Assembly: GCA_018970785.1 (NCBI GenBank)
Contig: JAGWVR010000004.1
Location: forward strand, 22,039-86,038
DNA: 64,000 nucleotides
Direction of reading: 5' to 3'
Origin: Planctomycetota bacterium
GTDB lineage: Bacteria; Planctomycetota; Planctomycetia; Pirellulales; UBA1268
A program made the translations under genes and the position numbers. This document shows, piece after piece, positions 1 to 64,000 of the stretch. Position 1 is the first letter of the stretch; every line of letters begins with the position of its first letter. The notes under the pieces were generated by a model. The model did not search any database and was not told where the DNA came from. It was given only the letters and a program-made list of their open reading frames with translations.

Positions 1-1
1 C

Positions 2-1723
2 ACCGTCGCCCCGGGGCTGTTTCCGCCCGCATTCCGCCGCCACGACGGCAGCGTCGAAACGTTCTTCGAATCGGCAGGGATGATCGTCGTCCTCGTGCTC
101 GCGGGCCAGGCGCTCGAGTCGCGTGCAAGGCGCGGCACCGGGGCCGCGCTCCGCGCGCTTCTCGACCTCGCCCCACCGACCGCGGAGCGCCATCCCGGCG
201 GCGAGACGGTGCCGCTCGGCCAGGTACGGCCGGGCGACCTCCTCCGCGTGCGCCCCGGCGGGCGGATTCCCACCGATGCCACGCTGCTGGAGGGCACGAC
301 GACCTGCGACGAGTCGCTCCTCACCGGCGAGCCGCTGCCGGTGGCGCGCGGGCCCGGCGACAAACTCCTCGGCGGTGCGATCAACGGTCCGGCAGCGCTG
401 GTGATCCGCGCCGACACCGCGGCCGCCGGGGCACTGGTGGCACGGATCGCCAGGCTCGTGCGCGAGGCACAATCGCGGCGGGCGCCGATCGAGGCCCTTG
501 CCGACCGGGCCGCGGCGGTGTTCACCCCGGCGGTGCTCGGGCTCGCCCTGGCCACGTTTCTCGGCTGGGCCGCGTTCGGCCCGGAACCGCGGCTCGCCCT
601 GGGCCTCGTGTCCGCGGTCAGCGTGCTGGTGATCGCCTGCCCCTGCAGCCTCGGATTGGCGACGCCGCTGTCGATGACCGTCGCGATCGGCCGCGGGGCG
701 CGCGAGGGGATCCTCGTCCGCAGCCCCGCCGCCCTCGAGTCCCTGGCCGCCACGACGCTGTTCACGTTCGACAAGACCGGAACCCTGACCGCCGGGGCGC
801 CGCGTGTCGTCGGCTCGCTGGCGGTGCCCGGGGGGGTGCCCGCGGCGCACTCCCTGCCGGGCATGGTGGCGGCCGTGGAGAAAGCGAGCGAGCACCCGCT
901 GGCCAAGGCGTTCGCCGCCGCCGCCGCCGGGGAGCCGATCCCACCGGTGGCGGATGCGACCGCCGTGATCGGGCGCGGGATCCGGGGGCGGTGCGGCGAC
1001 CACGCCGTGGTGGTGGGAACCGCCGGCCTGCTCGGTGACGACGGGATCGAACTGTCGCCGCTGCAAACCGGTCCGGCCGCCGCGTGGGTGGCGGACGCCA
1101 CCGCCGCCGGGCAGACGCTCGTGTTCGCTGCCGTCGATGGCCATCTCGCCGGTGCCTTCGCGATCACCGATCCGCCCCGCGACGACGCCGCCGACGTCGT
1201 CGGCTTCCTGCGGCGGCGCGGCGCGGGGATCGAGCTGCTCTCCGGCGACCGCCCCGCGGCCGCCGAGCATCTCGCCCGTCTGGTGGGGATCGAGCGTGTC
1301 GCCGGCGGACTGTCGCCCGAGGACAAGGCGGACCGGGTGACCGCCCTGCGCCGGCAGGGGCATCGGGTGGCCTTCGTCGGCGACGGGATCAACGACGCGG
1401 TCGCGCTGGCCGCCGCCGACGTCGGCCTGGCCATGGGGGAAGGCGCCGACGTGGCGATCGAGAGCGCCGACATCACGCTCCTCTCCGGCGGGCTGGCGGC
1501 AGTGCCCCGCGCGGTCGCGCTGGCCGACGCGACGATGGCCAACGTGCGGCAGAACCTCGTCCTCGCGACCGTCTACAACCTCGTCGCCCTGCCCGTCGCC
1601 GCCGGCCTCCTCTACCCGCTGCTCGGGCACGTCACCAGCCCGATGCTCGCGGCGGCGGCGATGAGCATCAGCTCGCTGTCGGTGATCGCCAACGCCCTGC
1701 GGCTGCGCCGCGGGGGGCGATAG
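2..1723 (+). CDS. copA: Copper/heavy-metal-translocating P-type ATPase (5' truncated by window edge)
   Basis: Reading frame is open from base 2. Contains CPCSLGLATP (CPC metal motif), FDKTGTLT phosphorylation motif, SEHPLAKA HP motif and GDGINDAVAL. Confidence 0.9.
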   Translation, partial: TVAPGLFPPAFRRHDGSVETFFESAGMIVVLVLAGQALESRARRGTGAALRALLDLAPPTAERHPGGETVPLGQVRPGDLLRVRPGGRIPTDATLLEGTTTCDESLLTGEPLPVARGPGDKLLGGAINGPAALVIRADTAAAGALVARIARLVREAQSRRAPIEALADRAAAVFTPAVLGLALATFLGWAAFGPEPRLALGLVSAVSVLVIACPCSLGLATPLSMTVAIGRGAREGILVRSPAALESLAATTLFTFDKTGTLTAGAPRVVGSLAVPGGVPAAHSLPGMVAAVEKASEHPLAKAFAAAAAGEPIPPVADATAVIGRGIRGRCGDHAVVVGTAGLLGDDGIELSPLQTGPAAAWVADATAAGQTLVFAAVDGHLAGAFAITDPPRDDAADVVGFLRRRGAGIELLSGDRPAAAEHLARLVGIERVAGGLSPEDKADRVTALRRQGHRVAFVGDGINDAVALAAADVGLAMGEGADVAIESADITLLSGGLAAVPRAVALADATMANVRQNLVLATVYNLVALPVAAGLLYPLLGHVTSPMLAAAAMSISSLSVIANALRLRRGGR

Positions 1724-1734
1724 GCCGGGTGGCC

Positions 1735-2598
1735 TCAACCCCGCTCCAGCCCGGTCAGCGGCACCGTCAGCCCGTCGTGGGCCAGCTCGATCCCCGGCGG
1801 GAGCCGTGCCGACACCTCGGCGTGGCCGAGCTCGTGGGACAGGTGCACCAGCAACGTCCGCCGGGCCCCGATCGACCGGGCCGTGTCGATCGCCTCGGCG
1901 AGCGAGAAATGGGTCGGGTGCCGCGTCGGCCGGAGGCAGTCGAGGACGAGGACGTCGAGGCCGGCCAGGAGCGGCCGCGTCGCCGCCGGGATGTCGTTGG
2001 TATCGGTGCAGTAGGCGACGTCGCCGAACCGGAAACCGAGGACGTCGAACGGTCCGTGGCGGAGGCGGAGCGGCACGACGCGGGCTCCCAGCACCGTGAA
2101 CGGTTCGGTCGAGATCGACTCGAGGGCGAGCTTCGGAACGCCGCCCCCGGGAGCGGGGATCGCCGCGAAAGCGTAGTCGAAGGCGAGCCGGATCCGGGCC
2201 TCGACCCGCGGTTCGCAGTACACCGGCACCGAGCGGCCGGAGTGGAAGCAGATCGGGCGGACGTCGTCGAGTCCGTAGACGTGATCGACGTGGTCGTGCG
2301 TGTAGAGAATCGCGTCGATCGTCGTCAGCCCGGCGTTCAGCAGTTGCTGGCGGAGATCAGGCGTGGTGTCGATCAGGAGCGTGCCGGCGGGGAGGCCCAG
2401 CGCCACGCTCGTGCGGAACCGCCGGTCGCGGGGATCGGGGCTGGTGCAGGTGGGGCAACCGCAACCGACGACGGGGACGCCCACGCTCGTCCCGGTTCCG
2501 AGAAACAGCAACTGCCCGCCAATGTCGCGGCCAACCGCACGGGGCCGTGGTGTGGCTCGGCCAGACCGGGAGGAGGGCGTGGCCATCATGGGGAGCAA
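1735..2598 (-). CDS. MBL-fold metallo-hydrolase, PhnP-like
   Basis: LLFLGTGTSVGVPVVGCGCPTC N-terminus and the THDHVDHVYGLDD metal motif, followed by late His/Asp residues. Confidence 0.82.
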   Translation of the reverse strand: MLPMMATPSSRSGRATPRPRAVGRDIGGQLLFLGTGTSVGVPVVGCGCPTCTSPDPRDRRFRTSVALGLPAGTLLIDTTPDLRQQLLNAGLTTIDAILYTHDHVDHVYGLDDVRPICFHSGRSVPVYCEPRVEARIRLAFDYAFAAIPAPGGGVPKLALESISTEPFTVLGARVVPLRLRHGPFDVLGFRFGDVAYCTDTNDIPAATRPLLAGLDVLVLDCLRPTRHPTHFSLAEAIDTARSIGARRTLLVHLSHELGHAEVSARLPPGIELAHDGLTVPLTGLERG

Positions 2599-2887
2599 GT
2601 CGGCCAGCGGCCGATGAGCGGAGCGGCGGAATGCGACCGCATGCTACTCGATCGGGTCGCGCGGCAGACCGGGCGAGGATCGCCTTGACCAGCCGCGGCC
2701 GAAACCGTGACAATTCCCCACAGTGCCGCTGGATCGGGAAAACCTGCCTTCCTGCCATCCGGCTGCCCGCCCCTCGATCGTCCCCGACGGTCTCCAGAAC
2801 CCGGCGCCGGCAGGCGGCGGAGACCGGCCACGTCAGCGTCGGGACCACCCGGCCCGTTTTCGCCCCCGCGGACCCGTTGATCCCGTC

Positions 2888-6427
<3,540 letters not shown>

Positions 6428-6471
6428 CGGCGCCGTTCCGGCCGCTGCCACACGCCCGTGATCGTTCCGGC

Positions 6472-7806
6472 ATGCTGCTCGATGTCGTCTATCTGCTGGT
6501 CGCGCTGCTCATCCTTCCCTGGGTGGCGTGGCGGAGGCTCTCGGGAGCGCGCCCCGTCGCCGCCCCGTGGGTGCGGTTCACCGGCGCGATCGCACCGCTC
6601 CCCGATCCGGCCGGGCGGCCGCGGATCTGGCTCCACGGCGTCAGTGTCGGCGAGGTGCAACTGCTCGCCGCGCTCGCTGCCGAGATCGGGCGACAGGCCG
6701 AGGCCGCCGGGTGCCCCGTCGATTGCGTCGTCTCCAGTTCGACGACGACCGGGCTGGAGGTCGCCCGGAAGCGTTTCGGCACGGACCGTGTCTTCCCCTG
6801 CCCGCTCGACTTCTCCTGGGCGGTGGAGCGGGTCATCGACCGCTCCGCCCCCGCGTTGATCGTCCTCGGCGAACTGGAACTGTGGCCGAATCTTCTCGCG
6901 CGGGCCTGGCGCCGTGGCATCCCGGTCGTCGTCGCCAACGCCCGGATGAGCCCGCGAAGTGCCGCCGGCTACGGTCGGATCGCACCGGTCGTTCGGCGGA
7001 TGCTCTCCCGGGTGGCGGTCGTGGTGGCCCGGTCCGCCGACGACGGGGCGCGGTTCGCGGCGCTCGGGGCGGGGCGGGTCGTCGTCGCCGGTTCACTGAA
7101 GTACGACGGCGTCCGCGGTGACCGTGACCATCCCGACATCCACCGGCTGCGATCGCTCGCCGGCTTCACGCCCGACGACGTCGTGTTCCTCGCCGGAAGC
7201 ACGCAGCATCCGGAGGAGGAACTGGCGCTGGCCACCTACCGCACGCTGGCGCCCCGGCATCCTCGGCTGCGCCTCGTGATCGTCCCGCGGCACGTCGAAC
7301 GGGCGCCGGCGATCGCCGCGCTGCTCGATCGCGCCGGCGTCCCCTGGCAGCGGCGCAGCCGCCTCGACGCGGGTCACACCACCCCCCCCACCCGGGTCCT
7401 GCTCGTCGACACGACCGGTGAGTTGGCCTGGTGGTGGGGTACGGCCACCGTGGCGTTCGTCGGCGGCAGCCTCGACGGTCACCGTGGCGGGCAGAACATG
7501 CTCGAGCCGGCGGCCTACGGGGCAGCCGTCTGCTTCGGTCCCCACACGCGCAACTTCGCCACCGAAGTGGCGGCGCTGGTGGCCGCCGACGCCGCGACGG
7601 TGGTCGGCGACGGGAACGCGCTGACCGAGTTCGTGGGCCGTTGCCTCGACGATCCTTCGTGGGCCGCCGCCCGCGGCGCCGAGGCCCGGGCGACGGTCGC
7701 GGCACATCGTGGCGCGACGGCCGTCACCGCCGCGCTCGTCCTCGAAAACCTCGCCGCCGGCGGCGCGGGGGGCGGCCGTTGCCGCTCCCCGGAAAACCGT
7801 CCATAA
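6472..7806 (+). CDS. waaA: 3-deoxy-D-manno-octulosonic acid (Kdo) transferase
   Basis: N-terminal TM, WLHGVSVGEV, GELELWPNLL, STQHPEEE, GGSLDGHRGGQNMLEPAAYG: WaaA/KdtA family motifs. Confidence 0.93.
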   Translation: MLLDVVYLLVALLILPWVAWRRLSGARPVAAPWVRFTGAIAPLPDPAGRPRIWLHGVSVGEVQLLAALAAEIGRQAEAAGCPVDCVVSSSTTTGLEVARKRFGTDRVFPCPLDFSWAVERVIDRSAPALIVLGELELWPNLLARAWRRGIPVVVANARMSPRSAAGYGRIAPVVRRMLSRVAVVVARSADDGARFAALGAGRVVVAGSLKYDGVRGDRDHPDIHRLRSLAGFTPDDVVFLAGSTQHPEEELALATYRTLAPRHPRLRLVIVPRHVERAPAIAALLDRAGVPWQRRSRLDAGHTTPPTRVLLVDTTGELAWWWGTATVAFVGGSLDGHRGGQNMLEPAAYGAAVCFGPHTRNFATEVAALVAADAATVVGDGNALTEFVGRCLDDPSWAAARGAEARATVAAHRGATAVTAALVLENLAAGGAGGGRCRSPENRP

Positions 7807-7866
7807 TCTGGCCCGCGGGGTCGGCCCACCGCACTGCGAATCCACCATCACGACGAGGAACCGGAC

Positions 7867-9054
7867 GTGTCACGAGGGAAGTACCTGTTCACCAGCGAGT
7901 CGGTCAGCATGGGTCATCCGGACAAGCTGGCGGACCAGATTTCCGACGGGGTCCTCGACGCCTACCTGGCCCAGGATCCGCGCAGCCGCGTGGCCTGCGA
8001 AACGATGGTGACCACCGGTCTGGCGGTGATCGCCGGCGAGATCACCTCCCGCGGCACGATCGACTACCAGAAGGTCGTCCGCGACGTGATCCGTGACGTC
8101 GGCTACACCGACGACGAGATGGGGATCGCCGCCGACACCTGCTCCGTGCTCGTCGCCGTCGGCAAGCAGTCGGGCGACATCGCGATGGGCGTCAACGAGG
8201 ACGAGGCGAAGGGCAAGGACATCGGCGCCGGCGACCAGGGTCTGATGTTCGGCTACGCCTGCAACGAGACCCCGGAGCTGATGCCCCTGCCGATCGCGCT
8301 CTCCCACCGGATCCTCAACCGGCTGACCGAAGCCCGGCAGGAGAACGAGGTCGACTGGCTGCGGCCCGATTCGAAGAGCCAGGTGACCGTGGAGTACGAC
8401 GGCGACAAGCCGGTGCGGATCGACACGATCGTCGTCTCCACGCAGCACGCTCCCCACGTCACCAATGACGAGATCCGCACGTTCATCATCGAGAAGATCG
8501 TCAAGCCGCTTCTCCCGCGGGACCTCGACACGTCGTCGATCACCTACCACATCAACCCCACCGGTCGGTTCGTGGTCGGCGGTCCGCACGGTGACTGCGG
8601 CCTCACGGGCCGGAAGATCATCGTCGATACCTACGGTGGATGGGGACGGCACGGCGGCGGCGCGTTTTCCGGCAAGGATCCGACCAAGGTCGACCGCAGT
8701 GCCGCCTACATGGCGCGGCACGTCGCCAAGAACATCGTCGCCGCCGGCCTCGCCGAGCGCTGTGAGGTGCAGCTGGCCTACGCGATCGGCGTGAGCGATC
8801 CGGTCAGCGTGCACGTCGACACCGAGGGCACCGGGGCGATCGCCGACGAGCGACTGTGTGCGGTGGTCCGCGAGTTCTTCCCGCTCACGCCCCGGGGGAT
8901 CATCGATTACCTCGACCTGCGGCGGCCGATCTACCGCAAGACCGCCGCCGGTGGCCACTTCGGACGCGACGGCTTCAGCTGGGAGAAGACCGATCGTGCC
9001 ACGGCGCTGGCGCAGGCGGCCCGATCCGGTGCGACTGCCGCTCCGGCGCGGTGA
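7867..9054 (+). CDS. metK: S-adenosylmethionine synthase (GTG start)
   Basis: [85 protein letters not shown]. Confidence 0.98.
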
Positions 9055-9093
9055 CGAAGGGGCCGGAACGAATCGAGTGATCACAGCCGAGGG

Positions 9094-9996
9094 ATGCCCG
9101 CCGCCGTGACTGACTCGATCGGGTTCCGGCGAATCTCCCATCGGTCGGCCGGTGCTGACGACGTCAGTGCCGCGCTCGCCACCGGCGCCCTCGCGCTGGC
9201 CGGGGTGCTGCCTGTCGCATGCGCCGCAGTGCTCGTCGTCCGCCGGTTGGCGGGAGGCATCCCGGGGGGTGGGCGCCCCGTCGGATTGCTCGCGGTGGCG
9301 CTGACCGGCGTCGGATTCGTGGTTGCCGCCGACCTGATCGCCCGGGCAGCCGCAGGGCGATCCGGAGAGAGGGCGCCGGGGATGGCGTGGCAACCGCGCG
9401 CCGCACGGATCGCCCTGTGCTGCGCGGTGGTAGCACTCACGCCTCCTTGGCCGTGGCGGGGGACGGCGTGGCCAGCGGTGGCGACGGCAGGGGCCGCGAT
9501 GACGGCGGCGCTGGTGCGGGTGCCGCGCCGCCGCGCCGTGGCCAGGACCATCGCCGAGCCCGAAGCACGCCATCGTGCAACGCAGGAGCCACGCGGGGCG
9601 CGCGCTGTCGGTGGTGGGCCCACGCTGCCCCCCGCCGGGGCCTCCGGTGGAGCCCTCTCCCAACGGCTGGTGCGTTTCCATCGAGCGGACTCGATGACCG
9701 ACCACATCGAGGGGACGGTGGTCGTCGTCGTCCCGCCGGGGGAGCGCTCGGCACCGACCCATGTCGCGTTCTGCCCGCCCTTCTCCGTGAGCCCGCTGAT
9801 CACGATCGCCGCCGTCGAAGCAGCGACGGAAGCGGAGGCCGATGCGGTCGAAACGCTCCCCTGGGGCACCCGGATCGAGTGCCGCCTCGAGGATCCGGCC
9901 GACGACCCGGTGGAGGTCGTCGTCTCGTTCACGGTCGACGGACCGCTGCCCTCCTCCGGACGATCCGCCGCGGCCCCCGTCACACCGGATCCCTGA
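9094..9996 (+). CDS. Hypothetical membrane protein with soluble C-terminal domain
   Basis: Long ORF in operon orientation with several hydrophobic segments and a C-terminal soluble domain (EGTVVVVVPPGERSAPTHVAFCPPF). No family assigned. Confidence 0.6.
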   Translation: MPAAVTDSIGFRRISHRSAGADDVSAALATGALALAGVLPVACAAVLVVRRLAGGIPGGGRPVGLLAVALTGVGFVVAADLIARAAAGRSGERAPGMAWQPRAARIALCCAVVALTPPWPWRGTAWPAVATAGAAMTAALVRVPRRRAVARTIAEPEARHRATQEPRGARAVGGGPTLPPAGASGGALSQRLVRFHRADSMTDHIEGTVVVVVPPGERSAPTHVAFCPPFSVSPLITIAAVEAATEAEADAVETLPWGTRIECRLEDPADDPVEVVVSFTVDGPLPSSGRSAAAPVTPDP

Positions 9997-10009
9997 GGCA
10001 TCGGCGTCC

Positions 10010-10123
10010 ATGGCCCGCTGGCCGCAACGACTGTGGACGACGCTGTTCACCTACACGGTGATCTTCGTCGGGTTTCCCCTGCTGGCGTGGCTGCTGTACC
10101 GCTGGGTCCGGGGAGGAGGGTAG
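10010..10123 (+). CDS. Putative 37-aa single-pass membrane protein
   Basis: MARWPQRLWTTLFTYTVIFVGFPLLAWLLYRWVRGGG. Fills the gap exactly between flanking co-directional genes and has one hydrophobic segment. Confidence 0.42.
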   Translation: MARWPQRLWTTLFTYTVIFVGFPLLAWLLYRWVRGGG

Positions 10124-10126
10124 ACG

Positions 10127-11629
10127 ATGGATTCCGTTGGCCACCGGCTCGACGAGCCCTCTCCCGCGCTGCTGGCAGCGCTGCGCGCCGCCGATCAACT
10201 CGGAGTCCTCGCCCATTGGGAGCGGCTCGACGCGGCTGCTCGGGAGCGACTGCTCGCGCAGGTGACGGCCATCGATTGGGGGCTCGTCGCCGATCTCACC
10301 CGGCGTGTCCGGCGCGGACAACTCGCCCCCCCTGCCGAGGACACGTCGTTCGATCTGGCGAGCGCCGAGTCCCCCCCCTGTCTGCCCCTCCGCGGTGCGG
10401 ATCCGGCCGTCGCCGCGCGCGGCAGGGAAGCGCTCGCGGCCGGCGTGGTCGGGGCGATTCTCGTCGCCGGTGGACAGGGCACACGCTTGGGGTGCACCGG
10501 GCCGAAGGGGCTGTGTGCCGTGGGGCCGCTGTCGCAGGCCACGTTGTTCGACGTGCTTCTCGGCCGACTCGCGGCGATCCGCCGCCGCTACGGACGCGGA
10601 GTCCCCCTGGCGATCATGACCAGTGCCGCCACCGACGACGAGACACGGCGATTCCTGGTATCGCGGCAGTTGTGCGGGCTCGACCCGGACGACGTGTTCC
10701 TGTTCCGTCAACAGGACCTGCCGGCCTTCGACGCCGCCGATGGCAACATCCTCCTCGCCGCACCGGACCGCGTCGCCCTCGCCCCCGATGGCCACGGCGG
10801 CATGCTCTCGGCGCTGGCGGACGTCGGGGGGCTCGAGTGGTTCCGCCGCCGCGGGGTCGAGACCGTCGCGAGTTTCCAGGTCGACAACCCGCTGGCACTG
10901 CCCCTCGATCCCGATTTCCTCGGCGCCCACCTCGATGCCGCTGCCGAGTTCACGCTCCAGGTGATCCGCAAGCGAGAGCCAGCCGAGCGCGTCGGGGTGA
11001 TCGCCACGTCCGGCGGCGTGACCCGGGTCGTCGAATACAGTGATCTGCCCGCCACCGCCGCCGCCGAGCGGCTGGCCGACGGCCGGCTCCGCTTCCACGC
11101 CGGCAGCATCGCCGTGCATGCCTTCGCACTCGAGTTCCTCGCCCGCTGCGCGACGCGCGGCGACGCCCTCCCGCTCCACGCGGCGCGCAAGGCGGTCCCG
11201 TTCGTCGACGCCGACGGCCACCACCATGCCCCACGCGCGCCCAACGCCGTGAAGTTCGAACGCTTCATCTTCGACATCCTCCCCCTGGCGAGACGCGTGT
11301 GCGTCGTCGAGGTCGAGCCAGAAGAGGCATTCGCCCCGCTCAAGAATCCCAGCGGTGCGGCGGCCGACACGCCGGAGCACGTGCGCGAGGCGCTCATCGC
11401 CCGCGACCGGGCGATTCTGGCCGCAGCGGGAGTGACTGTCGACGAGGGGGTGGTCGTCGAACTCGACGCCGCCACGATCCTCGACGCCGACGACGTCACT
11501 CTGGCCTTGCCCCCGGGAACGCGGATCAGCGAATCTGCCTTCATCCGCGGCACTCCGCGGGCCGCCCGGGGGGCCAGTGACAGTTCCTCTCGGCCAGGGT
11601 CGGACGAGGCCGGCGCCACGGGGCGATGA
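10127..11629 (+). CDS. UDPGP-family UTP-sugar-1-phosphate uridylyltransferase (UDP-GlcNAc/UDP-hexose pyrophosphorylase)
   Basis: ILVAGGQGTRLGCTGPKGLCAVG nucleotide-binding loop, PDGHGGMLSAL and FQVDNPL, as in UAP1-like enzymes. Confidence 0.88.
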   Translation: MDSVGHRLDEPSPALLAALRAADQLGVLAHWERLDAAARERLLAQVTAIDWGLVADLTRRVRRGQLAPPAEDTSFDLASAESPPCLPLRGADPAVAARGREALAAGVVGAILVAGGQGTRLGCTGPKGLCAVGPLSQATLFDVLLGRLAAIRRRYGRGVPLAIMTSAATDDETRRFLVSRQLCGLDPDDVFLFRQQDLPAFDAADGNILLAAPDRVALAPDGHGGMLSALADVGGLEWFRRRGVETVASFQVDNPLALPLDPDFLGAHLDAAAEFTLQVIRKREPAERVGVIATSGGVTRVVEYSDLPATAAAERLADGRLRFHAGSIAVHAFALEFLARCATRGDALPLHAARKAVPFVDADGHHHAPRAPNAVKFERFIFDILPLARRVCVVEVEPEEAFAPLKNPSGAAADTPEHVREALIARDRAILAAAGVTVDEGVVVELDAATILDADDVTLALPPGTRISESAFIRGTPRAARGASDSSSRPGSDEAGATGR

Positions 11630-11659
11630 AGACGGACGCATGTTTCCTCACGGAGGTCG

Positions 11660-12742
11660 GTGATGCTCCACGTGGTGATCATGGCGGGTGGATCAGGTAC
11701 GCGGTTCTGGCCCGCCAGTCGGGCGGCGCTTCCCAAGCAGCTGTTGCGCCTGGCCGGCGAGCGGACGCTGCTGCAGGCGACCGTCGATCGGCTGTCGGGT
11801 TTGGTCGCACCCGAGCAGGTGCTCGTCGTCACCGCCGAGCGCCTCCTGCCCACCGTGCGGGAGCAGCTTCCCGACGTGCCGGCATCGGCGTTGGTGGGGG
11901 AGCCGTGCAAGCGCGACACCGCCCCCTGCATCGCGCTTGCGGCCCTGCTCGTGTCGCGTCACGACCCCGAGGCGACGCTCGCGGTGATGCCCTCCGACCA
12001 TGTCATCAGCCCCGCCGAGTCCTTTCGGGGCGCGATCCGACAGGCAGCCGCTCTCGTCGACGCCCAACCGGCCCGGTTGGTCACGTTCGGCATCAAGCCG
12101 ACCTACCCGGCCGAGGTCTTCGGCTACATCCAACAGGGGGAAAAACTGGCCGACGCCGGGCCCGCCGTGGTGAACCGTGTCGCCCACTTCAAGGAGAAGC
12201 CGCCGGCGGCAGTGGCCAGGGAGTACCTCGCCGCCGGCACCTACCTGTGGAACGCCGGGATCTTCGTGTGGAAGGCGCGGACGATCATCGAAGCGCTCCT
12301 CGCACGCCAGCCGGAGTGCATGGAGCGGCTGCAGCGGGTCGTGGCAGCCTGGGATCGCCCCGACCGCGACGCCGTCTTCGCCCGGGAGTTCGCCGCGATC
12401 CACGGGATCTCGATCGACTACGCGGTTCTCGAGCACGCCCGCGACGTCGTCGTCATCGAGGCGCCATTCGGTTGGGACGACCTCGGCGGCTGGTCGGCGG
12501 TGGCCCGCCAGCGGGGCACCGACAGCGAGGGCAACACCGTCGTCGGCCGCCACCTCGGCATCGACTCGGTGCGGACGATCGTCCACGCCGACGGTGACCA
12601 TCTCGTCGTCACGATGGGGTTGAAGGATATGCTGGTGGTACACACTCCGGACGCCACGCTCGTCGCCGACCGAGCCCACGAGGAATCGGTCCGCCGCGTG
12701 GTGACGGAACTGGAGAAACGCGGGTGGCGCGACTACCTCTGA
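11660..12742 (+). CDS. manC: Mannose-1-phosphate guanylyltransferase
   Basis: VVIMAGGSGTRFWPASRAALPKQLL, EPCKRDTAPCIALAA, MPSDHVI, FKEKP, WNAGIFVWK. Confidence 0.94.
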   Translation: MMLHVVIMAGGSGTRFWPASRAALPKQLLRLAGERTLLQATVDRLSGLVAPEQVLVVTAERLLPTVREQLPDVPASALVGEPCKRDTAPCIALAALLVSRHDPEATLAVMPSDHVISPAESFRGAIRQAAALVDAQPARLVTFGIKPTYPAEVFGYIQQGEKLADAGPAVVNRVAHFKEKPPAAVAREYLAAGTYLWNAGIFVWKARTIIEALLARQPECMERLQRVVAAWDRPDRDAVFAREFAAIHGISIDYAVLEHARDVVVIEAPFGWDDLGGWSAVARQRGTDSEGNTVVGRHLGIDSVRTIVHADGDHLVVTMGLKDMLVVHTPDATLVADRAHEESVRRVVTELEKRGWRDYL

Positions 12743-13923
12743 CTGTCCGTGGACGAAGGCATCCATGGGCTTGGCTCGCTCGGGCGACCGCAGTCAACGC
12801 CGCGGGGTTTCCGGGGCGCCGGCGGCCGCATCCAGCGGGCGATCACCGTGTCCGCGGATGGCCAGACAGCGACGCTGGACATCCGCCGCCGGGCCGTAGC
12901 CGTGCCCTCCTGCGGGCGTTCGCTCTGCTGGTCGTCCTGCCACCGGGCCTTGCCGCCGCCCAGCCGGCCGCCTCCGCGATCGACGGCGCGACTCCCGATA
13001 CCCAGGTGTCCGTCGACGCCCGGTCGCGGCAGGCTGCCTGGACCGAGGGGGTCCGCCGCGCTGCCGAAGCGCTGGCCTGGTCCGATGAACGGATCGCCCA
13101 TGAATGGCGAATCCAGCGCCGCCCCGGGACCGACGATTGCCGCCTTCTCGATCCCCGCGACCGGGTCGTCATCGCCGGCCCGCGGGCGGCGTGCGACGAG
13201 CGGTTCGCCGACCTCGTCGCCACCGGCCTGATCCCACCGCACACCGGCCCGACGGTGATCGTTCTCCATGGCCTCGGCGAGGGGCGTTCGAGCATGACCC
13301 CCCTCGTCGAGCACCTCCGCCGCCACGTGACCGACACCGTCGTGACCTTCGGCTACGCCAGCCCGCGTGCCGGTTTGGCCGACCATGGTGCGGCGCTGGC
13401 CAGTGTCGTCGCGGCCCTTCCGGCGGGCGAGGGCGTGAGTTTCGTCGCCCACAGTCTGGGAAACCTCGTCGTCCGCCGCTGGATGCACTCGGCGCCGCCG
13501 GCCGAACTTGCCCGCGTCCGGCGGATCGTGATGCTCGGGGCTCCCAACCAGGGGTCGGAACTGGCGCGGCTGGCATCGCGCGTCTGGGGACTTCCCGCAC
13601 TCGCCGAAGGTGCCGCTAGGGAACTGGTCGTCGACTGGGAACGGATCGCTCCCGAGCTCGCCGTCCCGACCTGCCCGTTCGGGATCGTGGCCGGTGGCCG
13701 CGGCGACGAGTCGGGATTCAGCGCCCTGCTCGAGGGAGACGACGATGCCGTGGTCCGCGTCGCCGAGACACGGCTCGAAGGTGCCGACGACTTCCTCCTC
13801 GTGCCCGTGCACCACGCCCTGATGATGCGCCATCCGACCGTCCAGCGGGCGACGGTGTCGTTCCTCACGACCGGCCGCTTCGAGGCGACGGATGGGACGG
13901 CCCCGGAGCCGGTGTCGCGATGA
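12724..13923 (+). CDS. Secreted alpha/beta hydrolase, lipase-like (true start unclear; mature part begins after about 12890)
   Basis: Signal-peptide-like RALLRAFALLVVLPPGLAAAQPA, then VIVLHGLGEGRSSM, VAHSLGN (GxSxG) and MLGAPNQGS. The upstream part of the ORF overlaps manC and a dispersed repeat. Confidence 0.75.
   Translation: MARLPLTVRGRRHPWAWLARATAVNAAGFPGRRRPHPAGDHRVRGWPDSDAGHPPPGRSRALLRAFALLVVLPPGLAAAQPAASAIDGATPDTQVSVDARSRQAAWTEGVRRAAEALAWSDERIAHEWRIQRRPGTDDCRLLDPRDRVVIAGPRAACDERFADLVATGLIPPHTGPTVIVLHGLGEGRSSMTPLVEHLRRHVTDTVVTFGYASPRAGLADHGAALASVVAALPAGEGVSFVAHSLGNLVVRRWMHSAPPAELARVRRIVMLGAPNQGSELARLASRVWGLPALAEGAARELVVDWERIAPELAVPTCPFGIVAGGRGDESGFSALLEGDDDAVVRVAETRLEGADDFLLVPVHHALMMRHPTVQRATVSFLTTGRFEATDGTAPEPVSR
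12739..12865 (+). repeat. Dispersed 127-bp element, copy A (degenerate)
   Basis: Ungapped alignment to 27920-28046, about 97/127 identities by hand. Best-conserved blocks are CTGTCCGTGGAC, GGGCGACCGC, GCGGCCGCATCC and CGATCAC. Confidence 0.85.
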
Positions 13924-14399
13924 CCGCAGGAGGGGATCGCCTGCCGAGCGCCGGGCGTCTGGCAGGGATCGACTATGGCCAGCGCCGCGTGGGGATCGCG
14001 GTCTGCGATGCCGCCCGGATCATCGCCAGCCCCCACGAGGTCCACGAAGCAGGCGCGGATGCCGCCGCCGAAGCCGACTACTACCGCCACCTCGCCCGTG
14101 AGGAGGACCTCGTGGGGTTCGTGGTCGGCTTGCCGATCCACGCCGACGGCAATGCCAGCAGGATGTCGGTGGCGGCGGAGCGGTTCGCCACCTGGCTGCG
14201 GACGACGACCGGCCTGCCGGTGGCGTTCCAGGACGAGCGCTATACCTCGCGCGAGGCGGCAGGCCTGCTGGCACGCTCGGGCCTCACCCGGGGGCGGCGC
14301 CGTGAACGGAGCGACGCGATCGCCGCGCAGATCATCCTCACCGCGTGGCTGGAGTCGGGCCGCGACGCCTCCGCGGCTCCCGGAGCACTCGACGGATGA
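13920..14399 (+). CDS. ruvX: YqgF/RuvX-family Holliday junction resolvase-like protein
   Basis: LAGIDYGQRRVGIAVCDAA, VVGLPIHADG, FQDERYTSREA, RSDAIAAQIIL. Confidence 0.93.
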   Translation: MTAGGDRLPSAGRLAGIDYGQRRVGIAVCDAARIIASPHEVHEAGADAAAEADYYRHLAREEDLVGFVVGLPIHADGNASRMSVAAERFATWLRTTTGLPVAFQDERYTSREAAGLLARSGLTRGRRRERSDAIAAQIILTAWLESGRDASAAPGALDG

Positions 14400-15256
14400 A
14401 CGCTTCGACCCCGAAGGCCGGGCGCCGCCGAGTCGTCGTCGGCCACGGCTATCTCGGATCACGCGTCGCCCGGGAATGGCTCGCCCGTGGTGATCGGGTC
14501 TGGGCCACCACGCGCTCCCCGGCTCGGGCGGCGGCCATGGCGGCAGACGGGATCGTACCGCTGCTCATCGACCTCACCGGCCCGTTTCCGCTCGCCCGGC
14601 TGCCCGAAGCCGACACCGTCGTGTGGGCCGTCAGTCCCGATCCCGCCACCGGGCACCATGCCCTCCATGTCACCGGCCTCGGCGAACTGCTCGACGCCCT
14701 GCCCGGCGCCCCCCGGGTCGTGTTCGTCAGCTCGACCGGCGTCTACGGCGAAGCTGACGGCTCGGTCGTGAACGAAGACACGCCGGCACGGCCCGACCGG
14801 CCGGCCGGGCTGGCGCTGCTCGAGGCGGAGGCGTGCGTCACCTCCCGCTGCCCCGGTCGGGCGGTGACGCTGCGGCTGGCGGGCTTGTATGGACCAGGCA
14901 GGCTCCCGCGCCTCGCCGACATCCGTGCCGGTCGGCCGCTCACCGGCCCTCCCGACACCTGGCTCAACCTGATCCACGTCGCCGACGCCGCCGCGATCGT
15001 GACGCTCGTCGCCGACCATCCCGCTCCCGGACCCTTGTACGTGGTCAGCGACGGCCATCCCGTGCGGCGTGGCGAGTGGTATGCGGAACTGGCCCGCACG
15101 ATCACCGCTCCGGAGCCTGCCTGGGAGCCGACGGCTCGCCGCGTCCGCGGCGGCGACAAGCGCGTCGATCCGAGCCGCTTGCTCCGCGAAATCGCGCCGC
15201 TGCTTCGCTATCCCGACCCGTTTGCCGGGCTGCGGGACTGCCTCACGGATCCCTGA
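14396..15256 (+). CDS. NAD(P)-dependent SDR-type epimerase (YeeZ-like)
   Basis: VVVGHGYLGSRVAREW, VFVSSTGVYGE, LRLAGLYGPGR, NLIHVADAA. ATGA overlap with ruvX. Confidence 0.85.
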   Translation: MNASTPKAGRRRVVVGHGYLGSRVAREWLARGDRVWATTRSPARAAAMAADGIVPLLIDLTGPFPLARLPEADTVVWAVSPDPATGHHALHVTGLGELLDALPGAPRVVFVSSTGVYGEADGSVVNEDTPARPDRPAGLALLEAEACVTSRCPGRAVTLRLAGLYGPGRLPRLADIRAGRPLTGPPDTWLNLIHVADAAAIVTLVADHPAPGPLYVVSDGHPVRRGEWYAELARTITAPEPAWEPTARRVRGGDKRVDPSRLLREIAPLLRYPDPFAGLRDCLTDP

Positions 15257-15274
15257 TCTCCCGGCTCCCGGGGC

Positions 15275-17413
15275 TCACTGCAGGGCCGGCGCCGGGATGG
15301 GATCCTGTTTGCCGAGATCGAGTTGAGCGAGGCTCGCGACTCCGCCGGCGAGGGCCTGCAGGTAATCGACGGTGACCGCCATCGCCTCGTCGAAATAGAA
15401 GTCCTTCTTGACGACCGGACGCCCCGCACCGGGCGCCTCTTCGGCGGCCTTTTCCTCGACCTCCGCGGCCTTCCCCTCGTTCCATTGCCGCTCGAACTCG
15501 GTCTCGACCAGCGAGATCGTCTTCTCGCTCTTCCGCTTCGAGTACCGGGCGATGTCGTCGGCGACCTTGCGGAAGTCGGCGCTGGCCGCGACGCGGGCCG
15601 ACGACCGCTCGCGCAGCTTCCGGACGATGTCCTCCGTCACCCGGCCGCTGTCGGCGAACTCGGCCGGTTTGACCTTGTCGACGGTGATCGCGTAGTCGAG
15701 ATCGGATTCACCGACCGGCAGATGATTGCTGATGCTGGGCAATTCGATGTCGCTCTTCACGCCCTCGAGCTGGGTGCTCACCCCGCCCGGCCGGTAGAAC
15801 TGCTGCTGGGTGATCTTGATCGCGCCCAGCGACGGGGCGTTGGGCATCCGTTGGAACAATTCGCGGCCGATGTCGAGAAGCCCCTGGACGGTCCCCTTGC
15901 CATGGGTCGACTCGTCACCGATGACGAGCCCCCGGTGATAGTCCTGGATGGCACCGGCGACGATCTCGCTGGCGCTGGCGCTGAACTTGCTGGCGAGCAC
16001 CACGAGCGGCCCGTCCCAGACGATGCCGGGATCGGGATCCTCGTACTGCTGGACGACCTTGTTGGCATCCTTGATCTGCACGACCGTGCCGGTGTTGATG
16101 AACAGCCCGGTGAGCGAGATCGCCTCGGGAAGCGACCCGCCGCCGTTGTTGCGCAGGTCGAGGACGATGCAGTCCACCCCTTGGCGCCGGAAGTCCTCGA
16201 TCAGCCGCTTGCAATCCCGCGTGCTGCTCTTGTACTCCGGCTGCCCTTGCCGGGCGCTGGCCATGTCCATGTAGAAACTCGGCAGATTGATGAACCCGAT
16301 CCGGAACGGCATCCCGTCGGGCTTCCGGCCGGCCTCGATCAATTCGCCGCGGGCTTCGCTGTCGGTGAGCTCGATCTTCGACCGCGTGATGTCGTAGATC
16401 TTCGGTGCCGTCTGTCCGACGGGGATCACCTTGAGCCGCACGATCGTCCCGCGCTTGCCGCGGATCAGCTTGACGACCTCGTTGATGTTGAGATCGACGA
16501 CGTCGACGATCTCACCGTCCGGCCCCTGCCCCACGCCGACCACCCGGTCCTTTTTCTGCAGACGGCCGTCCCGGTCTGCCGCCCCGCCCGAGACCAGTTC
16601 GGCCACCGTCGTGAATCCGTCCTCGTTCCGCAGCTGGGCACCGATGCCGTCGAGTTGGAGCCGCATCGTGATCTCGAAGTTTTCCAGTGTCGACGGCGAC
16701 ATGTAGGTGGTGTGCGGGTCGAGGCTGCTGGTCAACGCCGTCAGGTAGGTCTCGAGCAGCTCGTCGGAGGTCATCTGGTGCATCCGCTTCGAAAAGCTCC
16801 GGTACCGCCTGTGGAGCTTTTCCTTGGCCTCGTCGGGCGGGGTCTTCTCCATCGTCTGCACCAGCAGGTCGTACTTGATCCGCTTGCGCCACTGGCCCTC
16901 GGCCTCGGTCTCGTTCCTCGCCCACGACGTCGCATCGCGGTCGATCGTCATCGTCTCGGCGACGGTGAAGTCGTGCGGTTCGTCGATCAGGCGCTCGATC
17001 ATCGGCAGCCGCGCATCGACACGTTCGAGGAACCGCTTGAAGACGTCGTAGGCGAACGAGACGTCGCCCTTCTTGACGAGGTCATCGAGGCTGTCGCGCT
17101 TCTGCGAGAGGGCGTCGATGTCGCTCTGGAGGAAGTAGATCTTCATCGGGTCGAGCGCTTCGAGGAACGTCGTGAACCAGCGCCGGGCGATCTCGTCGTC
17201 AATCCCACGGCGGGTGAAATGCTGGCGCTCGAGCAGATTGCGGACGGCAAGCGTGATCTGCCGGTCGTTCGGCCCCGGCTTCTGGGCGGCGACGGGGCGG
17301 GCGGCCTCCTGCGCTGCTGCCGAGGCGGCGACGAGAAGCACCATGACCAAGCCGGCGGTCGTGCCGCGGCCCCGTCCACTCACGTGCCTGCCCGTCGCGA
17401 CGAACGTCTTCAC
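15275..17413 (-). CDS. prc: Carboxyl-terminal processing protease (tail-specific protease, Prc/Tsp)
   Basis: N-terminal Tsp domain, PDZ segment (GIGAQLRNEDGFTTVAELVSGGAADRDG), S41 catalytic region VVLASKFSASASEIVAGAIQDYHRGLVIGDESTHGKGTVQ. Confidence 0.96.
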   Translation of the reverse strand: MKTFVATGRHVSGRGRGTTAGLVMVLLVAASAAAQEAARPVAAQKPGPNDRQITLAVRNLLERQHFTRRGIDDEIARRWFTTFLEALDPMKIYFLQSDIDALSQKRDSLDDLVKKGDVSFAYDVFKRFLERVDARLPMIERLIDEPHDFTVAETMTIDRDATSWARNETEAEGQWRKRIKYDLLVQTMEKTPPDEAKEKLHRRYRSFSKRMHQMTSDELLETYLTALTSSLDPHTTYMSPSTLENFEITMRLQLDGIGAQLRNEDGFTTVAELVSGGAADRDGRLQKKDRVVGVGQGPDGEIVDVVDLNINEVVKLIRGKRGTIVRLKVIPVGQTAPKIYDITRSKIELTDSEARGELIEAGRKPDGMPFRIGFINLPSFYMDMASARQGQPEYKSSTRDCKRLIEDFRRQGVDCIVLDLRNNGGGSLPEAISLTGLFINTGTVVQIKDANKVVQQYEDPDPGIVWDGPLVVLASKFSASASEIVAGAIQDYHRGLVIGDESTHGKGTVQGLLDIGRELFQRMPNAPSLGAIKITQQQFYRPGGVSTQLEGVKSDIELPSISNHLPVGESDLDYAITVDKVKPAEFADSGRVTEDIVRKLRERSSARVAASADFRKVADDIARYSKRKSEKTISLVETEFERQWNEGKAAEVEEKAAEEAPGAGRPVVKKDFYFDEAMAVTVDYLQALAGGVASLAQLDLGKQDPIPAPALQ

Positions 17414-17634
17414 GCGTGACCTCCTCCTCGGAACCGCTCCCGGCGGCGTCGCGCGGGATGCGGGATATCATTGTGCCAAGTCATGGCAGCCGTGACGAGG
17501 CGACCCTCGGCGACCGCGAAAAGCCTCCACTGCCGCGACGGGGCCCCACCGTTCCGCGGGGGAAAACGACACCGCGCCGCTCCCGCGAACCTCACGCGAC
17601 CGACGTGTTCTTCCCGGCTTGCCATTTCTCCAGA

Positions 17635-18471
17635 CTACGCGGGGCGTGCCGGCATGTCGTCGATCCGGTGCGGCCACACGGCGGCGATCCGGTCGGCGAG
17701 CGCTGCGGCGATCGCCGCGTCGGCACCGAGCCGCGCGGCGAGCAACCATTCGATCGCGGGATGCGCTGCTCGGGCCGCGGCCACGGCGGCGGCGACGTCC
17801 CGCTCGACCGCACCGCTGAACAACAGATGCGGCCGGACGACGATCCGCCGCGGACCGGCCGCCACGGCATCGGCGAGAGCCTCGGCGACCGTCGGTCGCG
17901 CTGCCGCGACGAATCCGGTGAGCGTCCGCCACGCGTGCGGTCCGCCCGACTGCCGATCGACCGCCGCGATCAGCTCGGTGAGACGTGCTTCGGCGCCGCC
18001 ATCGCTCGCCCCCCGCCCCACCACCACGTCCACGGTGTCGGCGACAGCGACGGCGGCGCGGCCGGCCACGGCCTCGGCGCGGCGCCGCGCCGCGAGAGCG
18101 ACGATCGCCGGATGGATGCCGAGCACGTCCGCCTGGACGAGGCACGTCGCCGTCGCTGCCGCGGCCTCTGCGAGGGCGTCGGGGACGTCGTGGCGGGCAT
18201 GGCCGGCTGCGAACAGCAGGAGTGGGGCGACGACGACGGTACTGCAGCCGCGGCCACGGAGCCGCTCGAGGCCGGTCGCGATCGTCGGTTCGAGGAGCTC
18301 GAGAAACGCACCTTCGACCGCGATCCCGTCGCACCGCACGGACAGCAGATGCGTGACGGCGGCGGTCTCCTCCGCGCCGATCGGGTCGCGGGTGCCGTGA
18401 CCGACGACGAGAATGCCGCAGTCAGCCGCCGACTCGGCCGGCCTCGGAAAAAAACAGGTGTCGCCGTCCAT
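17635..18471 (-). CDS. cbiX: Sirohydrochlorin chelatase CbiX-like
   Basis: GILVVGHGTRDPIGAEE, VVVAPLLLFAAGHARHDVP, repeated half VVRPHLLFSGAVERD. Start trimmed to ATG at 18471. Confidence 0.85.
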   Translation of the reverse strand: MDGDTCFFPRPAESAADCGILVVGHGTRDPIGAEETAAVTHLLSVRCDGIAVEGAFLELLEPTIATGLERLRGRGCSTVVVAPLLLFAAGHARHDVPDALAEAAAATATCLVQADVLGIHPAIVALAARRRAEAVAGRAAVAVADTVDVVVGRGASDGGAEARLTELIAAVDRQSGGPHAWRTLTGFVAAARPTVAEALADAVAAGPRRIVVRPHLLFSGAVERDVAAAVAAARAAHPAIEWLLAARLGADAAIAAALADRIAAVWPHRIDDMPARPA

Positions 18472-18568
18472 GCCCCCCCCCGTTGTCGACCGCGGTCTCC
18501 CGCCCCCACGACGGTGATCGTACGCCGTCTGCACCGGCGAGCGGATTCCGCGGAAGGCGGGGCTATAG

Positions 18569-19675
18569 TTGGTCGTAGGGTTGAGATTCGCGTCGTCAAC
18601 CGTCCTACAAGCACCCACCGGGGGCTCGGTCGTGTCGCCGACTTCGTTCGCCGCAGCCGCGACCGGCACCGATGCGGTTCTCGACCTGTTCGTCGGCGAC
18701 CGGCCGGGGCCATCGTATCCGTTGTCCAGCGAGCGGCCGACCACGATCGGCCGCTCGAGCGACGCCGACATCACGATCGCCGATCGGTTGGTGAGCCGGC
18801 TCCACGCCACCATCCGGCCCGATCCCTCGGGATGGGCGATCACCGACCTCGGGAGCCGCAACGGCACGCGGCTCGACGGGGTGACGATCACCGAAGCGAC
18901 GCTCCAGCCGGGAGCCGTCATCGGCATCGGCACCCATTCGCTGCTGTTCCGCCCCCCACGCCCGCGCCCGGCGCTGGCAACGCCGAACGGCTGGCGCGTG
19001 CGGTTCGTCACGCCGCTGGCCGAGCTCGTGGGCAGCGCCCTCGGCGAGCAAACCGGACCGGCCGAACAGATGACCCGGTTTCTCGCCGCCACCCGGCTGC
19101 TGGGCTGCCACGGTTCGGGCGACGTCGCCACGACCTTGGTGGAGCTCGTCGTCGCCAACTGTGCCGTGGCGGGCGCGGCCTGGTTGCCTGCCGCGGCCAC
19201 CACGGAGTCGGTCGCCGCCGAGCCGGCGGGCGAGGTCCTCACCGGGCTGATCGAGGGGGCCCTGCGTCAGGCGATCATCTCCTGCGGAAGCGTCGTCTGC
19301 CTGACCCCCGAGCGCCCGACCGCTTCCGACGGCGAAGTCGGGGATCTGGTCTGCCTGCCGGTCGGACCGGGTCCCGACGGGCTGCTCGCCGTCCGGGCGA
19401 CCGACTCGCCGCTCCGCAGTTCCGATCTCGACTTCCTCGCCGTGGTCGCGTCACTCGCCGGAGCGCGGCACGATACCGGTCCCACCGGGGCCGGGCCGGC
19501 CGACAAAGCGGCGTTCGTGGCCGCGTGCCCCGACCTGGGGATCACGGCCTGGGAACGGGTCCTGATCGGTGAAGCCCTCCGCCGCCACGGCGGCAATGTC
19601 GGTGCCGCCGCCCGTGCGCTCGGACTGAGCCGCGCGACTCTCTACAGACGGCTGGGAAGCGGGCCGCCGGGCTGA
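18569..19675 (+). CDS. FHA-domain regulator with GAF-like middle region and C-terminal Fis-type HTH
   Basis: FHA: TTIGRSSDADITIADRLVSRLHATI...LGSRNGTRLDG. C-terminus VLIGEALRRHGGNVGAAARALGLSRATLYRRL is HTH_8 (Fis). True start may be a downstream GTG. Confidence 0.82.
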   Translation: MVVGLRFASSTVLQAPTGGSVVSPTSFAAAATGTDAVLDLFVGDRPGPSYPLSSERPTTIGRSSDADITIADRLVSRLHATIRPDPSGWAITDLGSRNGTRLDGVTITEATLQPGAVIGIGTHSLLFRPPRPRPALATPNGWRVRFVTPLAELVGSALGEQTGPAEQMTRFLAATRLLGCHGSGDVATTLVELVVANCAVAGAAWLPAAATTESVAAEPAGEVLTGLIEGALRQAIISCGSVVCLTPERPTASDGEVGDLVCLPVGPGPDGLLAVRATDSPLRSSDLDFLAVVASLAGARHDTGPTGAGPADKAAFVAACPDLGITAWERVLIGEALRRHGGNVGAAARALGLSRATLYRRLGSGPPG

Positions 19676-19690
19676 CGGACGGCCCCGGCG

Positions 19691-21031
19691 TCATCCCCCG
19701 GGAGTGGCCGCACGGGAGGGCATCGTCTGCAGCCGCGCGACGAGCAGCGCCACGCCCGTGAGCACGGCGACCGCGGCGGCGTACGGGAGGACGTGCGACG
19801 GGTGCAGGCCGAACAGGACCGACCCCAGGAACGGACCGATGATCCTCCCCAACGACGCGAACGACTGGTTCACGCCGAGCACCTCCCCCTGCCGCGTCGC
19901 GTCTGCCTGCCGTGAGATCAGCGCCGATACGGAGGGGTTCACACAGGCGAACCCCGCCACCGCGATCGCGGCGGCGACGTAGAACAGCGCCATCAGCCAC
20001 CGGTTCCCGGCCGCGGTGCCGTCGCGGTACACCCACCAGGCGATGAATCCGAGGAGGCCGAGCCCGATCACCAGCAGGCCGACACCGGCTGCCAGCATCC
20101 GCTGCTCGGGAAATCGCTTCGCCAGCGGCCGGTAGGCGCCCCCTGCCAGGAGGAGCATCAGACCGATGAAGGCGAACACGAGGAAATTGCCGTTGTCGTC
20201 CATTCCGAAGGCCGCCTTCGTCAGTCGCGCCAGCGTTGCTTCGAAGTTGGCGAAGGCGACGATCGAGAGAAAGTAGACGAGCACGAGGCTGCCGACGGCG
20301 GGCATCGACAGCACCGCCGTCATCCGCGACAGCCCGGTCCGCTGCCGCTCCACCGCGCCCCCTTCCGGGCGCGTCTCACGGAACACGAGCGCCGCGATCA
20401 GCAACGCCACGGCCGACAGCGCCGAGGCGATGGCTCCCACGCCCCACGGCTGCTGCTGGAACAGCGCCAAACCGAAGTACGCGATCAGCGGCCCGAGCGT
20501 GAAGCCTCCCCCGAAAGCGATCCCGATCAGGGCCATGCCGCGGGCGCGATTGGCGGGCGTGGTGCAGTCGGCGATCACGGCGGCGGCGGTTCCGACGCTC
20601 GCCCCCGCGATCCCGGCCCCGACCCGCGACAGGAGCATCAGGCCGATGGCGAGGGCTGCCTGCTGCCGCGACGGCACCGGGTCGGCGGGGACCGTCACCG
20701 CGACCGCGTACAGGGCATAGAAAACGACCGATCCGGCGAGACTGAGGAGGAGCAGCGGACGGCGCCCGACCCGGTCCGACAACCGCCCCCACAGCGGGCT
20801 GAACAGGAACTGCATCAGGGAAAAGGTCGAGAACAGGATGCCGATCACCGCCCCGATGGCCGGATCCTTCAGTCCGAGCGCCCGCAGGTAGGGCTCGGCC
20901 TGCCGCGGCATCACCGGGAGCACGATCCCGAACCCGAGCAGGTCGATGAACACGGTGAGGAACACCACCAACAGGGCGGCGCGGCTGGCGGCCGGCGCGG
21001 CTCGGTCGGTGCTGCTAGACTGCCCGGGCAT
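19691..21031 (-). CDS. MFS transporter, TetA/DHA1-like
   Basis: DLLGFGIVLPVMPRQAEPYL, SPLWGRLSDRVGRRPLLLLSL motif A, about 12 hydrophobic segments. Confidence 0.9.
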   Translation of the reverse strand: MPGQSSSTDRAAPAASRAALLVVFLTVFIDLLGFGIVLPVMPRQAEPYLRALGLKDPAIGAVIGILFSTFSLMQFLFSPLWGRLSDRVGRRPLLLLSLAGSVVFYALYAVAVTVPADPVPSRQQAALAIGLMLLSRVGAGIAGASVGTAAAVIADCTTPANRARGMALIGIAFGGGFTLGPLIAYFGLALFQQQPWGVGAIASALSAVALLIAALVFRETRPEGGAVERQRTGLSRMTAVLSMPAVGSLVLVYFLSIVAFANFEATLARLTKAAFGMDDNGNFLVFAFIGLMLLLAGGAYRPLAKRFPEQRMLAAGVGLLVIGLGLLGFIAWWVYRDGTAAGNRWLMALFYVAAAIAVAGFACVNPSVSALISRQADATRQGEVLGVNQSFASLGRIIGPFLGSVLFGLHPSHVLPYAAAVAVLTGVALLVARLQTMPSRAATPGG

Positions 21032-22316
21032 GAAGGGGATTCCGCTGACCGACGGCCGTGCTCCACCGGCGGCCATGAGCGTGTCGGAGCTGAACGCCCG
21101 CGTCAAGAACCGCCTCGAACCGGGCTTTACCGACATCTGGGTCGGCGGCGAGGTCTCCAACCTCGTCCGCGCCGCGTCGGGGCACCTCTACCTTTCTCTG
21201 AAGGACGACGATTCGGTGGTCCGCGCCGTCATCTGGCGGGGCACGCTTCCCGGGCTCGCCCTCGAGCCGGTCGACGGGCTGGCAGTGGTCTGCCATGGCC
21301 GCCTCGAGGTCTACGCTCCGCGTGGGACGTACCAGCTCTCGATCGATCGCCTCCATGCCGTCGGCACGGGGGCCCTCGAGGCGCGGCTCCGGCAGCTCGA
21401 GGCCAGGCTCGCCGCCGAGGGGCTGTTGGCCGAGGAACGGAAACGTCCGCTGCCGACGGCGCCGCGGCGGATCGCACTTGTCACCAGCCCCGCCGGTGCG
21501 GCGATCGCCGACTTCCTCGAGACGCTCGCGGCACGCTGGCCCGCCTGTGCAGTGGTCGTGGTGCCGGCGCGGGTCCAGGGCGCCGGAGCCGCCGACGAGG
21601 TGGCGGCCGCCATCGCCCGCGCCGGTCGCCTGCAGCCCCCCGTCGAAGCCGTCGCCGTGGTCCGCGGCGGCGGCAGTCTCGAGGATCTGTGGTCGTTCAA
21701 CGAGGAGGCGGTCGCCCGGGCCGTCGCCGCCTGCCCGGTGCCGGTGGTGTCGGGAGTCGGCCACGAAACCGACGTCACGCTCTGCGACTTGGTCGCCGAC
21801 GTCCGCGCCCTGACGCCGACCGATGCGGCGGTCCGGCTGAGCCCCGACCGCCGCCCGCTGCTGGCCAACCTCGCGGCACTGGAGCCGCGCCTGGCCACGC
21901 TGATCTCCCGACGGATCGAAACGGAGCGCGTCAGGCTCGATCGACTCGCCTGCTCCCGGGCGCTGTCGGTCCCGCGGCGGCTCGTCGCCGATCGGCGGGC
22001 GGCAGTGGTCGCCGGGGAGGAACGCGTCGCCCGTGCCGCCGCCGTGGCACTGGCCCGGGCGGCGGAGCGGCTCGCCGCCGCCACCGCGCGCGTCGAGGGA
22101 GTCAGCCCGCTGCGGATCCTCGCGCGTGGGTATTCGGTGACCACCGTCGCGCACGGCGTGGACCAGGCGCTGGTGCTCCGCGACGTCGCTGGCCTGGTTC
22201 CCGGCGACAGGCTGTCGACGCGTTTGGCACGGGGGCGCTTCGAGAGCGTGGTGGAGCGGATCATCCCCGACGACCCAACAGACGGTCCCCGGTGCGGTGG
22301 CACCGCGGCCCGGTAA
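21030..22316 (+). CDS. xseA: Exodeoxyribonuclease VII large subunit
   Basis: SVSELNARVKNRLE...DIWVGGEVSN, RIALVTSPAGAAIADFLETL, VVRGGGSLEDLWSFNEEAVARAV, VSGVGHETDVTLCDLVADVRA. Alternative ATG at about 21075. Confidence 0.96.
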   Translation: MKGIPLTDGRAPPAAMSVSELNARVKNRLEPGFTDIWVGGEVSNLVRAASGHLYLSLKDDDSVVRAVIWRGTLPGLALEPVDGLAVVCHGRLEVYAPRGTYQLSIDRLHAVGTGALEARLRQLEARLAAEGLLAEERKRPLPTAPRRIALVTSPAGAAIADFLETLAARWPACAVVVVPARVQGAGAADEVAAAIARAGRLQPPVEAVAVVRGGGSLEDLWSFNEEAVARAVAACPVPVVSGVGHETDVTLCDLVADVRALTPTDAAVRLSPDRRPLLANLAALEPRLATLISRRIETERVRLDRLACSRALSVPRRLVADRRAAVVAGEERVARAAAVALARAAERLAAATARVEGVSPLRILARGYSVTTVAHGVDQALVLRDVAGLVPGDRLSTRLARGRFESVVERIIPDDPTDGPRCGGTAAR

Positions 22317-22361
22317 ACCCGCCACCGCCGCTGGTGCGGCAGGCTTTTCGAGGGACTTTGC

Positions 22362-22796
22362 ATGCCACGCCGCGATGAGCCTGAACCCGGCCTCCCTCCG
22401 GCGGCCGAACAACCTCCCTCGTCCGCGCCGATCGCCGGACAGGAAAAGACGGCGCAGCCGACGTCGTTCGAGGCCGGGCTGGAACGACTCGCCCGGATCG
22501 TCGACCAACTCGAGGCTGGCGAACTGGGGCTGGTGGAGTCGATCGACGCCTACGAGCGGGGGATCGTCCTCATCAGGCAGCTCCACCACCAACTGTCGGC
22601 TTGCGAACAGCGCGTCGAAATGCTCGCCGGTGCCGATCCCCCGGCACGTGGCGACGGCGGTCTGGCAGCCGGCCCCGATCCATCAGCGACTGCCGGACGA
22701 CCGGCGAAGCCCGACCGCTCCGCCACGGGGACCACCGGACGTGCGGCGCGGACTCGGCGGCTCCCCGGGATGGACGATTCACCGCCCGGCGTCTAG
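22362..22796 (+). CDS. xseB: Exodeoxyribonuclease VII small subunit
   Basis: SFEAGLERLARIVDQLEAGELGLVESIDAYERGIVLIRQLHHQLSACEQRVEML, next to xseA. Confidence 0.95.
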   Translation: MPRRDEPEPGLPPAAEQPPSSAPIAGQEKTAQPTSFEAGLERLARIVDQLEAGELGLVESIDAYERGIVLIRQLHHQLSACEQRVEMLAGADPPARGDGGLAAGPDPSATAGRPAKPDRSATGTTGRAARTRRLPGMDDSPPGV

Positions 22797-22976
22797 ACTT
22801 TCCGGGAGTTTTCCGGGGTTTGATTCAAGATTCCCTGGGCACGGTCAGCGACAGCGACCGGTCGGCCCGATCGCTGAAGGTCCCGGCCGGGATGGGGAGC
22901 CGGGTCGGGTTCAGTGCCCCGTCGCCCACGACCACGTGGCCGTCCGCCCGCCCCGGTGTCCCTCTCGAGCCACGTC

Positions 22977-23939
22977 ATGCCAGCGGTCGGATCGTCCTCG
23001 GTGATGGCCGCGGCCGACCCGGCTGCTGAATTGGCGGCAGTCCGCGCGTTCGTCGATCCGCGACTCGACGGTGCACTGGCGACTTCCGGCGACTCGTCGC
23101 CTCGGCTCGTAGAGGCGATGCGCTATGCTCTGCTCGCGCCGGGCAAGCGCCTCCGTCCGGCACTGGTGCTGTGGGCCGCCGAGGCGGTCGCGCCCGACGG
23201 ATTGTCGCGTGCGGCGGCCTGGGAGACGGCGGCCCCGGCGGCGGTGGCGGTCGAGATGATCCACGCCTACTCGCTGGTCCACGACGATCTCCCGGCGATG
23301 GACGACGACGACCTGCGGCGGGGCCGCCCGACGTGCCACCGGGCGTTCGACGAGGCGACGGCGATCCTCTGCGGCGATGCCCTCCAGGCGCGGGCATTCG
23401 CCGTCCTGGCGGGCGGCATGCCGGCGACGACCGCCGCCCGCGCGCTGGGAGTGCTGGCCACCGCAGCCGGTCCCGACGCGCTCGTTGGCGGGCAGGCCGA
23501 CGACCTCGCCTTCGAGCGCGGCTGGCAGCCGGATCTGTCGGCCGCACCGGCAGCGGACCAGCTGGCGTGGCTCGAGCGGGTCCATCGCCGCAAGACCGGG
23601 GCGCTGTTCCGGGCCGCGGTGATCCTCGGCGGACTGGCGATGGAAGCCGACGAGCCCAGCCTCGCGCTGCTCGACGAGTACGCACGCCACTTCGGCCTCG
23701 CCTTCCAGATCGCCGACGATCTCCTCGATGCCGAGGGGGACGAGGCAACCGTCGGCAAACGGGTCGGCAAGGACGCGGGACGGGGCAAGCTCACCTTCCC
23801 CACCGTCGCCGGAGTGGAACCGAGCCGCCGTCGGGCCGCCGACCTCGCCGCTTCGGCAAAAACCGTGACCGCCACCCTCGGCACCCGAGCCACGGCACTC
23901 GGTCGGCTGGCGGAGTGGATCGTCGCCCGGGATCATTGA
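22977..23939 (+). CDS. ispA: Polyprenyl (farnesyl/geranylgeranyl) diphosphate synthase
   Basis: GKRLRPALVLWAAEA, MIHAYSLVHDDLPAMDDDDLRRGRPTCH (first Asp-rich motif), FQIADDLLD (second). Confidence 0.94.
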   Translation: MPAVGSSSVMAAADPAAELAAVRAFVDPRLDGALATSGDSSPRLVEAMRYALLAPGKRLRPALVLWAAEAVAPDGLSRAAAWETAAPAAVAVEMIHAYSLVHDDLPAMDDDDLRRGRPTCHRAFDEATAILCGDALQARAFAVLAGGMPATTAARALGVLATAAGPDALVGGQADDLAFERGWQPDLSAAPAADQLAWLERVHRRKTGALFRAAVILGGLAMEADEPSLALLDEYARHFGLAFQIADDLLDAEGDEATVGKRVGKDAGRGKLTFPTVAGVEPSRRRAADLAASAKTVTATLGTRATALGRLAEWIVARDH

Positions 23940-24025
23940 CTCCCCGTCCCCCGGCCACCCGCTGCCGCCCCCCCCGTTCCGCACCCGCTCCGACCGTTCC
24001 CCGCAGTCACAAGGACGTACCGGCG

Positions 24026-25960
24026 ATGACGCGGCTCCTTCCGTCGATCATGTCTCCGAGGGATCTGGCCGATCTGTCGATCGAGCAGCTCGAGCAGCTC
24101 GCCGCGGAGATGCGGCGGAGCCTGTGCGAGGTGGCGACGACCCGGACGGCCCATTTCGCGTCGAACCTCGGCGTGGTGGAGCTGTGCCTGGCCCTCCACA
24201 AGGTGTTCGATTTCAGCCGCGACCGCCTCATCTGGGACACCGGTCACCAGATCTATCCCCACAAGCTGATCACCGGCCGGTTCGCCCGGTTCGCGACGAT
24301 CCGCACGCGCGGCGGGCTGATGGGGTATCCCAACCCCGACGAGAGCCCCTACGACCTGTTCATGACCGGTCATGCCGGCTCGAGCGTGTCGACGGCGCTG
24401 GGGTTGGCCAGCGGCGACGACCTCTGTGGGCGCGACGACCGGCGGAGCGTGGCGGTGATCGGCGACGGCGCCCTTCCCTCGGGGATCGTCTTCGAGGCGC
24501 TCAACAACGCCGGCTTCCTCAAGAAGCGGCTCCTGGTGATCCTCAACGACAACAAGATGTCGATCTGCCCGCGCGTCGGCGCGCTGGCGGAGTATCTCGA
24601 CGTGATCCGCACCAACCCCTGGTACCGCGGGATCAAGCAGCAGGCCGGCGAGATCATCAAGGGCGTGCCGATGGTCGGCGAGTCGATGGAGCGGATGCTG
24701 CTCAATGTCAAGGACTCGCTCAAGGCCACGCTCCACGGCGGCATGCTCTTCCAGGCCCTCGGGGTGCGCTATTTCGGCCCCGTCGACGGCCACTCGCTTC
24801 CCGGCTTGATCCGCTACCTCGAGCTCGTCAAGGACGAGGAGGGGCCGGTCCTCCTCCACGTCCTCACCGAGAAGGGGCACGGCTTCAAGCCGGCCGCCGA
24901 CGATCCGGTGTTCTTCCACACGCCGGCGCCGTTCGAATGCGACGACGACGACTGTGTGATCGCGATCAAGAAGTCGACGGCGCGGACCTACACCGACGTC
25001 GCCAGCGAGTCGATCGCCAAGGCGATGCGCCGCGACCAGACCGTGACGGTGATCACCGCGGCGATGTGCCAGGGGAACAAACTCGAGCCGGTCCGTGCCG
25101 AGTTTCCCACGCGGTTCTTCGACGTCGGGATCTGCGAGTCGCACGCCGTCGCCTTCGCGGCCGGGCAGGCCAAGGTCGGCTGCCGGCCGATCGTCGACAT
25201 CTACAGCACCTTCCTCCAGCGTTCCTACGACCAGATCTTCCAGGAGGTCTGCCTGCAGAACCTGCCCGTCGTGTTCATGCTCGACCGCGCCGGTCTCACC
25301 GGTCCCGACGGACCGACCCACCACGGGTCCTACGACCTCGGCTACCTGAGGCTGTTCCCCAACATCACCGTCCTCGCGCCGGGCGACGAACACGACATGA
25401 CGGCGATGCTCGATTGGGCGCTGACCCAGCCGGGGCCGGTGGCGATCCGCTACCCGAAGGCGGTCGTCGATCACCACCGTGGCGAGCGCGCCCCGATCGC
25501 CGCCGCGACCGCCGAGTTCATGCGCGGCGGCAGCGACGGGCTGATCGTCGCCTGCGGGACCCTTCTCGGAGCGAGCCTCCAGGCGGCGGCCCTCCTCTCC
25601 GAGGAGGGGCTCGACGTCGGCGTCGTCAACGCCCGGTTCGTCAAACCCCTCGATCCGCGCCTCGTCGAGCGGATCGAAGCCGCTCCATGGGTCGTGACGG
25701 TCGAGGAAAACGCCCTGCCGACCGGCTTCGGGAGCGCCGTGCTCGAGGCCTGCGCCGATGCCCAGGCCGCCGCACCGCGCGGGGCGTTCGTCCTTCCGCC
25801 GGTAGTCCGCCTCGGTCTGCCCGATCGGTTCGTCGAGCATGGCGAGCGCGGTGAATTGTTCGCCGAGCTCGGACTCGACGCGGCCGGGATCGCGGCCCGC
25901 TGCCGCGCGCTCGCCGGCCGGCAGGCGGCGAGCCTCGCGACACCGGTCGCGGGCCGTTGA
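24026..25960 (+). CDS. dxs: 1-deoxy-D-xylulose-5-phosphate synthase
   Basis: HFASNLGVVELCLALHKVFD, WDTGHQIYPHKLITGR, VIGDGALPSGIVFEALNNAG, DRAGLTGPDGPTHHGSYDLGYLR. Downstream of prenyl synthase. Confidence 0.97.
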   Translation: MTRLLPSIMSPRDLADLSIEQLEQLAAEMRRSLCEVATTRTAHFASNLGVVELCLALHKVFDFSRDRLIWDTGHQIYPHKLITGRFARFATIRTRGGLMGYPNPDESPYDLFMTGHAGSSVSTALGLASGDDLCGRDDRRSVAVIGDGALPSGIVFEALNNAGFLKKRLLVILNDNKMSICPRVGALAEYLDVIRTNPWYRGIKQQAGEIIKGVPMVGESMERMLLNVKDSLKATLHGGMLFQALGVRYFGPVDGHSLPGLIRYLELVKDEEGPVLLHVLTEKGHGFKPAADDPVFFHTPAPFECDDDDCVIAIKKSTARTYTDVASESIAKAMRRDQTVTVITAAMCQGNKLEPVRAEFPTRFFDVGICESHAVAFAAGQAKVGCRPIVDIYSTFLQRSYDQIFQEVCLQNLPVVFMLDRAGLTGPDGPTHHGSYDLGYLRLFPNITVLAPGDEHDMTAMLDWALTQPGPVAIRYPKAVVDHHRGERAPIAAATAEFMRGGSDGLIVACGTLLGASLQAAALLSEEGLDVGVVNARFVKPLDPRLVERIEAAPWVVTVEENALPTGFGSAVLEACADAQAAAPRGAFVLPPVVRLGLPDRFVEHGERGELFAELGLDAAGIAARCRALAGRQAASLATPVAGR

Positions 25961-25978
25961 GCCGCGCGTGGAATCCGC

Positions 25979-26926
25979 ATGCCAGCCCCCCGTCGCCTCG
26001 AGCCCGAACGCCCCCACGCCGGCGATCTCGCCATCGCCTTGGTGGCCTCCTCGGCCTCGGCCACGATCGCGACCGAGGCCGAGCGGCTGGCGGCATACCT
26101 CGTCGGACGGGGCCATCGCGCCTGGACCGCGACCGTGCCGCGGCGCGATCCGCGATCCGGGGCGCCCGAACGCGACGACGCGCCGGTGCTGCCCGATGCC
26201 GACCTGGTGATCGTGCTCGGCGGTGACGGCACGATCCTCCACACGGCCCGCTGGATGGCCTACCACCAGGTGCCGGTCCTCGGCGTCAACCTCGGAACGC
26301 TGGGATTCCTCGCCGACCACCCTCACGGGGACGTCGAGAGCGCGATCACCGCGATCGAGGCGGGGCGGTTCCGGCTGGTCGATCACATGCTGTTCGAATG
26401 CCACGTGCGCCGGGCCGGTGTCACCATCCACCGTGAACTGGGGATGAACGACGTCTCGGTCCTCGCCGGCCCGCCGTTCTCGATGATCGAGATCGTGCTC
26501 AACGTCGACGGCGAATACGCCACGACCTACCGCTGCGACGGGTTGATCGTCAGCACTCCCGTCGGCTCGACGGCCTACAACCTGTCGGCCGGCGGGCCGA
26601 TCGTGCGGAAGGATCTCGATGCGTTCATCTTCAATCCACTCAATTCCCATGCCCTGAGCAACAGGCCCGTCGTCGATTCGGCCGAGCGGATCTACGACCT
26701 GTTCGTCCCGCGCCCGAACGCCGGCTCGGCCTGCGTCGTCGACGGCCAGGTGGTCACGGGGCTGGAGGAGGGCGACTACGTCGCCGTGCAGCGGGCGGCA
26801 CCGCGGTTCACGCTCGTCGAGACCAGCGATCGCGGCTACTATCGCACCCTGCGCGACAAACTTCATTGGGGTGGAGGCTTCCAGGCGACCGGCCCGCGGT
26901 TCACGCGCGCCGGCCCACCGGGATGA
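25979..26926 (+). CDS. nadK: NAD(+) kinase
   Basis: VIVLGGDGTILHTAR, GVNLGTLGFLAD, GLIVSTPVGSTAYNLSAGGPIV, NPLNSHALSNRPVV. Confidence 0.96.
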   Translation: MPAPRRLEPERPHAGDLAIALVASSASATIATEAERLAAYLVGRGHRAWTATVPRRDPRSGAPERDDAPVLPDADLVIVLGGDGTILHTARWMAYHQVPVLGVNLGTLGFLADHPHGDVESAITAIEAGRFRLVDHMLFECHVRRAGVTIHRELGMNDVSVLAGPPFSMIEIVLNVDGEYATTYRCDGLIVSTPVGSTAYNLSAGGPIVRKDLDAFIFNPLNSHALSNRPVVDSAERIYDLFVPRPNAGSACVVDGQVVTGLEEGDYVAVQRAAPRFTLVETSDRGYYRTLRDKLHWGGGFQATGPRFTRAGPPG

Positions 26927-27005
26927 GACGGGCCCGGTGAACGGAATCCCGGAGCGTCCGACGCCGCAGTGGCCCGGACCCGTCCTGCTGGCAAGGAGAC
27001 GAGGC

Positions 27006-27902
27006 ATGGTCGCACGCGGGACTGCCGGGGGACGGAACGGGAAAGCGCGTCGCGGCAGCCGTCGGTGCGGCGCCGTCGCGTTGCTCCTGGCCGGCATCAC
27101 ACTCGCCGCCGGCGGTCGAGGACATGCCGACGAACCGGGCCCGGTGCGGCTCGAATACCGGTTCCGTTCCGGCGAGGTGCTGCCGATGTCGGTCGCCCAC
27201 CGGGCGCTCACCGAGACGACGGTCGCGGGCACGCGGCAGGCCGTCGAGACGGCCACCGATTCGACGAAGCGATGGCGGGTGACCGACGTCGACGACATGG
27301 GCCGGACGACGATCGAGCACTCGGTCGACGACGTGTCGATGACGTCGCGCACCAGCGACCGCGGCGAGACGCGGTGGCGCAGCGCTGACGCCAGTCCACC
27401 CCCCCCGGGCTACGAGACCTTCGCCGACAGCCTGGGGATCCCGCTCACGCGGCTGGTCATCGATCGTGCCGGGCGCGTCCTCGAGCGCCGCGAACTCCGC
27501 CCCCAGCCCCCGCCCGCGACCGGTGACCTGATGGTCGTGCCGTTGCCCGACGGGCCGGTCGCGGTCGGCGCCGAATGGACGGTGCCCCAGGAGGTCGTCG
27601 TCGAGGTTCCGGGTGGACCCCGCCGCGCCGTCCGGACGCGGCTCCGCTACCGTCTCGACGAGCTCCGTGACGGCGTCGCCGTGATCCACGTCGACACCAC
27701 CGTGCTCACCCCGATCGACGACCCACGGGTCGAGGCCCGGCTCCTGGAACGGATCTGGGACGGCACGATCCGCTTCGACATCGAACGGGGCCGGGTCGCG
27801 AGCCGGTCGACGACGATCGACCGGCGGGTCGTCGGGTTCAGCGGTGCCGAGTCGAGCCTGCGCTACAAGGCGAGTCTCGAGGAACGTCTTGCCGGCCCCT
27901 GA
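27006..27902 (+). CDS. Hypothetical secreted protein
   Basis: Signal-peptide-like VALLLAGITLAAGGRGHA and long ORF in operon orientation. No family assigned. Confidence 0.65.
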   Translation: MVARGTAGGRNGKARRGSRRCGAVALLLAGITLAAGGRGHADEPGPVRLEYRFRSGEVLPMSVAHRALTETTVAGTRQAVETATDSTKRWRVTDVDDMGRTTIEHSVDDVSMTSRTSDRGETRWRSADASPPPPGYETFADSLGIPLTRLVIDRAGRVLERRELRPQPPPATGDLMVVPLPDGPVAVGAEWTVPQEVVVEVPGGPRRAVRTRLRYRLDELRDGVAVIHVDTTVLTPIDDPRVEARLLERIWDGTIRFDIERGRVASRSTTIDRRVVGFSGAESSLRYKASLEERLAGP

Positions 27903-27919
27903 GTGGCGGTGATCGCCGG

Positions 27920-28046
27920 CTAGCTGTCCGTGGACAAAGCCCTCCGTGGCCTTTGTCCACTTGGGCGACCGCGGGAAACGCCGAGGGTTTCCCGGGCCGC
28001 CAGCGGCCGCATCCGGCGGCCGATCACTTTTTCCACGGGCTGCTAG
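27920..28046 (+). repeat. Dispersed 127-bp element, copy B (well preserved, with terminal inverted repeats and three internal hairpins)
   Basis: Termini CTAGCTGTCCGTGGA and TCCACGGGCTGCTAG are imperfect inverted repeats. Internal: GTGGACAAAG/CTTTGTCCAC, GGGAAAC/GTTTCCC, GGCCGCC/GGCGGCC. Second copy at 12739-12865. Confidence 0.9.
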
Positions 28047-28059
28047 CGCTCGACAATGC

Positions 28060-28088
28060 TTGCCCGCGGCGATCGACTGAAGTATTCT
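28060..28088 (+). promoter_or_regulatory. Putative sigma70-type promoter for rbfA-like/rtcB leader
   Basis: TTGCCC (28060-28065), 17-bp spacer, TATTCT (28083-28088). Confidence 0.5.
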
Positions 28089-28151
28089 TCCGCCGTGGCC
28101 GATGTTTCTGCGGCCTTTCTGCTGCTGCCCATCCGCGGGCGGAGGTGAATC

Positions 28152-28205
28152 ATGCACGCGATCGCCCTGATTGCCGTCGTCGACCGCCTGCCGCTGGCCG
28201 GCTGA
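28152..28205 (+). CDS. Putative 17-aa leader peptide (MHAIALIAVVDRLPLAG)
   Basis: ATG preceded by GGAGGTGAATC (strong Shine-Dalgarno). In-frame TGA at 28203-28205, followed directly by stable hairpins. Confidence 0.35.
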   Translation: MHAIALIAVVDRLPLAG

Positions 28206-28212
28206 ACCGCTC

Positions 28213-28389
28213 GATCGGACGCTCCCCGTCCGATCCGCCACCATGGGGCCGCTCCCCTGGTGATCCGGTTCCGAGCCCGCCTGCTCGCGCCTCCGGGAAA
28301 TCTCCGGTTTCCGCCGGTTTCCCGCAGTTTCCGGTGGCAGGTCTGACATCGCCTTTGGTGTTGCCCCTCCGGCGACCGTCGGCGATGTC
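28213..28389 (+). ncRNA. Hairpin-rich 5' leader segment upstream of rbfA-like/rtcB
   Basis: GATCGGAC-N7-GTCCGATC (28213-28235); CACCA(T)GGGG-N5-CCCCTGGTG (28239-28262); CGGGAAA-tct-CCGG-N6-CCGG-TTTCCCG (28294-28324); GACATCGCC...GGCGATGTC (28345-28389). Confidence 0.45.
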
Positions 28390-28489
28390 GCGCGCTCTCC
28401 GCGGCCCACGAGGCAGCTCCGGAAACAAGCCGTTTTCGGCTGCCGCATCCATCCACTGCCCCGTCCGACATCTCTCCCGGGAAAACCCC

Positions 28490-28894
28490 ATGGCCAGCCG
28501 CCGTTCGCTCCGTCGTCGTTCGTCCCGTTTCCCGTCGCCCGAAGGCGACGACCAGCCGTCGTTCCCCCGTTCCTCCACCGTCAATCGAAAGGACCTCCAG
28601 CTCTGCCGTCAGGTCGCTGAAGCGCTTCATCTCCTTCTCGGCGACTGCGGCGACGACATCCTCCGCGACCTCCACGTCGTCCAGGTGCTTCCCGCCCCCG
28701 ACGCCACGCAGCTGCTCGTGATCGTCGGCGCGGCCCCCGGAGACACGCCTCCCGATCCCGGCACCGTGCTCGAGCGCCTCCAGACGCGCTCGGGGATGCT
28801 GCGCGCCGGCGTGGCCGCGGCGATCACGCGCAAGCGTGCGCCGGCACTGCTGTTCGAGTACGCCGTGCCCCGGGTCGCGGAGGATCACCGATGA
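28490..28894 (+). CDS. rbfA: RbfA-like ribosome-binding factor
   Basis: NRKDLQLCRQVAEALHLLLGDCGDDILRDLHVVQVLPAPDATQLLVIVGA...LRAGVAAAITRKRAPALLFEY: RbfA-like pattern with C-terminal R-K-R-P. Start trimmed to ATG at 28490. Confidence 0.72.
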   Translation: MASRRSLRRRSSRFPSPEGDDQPSFPRSSTVNRKDLQLCRQVAEALHLLLGDCGDDILRDLHVVQVLPAPDATQLLVIVGAAPGDTPPDPGTVLERLQTRSGMLRAGVAAAITRKRAPALLFEYAVPRVAEDHR

Positions 28895-30027
28895 TGCGTT
28901 CCCCCTCGACCGTGACACCGCGGACGTGGCTGGTCGCGCCGCTCGCCGCCGACGTTCGCCGTTCGATCGACCGGCTGGCCGGATCGGCCGACGTCCGGCA
29001 GGTGGCGGTGATGCCCGACGTCCACCGGTCCGGTGACGTCTGCGTCGGAGTCGCCGTCGCCACGTCCGGCCTCGTCTATCCGGCGGCCGTCGGTGGGGAC
29101 ATCGGCTGCGGGATGGCGGCCCTGCGCTTCGACGCGGCGGCCGACATCCTCGCCGCCGAGGCCACCGCGATCGAGATCCTCCGCGGGTTCCGCGGGGCGG
29201 TGCCGGCGCTCAAACGGCGGCGTGCGGACGCCGAGGGGGGGCCCGACCCGGAGCGTCTCTCGGCCGCGCCCCTCGCGCGCGCCGCGCGGCGGGACGGCGC
29301 GTGGCAGCTCGGCACGCTCGGCCGCGGCAATCACTTCCTCGAGCTGCAGGCCGACCAGGAGAGGTGCCTGTGGCTGATGGTCCACAGCGGCTCGCGCGGC
29401 ATCGGCCGGGCGATCGACGCCTGGCACCACCGCACCGCGGTGCCGGTGGACGATGGCGGGCTGGCCGCGCTCGATGCCACCACCGCGGCGGGCCGGGCGT
29501 ACCTCGACGACGTCGCCTGGGCGCGGGAGTGGTCGCGTGCCAACCGGGCGTGCATCGCGCGGGCGGCTGCCGAAATCCTCCGAGCCGTATGCGGCGCCAC
29601 GGCGGAATGGGGGACGCTGGTCGACTGCGACCACAACCATGTCCGCGCCGAGTCGCACGACGGTGTCGACCTGCTCGTGCACCGCAAGGGGGCGTTGTCG
29701 GCGCGCGCGGGCGAGCGTGGGCTGGTACCGGGGTCGATGGGGACGGCGAGTTTCCACACCGTCGGCCGGGGATCGGCCGCGGCGCTCGAATCGAGTTCCC
29801 ACGGTGCCGGTCGGGCACTGCCGCGTGGCACGGCGGCGGAGCGGATCGACGCCGGCCGGCTGGTCCGGGAGATGCACGGTGTATGGTTCGACGCGCGCCG
29901 CGCCGGCCAGCTGCGCGACGAGGCACCGTCGGCCTACAAGGACATCCGCGCCGTGATGCGCGCCCAGCGCGAGTTGACCGCCGTCGAACGCGAACTGCGG
30001 CCGGTCCTCAGCTACAAGGCGACCTGA
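28891..30027 (+). CDS. rtcB: RNA-splicing ligase RtcB
   Basis: AVGGDIGCGMAALRF, GTLGRGNHFLELQ, MVHSGSRGIG, DCDHNHV, HRKGALSARAGE, VPGSMGTASF. ATGA overlap with rbfA-like gene. Confidence 0.95.
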   Translation: MMRSPSTVTPRTWLVAPLAADVRRSIDRLAGSADVRQVAVMPDVHRSGDVCVGVAVATSGLVYPAAVGGDIGCGMAALRFDAAADILAAEATAIEILRGFRGAVPALKRRRADAEGGPDPERLSAAPLARAARRDGAWQLGTLGRGNHFLELQADQERCLWLMVHSGSRGIGRAIDAWHHRTAVPVDDGGLAALDATTAAGRAYLDDVAWAREWSRANRACIARAAAEILRAVCGATAEWGTLVDCDHNHVRAESHDGVDLLVHRKGALSARAGERGLVPGSMGTASFHTVGRGSAAALESSSHGAGRALPRGTAAERIDAGRLVREMHGVWFDARRAGQLRDEAPSAYKDIRAVMRAQRELTAVERELRPVLSYKAT

Positions 30028-30042
30028 CGCCTGCGAAGCCCG

Positions 30043-31668
30043 TCAGCCGACGAGCAGCAGATCCTCGACGCGGCGGATCACGTCGGCGACTCGCCACGTC
30101 GCGTCGGCGAGCATCAGCGGGCGGTCGGTCGCGAGCCAAGCCGCGACCGTCTTGTGGGCCGACAACACCGTCGAGTGGCTGCGCCGGCCGAAGTAGCCGC
30201 CGATCTCGGTCAACGGCGCCGCGGTGTGCCGGCGGGCGAGAAACATCGCCAGCATCCGCGGATGGTTGACGGCACGCCCCCGTGAGCGCGCCTGGAGCGC
30301 GCCCGGGGCCAGCCCCAGCGCCGTGCACACCGCCCGGTCGACGTCGGCGATCCGGACACCGCGGTGGCACGAGCGGATCAGGTCGGCGAGGGCTTCCTCG
30401 GCCAGCCCGACATCGATCGGCAATCCGAGCATCTTGCTGGCCGCCTCGAGGCGGTTCACGGCGCCGACCAGCTCCCGCGAATGGCGGACCAGCCTGGTGG
30501 CCACGAAGGCCACCACGTCGTCGGGCAGTTCGAGCCCCCGCCGGGCAGCCAACGAGACGACGATCCCACGGCGCGACGCCTCGTCGGCCGGCTGGATCCG
30601 GGCGCTGATGCCGCCGCGGAGACGGGCCTGGAGATCGGCCCCCAATTCCGTGATCGTGTCGGGGTCGCGGTCCGCCACGAGCACCACCTGCCGGCCACGC
30701 CGCAGCAGGGCATCGATGGTGTGGCACAACTCGGTGACCGTCGCCCGGGCATTCCGGCCGGCGAAGAACTGCAGGTCGTCGATCGCGAACAGTTCCGCCG
30801 CCCGGCAGGTGCGCCGGAATGCGGCTGCCTGCCCTCCGTGCAGCGCCTGGAGGAACGCGGTCGTGAACTGCTCCGCCGTCTGCGCGACCACCGCACCGAC
30901 AGCGGCACGGTGCCGGACGCGCTCGCACAGCCCTTCCACGAGGTGCGTCTTCCCGCACCCGCCCGGGCCGACGATGACCAGCGGCGACACTTGCCCCGGT
31001 CGGGCCAGCGCCATCTCGACGGCGGTCCACGCCATCCGGTTGCCGGCGCCGACGACGAACTCGGCCAGCCGGGAACCCGGGACACTGCGTCCCGGCTCGA
31101 GCGGACGGCCGACACCGATGGCGGCGTCGCGCGGGATCGGCGCGACGGACCGCGGCTCGTCACCAGGCGCCGCCAGCGCCATCAGCGCCCCGCGGCCGGC
31201 AGTCGGGGCGCTCTTCACGGCCTCGGGCACGGTGGCCACGTCACCGCCCGCCGGCACGCCTTCCGGAGCGCACGCGGGCACGGCCGTGACCCATTCGACG
31301 GTGGCCGCCCCGTCGATCACTTCCCGGGCGGCGGCGACGAGGTCGGGATGAAAGCTGCGCTCGAGCCACTGCCGGGCGAACGCCCCGCCGACGACCACGC
31401 GCACCGTCCGGTTGCCGGAGGGGGCTTCGAGAACCTCGATCGCCGCGCCCTCGGTGAACCAGACGGAGAACCGTTCGGGTCCGATGCGCCGGCGCACCGC
31501 CGCGCGCAACTGCTCCGTCGCCTCGACAGCGACGCACCCAGCGGCCCGATCGTCGACGACCCGAAGCCCTGCCCCGGACGCTGTCGGCAACCGATCCCCG
31601 CCGGCCTGAGGACGGCTCGACTCCTCGTGCAGCGACGACGCGCGAAGCGATCTGGCCGTCCGTGCCAT
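30043..31668 (-). CDS. dnaA: Chromosomal replication initiator DnaA
   Basis: Domain I-like QLRAAVRRRIGPERFSVWF, Walker A VGPGGCGKTHLVEGL, Walker B LFAIDDLQFFAGR, domain IV HPRMLAMFLARRHTAAPLTEIGGYFGRRSHSTVLSAHK. Confidence 0.95.
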   Translation of the reverse strand: MARTARSLRASSLHEESSRPQAGGDRLPTASGAGLRVVDDRAAGCVAVEATEQLRAAVRRRIGPERFSVWFTEGAAIEVLEAPSGNRTVRVVVGGAFARQWLERSFHPDLVAAAREVIDGAATVEWVTAVPACAPEGVPAGGDVATVPEAVKSAPTAGRGALMALAAPGDEPRSVAPIPRDAAIGVGRPLEPGRSVPGSRLAEFVVGAGNRMAWTAVEMALARPGQVSPLVIVGPGGCGKTHLVEGLCERVRHRAAVGAVVAQTAEQFTTAFLQALHGGQAAAFRRTCRAAELFAIDDLQFFAGRNARATVTELCHTIDALLRRGRQVVLVADRDPDTITELGADLQARLRGGISARIQPADEASRRGIVVSLAARRGLELPDDVVAFVATRLVRHSRELVGAVNRLEAASKMLGLPIDVGLAEEALADLIRSCHRGVRIADVDRAVCTALGLAPGALQARSRGRAVNHPRMLAMFLARRHTAAPLTEIGGYFGRRSHSTVLSAHKTVAAWLATDRPLMLADATWRVADVIRRVEDLLLVG

Positions 31669-31753
31669 GGGGTCGTTCCAGATAGGCGACCTGCATCCAT
31701 CGGCAGGCGCCGCCACCGCGGGAATCGCTTCCCAGACGTGACGAACGTGGCGG

Positions 31754-31793
31754 AGTATAGGGGGGCATCGCGTGCTGTCAATTCATGACAGCA
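31754..31793 (-). promoter_or_regulatory. Putative dnaA promoter overlapping a perfect inverted repeat
   Basis: On minus strand TTGACA (31781-31776), 16-bp spacer, TATACT (31759-31754). Inverted repeat TGCTGTCA-ATTCA-TGACAGCA at 31773-31793 overlaps the -35. Confidence 0.6.
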
Positions 31794-31934
31794 TTGCCGC
31801 GTCGCATGTGAAAAAAGAGCACGGCTCGCGCGCTGGTGCAGGCGCGCCGTCGGTCGTTGGCATCCGCGCGACGTGTCGAAAACGTGCAGCCGGTGGGGGG
31901 AGACGCGCACCGGCGCGTCGATGCCGGTCGGCTG

Positions 31935-32816
31935 TCAGGAGGCGCGCCGCGCCGAGGTCGCCGTCGCGGTGGCACGCTCGCTGGCTGCCGAGGCGAGCCC
32001 CGTGCGGGCCAGTTCGTCGGCGAGTGGCACGCCTGCCGGGCCGGGCAGCGCCGCCGCCCAGGCGGCGACCGCAGACGGTTCGCGGCGCACGCGCGACGCC
32101 CCCGCACGATCGTCGCCGGCAGTCGCCCATGCCTCGGCGTCGTCGGAGAGCCGGACCAACAGCCGCTCGATGCCGGCGCGGTGCCACTCCAGACCGTCAC
32201 GGTCGAGTCCCTCGGGCACGTGGATCGGCCGGCTGACCACCGCCCGGGCCCGCGACCAGGGGCGGGGCACCGCGAACCGGTCCCAGGTCCGCAGGCGCCA
32301 CGGCCGGTCGAACCCCAACCCCATCGCCACCAGCGGGATGCGGAGCGTGCCGGCGAGGTAGACGCATCCGGCCGCCAGCCGGCGCCGTGGACCGCGCGGA
32401 CCGTCGGGCGTGATCGTCAGGTTGCCGGTGCGGGCCCGTTCGGCGAGCTGGCGGAGGACCACCGAACCGCCGTGGAACGTGCTGCCGCGGACCACGCCGA
32501 ACCCCATCATCCGCGCCACCTTGTCGAGGACGTTGGCATCCCAGTGCCGTGACAGCAGCATCGCGATGTTGGCATGCCCGCGGAGGTGGAGGGGGAGGAG
32601 GATCGCCTCGTGCCAGAACACGAAGATCTTCGCGCCACGGAAGTCGGGATGCACCGGATCGACCGTGGGATCGCCGAAGTCGGCGCGGTAGTCGAGCGTC
32701 GCCATCCAGTGGCGGATGGCGGCCGTCGCCACCAGGGAGGTGGCGCCGATGGCGAGGGGCGACGTGATCTTCACCGCGACAGGTCCTCCAGGTTCGCTTC
32801 GGGGCACGGGGGCCAC
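31935..32816 (-). CDS. DUF374-type lysophospholipid acyltransferase-like protein
   Basis: FVFWHEAILLPLHLRGHANIAMLLSRHWDANVLDKVARMMGFGVVRGST...LTITPDGPRGPRR. Confidence 0.88.
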   Translation of the reverse strand: MAPVPRSEPGGPVAVKITSPLAIGATSLVATAAIRHWMATLDYRADFGDPTVDPVHPDFRGAKIFVFWHEAILLPLHLRGHANIAMLLSRHWDANVLDKVARMMGFGVVRGSTFHGGSVVLRQLAERARTGNLTITPDGPRGPRRRLAAGCVYLAGTLRIPLVAMGLGFDRPWRLRTWDRFAVPRPWSRARAVVSRPIHVPEGLDRDGLEWHRAGIERLLVRLSDDAEAWATAGDDRAGASRVRREPSAVAAWAAALPGPAGVPLADELARTGLASAASERATATATSARRAS

Positions 32817-32831
32817 CGCCCCGCGGGCGGG

Positions 32832-33740
32832 TCAGCCGCCGTACCACTCGCCGACGAACACCTCCTCCGCGGGCCCGGTCATCGCCACGCCCCCCCCTTC
32901 GGCCCAGTCCAGTGCCAATTCGCCGCCGGGGAGCTCGGCGACTACCGCGCGGCCTGTCCGGCCACCGAGGACCGCCGCCACGCAGACCGCCGCCGCACCG
33001 GTCCCGCAGGCCTGCGTGATCCCGCTGCCGCGCTCCCAGGTCCGCATCCGCACCCGGTCGCGCCCCAGCACGGTGACGAAGTGGACGTTGGTGCGTTGGG
33101 GAAACGCGGCGTGGCGCTCGACGCGCGGACCGATCGCCTCCAACGGCACGTGGGCCACGTCGCGGCAGAAGTAGATGGCATGGGGGTTGCCCATCGACAC
33201 CGCCGTCAACCGCGGGTCGAGGCCCGCCGCGGCCCACCAGGGCTCGGCAGGGCCGAGCGTCGCGGTCGGCTCGTCGACGATCGGCGTGCCATGGCGAGGT
33301 GCGCCGGTGACCGCGGCGGCATGGTCGACGGGCACCGCGTCGGGCACGAGGATCGGGACTCCCATGTCGACGCGGACGACCGATCGCCGCGGGCCCTGTG
33401 GGGTGACGACGACGGTGAGCACTCCGCGGCCGGTCTCGATCGTCACCGGCCCCGGCGGGGCGTGGCCGCGCGACACGACCAGATGGGCGACGCAGCGGAT
33501 CCCGTTGCCGCACATCTCCGCTTCGCTGCCGTCGGCGTTGAACATCCGCATCCGCGCCTGGGCGACGGAGGACGGCTGCACGAGGATCAAGCCGTCCCCG
33601 CCCACGCCACGGTGCCGGTCGGCGATCAGCGGTGCGATCGCCGCCGGGTCGGCCGGTGTCGGCTCGCGGAAGCAATCGACGTACACGTAGTCGTTGCCCG
33701 CTCCGTGCATCTTCACGAACCGCAGGGTGTCGGTCGGCAT
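32832..33740 (-). CDS. dapF: Diaminopimelate epimerase
   Basis: FVKMHGAGNDYVYVD, MRMFNADGSEAEMCGNGIRC, SMGNPHAIYF, ACGTGAAAV. Confidence 0.97.
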   Translation of the reverse strand: MPTDTLRFVKMHGAGNDYVYVDCFREPTPADPAAIAPLIADRHRGVGGDGLILVQPSSVAQARMRMFNADGSEAEMCGNGIRCVAHLVVSRGHAPPGPVTIETGRGVLTVVVTPQGPRRSVVRVDMGVPILVPDAVPVDHAAAVTGAPRHGTPIVDEPTATLGPAEPWWAAAGLDPRLTAVSMGNPHAIYFCRDVAHVPLEAIGPRVERHAAFPQRTNVHFVTVLGRDRVRMRTWERGSGITQACGTGAAAVCVAAVLGGRTGRAVVAELPGGELALDWAEGGGVAMTGPAEEVFVGEWYGG

Positions 33741-33774
33741 GGTCGGGGGTCTCCGCAGGGGCGACGGACGTGGC

Positions 33775-36700
33775 CTACCGTACCAGCGCCGGCCCGACGG
33801 CCGCGGTCCGCGTCGCCTGCTGGGACTGGAGTTGCTGCAGGGCCGCCGTCAGCGTCGGAAAGGCCTCGGTGCTGATCTCCGGCTGGGTGAGCGTGCCGTC
33901 GACGTGGACGAGCATGAACTGGCCGCTGGCGCCGCCGAGCACGCGCTTCATGGCCGGCAACTGCGCCTCGGCGTCCCCCATGATCGGCCGGAGGGTGAGG
34001 CTGACGCGCGAGTCGAAGTCGATCTCGCCGTTGCCGACGAGGCTGATGACGTCGCCGGCCAGTTCGATGGTGTCGAGGTAGACGTGCGGACCCTCGACGC
34101 GGAAGTCGACGACGCTCGAGCTGAAGGCCCGCCGGTCGGGGACCTTGACCTGCAGGACCTTGAGCAGCGCGACCATCACCGGCAGTTCGTAGATGTCGGC
34201 GTCGCGGAGCCGGACCTGACCGCGCCCCGCCAACGAATACTCGCCCGACCGCGACCCGGTGAGCTCGGCGACGGCATGGACGCGCCCGCGGTAGGGCGTC
34301 GCCGCCGGCCCGCCGCCGTCGGCGGTGAGCTGCTCGAGGTCGGCCTGGCCGAGGGCGAGGGCGACGGTGAAGCCGCCGCCGGCGCCCGGGGCGACCGTGC
34401 CGTCGAGCGCCAGCACGCCGCCGGCCATCGTCGCCACCAGCCGGCGCGGCGCGACGGTGACCTGCTGGACGGCGGCGGTGCCGAAGCGGACGCCGTCGGG
34501 ACCGGCGCTGAACGGGCCGTTGACGTCGGTGAGCTGGTGGCCGCGCCACCACGCGCTGTCGATCGCCACGTCGCCGGCGGTGTGCCAGGCACGGCCGTCG
34601 GCGGCTCCGGTGAGGCGGACGCCGCCGTGGACGTGCTCGAGCGGGACGCCGACGTCGAGCCCCCCCTGCTCCATGTCGAAGCGCATGTCCCAGGTGGCGG
34701 CGGCGGGACCGGGGCGGCCGTCGGCGGCGAGCGCCGTGGAATAGATGTCGAGCGTGCCGTCGATCGACAGCAGCCCGCGCGGCCGGACGGCCTGGACGCT
34801 GGCGCGGAGCCCCGCCGGCAGCGCCTGGAGGAGATCCTGGTCGGCGCGGAAACGGTCGGCGGAGAGCCGCTGGAACGCCACGTGCCAGCCACCGTCCGGG
34901 GTGAAGCGGCAGGTGCCCGCGGCGGCGACGGTCGTCCGGTCGTGGGCGGCGCGGACGTCGTCGAAACGCAGCCAGCCGTTTTCCCAGGTGAGCCTCCCCT
35001 GGAGACGTTCGAGGCGGTACGGGAACCAGCTCGGTTCGATCGACACCGTGTCGCCGGTCGGCCGGGCCTCGAGGGCGACGCTCGTCGAGCGCGCCTTGAC
35101 GCGGTGCCGCACCGTGGCGGTGAACTCGGCGTTGCCGCGGGGATCGAGGTCGTCCCAGACGTCGCGCACGCCCCGCGGCAGGGCGTCGCGCAGCTCGCGC
35201 TCGAGCACGACGCCGGTCCCGGCGAGCTGGAGCACGAGTTCACCGTCGCCGTCGGCCGCGGGGACGAGCTGGCCGGAGCAGCGGACGGTGCCGGTGTCGT
35301 TGCACCCGCTGACGTCGTGGATCGTCCACTGGCCGTCGTTCATCCGCACGTCACCGGTGACGCGCGACAACGGATAGGGGAACCCGGCGTAGCGCATGCT
35401 GCAGTCGACGAGGTGGATCGCCAGCCGGTTCGACTGGCCGGTGGGGAACGCCGGAGAGCGTTCGTGCTGGAACACGAAATCGAACGTCCCCTCGGCTGCG
35501 AGGGCCCGGACGATGCCGGCGCTGCGCGCCGGCAGGGCGGCGAGCAGGGCATCGTCGACCCGCATCGAATCGCCGCGGACCTCGAGCAATCCGACGGTGC
35601 CGGTCGGCTCGCTGCGAAACGCTCCCTGGACGTGGACCGGATGACCACCCGCCTGGCCGGTGAGATGGATCGACAGCGCCCCGCCGTCGAGGGTGACGGT
35701 GCCGACCGTGCGGTCGATCCGGTAAGGGAAGCGGTAGTGTGTCAGCGATGCGTCGCGGCAGCGGATCGTGACCTTGGGTTCCAACGCCCCGCCACGCCGG
35801 GCGAGGCGGGCGCGGAGGTCGATCTCGCCGCTGGGCATCAGCTTGCTCCACTGCGCCGCCCACGACTCGGGCAGGCAGCCCTCCCACTGGCGCCCGACGA
35901 CGAGCCGGTCAGCCTCGACGACGGCTTCGAAATCAGCCGTCGGCGACCACCCCTCGAGGCGGCCGCCCCCACGCACCAGCGTCGATCCGGAGTGGGCTGT
36001 GAGCTCGCGGACGGTGAGCCCGCTCCGGTCGGCGGTGAACGTCGCGACTGCCGCCGACAGCGGGAACGGAAAGGACGGGTGCTCGAACTGCCCCCCTTCG
36101 AGCCGCCCCGCGACGGCGACCGTCGCCAGTGAGGGCTTCGACAGCGCGCCGTCGACGCGCCACTCGAGCACGACGCGCCCGCGGACGGCGTTCGCCCAGT
36201 CGGCAACGGACCGCGCCGTCGGCGCCGGCAGCAGCGCCACCAGTCGCGGACCGACGTCGAGCCCGTCGAGCCGTCCATCGACATGGAAGGCGTCGGCGGC
36301 CGTGGCGACCACCCCGGTGAACGAACAGCGTTCGAAGCCGTCACCGGCGCAACTGCCGCGGAACCGGGCGGTGCCGTCGGCTCCCGGGGTCAGTTCGGCC
36401 GCGACCTGCCGCAGCGTGACCCGTGCCGCGGTGCCGACCCCGTCGACGACGACCGTGGCATCCTCGACGGTGACCGGCGGCAACGCGATGCCACCGGGCC
36501 GCGCCCCGAGCAGCCGGGCGACGCTCCATCGGCCGTCGCGCTGGACGGTATGCACCACTCCCCGACGGACGTGGGCGGCGGTGATCCGCGGAGTGCCCCC
36601 CGCGAGCTCGGCGAGGCTCGTGCCGCAGGCGAGTCGTAGTTCCTCGACCCACACCAACTGCCGCCACTGGTGCGGCAGCGATGGATCGGCGATCGTCACG

Positions 36701-36912
36701 CCGCGGACGACGATCCCCTGCCCCTCGACGACGGCAGCGTTGACCCGCACCTCGAGTCCCGGCCACGTGGCGGCGAGGCGTTCCTCGACGCGGCGCCGCA
36801 CCTCGGCATCGAGCCGCGCCGGCCCGAGCGCACCGGCGGCGACGACCGCGGCGACGGCCAGCGGCACCGACCAGCGCACCAGCGTCCAGAGGGTGTCGTT
36901 GACCGTGGTCAC
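33775..36912 (-). CDS. Large AsmA/DUF3971-like envelope protein
   Basis: Single N-terminal TM followed by about 1000 aa of repetitive beta-rich sequence. C-terminal ELTGSRSGEYSLAGRGQVRLRDADIYELPVMVALLKVL resembles the AsmA C-terminal region. Confidence 0.75.
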   Translation of the reverse strand: MTTVNDTLWTLVRWSVPLAVAAVVAAGALGPARLDAEVRRRVEERLAATWPGLEVRVNAAVVEGQGIVVRGVTIADPSLPHQWRQLVWVEELRLACGTSLAELAGGTPRITAAHVRRGVVHTVQRDGRWSVARLLGARPGGIALPPVTVEDATVVVDGVGTAARVTLRQVAAELTPGADGTARFRGSCAGDGFERCSFTGVVATAADAFHVDGRLDGLDVGPRLVALLPAPTARSVADWANAVRGRVVLEWRVDGALSKPSLATVAVAGRLEGGQFEHPSFPFPLSAAVATFTADRSGLTVRELTAHSGSTLVRGGGRLEGWSPTADFEAVVEADRLVVGRQWEGCLPESWAAQWSKLMPSGEIDLRARLARRGGALEPKVTIRCRDASLTHYRFPYRIDRTVGTVTLDGGALSIHLTGQAGGHPVHVQGAFRSEPTGTVGLLEVRGDSMRVDDALLAALPARSAGIVRALAAEGTFDFVFQHERSPAFPTGQSNRLAIHLVDCSMRYAGFPYPLSRVTGDVRMNDGQWTIHDVSGCNDTGTVRCSGQLVPAADGDGELVLQLAGTGVVLERELRDALPRGVRDVWDDLDPRGNAEFTATVRHRVKARSTSVALEARPTGDTVSIEPSWFPYRLERLQGRLTWENGWLRFDDVRAAHDRTTVAAAGTCRFTPDGGWHVAFQRLSADRFRADQDLLQALPAGLRASVQAVRPRGLLSIDGTLDIYSTALAADGRPGPAAATWDMRFDMEQGGLDVGVPLEHVHGGVRLTGAADGRAWHTAGDVAIDSAWWRGHQLTDVNGPFSAGPDGVRFGTAAVQQVTVAPRRLVATMAGGVLALDGTVAPGAGGGFTVALALGQADLEQLTADGGGPAATPYRGRVHAVAELTGSRSGEYSLAGRGQVRLRDADIYELPVMVALLKVLQVKVPDRRAFSSSVVDFRVEGPHVYLDTIELAGDVISLVGNGEIDFDSRVSLTLRPIMGDAEAQLPAMKRVLGGASGQFMLVHVDGTLTQPEISTEAFPTLTAALQQLQSQQATRTAAVGPALVR

Positions 36913-37059
36913 GGGGATGCCGGCGCGACGGGGCGGCGCGCGGGGCGGCGCGCTGCCGCCCGCGTCGGGGGGGCGGGAAGGTAGGGAGCGGTCGCGGACG
37001 GGGTCAAGCGGTGCATCCCCGCCCCCCCTGCTCGCCCCGTTTCCCGTGTTCCGCGCCCT

Positions 37060-37068
37060 TGCTATAGT
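37060..37068 (+). promoter_or_regulatory. Putative extended -10 promoter element (TGC-TATAGT)
   Basis: TGCTATAGT in the 286-bp gap between divergent genes. No convincing -35. Confidence 0.35.
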
Positions 37069-37198
37069 GCCCGCTCTCGTGGGGCGTTCGCGGCGGGGAA
37101 GCTGGACCGGTGTGGGGCATCGTGCACCCCACCGTCCGACTCCTGCGCGGGGCGTTCACGAGCCCCCTTCCTCTTCTGGCAGCTGGAGGCGCCCCGGC

Positions 37199-38902
37199 AT
37201 GGACACCGCATCCTCGAACTGGCACGGCGACTCCGGTGCCCCGTCGGGCGTCAACGCCCAGCGGCTGTTGTGGGCCGGGTTCATGGCGATCCTCGCCGCT
37301 GGCGTCGGGTTCTCGATCCGGGCCGGGATTCTCGGGCAGTGGGCGGAGCAGTACGGCTTCACGCAGACGGAGCTCGGGGCCATCACCGGCGGTGGCCTGA
37401 CGGGGTTCGGCATCATCATCCTGCTGTCGAGCCTGATCGCCGACCGGATCGGCTTCGGCCCGCTGATGTTCGCCGCCTTCGTGATGCACCTGATCAGTGC
37501 CGTGCTCACGCTGGCCACCGGTGCCGCCTTCGAGGCGGGAGGCAAGCCGCTGGCGTTCCAATGCCTGTTCTGGGGGATGTTCCTGTTCGCGATCGGCAAC
37601 GGCATCGCCGAAGCGGTGGTCAATCCGTTGGTGGCGACCCTGTTCCCGAAGAACAAGACGCACTACCTCAACATCCTCCACGCCGGGTGGCCGGGTGGCC
37701 TGATCCTCGGCGGCCTGGCGAGTTACTTCATGGCCGGTGGCGACGGCGCCAAGCCGGTGGCCTGGCAGGTGCAGATCTCGCTGTTTCTCATTCCGGTGGT
37801 GCTGTACGGCCTGATGATGATCGGCCAGAGGTTTCCGCGGAGCGAGGCGAGCACGTCGGGGGTGTCCTACCGCGACATGCTCGGCGAGTTGGGGTTGGTC
37901 GGTGCCGCGGTGATCTGTGCCTTGCTCGCGCTGTTCTTCAAGAGCGATCTCGGGCTGCCGCCGCTGGTTGCCGTCGGGATCGCCGCCGGCCTTCTCGCCC
38001 TGTTCGGGGTCTCGACCGGGTTCCGGTTCGGCCATCTCCTCCTCGCTGCCCTGCTCGTGATCCACGCGATGGTGGGATACGTCGAGCTCGGGACCGACTC
38101 CTGGATTTCGAAGATCACCGGGGCGATCATGGCCAGTCCCGCCAACGGGCTGCTGCTGTTCGTGTACACGTCGGCGTTGATGTTCGCGCTGCGGTTCTTC
38201 GCCGGTCCGATCGTCGAGCGGATCTCACCGCTCGGGCTGCTCGCCGTCTCCGCCCTGTTCGGCGCCGGAGGGCTGTGGCTCCTCGGCAACGCCGAGGGGG
38301 CGGTGATGTGCATCGTCGCCGCGACGATTTACGGGATCGGCAAGACGTTCCTGTGGCCGACCATGCTGGCTGTCGTCAGCGAGCAGTTTCCCAAGGGTGG
38401 GGCGATCACGATCGGTGCCGCCGGCGGCGTCGGCATGCTCTCCGCCGGTCTCCTCGGCGGTCCGGGGATCGGGTTTCTCCAGGATCAAAACGCCTCGCAG
38501 CATCTCCAGGGTGCCAACCAGGCCGTCTACGAGCGCTACAAGTCGCCGAAGGAGAACGAGTTTCTGTGGATGAAGACCGCGGGGCTCGACGGTGCGAAGG
38601 TGGGCGTGCTCGCCGACGGGGGGAAGGAGGCCGAGCGGGCGCTGGCACTGCTCGAGAAGGAGAACGCCAAACCGGAGGCGATCGCCGCCCAACGGACGCT
38701 CGTCGACTGGTGGACCGGTTCCGCCCGGGCGACTGCCGACGCCGACAAGCAGTTGGTCGAGGCGGCAGGGCTGTTCGGTGGACGCCGCGCGCTGATCCTC
38801 ACCGCTCTGGTTCCGGCGACGATGTTTCTCTGCTACTCGCTCCTCCTGGCGTGGTTCCGGGCCCGCGGTGGCTACCAGGCGCGAGGGATGCACGGGCATT
38901 GA
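37199..38902 (+). CDS. MFS transporter with large loop before the last TM helix
   Basis: About 12 hydrophobic helices and MFS-like topology. About 110-aa hydrophilic segment between GGPGIGFLQDQN and RRALILTALVPATMFLCYS. Confidence 0.86.
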   Translation: MDTASSNWHGDSGAPSGVNAQRLLWAGFMAILAAGVGFSIRAGILGQWAEQYGFTQTELGAITGGGLTGFGIIILLSSLIADRIGFGPLMFAAFVMHLISAVLTLATGAAFEAGGKPLAFQCLFWGMFLFAIGNGIAEAVVNPLVATLFPKNKTHYLNILHAGWPGGLILGGLASYFMAGGDGAKPVAWQVQISLFLIPVVLYGLMMIGQRFPRSEASTSGVSYRDMLGELGLVGAAVICALLALFFKSDLGLPPLVAVGIAAGLLALFGVSTGFRFGHLLLAALLVIHAMVGYVELGTDSWISKITGAIMASPANGLLLFVYTSALMFALRFFAGPIVERISPLGLLAVSALFGAGGLWLLGNAEGAVMCIVAATIYGIGKTFLWPTMLAVVSEQFPKGGAITIGAAGGVGMLSAGLLGGPGIGFLQDQNASQHLQGANQAVYERYKSPKENEFLWMKTAGLDGAKVGVLADGGKEAERALALLEKENAKPEAIAAQRTLVDWWTGSARATADADKQLVEAAGLFGGRRALILTALVPATMFLCYSLLLAWFRARGGYQARGMHGH

Positions 38903-38960
38903 GCGGGCCGGGGCGGGAGCAGGCCGCACCGTCCCCGTCCGCTCGGTGACCGCAGCCGCG

Positions 38961-40016
38961 TCATGACGGCGACCTCGGTGGCCGGATGACGACGGCTGCC
39001 GAACAGTCCCGATCGACCGTGGCGCTGACACCGGCAGGGAAGTCTCCGGCCCCGCGCGGCTCGCCCGACGCGGCCGTGATCACCAATCCCGCCAGGCGCC
39101 GGTAGTGCCCGTCGGTCATGTGCCGCCGCGGCCATCCCTCGCGGCGCCACAGCACGGCGAACATCTCGGCGACCAGATGGGGGTCGCACTCGGCCAGCGC
39201 GCTGGAGTCGATCACGATCGCACCGTCGGCGCGCTTCGTCGCATGACCGTCGAGCAGCCCGCGGGCGAGACCCTCGAGCGCCGCCGCGGCCGCCGCCGCC
39301 TGCCTCCCGAGGCGGACGAGGCTCGCCTGCACCGACGGATAGGGTCCGGCCGCGAGGCGCGGGAGGATCTCGTGGCGGAGGAAGTTGCGGGCGTAACGCC
39401 GGTCGGCGTTGGTCTCGTCCTCGCACCAGGTCACGCCCTGCCCGGCGAGGAACGCGCGCGGCGCCGTCGCCGGGACCTCGAGGAGCGGTCGGATCAGCTC
39501 GACGCCGTCGCCGAGCCGACGGCGCGCCGGCATCCCCGCCAACCCCACGAGCCCCGTCCCGCGCGCGATGCGGTGGAGGATCGTCTCCGCCTGGTCGGCC
39601 GCGGTATGGGCGACGGCGACGCTGCCCGCGCCGGCATCGCGCGCCACGTCGAGGAGGAACCGGTAGCGGAGGCGCCGGGCGAGCCCCTCGACCCCTTCGC
39701 CGCCATGCGCCGTCGCGCGGACCGCGATCGCCCCCGTCCGGCAGGGCAGCCCGAGCCGCCCGGACAGCGCGGCGACCATGGCAGCGTCGTGCTCGGCCGT
39801 CGGCCGCATGTCGTGGACCGCATGGGCGACGGTGAGCGGCGGCGTGGATCCGCGCCCCGCCGCCAGTTTCGCGATGCCGACGAGCAGGGCGACGCTGTCG
39901 GCCCCCCCCGAGACGGCCACGACCGCCGGCCCTGCCCAGAACCCCAGCGCGCCAAGCCCCGCCGCCAATGCGGTCAGGAACGATTCCTCCCCGGTGCTCG
40001 GCGATTCGGCAGCCAT
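38961..40016 (-). CDS. tilS: tRNA(Ile)-lysidine synthase
   Basis: PP-loop VAVSGGADSVALL, VAHTAADQAETILHRIARGTGLVGLAGM, RPLLEV, DETNADRRYARNFLRHEILPRL. Confidence 0.93.
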   Translation of the reverse strand: MAAESPSTGEESFLTALAAGLGALGFWAGPAVVAVSGGADSVALLVGIAKLAAGRGSTPPLTVAHAVHDMRPTAEHDAAMVAALSGRLGLPCRTGAIAVRATAHGGEGVEGLARRLRYRFLLDVARDAGAGSVAVAHTAADQAETILHRIARGTGLVGLAGMPARRRLGDGVELIRPLLEVPATAPRAFLAGQGVTWCEDETNADRRYARNFLRHEILPRLAAGPYPSVQASLVRLGRQAAAAAAALEGLARGLLDGHATKRADGAIVIDSSALAECDPHLVAEMFAVLWRREGWPRRHMTDGHYRRLAGLVITAASGEPRGAGDFPAGVSATVDRDCSAAVVIRPPRSPS

Positions 40017-40132
40017 CCCCCGATTGTGCCGCGGCGCCGCCGCGGCGGCGAACCCGACGCCAAGCGGCATTGAGCCCCCCGAGGTCGATCGGTACCCTCC
40101 CCACCCCACCCCGGCTCCCGGAGATCACTCGC

Positions 40133-40774
40133 ATGCATGCCCGCCCCATGCCCCAGGCACGCCTGCTGCTCGCGGCAGCGCTGCTCCCCGCACTCGCGGG
40201 CTGCTCGGCGCTCGGCACGCTGACCTACATCGTCATGCCCAAGGACGTGCCCGCGGAGTTCGCGGGGCTCAAGGGCAAGCACGTCGCCGTGGTCTGCAAG
40301 CCGATCGTCGAACTGCAGTTCAGCGACGCCGGCACGTCGCGCGAGCTGGCGACCACCGTCGGCAATCTCGTCGAGCGCAACGTCCGCCAGGCGCGGGTCA
40401 TCCCGCAGGACGAGGTGGCGCGCTGGGTCGACGAAAACACCTGGGTCGACTACCGGGCGATCGGCAAGTCGCTCGACGCCGATCTGGTCGTCGGGATCGA
40501 CCTCGAGGAGTTCCGCCTCCACGAGGGATCGACGTTGCTCCGCGGCCGGGCCACCGCCAACGTGCGCGTCTACGACATCGCCGCCGACAAGATGGTGTTC
40601 GAGAAGCGGTTCGACGACTTCAGCTTCCCGCGTGACGGGGCGATTCCCGTGACCGACCGGCCGGAGGCCCAGTTCCGCGGGATGTTCATCCACCTCCTCG
40701 GCCAGCGTATCTCCCGCTGCTTCCACGCGTACGACAGCCGCGAGCAGTTCGCCGACGACAACCTGTCGTTCTGA
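40133..40774 (+). CDS. Hypothetical lipoprotein
   Basis: Lipobox-like LLPALAGC after signal sequence. Domain resembles periplasmic DUF-type proteins (LKGKHVAVVCKP). Confidence 0.7.
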   Translation: MHARPMPQARLLLAAALLPALAGCSALGTLTYIVMPKDVPAEFAGLKGKHVAVVCKPIVELQFSDAGTSRELATTVGNLVERNVRQARVIPQDEVARWVDENTWVDYRAIGKSLDADLVVGIDLEEFRLHEGSTLLRGRATANVRVYDIAADKMVFEKRFDDFSFPRDGAIPVTDRPEAQFRGMFIHLLGQRISRCFHAYDSREQFADDNLSF

Positions 40775-40785
40775 GACGGGTCCGG

Positions 40786-42768
40786 TCAGAGGCGTTTCAG
40801 ATCCCGCTTCGGCTTCGGCGGAGCGAGCATCCGTTTCTTGTCGTCGCTGGGGGCCGTGGGCACGGGGTTGCCGTTGCCGTCCTGCATCTTCGGGTCGTTG
40901 ACGCCGGTGTGCGACTCCGTCCACCGGTATCCGAGCGGGACACGAAGCTCCTCGGCCGCCACCAGCGCCCAGGGCGTGCCGTCGTGCTCGGCGACGACGC
41001 GCTCGAGCAGTTCACGGGCCTGTTTGGCGAGCTTCTCGGTCTGCGAGCCGACGCTGACCTCGTCACTCGGCTCGAGCGTCCAGGTGTCGCTCCGCGCGTC
41101 CTTGAACTTCATCCCCAGCTTCGCCTGGGCGAGCATCTGGTTGTAGGCATCGGTGCGGACCTTGGCGGCGAGGACGCGGCCGAGCGCGAGATCGAAGGCC
41201 GCCTGCCAGCGCCGCTCGGTCACCGCGGGGCGATCGGGGAGGCCGGCCGACAGCTTGGAATGGAGGTCGTCGATCCGCGGCGCGGTGCGGGCGGCGGTCC
41301 GCTGGGCCTCCGTGAGGAGCTGGGCCAGCGTGCCTTCGTCCTGGCGCGGAAAGACCATCCGGGGCGAATCCATCGGGTCGATCTGGGAGGACCGGGCCGC
41401 CTCGACCAATGCCGACTTCGCCTTGTTCCTGCGGATGTCCTGCTCCTGCACGGCCGGGGCGCGGTAGTCGGGTTGGTAAGCGATCATTCCCTGCGGGTCG
41501 AAGAAATAGCGGAGCTGCGACTGCATCGGCTGAATCATCTGGTTGGTCACCCGGCCGCGCTGGTCGCTACTGCCATGGACGCGGAAATAGATCCCCCCGG
41601 TGTCCGCGCAGAGTTTGGAGAGGCGGAACGGGCCGAATCCCGAATCGATCGCCTCGTCGGCGAGACGGTCGGAGCGGATGTGGACGACCTCGGGAAACCC
41701 GGTCTCCGGTCCCTGCTCGATGACCGCCCACTGCTCCCCCTGGTCGTACTTCGGATCGAACTCGACGTACTTCATCCGCACCTCGCGGATCCCGAACGGC
41801 GCCGGGACGCCGACGACGTACACGGGGATCCCGAGCGTCAGGCAGAGTTTGGTGGCGGCGTCGGCGGTGTCGACGTCGTTGCCCACCTCGTCGGTGAACA
41901 CGACGATCATCACGTTGCGCTTCGGCGCCGAGGTCCGGAAGATCCGGGCGGCCTCGGCGGCGGCGCGGACCGCGTGGAACGTCATCTCGACGCCGGACTC
42001 GTCGACCGGCACGGCGTTGATCGCCTCGATCACCTCGGCGACCTCGGCGGTCGGCTTCGGAGTGAGCAGCTGCACGTCCTTGCCGAACGCGACGACGAGG
42101 TTCGACAGCGACGGTCGGTTGCGGAGGCTGCGGTTGGCGCCCAGTTCGTCGAACACGCGCGTCAGCCGCCCGGCGATCTCCTGGCGCTGGGCCGACAGGC
42201 TGACCGAGCGGTCGAAGACCCAGCAGACCACGGTTGGACGCTGGTCGAGCGACGCGGCGATCTCCGCCGTGAGACGGTCGACGGCGCCGGCGGCACCCGT
42301 CGAGGCGAACCCCGTCGCACCGCGGACCACAATCCTCTCGTCGAACGCCTGGGCGGTGGGCAGGGTGTCGAGCGGCTCGAGGTGGACCGTGCCGGCGACG
42401 TCGGTCTCGGTCACGGGGGTCACCGACACGTCGGCGACGACCGGCGCCAGGGCCTGGGCGACCCCCGCGGATTGATCGAGGCCGGCGCCGGCCTCGACGA
42501 GGGGTTCGTCGGCGACCACCATTTCCTGGGGATCGAGCGGCAGCTCATCCTCGACGACGGCGGCGGACTCGATGACCGTGACGGATGGAGCGGGGGCCCC
42601 GGGGTCGACGACGACCAGCCCCAGCGCCAACAACACGATGACGTGCACCAGCAGGCTGGTGAGCAGCGCCGGCAGGTCGCCCGAGCGGATCGCCCACGGC
42701 GAGGCCGCCCCGCCGTCCGCGGCAGCGGATCCGGCAGCCATCGTCAGCCGGCTGGTTTGGGTGGCCAC
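40786..42768 (-). CDS. Membrane-anchored VWA-domain protein (GTG start)
   Basis: N-terminal TM (LLTSLLVHVIVLLALGLVVV) and a vWA-like core (TVVCWVFDRSVSLSAQRQEI ... NVMIVVFTDEVGND). Confidence 0.78.
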   Translation of the reverse strand: MATQTSRLTMAAGSAAADGGAASPWAIRSGDLPALLTSLLVHVIVLLALGLVVVDPGAPAPSVTVIESAAVVEDELPLDPQEMVVADEPLVEAGAGLDQSAGVAQALAPVVADVSVTPVTETDVAGTVHLEPLDTLPTAQAFDERIVVRGATGFASTGAAGAVDRLTAEIAASLDQRPTVVCWVFDRSVSLSAQRQEIAGRLTRVFDELGANRSLRNRPSLSNLVVAFGKDVQLLTPKPTAEVAEVIEAINAVPVDESGVEMTFHAVRAAAEAARIFRTSAPKRNVMIVVFTDEVGNDVDTADAATKLCLTLGIPVYVVGVPAPFGIREVRMKYVEFDPKYDQGEQWAVIEQGPETGFPEVVHIRSDRLADEAIDSGFGPFRLSKLCADTGGIYFRVHGSSDQRGRVTNQMIQPMQSQLRYFFDPQGMIAYQPDYRAPAVQEQDIRRNKAKSALVEAARSSQIDPMDSPRMVFPRQDEGTLAQLLTEAQRTAARTAPRIDDLHSKLSAGLPDRPAVTERRWQAAFDLALGRVLAAKVRTDAYNQMLAQAKLGMKFKDARSDTWTLEPSDEVSVGSQTEKLAKQARELLERVVAEHDGTPWALVAAEELRVPLGYRWTESHTGVNDPKMQDGNGNPVPTAPSDDKKRMLAPPKPKRDLKRL

Positions 42769-43090
42769 TGGTCGTCCCCTTGCGTCCCCTCGATTCTAAT
42801 GGAAATCGCCTATTGAAACCGCCTTTCCTCAGTTTTCCCTGCCGGCCGGCCCGGCACCGCGGACGAGTGGCCCCGCCCCTGCCGTCGCGACCCTTGACGC
42901 TGGCGACGCTTGCGGGACATTGAAAAAAGGGTGGCGATCGATCTCCTGGCTGGAGGGCGGCGTCACTCGCCACCCTCGTCCCGGCGGAGGGCTTCCGTTC
43001 CTCGGCCGCGCTCCGGGGCGACCGCCGGGCTCCGCCTTCGTCGCTCCACAGCTCCCGGCCGCGATTCTCTCCCCCGTTCACGAGTGCTCC

Positions 43091-44164
43091 ATGGCCGATC
43101 CCGGCTCCCCTCCGACCGTCGTTTCCCGGAAGTTCCCACGCGGATGCTGCGTCGCCCTTCGCCATGCCGGCCACTGGCTGCTGGCCTGGAACGTCATCGC
43201 CGGCATCGCCGCGTCGCAGTCGCCCCCCGCGGCGCCGCCACGCCCGGCCGCGCCCGCCGTGCCACCCGCCCCGGAGGCGCTCGACCTCGAGACCACCGAC
43301 GGCGTGAAACTCGCCGTCTGGCTGTACCGTGCTCCGGACGCCACCGCCTCCGCCACCCCGCGCCCCCGGGGCGCGCCGAAGCCGACGGTGATCCTCGTCC
43401 ACGACCTCGGCGGCACCCATGCTTCGGTCGAACCATTGGCGCTGGCGCTGCAGCGGGCGGGCTGCCATGTCGTGGCCCCCGACCTCCGCGGTCACGGCGC
43501 CAGCACCGTGCGCAGCGGTCCGGGAGGCAAGGAGGTCGAACTGGAGGCGAAGAGCCTGAAGCGCGGCGACCTCGAGGCGATCGCCGCTTCGACCGGGGGA
43601 ACGGTGCGCGACCAGGCCAACGCGCGGGGCGACATCGAGACCGTGCGCGACTTCCTCCGCATGCAATCGGGCTCCGATGCCCCCGGCCTCGACCGGCTCG
43701 TCGTCATCGGCATCGGCACGGGCGCGACGCTCGCCACCCAATGGACCGCCGCTGACGCCTCGTGGCCACCCCTGGCGTCGGGCCCCCAGGGACGCCAGGT
43801 CAAGGCCCTGGTGCTGGTCAGCCCGGCCTGGACACCGCGTGGGTTGCCGATCCTGCCGGCGCTCGGTCAGGAGACGGTGAAGCGCGACGTGCCGATCCTG
43901 GTTCTCGCCGGGAGAGCCGACAAGGACGCCCTCCGCGTGTTCGACCAGCTGAAGCGCGGCCGCCCCCAAGAGTGGTACGAGCAGCGGACGGGTGCGAGCC
44001 CGGCCCAAGCCCCGAAGCTCGAAAAGCCGGCCGATGCCACGGCCGTGCTGCTCCAGATCGATACCGACGACTCGGGCGAGAAACTCCTCGCCTCGCGCCG
44101 CCCCGACCCGGCGGAGCTGATCAAGGGATTTCTCGGAGCGGTCCTCCCGCAGCCACGCCCCTGA
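43091..44164 (+). CDS. Secreted/anchored alpha/beta hydrolase
   Basis: PTVILVHDLGGTHASVEPLALALQRAGCHVVAPDLRGHGAS, and VIGIGTGATLA at nucleophile elbow position. Confidence 0.75.
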   Translation: MADPGSPPTVVSRKFPRGCCVALRHAGHWLLAWNVIAGIAASQSPPAAPPRPAAPAVPPAPEALDLETTDGVKLAVWLYRAPDATASATPRPRGAPKPTVILVHDLGGTHASVEPLALALQRAGCHVVAPDLRGHGASTVRSGPGGKEVELEAKSLKRGDLEAIAASTGGTVRDQANARGDIETVRDFLRMQSGSDAPGLDRLVVIGIGTGATLATQWTAADASWPPLASGPQGRQVKALVLVSPAWTPRGLPILPALGQETVKRDVPILVLAGRADKDALRVFDQLKRGRPQEWYEQRTGASPAQAPKLEKPADATAVLLQIDTDDSGEKLLASRRPDPAELIKGFLGAVLPQPRP

Positions 44165-44197
44165 CACGATCGCCGAGCCGGTCGTCCGTCCCGGCGC

Positions 44198-45058
44198 TCA
44201 GGGCAGTCGCAGTTCCGTCCCCGCCGTGAGCAGCGCGGGGGAGCGGACACGGTCGCGATTGGCCTCGAACAGCATCCGCGCGTTGGCCGCGTTGCCGTAG
44301 AAGCGCTGGGCCAGCGATTCGAACGTCTCTCCCGCCGCGACGATCACCCGTGCCGGCCGGCGGGGCGGTGCGATCACCGGGAGCGCGGAGGCCGTGTCAC
44401 CCGCCGGACTCCAGGCCGGCGGCAGCCGCAGCGGGATACCGACGGGCAACAGCGCCGGATCGGTGATCCGGTCGCGGTTCGCGGCGAGGATCGCACCCGC
44501 GGCACCAGGATGGCCATAGACACGGACCGCGATCGTCGTCAGGTCGTCGCCATCGCGCACGAAGTCGCTGGCCACGGCCGCGGGACGCTGGAGCGCGGCC
44601 GCGGCGGGCACCGCGGCCGTGGGGGCCTGTCCCGCCGGGGGCCCGACATCGAGCAGGGGTGGCGGCGGAAGGGCGAGCGTCGAGCGGTACGCCATGCCGA
44701 GCGTGGGTGCCCCGGATGGCGGCGACACCGCAGGGAGCGGCACGGGGGGCGGCAACGCCGGCGCTGGCGGAGCCGCGGCGGGAACGGCCGCGGGGGACGG
44801 AGTTGGCGGCGGTGCCGCGTCGGGAATCACGTGGCCCGGCGGCGGGTTGGCCGCGTGCCCATCGGCGCTGACCGTCGCCAGGAGTGGAGCCTCCAGCGCG
44901 ACGAGGCCCTGGATCCGGGGTGCCGCCACCGCGGTTCCCAGCGCCACGAGGGCCACCCCCCCGGCCACGCGAACTCCCCGCAACACGCCCACGTTGGCAT
45001 CCTCCGCCGCGGGCGCCGGGAACCAGGTCCACGGCGCCACCGCGCAAGGATACCCCAC
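44198..45058 (-). CDS. Protein with two LysM domains and Pro/Ala-rich linker
   Basis: VRDGDDLTTIAVRVYGHPGAAGAILAANRDRITDPALLPVGIPLRLP and VAAGETFESLAQRFYGNAANARMLFEANRDRVRSPALLTAGTELRLP. Confidence 0.88.
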   Translation of the reverse strand: MGYPCAVAPWTWFPAPAAEDANVGVLRGVRVAGGVALVALGTAVAAPRIQGLVALEAPLLATVSADGHAANPPPGHVIPDAAPPPTPSPAAVPAAAPPAPALPPPVPLPAVSPPSGAPTLGMAYRSTLALPPPPLLDVGPPAGQAPTAAVPAAAALQRPAAVASDFVRDGDDLTTIAVRVYGHPGAAGAILAANRDRITDPALLPVGIPLRLPPAWSPAGDTASALPVIAPPRRPARVIVAAGETFESLAQRFYGNAANARMLFEANRDRVRSPALLTAGTELRLP

Positions 45059-45094
45059 GGTTGGCGACCGGCGGGCCGATGGCGTCGTGTCTCG

Positions 45095-48000
45095 TCAGGT
45101 CGCCCGGGCGGCCGACCGCATCGCTGCCGGCTTCTCGGCGCCGGCGAACCGCTCCTGCAGCCAGAGCACGATCGGCGACGCGATGTACACCGTGCTGTAG
45201 GTGCCGGTGATGATCCCGACGAGCATCGTGAACGCGAACGCATGGATCCCCTGGCCACCGAACAGGTAGAGGATCAGCGTCGCCAAGAGGACCGTGCCGG
45301 ACGTGAGGATCGTGCGGCTGAGGGTCTGATTGACGGCCTTGTCGACCATCGCGGCGGTGACGAACGGCTGCTTTCCGCGCAACTCGCGGAGACGGTCGAA
45401 GATCACGATCGTGTCGTTGATCGAGAAGCCGACGATCGTCAGCAACGCGGCCACCACGTCGAGGCTGATCTTGAAGTCGTCGACGAGCGCCCAGCCGAGG
45501 AACGGCGACACGAACCGGCTCAGTGCCAGACAGGCGATCGCCACGAGCACGTCGTGGATCAGGGCGACGACGGCGGCCACGCCGAAGGCGACGTTTTGGA
45601 ACCGCAGCCAGACGTAGAGGACGATCATGAGCAGGCTGGCGAGCATCGCGTAGACGGCCATCACCTTGGCGTTGCCGGCGACCTTGCCACCGATCGAATT
45701 GGCCGACAGGTACACCGGGGTGTCGGCGAGCTGGCTGGCGACGGTGTCGAGCGCCTTGCGGGTCGTCTCGGCGTCGAGCGACGTCTCGAGATTCCAAGAC
45801 TCGGCCGGGCGGTTGGCACCGCTCCCCCCGGGGGAATCGATGCGGAACGCCGCCCCCGACGACCCGACGGCGGTCAGCGCTTGCTCGATCGTCGCTTCGA
45901 GCGTGGGGCGGTTGATCCGCTCGGGGAAGGAAAGCGTGACGGCCGTCGGGAGGACCGTGGCGGCCTCGCCGTCGGTGGACCGCGTCTTGATTTCGCCGTA
46001 CTGCATCGAATAAGTGAGCAGCTTGCCCGGAAAGGCGTCGCGCAGCGTCTTCTCGACCTCGCCTTCATCGCCACCGCTCCTGCGCAGCGACGTGTCGACC
46101 TTGTACCGGCTCCCGGGGGCGGCGTCGGCCGTGGTGACGGCGCTGACGGCGACGTCGGGCAACCCCGACACCGCCTGCCGCACCGCGGCCACGTCGAGCT
46201 CCTGCCCCGGCTTGAACGCCAGCTGGACGCTCGTCCCGCCGGTGAAGTCGATATCGAACAGCCCCTGGCCGCGCTGCCAGGCCGCGGCGAGCCCGAGGAG
46301 GATGAACGCCGTGGAGCCGATGATCGCCGGCTTCATCCAGGCGACGAACGGGAACGACGTCTCCCCGAAGATCCGTCCCATGTTCAGCCGCTTGATCCAC
46401 CGGCAGCGCTCCGCGAGGTCGAACATCACCCGTGCACAGAACACCGCGGTGAACAGGTTGAGCGCCAGGCCCAGGATCAGCGTCACGGCGAATCCCTTGA
46501 GCTGGTCGGTGCCGATCGAGAACAGCACGACGCCGGTGATCAACGTCGTCAGATTCGAGTCGACGATCGTCGAGAAGGCGCGTTGGAAGCCGTTGCGGAT
46601 CGCCGTCCGCAGCGAAGCCCCGCGCTGCTGTTCCTCGCGCATCCGCTCGTAGATCAGCACGTTGGCGTCGACGGCCATGCCGACCGAAAGCACCAATCCG
46701 GCCAACCCGGCAAGGGTGAACGCCGCCTTGATCGAAATCATCACGGCGACGACCAGGAGGATGTTGAGGAGCACGGCGATGTCGGCGACGAAACCCGAGA
46801 ATCGGTAGTACGCGAGCATGAACGCCAGCACCAGCGCCGTCGCCATGATCATCGCCAGCGCGCCGGACCGGATCGTGTCGGCACCGAGCTGCGGGCTGAT
46901 CGTCTGCTCGCTGATCGGCTCGCTCTGCAAGGCTGCCGGCAGGCTGCCGGCGTTGAGGACGCCGACGAGGAAATCGATGTCCGACTTGCTGAAATCGCCG
47001 GTGATCTGCCCGTTGGAGCTGATCGCCTCGCGGATCCGCGGCGCCGAGAGCAGGACGTCGTCGAGCACGATGCCCAGGCGGCTCTCGAGACCGTTGGCCG
47101 GGTTGGGGAGGTTGCTGCCCGTCAGCTGGTTGAACAGCGTCGCCCCGGCGGTGTTGAAGGCGAAGTTGACGCACGGCCGCAGGCTCTGGTCGAGGCTCGA
47201 TAAGGCGCGGACCAAGTAGCCACCGTTGACGTTGAACGGGTCGATCACGACGAGAACCTCGGTGGTCCCGTCGGGCCCGGGACGCGTCACCAGCCCCTCG
47301 GCCTCGAGTTTGTCGGTGTCGAGACGGATCCACCGGCCCCGGGGCTTGCCACCGTCGAGGACCGTCGTGCCCGGCGTGCGCGACAGTTCGATGACGCGAC
47401 CGTGTCCCGGATCGAGCGGGTTGGCCGTGATCCGGAACTCGAGCACGCCGGCGCTCGACACGATCCGCTTGACCAGTTCGACCTCCTTCGGATCCACCTC
47501 GGGCACGATGACCTCGATCTGATCGAGGCCGAAGCGCCGCACCGTGACCTCCTTCTGCCCACCCGGGTTGACGCGGCGGCTGACCGCGGCGACGAGCTTG
47601 TCCATGTCGATCGAGTCGATCTGGCCGCCGATGTCGAACAGGACGGCATCGCCGGCACCCCGAGCCGCCGAGGGGGCCAGCTTCATGTCGCCGAAATCGA
47701 TCGCGGCGACCTCGTCGAGCAGCGCTTGCCGAGCTGCCGGATCGGCGCTGCCGAGGCGGACGGCGATCCGGCCATCGGCGGTCCGCTCCACGCCCCCTCC
47801 CTCGCGCCGGGAGACGAGCGGCTGGATCCGCGCGATGCACTCGTCGACACGCCCCGTGATCTGCTTGGAGCGGTCGATCTCGTAGACGAGGATCAGGCCT
47901 CCCTTGAGATCAATTCCCAGCCGCGGCGGCCAGCCGAGGGCCACGATCACGGCACCGGCGGCGGTCGCCACCAGCACGGCGGCGATCCTCGCCCACATGT

Positions 48001-48169
48001 CACTGACGCGGAGTTGTTTGGCGAGCAGCCAGGCGACGAACGTCGGCACGACGATCACGCCGAGCGTCAGCAGCCAACTCATCCAGCCGTCCTGCCACCA
48101 CTCCGACGCGGGAAGCGCGGCCGACGCGGCCTGGGCGAGAACGGGAAGAGACGCCGAAAGCATGTGCAT
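45095..48169 (-). CDS. secDF: Fused protein-export membrane protein SecD-SecF
   Basis: SecD: LGIDLKGGLILVYEID, VGMAVDANVLIYERMREE. SecF: DIDFTGGTSVQL, FSINDTIVIFDRLRE. Single ORF of 1024 aa. Confidence 0.97.
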   Translation of the reverse strand: MHMLSASLPVLAQAASAALPASEWWQDGWMSWLLTLGVIVVPTFVAWLLAKQLRVSDMWARIAAVLVATAAGAVIVALGWPPRLGIDLKGGLILVYEIDRSKQITGRVDECIARIQPLVSRREGGGVERTADGRIAVRLGSADPAARQALLDEVAAIDFGDMKLAPSAARGAGDAVLFDIGGQIDSIDMDKLVAAVSRRVNPGGQKEVTVRRFGLDQIEVIVPEVDPKEVELVKRIVSSAGVLEFRITANPLDPGHGRVIELSRTPGTTVLDGGKPRGRWIRLDTDKLEAEGLVTRPGPDGTTEVLVVIDPFNVNGGYLVRALSSLDQSLRPCVNFAFNTAGATLFNQLTGSNLPNPANGLESRLGIVLDDVLLSAPRIREAISSNGQITGDFSKSDIDFLVGVLNAGSLPAALQSEPISEQTISPQLGADTIRSGALAMIMATALVLAFMLAYYRFSGFVADIAVLLNILLVVAVMISIKAAFTLAGLAGLVLSVGMAVDANVLIYERMREEQQRGASLRTAIRNGFQRAFSTIVDSNLTTLITGVVLFSIGTDQLKGFAVTLILGLALNLFTAVFCARVMFDLAERCRWIKRLNMGRIFGETSFPFVAWMKPAIIGSTAFILLGLAAAWQRGQGLFDIDFTGGTSVQLAFKPGQELDVAAVRQAVSGLPDVAVSAVTTADAAPGSRYKVDTSLRRSGGDEGEVEKTLRDAFPGKLLTYSMQYGEIKTRSTDGEAATVLPTAVTLSFPERINRPTLEATIEQALTAVGSSGAAFRIDSPGGSGANRPAESWNLETSLDAETTRKALDTVASQLADTPVYLSANSIGGKVAGNAKVMAVYAMLASLLMIVLYVWLRFQNVAFGVAAVVALIHDVLVAIACLALSRFVSPFLGWALVDDFKISLDVVAALLTIVGFSINDTIVIFDRLRELRGKQPFVTAAMVDKAVNQTLSRTILTSGTVLLATLILYLFGGQGIHAFAFTMLVGIITGTYSTVYIASPIVLWLQERFAGAEKPAAMRSAARAT

Positions 48170-48202
48170 GGAATGGGTTCCGCTGGACGGCCGCGGCCGG
48201 GA

Positions 48203-48622
48203 TCAATCCCCGGCGGCGACCCCGGCCTCGGAGGCGTCGAGCACCCGGGCGATGCTCGACAGGGTCACCGTGATCTTCACCGACCCGGAATCGTCGACCT
48301 TGAGCGTGACCCGTTGCCCGTCGCGATCGACGTTGGCCACGGTGCCGTAGATCCCCGCGCTGGTGAGCACGCGGTCGTTTTTCTTGAGACCCCCGAGGAG
48401 CCGATCCTGCTTCTTTTGCCGCTCCTGCTCGGGGCGCAGCACCATGAACCAGCCGAGCAGCAGGATCAGGGGGAGCGTGACCCACGGGAAGACCTGCTCG
48501 GCAACCCCACCCGGTGGCGCGGCCCCGGCAGGGGCGTCGGCCGGGGCGGCCACCTGGCAGACGAGGCCGGCGACGGCGCCGACGGGCAGGGAGGTCAACG
48601 GCAGGACGACGGATGGCGGCAT
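48203..48622 (-). CDS. yajC: Preprotein translocase subunit YajC
   Basis: LPLILLLGWFMVLRPEQERQKKQDRLLGGLKKNDRVLTSAGIYGTVANVD. Upstream of secDF. Confidence 0.93.
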   Translation of the reverse strand: MPPSVVLPLTSLPVGAVAGLVCQVAAPADAPAGAAPPGGVAEQVFPWVTLPLILLLGWFMVLRPEQERQKKQDRLLGGLKKNDRVLTSAGIYGTVANVDRDGQRVTLKVDDSGSVKITVTLSSIARVLDASEAGVAAGD

Positions 48623-48789
48623 GGCAGGGTGCCGACCGGCATCACGCCGGCGATTCGGAACGATTTCGAGAGGAAAACCGCTCAATGTAGTGGTCGAGGC
48701 GCACGTCGGACAAGCCCGCCGCGGTGCCGACGGGAAAGGGGCGGCTGGCGGATCCGGCGGGGCGACCGCCATCGGCAGTCCGACGTCCT

Positions 48790-49923
48790 TCACCTCGCCG
48801 TGGTGGCGTCACCGGCCGCACCAGGCTCGAGGAGGGAGAGCAGCCGGTCGTGCTCCACCGCGAACCGGTCGGCGACGATCGCCCCCCGTAACCGGGCGAC
48901 GAGCCGCTGGTAGAAGGTGAGGTTGTGGATCGAGAGGAGGATCGGGCCGAGCATCTCGCCGGCTTGGAACAGGTGCCGCAGGTAGCCGCGCCCGTGTCGG
49001 CAGGCGGCGCACGGGCAGTCTTCCTCGATCGGCTGCTCGTCGCGTGTGTGGCGGGCGTTGCGCAGCCTGATCTCGCCGTGGAACGTGAACGCCAGGGCAT
49101 TGCGGCCGCAGCGCGTCGGCAGTACGCAATCGAACATGTCGATCCCGGCCGCGACGGCGGCCACGATGTCGGCCGGTTTGCCGACCCCCATCAGATAGCG
49201 CGGGCGGTCCGGGGGAAGGTGGGGCACCGTGGCCGCGAGCGTCGTGCGCATCGCCTCCGGACCCTCGCCAACCGACAGGCCGCCGACGGCGTATCCGGGG
49301 AGGTCCAGGTCACGGAGGCGGGCGGCGCTCTCGGCGCGGAGGTCGGCATCCAGGCCCCCCTGGACGATCCCGAACAGCGCTTGATCGGCGCGGCGTTTGG
49401 CGGCGCGGCATCGCTCGGCCCAGCGCAGTGAACGGCGCATCGCGTCGGCCACCGCCCCGCGGTCGGCAGGCAGCGCGATCACGTGGTCGAGCTGCATGAT
49501 GATGTCGGCGCCGAGCGCCTCCTGGATCCGGACGGCCTCTTCGGGAGTGAGGTCGATCGCCCGTCCGTCGACGTGTGAGCGGAACACGGCACCGGCGTCG
49601 GTCACCCGCACCTGGCGCGCCAGGCTGAACACCTGGAAACCGCCGCTGTCGGTCAGCGTCGGGCCACGCCAGCCCATGAACCGCGCCAGGCCGCCGGCAG
49701 CGGCGACGATCGCTTCGCCCGGACGGAGGTGGAGGTGGTAGGTATTGGCCAGGACCATGCCGGCGCCGGTCTCGGCGACGCGGCCGATGTCGACCCCCTT
49801 CACCGTGGCGGCGGTGCCCACCGGCATGAACAGCGGCGTCGGGACGTCACCGTGCGGCGTCGAGAGCACGCCCGCCCGGGCGCGAGCGGACGTGGCTTCG
49901 ATCCGGAGGTGAACAGGGCCCAT
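48790..49923 (-). CDS. tgt: Queuine tRNA-ribosyltransferase
   Basis: [67 protein letters not shown], zinc ligands CPCAAC. Confidence 0.97.
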
Positions 49924-49932
49924 CGGCGGGCC

Positions 49933-51258
49933 TCAGCCCGAGGCCGGACCGGTGACCGGCTGCTTCCCGATCGCCTCGTAGGCGAAGCCGCGGGTGCGCA
50001 TGTCGGCGGGGGAGTAGAGGTTGCGACCGTCGATGATCACCCGGTGCTTCATCCGCCGTGCCATGTCGTCGAAATCAGGACGGCGGAAATCCCCCCACTC
50101 GGTGACGATCACGAGGCACTCCGCCCCGTCGAGGGCCTCGAGGGGGCCCGATGCGTAGCGGAGACGATCGCCGTACATCGCCTTCACGTTGGCCATCGCC
50201 TCGGGATCGAAGACCGTCAGCCGCGCGCCGCCGGCAAGCAGCCGTTCGATGAGATCGATCGCCGGGGCATCGCGGATGTCGTCGGTGCGCGGCTTGAACG
50301 CCAACCCCCAGATGGCGATCGCGCGGTCGCTGAGCCTGTTGCCGAAGTGCCTGGCGACTTTCTCGCCGAGGACCTGCTTCTGGGCGAGGTTGGTCTCGTG
50401 GACCGCCGCGAGGATCCGCGGCTCGATCCCCTTGTCGCGGGCCATCGACGCCAGGGCCTGGACATCCTTGGGGAAGCAACTGCCGCCATAGCCGGCGCCA
50501 GGGAACAGAAAGGCGAAGCCGATCCGGCTGTCGTGGCCGATCCCGCGCCGGACGTCGTCGATGTCGGCCTCCATGCGCTCGCAGAGATTGGCGACTTCGT
50601 TGATGAAACTGATCTTCGTCGCCAACAGCGCGTTGGCGACGTACTTGGTCATCTCGGAACTCTCGGGCGACATCGTGAGGAACGGGTTCTCGGTCCGGAG
50701 AAACGGGGCATAGAGGGCACGAAGCGTTTCGCCGACCTCGGCCGAGCGGACGCCGACGACCACTCGGTCGGGCTTCTGAAAGTCGTCGATCGCCGCCCCC
50801 TCCTTGAGGAACTCGGGGTTGCTGGCCACGCGGCAGTCCCGCCCTGTCCGCTGCCGCAAGCGATATTCGATGCCGGCGCACGTGCCGACCGGCACAGTGC
50901 TCTTGGTGACGACGATCGTCTCCGGACGGAGATGGGGAGCGATCGAATCGACGACGCTCCAGAGGGCGGTCAGATCGGCCGATCCGTCGGCCGCGGGGGG
51001 CGTGCCGACGGCGAGGAACACGATGTCCGCGGCGGCGACGGCGGAGGCGGTGTCGGTGGTGAAGGCGAGTCGCCCCGCCCGGGAGTTGCGTTCGACGAGA
51101 TCCGCCAACCCAGGCTCGTAGATCGGGATCTCGCCGCGGCGGAGCATCGCCACCTTGTCGGCGTTGATGTCGATGCAGGTGACGTTGTTGCCGCTGTCGG
51201 CAAAACAGGTTCCCGTGACGAGCCCGACATATCCCGTGCCGACGACCGCGATCCTCAT
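49933..51258 (-). CDS. ugd: UDP-glucose 6-dehydrogenase
   Basis: [65 protein letters not shown]. Confidence 0.97.
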
Positions 51259-51383
51259 GGCTTACTTCCCGTTCAGAAAAACCGTCCCGGTACGACGCCG
51301 CCCTGGCCCGCCACCTGCCCCGCCGTCGGGGTCGTCACCCCGCGGGAGAACCTCGTCATTTGAATCCCCGACGTTGCCCGGGG

Positions 51384-54251
<2,868 letters not shown>

Positions 54252-54397
54252 ACCCGTCGGGAAAGGGCGGTCAACCCGCGGAAAACCGCGGCTTCCGGGG
54301 GCGCGTCCGCCTTGACCCGTGCCCCCCGGGCACCTACCCTCCCCGCCCCTCGGCGCCGGCGGAGGCGCAGGGGTCCCTCCCGGCCCAGGCAGTACCA

Positions 54398-56116
54398 GTG
54401 CCCCCCGAACGCTTCCACGGTCCGATCGTCGCCGCCATCGCCGCCGTGGTGTTGCTCGTCAACATCGGGGGCGTCGCGCTCCACGACGAGGACGAGCCAC
54501 GCAACGCCGCCTGCTCGCGGGCCATGGCCGCGCGCGGCGATTGGGTCGTGCCGTCGTTCAACGGCCAGATGCGGCTCGACAAGCCGGCACTGGTCAACTG
54601 GCTGCACCTGGCCGGCTACGCGGTCGCCGGGCCGAACGAGACCGGCGCCCGCCTCGGCGGGGCGATCCTCTCGGTGGGGACCTGCCTCCTGACCTGGGCG
54701 ATCGGCCGCCGTCTCCACGGCGCCGCCGTCGGGTTCCTCGCCGGATGCGCGATGGCCAGTGCCGCCTGGACCGGGATCGCGGGGCGGGCCGCCACACCCG
54801 ATGCACCGCTGACGTTCTTCACGACCCTGGCGCTGGCGCTGTTCGTCGACGGCATCGGCGGCGCCGGTCGGCCGACGATCTCACGACGCCGGGCCATCGC
54901 GATCGGCGCGGCCTGCGGCGGCGCGCTGCTGACGAAGGGCCCGATCGGGCTGCTGTTCCCCCTCGCGGCGCTGGTCGGCTGCGGGCTGCTGCTGGGCGCC
55001 GGCACGTCCGGTCGGCCCGGTGTGCGTGACCGTCTCGCCGGCGTCGTCGCGATCCGTCCGGGGTGGATCGTCGCCGGCGCACTGGTGGTGGCGGCACCGT
55101 GGTACGTCTGGGTCAGCCTCCGCACCGACGGCGCGTGGCTCAAGGGCTTCCTGCTGATCCACAACCTGCGCCGGTTCACACAGCCGATGGAGGGGCACTC
55201 GGGCTCCTGGCTCTACTACCCCGCCGTCGTCGCCGTGACTTTTTTCCCCTGGTCGATCGTGCTGGCCGCGACGCTGTCGCGCGCCTGCGTGCTCTCCTGG
55301 CGGCCGGCCGATCACCGCCATGCCGCGACCGTGATCTCCACGGTCTGGGTGGCGACCTGGGTGCTCGCCCTGTCGGCGGCCGCGACCAAGCTGCCGGGCT
55401 ACGTGTGGCCGGCGTTTCCCGCCCTGGCAGTGCTCACCGCCGCCTTCCTCCACGACTGGTCCCAGGACGACCTGCCCGGCTTTGGCCGCCGGGCCGAAGG
55501 GGCGCTGCTTCCAGACCGGACGATGGCGGTGGCCTGGACGATCCTCCTCGTCGGCGGCCTGGGAATCGCGGTCGCCCCGTGGCTGGCGGGGGACCGCCTC
55601 CCCGACACGGCGCGCTGGCTGGCGGTCCCGGCACTGGCCTGCACCGCGGGGGCGGGGGCGGCGTGGTGGTGGCAGCGCCGCGGGCGACGCGATCGATCGT
55701 TGGCGACACTCGCGCTGACCGCCGCGGCGTTCACCGGCTTCGTCGCCACCGCCGGGCCGACCGCCGTCCAGTCCGGCGCGGCCGGACCGCGTCATCTCGC
55801 CACGCTGCTCGCCCCCCCGGCGACCGACGATGCCTGGGTCTCGGTCGGGACCGTGCCGGCGAGCGTCGTGTTCTACACCGGGGCGACGATCCGCGAGGTC
55901 GAGTCGGTCGCGGCCGCCGCCGATCACCTCCGGCGGCATCCGGCCGGAATGGTGTTCGCCGCCCGGGACAACGCCCGGGATCTCGCCCCGCTTCTCGGGC
56001 CGGACCACGTCGTCGTCCATCGGGTACCCCTGCCGTTCGCCGACGAACTCGTCGTCGTCGCCCGGCGCGCCAGCGCGGAGACCATCGCGGCATGCGAGCC
56101 ACCCAGCCAGCCCTGA
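54398..56116 (+). CDS. ArnT/PMT-like membrane glycosyltransferase, paralog 1
   Basis: [39 protein letters not shown], many TMs. Confidence 0.85.
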
Positions 56117-57861
56117 AACCGACCGCTGCCGACGCCTGGCTGAGTCCCCGCCTGACGACGGCGATCGTCGTCGTCGTGGCCTGCGCCAGTCTGGCCGCCG
56201 GCTTCGCGCCGATGCCGTTGTGGGACGAGGACGAGCCGCGGTTCGCGGCGATCGCGCGGGGCATGCTCGACTCGGGCGACTGGGTCGTGCCCCGGTTCAA
56301 CGACACGCTCGCCGTCGACAAGCCCGTCCTCATGCACTGGTGCATGGCGGCGGCGGCGGCGCTGCTGGGCCCCGACGAGCGCGTCGCCCGTCTGCCGGCC
56401 GCGCTCGCCACTCTGCTGGCAGCGCTGGCGCTCCACCGCGCCGGGAGCCGCTGGTTCTCACCGGCCGTCGGCGTGACCGCCGCCCTGGCCTTCGTCGGGT
56501 GCCTGCTGGTGGGGATCGAAGCCCATGCCGCGACCCCCGACGCGATCCTCACCGCTGCCACCGCCTGGGCGACGGTGCTCGCGGCCGAACCACTCGTCGG
56601 CGGAGCGACGAGGATCGGCGTGGCGCGGGCACTACTCGTCGGTGCGCTGTGCGGTCTGGCCGTGCTCTGCAAGGGACCGATCGGCTTCGTCGGGCCGGCC
56701 GCGGTGGTCGGGACGTGGGCCTGGGCGGCGCGGACGGCGTGCCATGTGCCCGACGGCGGGCGTCCGGGCCTCGGGGCGCTCGTCGCCGGCGCCGGCGACG
56801 CGCTGCGGTCCCTCCGCCCGCTGGCGATCGTGGTCGGCACGCTGGCGGTCGCCGCTCCGTGGTACGTCGCCGTCGCGATCCGCACCGGCGGGGAATGGCC
56901 GGCAGGCTTCTTCCTCGTCCACAACATCGGCCGGTTCGCCGCGCCGATGGAGAACCACCAGGGGGGACTGCTGTTCCACGTCGTCGGTCTGTTGATCGGA
57001 TTCTTCCCTTGGTCGTCGTTCCTGCCGCTGGCCGTCGTCCTTGCCGGTTGGCGCGTCGTCCGCGGCGGCGACTCGCCCGGCCGGCGCCAGGCGCTCGGCC
57101 TGGCCCTCGTCTGGCTGGCGGTGTGGATGATCGGCTTCTCGCTGGCGGCGACGAAACTCCCCAACTACGTCCTCCCCGCCTACCCGGCGGCGGCGCTGAT
57201 CGTGGCGGCGATCGCCGTCGACGCCTGCGCGCGTGTCAGCTGGCCCCACCCGCGGTGGCTGCTCGCCGGCATCGCGAGTCTCGCGTTCGGGGGTGTGGCG
57301 ACCGCCGTCACCGTGCTCGTCGCCGCACGCTACGGGCTGGCAGGGTGCGAGGCGGTGGCAGTCGTGGGGCTGATCCCGGTCGTCGGGGCGGCACTGTGCC
57401 TCGGGCTGGCGCGCCGGTCGCCGGGGCAGGCACTGGCAACGCTCACGCTCACCGGACTGATCTACACGCCGCTGGCCGTCGGCCCCGCCGCGGCGCGGAT
57501 CGCAGCCGCCAACGAACTTCCCGGTCTGGTAGCCGCCGCCCACCGGCATGCTGGCGGACAGGCGCGGCTCGGAACCTATCCGCAGAACACGCCGGCGATC
57601 GTGTATTACGCCGGCGACACCGTCCGGGAATGGCCGGCCAACGCCGCGGCGCGGGCAGCAGGCTTCCTCCGCAGCGGCCCCGACGCGGTCCTCGTCGTGC
57701 CCGCCGGGCGGCTGGCGGCCCTCGAGCGCTGGCTGCCGCCGGGCACGGGGGTCGTGGCGCGGGCCCGGCCGCTGTTCAAGGACGAGGATTTCGTCGCCGT
57801 CGGTACGGTGCGACCGGGTGCGACCGCCGTGGGAAGCACGTCCCGGAGGCTCGAACGATGA
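56092..57861 (+). CDS. ArnT/PMT-like membrane glycosyltransferase, paralog 2
   Basis: WDEDEPRFAAIARGMLDSGDWVVPRFNDTLAVDKPVLMHW. Overlaps the 3' end of paralog 1. Confidence 0.87.
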   Translation: MRATQPALKPTAADAWLSPRLTTAIVVVVACASLAAGFAPMPLWDEDEPRFAAIARGMLDSGDWVVPRFNDTLAVDKPVLMHWCMAAAAALLGPDERVARLPAALATLLAALALHRAGSRWFSPAVGVTAALAFVGCLLVGIEAHAATPDAILTAATAWATVLAAEPLVGGATRIGVARALLVGALCGLAVLCKGPIGFVGPAAVVGTWAWAARTACHVPDGGRPGLGALVAGAGDALRSLRPLAIVVGTLAVAAPWYVAVAIRTGGEWPAGFFLVHNIGRFAAPMENHQGGLLFHVVGLLIGFFPWSSFLPLAVVLAGWRVVRGGDSPGRRQALGLALVWLAVWMIGFSLAATKLPNYVLPAYPAAALIVAAIAVDACARVSWPHPRWLLAGIASLAFGGVATAVTVLVAARYGLAGCEAVAVVGLIPVVGAALCLGLARRSPGQALATLTLTGLIYTPLAVGPAAARIAAANELPGLVAAAHRHAGGQARLGTYPQNTPAIVYYAGDTVREWPANAAARAAGFLRSGPDAVLVVPAGRLAALERWLPPGTGVVARARPLFKDEDFVAVGTVRPGATAVGSTSRRLER

Positions 57862-58865
57862 CGATCACACCGTTCCGCGGCGATTCCCCACCGCCCCGGC
57901 GGCCCGTGCCACGGCTGTCGGTCGTGATCCCCTGCCACAACGAGGCGGCGGTCGTCGCGACCACGCATCGCCGTCTCGTCGCGGTCCTCGAGGGGGCGGG
58001 GCTGGAGTTCGAGGTGGTGTACGTCGACGACGGCAGTCGCGACGAGACGCTCGAGTGCCTCGAACGGATCGCAGCCGCCGATCCCCGCGCCCGGGTCATC
58101 GAACTGTCGCGCAATTTCGGCCAGCAGGCGGCGATGTCGGCGGGACTCGCCGAGACCACCGGCGACGCTGTCGTGCTCATCGATGCCGACCTCCAGGACC
58201 CCCCGGAGGTGATTCCCGAGATGGTGGCCATGTGGCGCGACGGTGCCGACGTCGCCTACGGGCGGCGCCGCTCACGCGACGGTGAGACGCGCTTCAAGCT
58301 GCTCACCGCGGCCCTGTTCCACCGCCTCCTGTCGCGGGCGGTCCCCCATCCGATCCCGGTCGACACCGGCGACTTCAAACTGCTCGACCGGGCGGTCGTC
58401 GATACGATCGTCGCCCTGCCCGAGCGGCGGCGCTACCTGCGGACGATGGTCGCCTGGACGGGGTTCCGGCACGAGGCGGTGTGGTACGACCGCCACGCCC
58501 GGGCCGCCGGCACCACCAATTACTCGCCTCTCAAACTCGCCCGGCTCGCCGGCGACGCCCTGGTGCTGTCGTCGGACCTGCCGATGCGGATGACCTGGGT
58601 CCTCGTCGGCGGCCTGGTCACGGTCGCGACGGTGGCGGCTGTCACGGCCGCCACGGCACCGCCCGGACCTCCCGGCGTGGCCGCGCTGCTGGCCGTCGCC
58701 GCCGGCGTGGCCGCAGCGCCGACCGCCGCGGTGGCTCTCGTCGGGGAGTACGTCGTCCGCACCTACCGCGAGGCACAGCACCGTCCGGCCTGGATCGTGC
58801 GCCGGAGGATCGGCCTCGGTCTGGGCGCGGCCCGCGGCGGCCCGCCCCGCTCCGCCGCCGCCTGA
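57858..58865 (+). CDS. GT2 polyprenyl-phosphate glycosyltransferase (DPM1/ArnC-like) with C-terminal TMs
   Basis: LSVVIPCHNEAAVV, VVYVDDGSRDETLE, ELSRNFGQQAAMSAGLAETTGDAVVLIDADLQDPPEVIPEM, DTGDFKLLDR. ATGA overlap with paralog 2. Confidence 0.92.
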   Translation: MTITPFRGDSPPPRRPVPRLSVVIPCHNEAAVVATTHRRLVAVLEGAGLEFEVVYVDDGSRDETLECLERIAAADPRARVIELSRNFGQQAAMSAGLAETTGDAVVLIDADLQDPPEVIPEMVAMWRDGADVAYGRRRSRDGETRFKLLTAALFHRLLSRAVPHPIPVDTGDFKLLDRAVVDTIVALPERRRYLRTMVAWTGFRHEAVWYDRHARAAGTTNYSPLKLARLAGDALVLSSDLPMRMTWVLVGGLVTVATVAAVTAATAPPGPPGVAALLAVAAGVAAAPTAAVALVGEYVVRTYREAQHRPAWIVRRRIGLGLGAARGGPPRSAAA

Positions 58866-58917
58866 CGATCGGCGGCGGAGGGGGAAGGCACCGGCAGAGG
58901 CAGTCCGCGCGGCCGCC

Positions 58918-59493
58918 TCACTTGCCCTTGGCCAGCTCGGCCTCGATCGCACCGGTGAGCTTGGCGTCGTCCGGGGCGACCGCCGACTTGAACCGGCCGA
59001 CGACGTTGCCATCGCGTCCGATGAGGAACTTCTCGAAGTTCCACGACACCTCGCCGGGGGGATTGGCCGACTCGGTGAGCGTCTTGTAGAGCGCCGCTTT
59101 GCCCGGCCCCTTGACGACGATCTTCGAGAACATGTCGAAGGTCACGTTGTATTTCGACGAGCAGAACTCGGCGATCTGGGCGTCGCTGCCCGGCTCCTGG
59201 CCACCGAACTCGTTGGCTGGAAAGCCGAGGACCACCAGCCCCTTGTCCTTGTAGGTGTCGTACAGCTTCTGCAGCCCGGCGTACTGGCCGGTGTAGCCGC
59301 AGCGGCTGGCGACGTTGACGACGAGGACCACCTTCCCCTTGTAGGCCCCGAGGTCGACCGCCGAGCCGTCGATTTTCTTCATCTGTCCGCTGAGCGGCGA
59401 ATCGGCGCGGGCCGTCACCGCCGCCGGACCACCGAACGCGAGGAGCACGGCGAGGGCACCGACCCCACCGAACACGAGTGAACGCGACGCCAT
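58918..59493 (-). CDS. Glutathione peroxidase family (Cys-type), exported
   Basis: VVLVVNVASRCGYTGQYAGLQKLYDTYKDKGLVVLGFPANEFGGQEPG, WNFEKFLIGRDG. N-terminal signal sequence. Confidence 0.94.
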   Translation of the reverse strand: MASRSLVFGGVGALAVLLAFGGPAAVTARADSPLSGQMKKIDGSAVDLGAYKGKVVLVVNVASRCGYTGQYAGLQKLYDTYKDKGLVVLGFPANEFGGQEPGSDAQIAEFCSSKYNVTFDMFSKIVVKGPGKAALYKTLTESANPPGEVSWNFEKFLIGRDGNVVGRFKSAVAPDDAKLTGAIEAELAKGK

Positions 59494-59585
59494 GACGAGC
59501 AGTCCTCCACGGGAGAAAGGTCCGACGACGGGCAGAAGCCGCCGCTGCGGGCAAGTATAGCCGGCGGCATCCCGCCGGCTGCCGC

Positions 59586-61166
59586 TCACGCGGGCCCGGC
59601 GGCGAGCACGTCGGGCCCGGCCGCCGCGGCAAGGCTCGCGAAGTTGTCGCGGAACCGCCCGGCGAGCCCCCGGGCCGCCCGCTCCCAGGCATCGGCGTCG
59701 GCCCAGGCCCGCCGCGGGTCGAGGAGCCGCGCGCCGCTCACCCCGGGAACCTCCGTCACCGCGTCGAGCCCGAACACCGGATCGCGCGCCGTCGGCGCGC
59801 GGTCGAGCGCCCCGGCATGGATCGCGTCGACGATCGCGCGTGTCGCGCCGAGGTCGATCCGTCGGCCGACGCCATGGGCGCCCCCGGTCCAGCCGGTGTT
59901 CACCAACCATGCCCGGGCGGCGTGGCGGCGGAGGCGCTCGGCCAGCAGGCGGGCGTAGGCGGACGGGTCGCGGACGAGGAACGCGGCGGAGAAACAGGCC
60001 GAGAACGCGACCTGCGGTTCGACGACTCCCATCTCGGTTCCCGCGACGCGCGCCGTGTAGCCGGAGAGGAAGTGGTACATCGCCTGGGCGTGCGACAGCC
60101 GGCTCACCGGCGGGAGCACGCCGGAGGCATCGCAGGTCAGGAACACGACGTTGCGCGGATGACCGGCGACGCAGGGAATCGCGGCGTTGTCGATGAACTC
60201 GATCGGATAGGCGGCGCGGGTGTTCTCGGTGATCGAGGCCGAATCGTAGTCGACGCGGCGCGTCGCCGGGTCGACGACGACGTTTTCCAGAACCGTACCG
60301 AAGCGGATCGCGCGGAAGATCTCCGGCTCGCGTTCGGCGGACAGGCGGATGCACTTGGCGTAGCACCCACCCTCGATGTTGAACACGCCGTCGTCCCCCC
60401 AGCCGTGCTCATCGTCGCCGATGAGCCGGCGCCGCGGGTCGGCCGAGAGCGTCGTCTTGCCGGTCCCGGAGAGGCCGAAGAACAGCGCCACGTCGTCGCC
60501 CCGGAGGCCGGTGTTGGCCGCACAGTGCATCGACAGGATGCCGTGCTTCGGGAGCCGCCAGTGCATCAGCGTGAACACGCCCTTCTTCATCTCCCCGGCG
60601 TAGCCGCTGCCGAGGATCACCAGCTCGCCGCGCTCCAGCGACATGTCGATCGCGGTGGTGCTGCCCGTGGGGGAGAGGGCGGGATCGGCGCCGGTGCCAC
60701 CGGCGTTGAGGATCGTGAAATCGGGCTCGCCGAACCCCGCCAGCTCCTCGGCCGTCGGGCGGATCAGCATCGTGCGCATGAACAGGGCGTGGTACGCATT
60801 GGCCGCCACGACCCGGACCTTGACCCGGGTCGCCGGGTGCCAGCCGGCGAAGCCGTCCTGCACGTACACCACGCTGCCGGAATCGAGAAACCGTGCGGCG
60901 CGCTGCCGGTTGGCGAGGAACGTCGCCTCGTCGATCGGGTGGTTGACCGCCCCCCACCACACCTGGTCGGCCGAATGGGGATCGCGGACGACGTGTTTGT
61001 CGGCGGGGCTGCGCCCGGTGCGCGCTCCGGACCGCACCGCCAGGGCACCCGAGGCGGTGATCGTCGCGCCGTCGTTGGCGATCGCGGCTTCGTACAGCGC
61101 CGGCACCGCCGCGTTGCGGATCACGGCCGCGTGGGTGATCCCGAGACGAGACAGATCGACCGCCAT
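59586..61166 (-). CDS. pckA: Phosphoenolpyruvate carboxykinase (ATP)
   Basis: RTGRSPADKHVV, GLSGTGKTTLSADPRRRLIGDDEHGW, FNIEGGCYAKCIRLS, WLVNTGWTGGAHGVGRRI. Start trimmed to ATG at 61166. Confidence 0.96.
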   Translation of the reverse strand: MAVDLSRLGITHAAVIRNAAVPALYEAAIANDGATITASGALAVRSGARTGRSPADKHVVRDPHSADQVWWGAVNHPIDEATFLANRQRAARFLDSGSVVYVQDGFAGWHPATRVKVRVVAANAYHALFMRTMLIRPTAEELAGFGEPDFTILNAGGTGADPALSPTGSTTAIDMSLERGELVILGSGYAGEMKKGVFTLMHWRLPKHGILSMHCAANTGLRGDDVALFFGLSGTGKTTLSADPRRRLIGDDEHGWGDDGVFNIEGGCYAKCIRLSAEREPEIFRAIRFGTVLENVVVDPATRRVDYDSASITENTRAAYPIEFIDNAAIPCVAGHPRNVVFLTCDASGVLPPVSRLSHAQAMYHFLSGYTARVAGTEMGVVEPQVAFSACFSAAFLVRDPSAYARLLAERLRRHAARAWLVNTGWTGGAHGVGRRIDLGATRAIVDAIHAGALDRAPTARDPVFGLDAVTEVPGVSGARLLDPRRAWADADAWERAARGLAGRFRDNFASLAAAAGPDVLAAGPA

Positions 61167-61186
61167 GAGCCCCTCCACAGCCAGAC

Positions 61187-61795
61187 TCATCCCACCGCCA
61201 GCCACGCGGCGACGACGAGGACGAGGACGCCGAGGCCGGCAGGCACGACTCCCCACGGATTGCGGCGGACGCGGAACCGGCGAACCGTGCGCCGCAGGCG
61301 GCGGCTGAACTCGGCCCACCCCTCGACACCCGGCCGCCCGCCGACCGCGACCAGCGCCACGCAGCGAACCGCTCCATCCCCTTCCAGGTGAACCTGGAGC
61401 CCGCGGCTGGGAAGCGCCGCCGTATCTCCCGCCCAGCGGACCGCAGGATCCAAGCCCGATGCCACCTCCGCCACCAGCGGCCGCAGTTGCTCGGGGGTGA
61501 TGTTGTACACCACCAGCCGCGGCCGCGGCACGAGCACCGCCAGCGCCACCGCCAGCACCAGCGCCAGCAGGAGGATCGGCCAGCTCCACGGCGATCCCCC
61601 CGCGGCCGGCAGCACCAAGGCCAGCGGGCCGACCAAGACCAGCCCCGAAACGGCGCCGGCCAGGAGCAGCGCGTCCCACGTGCCGGCGACGACGGTCGGG
61701 CGGCGGCGGAGATGCGCCGCGGCCACCAGCAGCAGGTAGACCCCAAGCGGTACCAACCCGGTCCACAGCGGCAAGGCGTCGAAGAATCGGTTCAT
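61187..61795 (-). CDS. Hypothetical membrane protein
   Basis: Multiple hydrophobic segments. Fills the gap upstream of pckA on the same strand. Confidence 0.6.
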   Translation of the reverse strand: MNRFFDALPLWTGLVPLGVYLLLVAAAHLRRRPTVVAGTWDALLLAGAVSGLVLVGPLALVLPAAGGSPWSWPILLLALVLAVALAVLVPRPRLVVYNITPEQLRPLVAEVASGLDPAVRWAGDTAALPSRGLQVHLEGDGAVRCVALVAVGGRPGVEGWAEFSRRLRRTVRRFRVRRNPWGVVPAGLGVLVLVVAAWLAVG

Positions 61796-61905
61796 GGCGC
61801 GGCCGAGGGAGCGGGACCTGCGAAGGCAAGGCTAGCAGACCGTGGAAGAGGTGATTCGGGCGAAGGATGCGGCCGAATCACCTCCGCCGGCGCCCCCGGG
61901 GGCGG

Positions 61906-62052
61906 CTACCGCATCGCCAGCCAGGCCAGCACGCCGAGCCACAGGACCTCGACGGCGGCGGCGATCGCCAGGCGCCACCGGGCACCGGACGGCGGCGGGA
62001 CCACGATCCCCGAACCGTCACCGTGCGTCGCCTCGGCACCGTCGGACACCAT
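61906..62052 (-). CDS. Putative 48-aa C-terminally anchored small membrane protein
   Basis: MVSDGAEATHGDGSGIVVPPPSGARWRLAIAAAVEVLWLGVLAWLAMR. Single hydrophobic helix at C-terminus in an otherwise empty gap. Confidence 0.35.
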   Translation of the reverse strand: MVSDGAEATHGDGSGIVVPPPSGARWRLAIAAAVEVLWLGVLAWLAMR

Positions 62053-62128
62053 GGTGTCGGTCTCGCAGATGGGCACGGCACCCGACCGCGAGCCGCGGCC
62101 CGCGCTGCAACGGCCGGCCGACCAGCGG

Positions 62129-62689
62129 TCAGTCGTCGTCGTCGTCCGGAGGCACGAACACCGGATCGCGGGAAAACGCCTCGTGGAAATCGTAGACGGC
62201 GTGGAAGTCTTCCCGCTTGTCACGGCGGGTCTTGCGCATCTGGCCGATCTCGATCATGTTGAAGACGATCTCGCCGAGATCGTCGGTGGTGCCGATCCCC
62301 CAGCTGCCGAGCACGACCCTGGAGAGCAGCCCGTATTGCTGCAGGGCGTAGAGCCTGGCGGCCTCGCACAGCTGCTGGCCGGTGAGGTGCCGCTCACCGC
62401 CGCGCCGCCGCCGTGCCGGTCGGGGCCGGCGCCCGGCAGAGGCCGGCGCCCGTTCCTCTCCCGGCTCCGTGCCGCGGCCACGCTCGACGGGCTGCCGTTC
62501 GCCGGCTCCCGGCTCCATGCCCCGCGGGTCCCCGGGCGGCTCGAGTTCCTCGGCGGGTGGTTCCTCGCCGAGGCCGAGCGATTCCTGGGCGAACGACAGG
62601 GCCTCGAGCACGAACAGATAGGCGTCGAGTTTGTAGCGGCGATCCCGTTGGAGGAGTTGTCCGATCGGATGCGACTGATCGATGGGCAT
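62129..62689 (-). CDS. Minf_1886-type conserved protein with low-complexity linker
   Basis: RRYKLDAYLFVLEALSFAQESLG ... HLTGQQLCEAARLYALQQYGLLSRVVLGSWGIGTTDDLGEIVFNMIEIGQMRKT. Confidence 0.72.
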   Translation of the reverse strand: MPIDQSHPIGQLLQRDRRYKLDAYLFVLEALSFAQESLGLGEEPPAEELEPPGDPRGMEPGAGERQPVERGRGTEPGEERAPASAGRRPRPARRRRGGERHLTGQQLCEAARLYALQQYGLLSRVVLGSWGIGTTDDLGEIVFNMIEIGQMRKTRRDKREDFHAVYDFHEAFSRDPVFVPPDDDDD

Positions 62690-62806
62690 GAACTTCCTCC
62701 ACGACAGCCCGGGGCCGAGAGCCCCCACGGCCCCTGCCGAGCAGGCAGTATAGCTGCCCAGCCACGGCCCCGTCGGGAGGGCGCGGAGGCCGCAGGGCAG
62801 CGCGAT

Positions 62807-63859
62807 TCAGCGGGCCGGCGCGGTGGGCTGGCCCGCCGTCTGCGGCGGCGGCGCCGCGGCATCCTCGAGGATGAACGTGTAGCCCAGCGGGGTGACCGGC
62901 TTGGAGAAATCCCGGATCAGGTCGAGCCCTTTGTCGATGAGGCTCGTTTTCGGATCGAACTGGTAGACGTCGTGGTCCTGGCCCCCGGGCTTGAAGATCC
63001 GGATCGCGAACGGCATCAGATCGCGGGCCTGGAGGATCAACTCGACCTTGGAGAAATTGGCCGCGTCGGCCTGGAAGCGCGGCAGCGCTTCCAGCCAGAT
63101 CTGGTCGGCGACCCCCGGCGGGGTGACGATCCGCATCTGGTAGCGCTTCTTGAGCGAATCGGCCTTGGCGCCGAACACGAACGGCAGCGGCCCTTCGCTG
63201 ATCGCCTTGCCGTGCATCTCCGGGGGCAGCCGTGTCTCGCGGAGTTGGCGCTCGGTGTGACGGAACTCGTAGATGCTCGTGCCACTGCACACCCAGTGCT
63301 CGCCGACATCGCCGCTGCGGGCCTCGTAGCGCGACGTCTGGGCGTTCCACTGCCGCGATTCCTTGACACGGAACAGCCCCTTGTCGGGCATCGCGTACTT
63401 GATCTCGCCGGTGCTCTCGGAAAACGCGAGTCGATCACCTTTGGGACCGACCGGCCCGAAGGCGTTGTACTCCCATTTCCAGAAGCCGCATGACCACGTT
63501 CGCACGGCGGCGTTTCGGGCCTCCCAGGCGACGAGCAGCCGGTCGAGCGCCGCGGCGGCTTCCGGCGCCATCGCCGGCGGGCCGGGCGGTGCGGTCCCGG
63601 CCGCGCCGGGGCCGGTCTGAGCCGGTGCCGTCGCCGGGGCGACGGTGGCGGCTTGCGGCCTGACAGGGGCGGCACCCGGTCGCGGCACCGGCCCTTGGGC
63701 CAGCGCCGGGGCACCGGCTCCCGCGACGGTCATGACGATGGCGCACGCCAGCCCCTTGCAGACGGCGGCAGGCCGGCCCTGCGGCTGCCGGATGAGCAGG
63801 GACCACCGCGGCGATGCGCTCTGTCCACGGTGGGAAAGCGGAAGGCGTGGCACGGTCAT
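62807..63859 (-). CDS. TIGR03009-type planctomycete secreted protein
   Basis: Signal peptide plus LLVAWEARNAAVRTWSCGFWKWEYNAFGP and C-terminal FDPKTSLIDKGLDLI, as recalled for TIGR03009 proteins. Confidence 0.7.
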   Translation of the reverse strand: MTVPRLPLSHRGQSASPRWSLLIRQPQGRPAAVCKGLACAIVMTVAGAGAPALAQGPVPRPGAAPVRPQAATVAPATAPAQTGPGAAGTAPPGPPAMAPEAAAALDRLLVAWEARNAAVRTWSCGFWKWEYNAFGPVGPKGDRLAFSESTGEIKYAMPDKGLFRVKESRQWNAQTSRYEARSGDVGEHWVCSGTSIYEFRHTERQLRETRLPPEMHGKAISEGPLPFVFGAKADSLKKRYQMRIVTPPGVADQIWLEALPRFQADAANFSKVELILQARDLMPFAIRIFKPGGQDHDVYQFDPKTSLIDKGLDLIRDFSKPVTPLGYTFILEDAAAPPPQTAGQPTAPAR

Positions 63860-64000
63860 GGCTCCCGAGGGGGCGGGACTGTAGCATCGGCCCGGGCGGG
63901 GGGCGAGGTCGGTTCGCCACGTCGGTCCGGTGGGCTTCCGGTGCCGAAAACGCGCCTGATCCAGCGTTGCCCGGCGCTCCGGTCGGCCGCGGGTGCCCCC

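Follow-up and report, generated by a model that had tools for sequence, protein, structure and literature searches.

The 127-bp palindromic repeat at 27920-28046 of the window, by which is meant the whole 64,000-nucleotide stretch of planctomycete DNA analyzed, raises the question of what kind of sequence it is, whether it is mobile and, if so, what moved it. The host MAG (G000) is a 3.38-Mb planctomycete assembly in 143 contigs and 69% complete; it was compared with G001, a congeneric sister species that is 97% complete, with G002, another congener, and with further relatives, and genomic contexts were read from fetched stretches (loci, L numbers) of these genomes. The first-pass annotation described a 127-bp element with imperfect terminal inverted repeats (TIRs) and three palindromes, occurring twice in the window, behind + strand genes, in copies that align without gaps at about 97/127. 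The alignment is end to end at exactly 97/127, and the quoted ends and palindromes are present. The repeat and both copies are real, but only 119 bp of it make up the mobile unit, since the CTAG at each outer edge belongs to a target-site duplication (TSD), and a third, truncated copy is also present (Table 1).

Table 1. Features of the element and its copies in the window.
Feature	Position	Strand	Basis or remark
Left TSD, CTAG	27920..27923	.	Direct repeat of 28043-28046; G001 empty site has 4 bases here
MITE core, 119 bp, focal copy	27924..28042	+	TSD analysis and empty site in sister species G001
Left TIR, CTGTCCGTGGACAAAG	27924..27939	+	Conserved across subfamilies; resembles IS ends
Right TIR, reverse complement CAGCCCGTGGAAAAAG	28027..28042	-	Conserved across subfamilies; matches IS ends
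Hairpin 1, arms GTGGACAAAG/CTTTGTCCAC	27930..27960	+	Pair C-G to A-U in 10/25 sequences
Hairpin 2, GGCGACC..GGGAAAC/GTTTCCC..GGTCGCC	27964..28001	+	Both sides changed in 8/14 pairs
Hairpin 3, CGGCCGC/GCGGCCG	28004..28022	+	97.6% of cells paired; 3 pairs changed on both sides
Right TSD, CTAG	28043..28046	.	TSD analysis, empty sites
Second, decayed copy	12739..12865 (core 12743-12861)	+	97/127 identity; covariance model 90 bits; G001 orthologous copy L342
Third copy, truncated diverged relic	61832..61924	-	BLAST 84% over 44 bp; covariance model E 9e-4
			

The position behind + strand genes holds for both of the copies first described. The core of the focal copy begins 21 bp past the stop codon of such a gene, and the left tetramer of the second copy, CTGA, holds the TGA stop of gene 11663-12742, which is ManC-like (Pfam NTP_transferase and ManC beta-helix). 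This second copy is a relic, and several of its stem pairs are broken. The third copy retains an intact right end, TTCCACGGTCTG-CTAG, and is immediately preceded by the sequence GCGGTAG. The + strand folding of the focal copy beats all 200 dinucleotide shuffles (z -5.2 as DNA and -4.6 as RNA), and the core measures 118-119 bp in 108 of the 168 copies having both ends. The right end of copies from several genera, among them those at L060, L059, and L055, contains TTTATCCACA, a sequence similar to a DnaA box.

The first-pass annotation had proposed a search for target-site duplications and for empty sites in close relatives, and both were found. Across G000 and G001 the end tetramers are identical in 17 of 84 copies against 5.6 in shuffles, with none of 10,000 shuffles reaching 17, and for the 60 copies with CTAG at neither end the count is 12 perfect pairs against 3.0 shuffled; the perfect pairs include CTAG, CTAA, TTAA, GTAG, CTAC, CTAT, CTCG, CCAG, CTGG, and TCAC. 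The fourth bases of the left and right tetramers are linked (z 10.5, ends re-anchored), and this linkage together with the 4-bp repeats indicates a mobile unit of 119 bp with a 4-bp target duplication rather than one of 127 bp. Since base 4 alone is clearly correlated, the tetramers were also considered as parts of the element, an idea largely ruled out by two empty sites: L064 of G001 is filled with CTAC/CTAC and its orthologous empty site in G000, L296, reads CTAC, while the pair L137/L292 is filled with CTAG/CCAG and empty with CTAG. The element at L064 1501-1627 (G001 C40) lies within a predicted coding sequence, of which L296 is the intact orthologue and L295 an intact similar copy in G001.

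The focal copy itself is missing from G001 (C16:12171-13846), where flanks 92-98% identical surround CCCG in place of the tetramer. Most empty sites between G000 and G001 likewise carry letters that are not CTAG-like (CATC, CCCG, CGTG, CCGA), a difference likely due to erosion of a disfavored CTAG; what speaks against erosion is the empty site L024, surprising in that three of its four bases differ although the flanks on both sides match perfectly. The element is therefore polymorphic between close genomes, filled and empty sites occurring in G000 versus G001. With TIRs, 4-bp TSDs, unoccupied sites in a sister species, a high copy number, and no coding capacity, it is a MITE, and the earlier statement that it contains no transposase holds for a core of just 119 bp, which has no transposase gene of its own.

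The further genomic copies anticipated in the first reading are abundant. BLAST in G000 scored 40 of 168 candidate places, with copies 86-100% identical, and a covariance model for which 25 diverse copies were aligned returned 114 rows, or 110 after removal of four antisense repeats of listed places, a density of about 33 per Mb. The same model gave 122 rows in G001, 136 in G003, 144 in G008, and fewer elsewhere. Matches occur in 18 of the 24 members of the order searched, the strong ones being confined to the GTDB family of the host; outside it the model gives weak ones alone, in three families (G024, G026, G031). By BLAST, 19 of 39 relatives match, every one within the host family, and the 15 further families that represent the order gave no match. 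Among the matches listed for the exact 22-base left-end pattern, all are planctomycete MAGs, many of them from lakes; this pattern was not found in viral contigs (IMG/VR), and plasmids gave no match to the element. The carriers, uncultured planctomycetes mostly of fresh water, belong to a single lineage, and each genome has some 110 copies or more.

Within the host genome the preferred target is scarce. The loci of G000 hold 55 CTAGs in 321 kb against 204 expected from trinucleotides, a ratio of 0.27 or roughly fourfold depletion, making CTAG the most depleted palindromic tetramer there, all others standing at 0.73 or more. Element ends account for 25 of the 55, a share inflated by the choice of loci for holding elements. 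Although the window is 88% coding, 76 of 84 copies are intergenic, and where a left end faces a stop codon, 16 of 36 lie within 0-1 bp of it, the duplicated CTAG or CTAA, or an adjoining TGA, serving as or abutting the stop. Orientation relative to neighboring genes is mixed, and all orientations occur. Preference for CTAG in a genome poor in it, combined with loss of in-gene insertions, would account for this placement without any host function. Because the element prefers a tetramer that its host strongly avoids, its footprints make up almost half of all CTAGs in these loci, and many of its insertions are located on stop codons.

A candidate for the parent transposase comes from G002, where contig C187 ends inside a DDE_Tnp_1 (PF01609) transposase, read at L155:1330-2382, that scores 5.5e-38 with the NCBIfam IS1182 model and 1.7e-18 with an IS5 model, both under the equivalog cut-offs. 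The end of this IS, 49 bp past the stop codon, reads CTAG followed by CAGCCCGTGGCCCAAGTGG, against CTAG followed by CAGCCCGTGGAAAAAGTG at the right end of the element, the two being identical over CTAG-CAGCCCGTGG. Plasmid-borne relatives, mostly 42-46% identical to the G002 transposase, belong to ISs of 1446-1457 bp with the TIR CAGNSCGKTGAMRAAGTC, and nine of them are bounded by 4-bp duplications that are mostly YTAR, with identical tetramers in eight (TTTG, TGTA, TTAG, GTAG, CTAA, TTAA, TTAG, CTAA) and CTAA/CTAG in the ninth. Over the first 18 bases the right end of the element matches IS ends at up to 15 positions (P 5e-5 against random genome 18-mers); the left end, the weaker of the two, reaches 13/18 at best (P 0.0024). 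The hosts of the plasmid ISs are alphaproteobacterial and desulfovibrio, for example Sphingobium (pCHQ1, pTK2, pLB1), Novosphingobium (pP6W1/pP6W2), and Methylocystis heyeri. These ISs resemble the element in their ends and their duplications, but they are 1.45 kb long and autonomous, and no sequence in common with the element was found beyond the ends.

Shared ends, duplication length, and target make the IS1182/IS5-like group the best candidate for the mobilizing transposase, and from this agreement we infer that such an enzyme probably moved the element. PF01609 searches found no member in G000 (69% complete), G001 (97% complete), or G008, none of the element-bearing genomes yielded a complete cognate IS (that of G002 is cut short by the contig end), and no convincing IS-sized pair of element ends appeared in 1.3 Mb of loci. 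PF13586 (IS5/IS427 type) was absent from 22 genomes, and the locus L207, considered as the cognate IS on a weak DNA match, was discarded as there is no transposase similarity there.

Taken together, it is likely that the element is a non-autonomous 119-bp MITE mobilized in trans by an IS1182/IS5-group DDE transposase into YTAR-like sites. The transposase would bind both imperfect terminal repeats, excise or copy the element, and insert it at a YTAR-like target of 4 bp, with CTAG the most frequent choice, so that the target ends up duplicated. It would be supplied from elsewhere, the contig-truncated IS of G002 being a putative surviving cognate. With CTAG scarce and in-gene insertions mostly absent, copies would come to gather just behind genes, where a duplicated CTAG or CTAA may itself act as the stop codon. 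The three hairpins may matter during mobility, or template switching may keep their symmetry, rather than either serving the host.

The hairpins call for closer argument, as they could also be taken to mark a structured RNA, or a regulatory element of the 3' UTR, that is kept by the host and amplified by some other route. Folding is strong, many copies follow directly after stop codons, and the stems are preserved by compensatory changes between subfamilies, as the first reading had asked of additional copies: 91% of the cells of the three hairpins pair, compared with 34-52% when slid, and 60 stem cells are changed on both sides against 21 in shuffles. G007 and G017 have middle hairpins of a different sequence that are still palindromic; the terminal stem covaries poorly, as expected of protein-binding ends. 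In orthologues, moreover, the rate of change in stems is roughly half that in loops plus right end (p 4e-5). Resident copies give no indication of an RNA. Across 14 orthologous pairs of G000 and G001 the stems differ as much as the flanks (5.1 and 4.9%, against 8.9% in loops and 13.6% at the right end), and none of 43 changed stem pairs is a Watson-Crick swap. Single-change mismatches on the putative transcript strand are symmetric, 36 G-T and 44 A-C (p 0.43), where an RNA would favor G-U on the transcribed strand; Rfam has 0 matches in the window, and the copies take all orientations relative to genes. The chance that the element is such an RNA appears very small, and the lower rate of stem change may reflect weak constraint or base-composition effects. 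Covariation between subfamilies without compensation in resident orthologues suggests instead that the hairpins are maintained in transposing lineages and not for the host, and stem compensation seems to arise in those lineages, through selection during mobility or symmetry-restoring template switching. That the internal hairpins are functional transposition parts, for instance recognized or exposed as single-stranded DNA, and are selected while the IS1182/IS5-type MITE moves, is the stronger form of this proposal and strikes us as rather unlikely; if true, it would, together with the 43-bp and 105-bp forms described below, provide a mechanistic link between MITEs and REP-like palindromes. Covariation alone, when it is seen in a family of repeats, does not count as evidence of a functional RNA.

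A REP/BIME-like palindrome, mobilized by a RAYT (an HUH tyrosine transposase), with a conserved foot tetranucleotide and processed as single-stranded DNA, would share with the element its palindromic units, 43-bp hairpin forms, tandem arrays, and position behind genes, and single Y1_Tnp genes occur in several genomes of the host family. GTAG/CGTC REPs with their RAYTs are likewise small intergenic palindromes found in clusters, and a tetramer able to supply a stop codon is also described for GTAG REPs (PMC3733652). The present element differs in having two TIRs and a TSD, its CTAG-type target being duplicated on both sides where a REP should show GTAG at one foot and no TSD. IS200/IS605-type insertion makes no target duplication. 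An association with RAYT was rejected as well: among 39 genomes searched, several element-rich ones lack PF01797, with no match in the element-bearing G000, G001 (97% complete), G023, G015, and G018, and the RAYT loci have no element nearby, none lying within the approximately 1.5 kb of fetched flanks of the family's Y1_Tnp genes. We see hardly any chance that the element is a REP of this kind. It is also improbable, if somewhat less so, that it is the MITE of another CTAG-targeting transposase, either IS701-like (DDE_5) or IS630/mariner. IS630 prefers CTAG, CTAG-type tetramers likewise border the IS701-like remnants of G001 and G003, and two IS-end copies in G001 touch the tetramer of an element. 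IS630/mariner elements, however, duplicate TA only, and the duplication seen here extends to the base that follows it (CTAC/CTAC, CTAA/CTAA), while the IS701-like ends, TACTACTACGTTAGC, are unlike those of the element; PF13546 (IS701 type) was dismissed as the parent, its matches being fragments only. As a separate observation, at L362 1-130 and at the end of L363 (G001 C53 and C79) TACTACTACGTTAGC ends exactly on the element-flanking tetramer, so that one rare target serves two kinds of transposon. Of the classes offered initially, MITE/REP-type element or structured RNA, the MITE is confirmed; the REP fails on the lack of a RAYT in several element-rich genomes and the presence of a TSD, and the RNA is unsupported, given no Rfam match, symmetric mismatches, and no compensation in resident copies.

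Among known systems, MITEPsy1 of Pseudomonas syringae is the nearest described relative in kind. It is 100 nt long, inserts at CTAG or YTAA with a 4-nt duplication, and is attributed to the IS5-family ISPsy2; like the present element, it is thus about 100 bp in size, with short imperfect TIRs, a CTAG/YTAA 4-bp duplication, and no coding capacity (PMC3189936). It has a different TIR, GGAAGGTCTGAAAAAGCC, six copies against about 110 here, and a host of another phylum (PMC3189936), and is not known to have a three-hairpin interior such as that of the present element. NEMIS, ERIC, and RUP are named among the classical, strongly folding bacterial MITEs (PMC3733652). Like the element, they carry TIRs, lack coding capacity, occur in many copies, and form hairpins. 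To our knowledge their sequences are unrelated to it, and it differs from them in that its interior is replaced between subfamilies yet stays palindromic. A literature search, with coverage that omits most subscription journals, found no paper describing the element. The family is new but belongs to a known kind. DNA alone here gives an almost full natural history for a family of bacterial MITEs, covering boundaries, target, empty sites, a likely parent IS, spread within one planctomycete family, and decay of resident copies.

The family also includes shortened, extended, and tandem forms. Hairpin 1 alone makes up the minimal 43-bp forms (L163, flanked by CTCA/CTCA; L205; L197); because its right arm forms a direct repeat with the right end, slippage can yield this form. 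An 80-bp form lacks hairpin 2, and forms of 144-150 bp have extra sequence, often one more hairpin. At the end of G001 C1, L151 1543-1851 is a tandem array of a 105-bp unit with 2.9 copies, 100% matches, and no right end, and L143 3256-3587 and other G001 contig ends hold perfect or near-perfect arrays of 102-105-bp units, again without the right end. Simple insertion does not explain the 105-bp arrays lacking a right end. Such arrays often coincide with contig breaks, and they break the assemblies of these MAGs.
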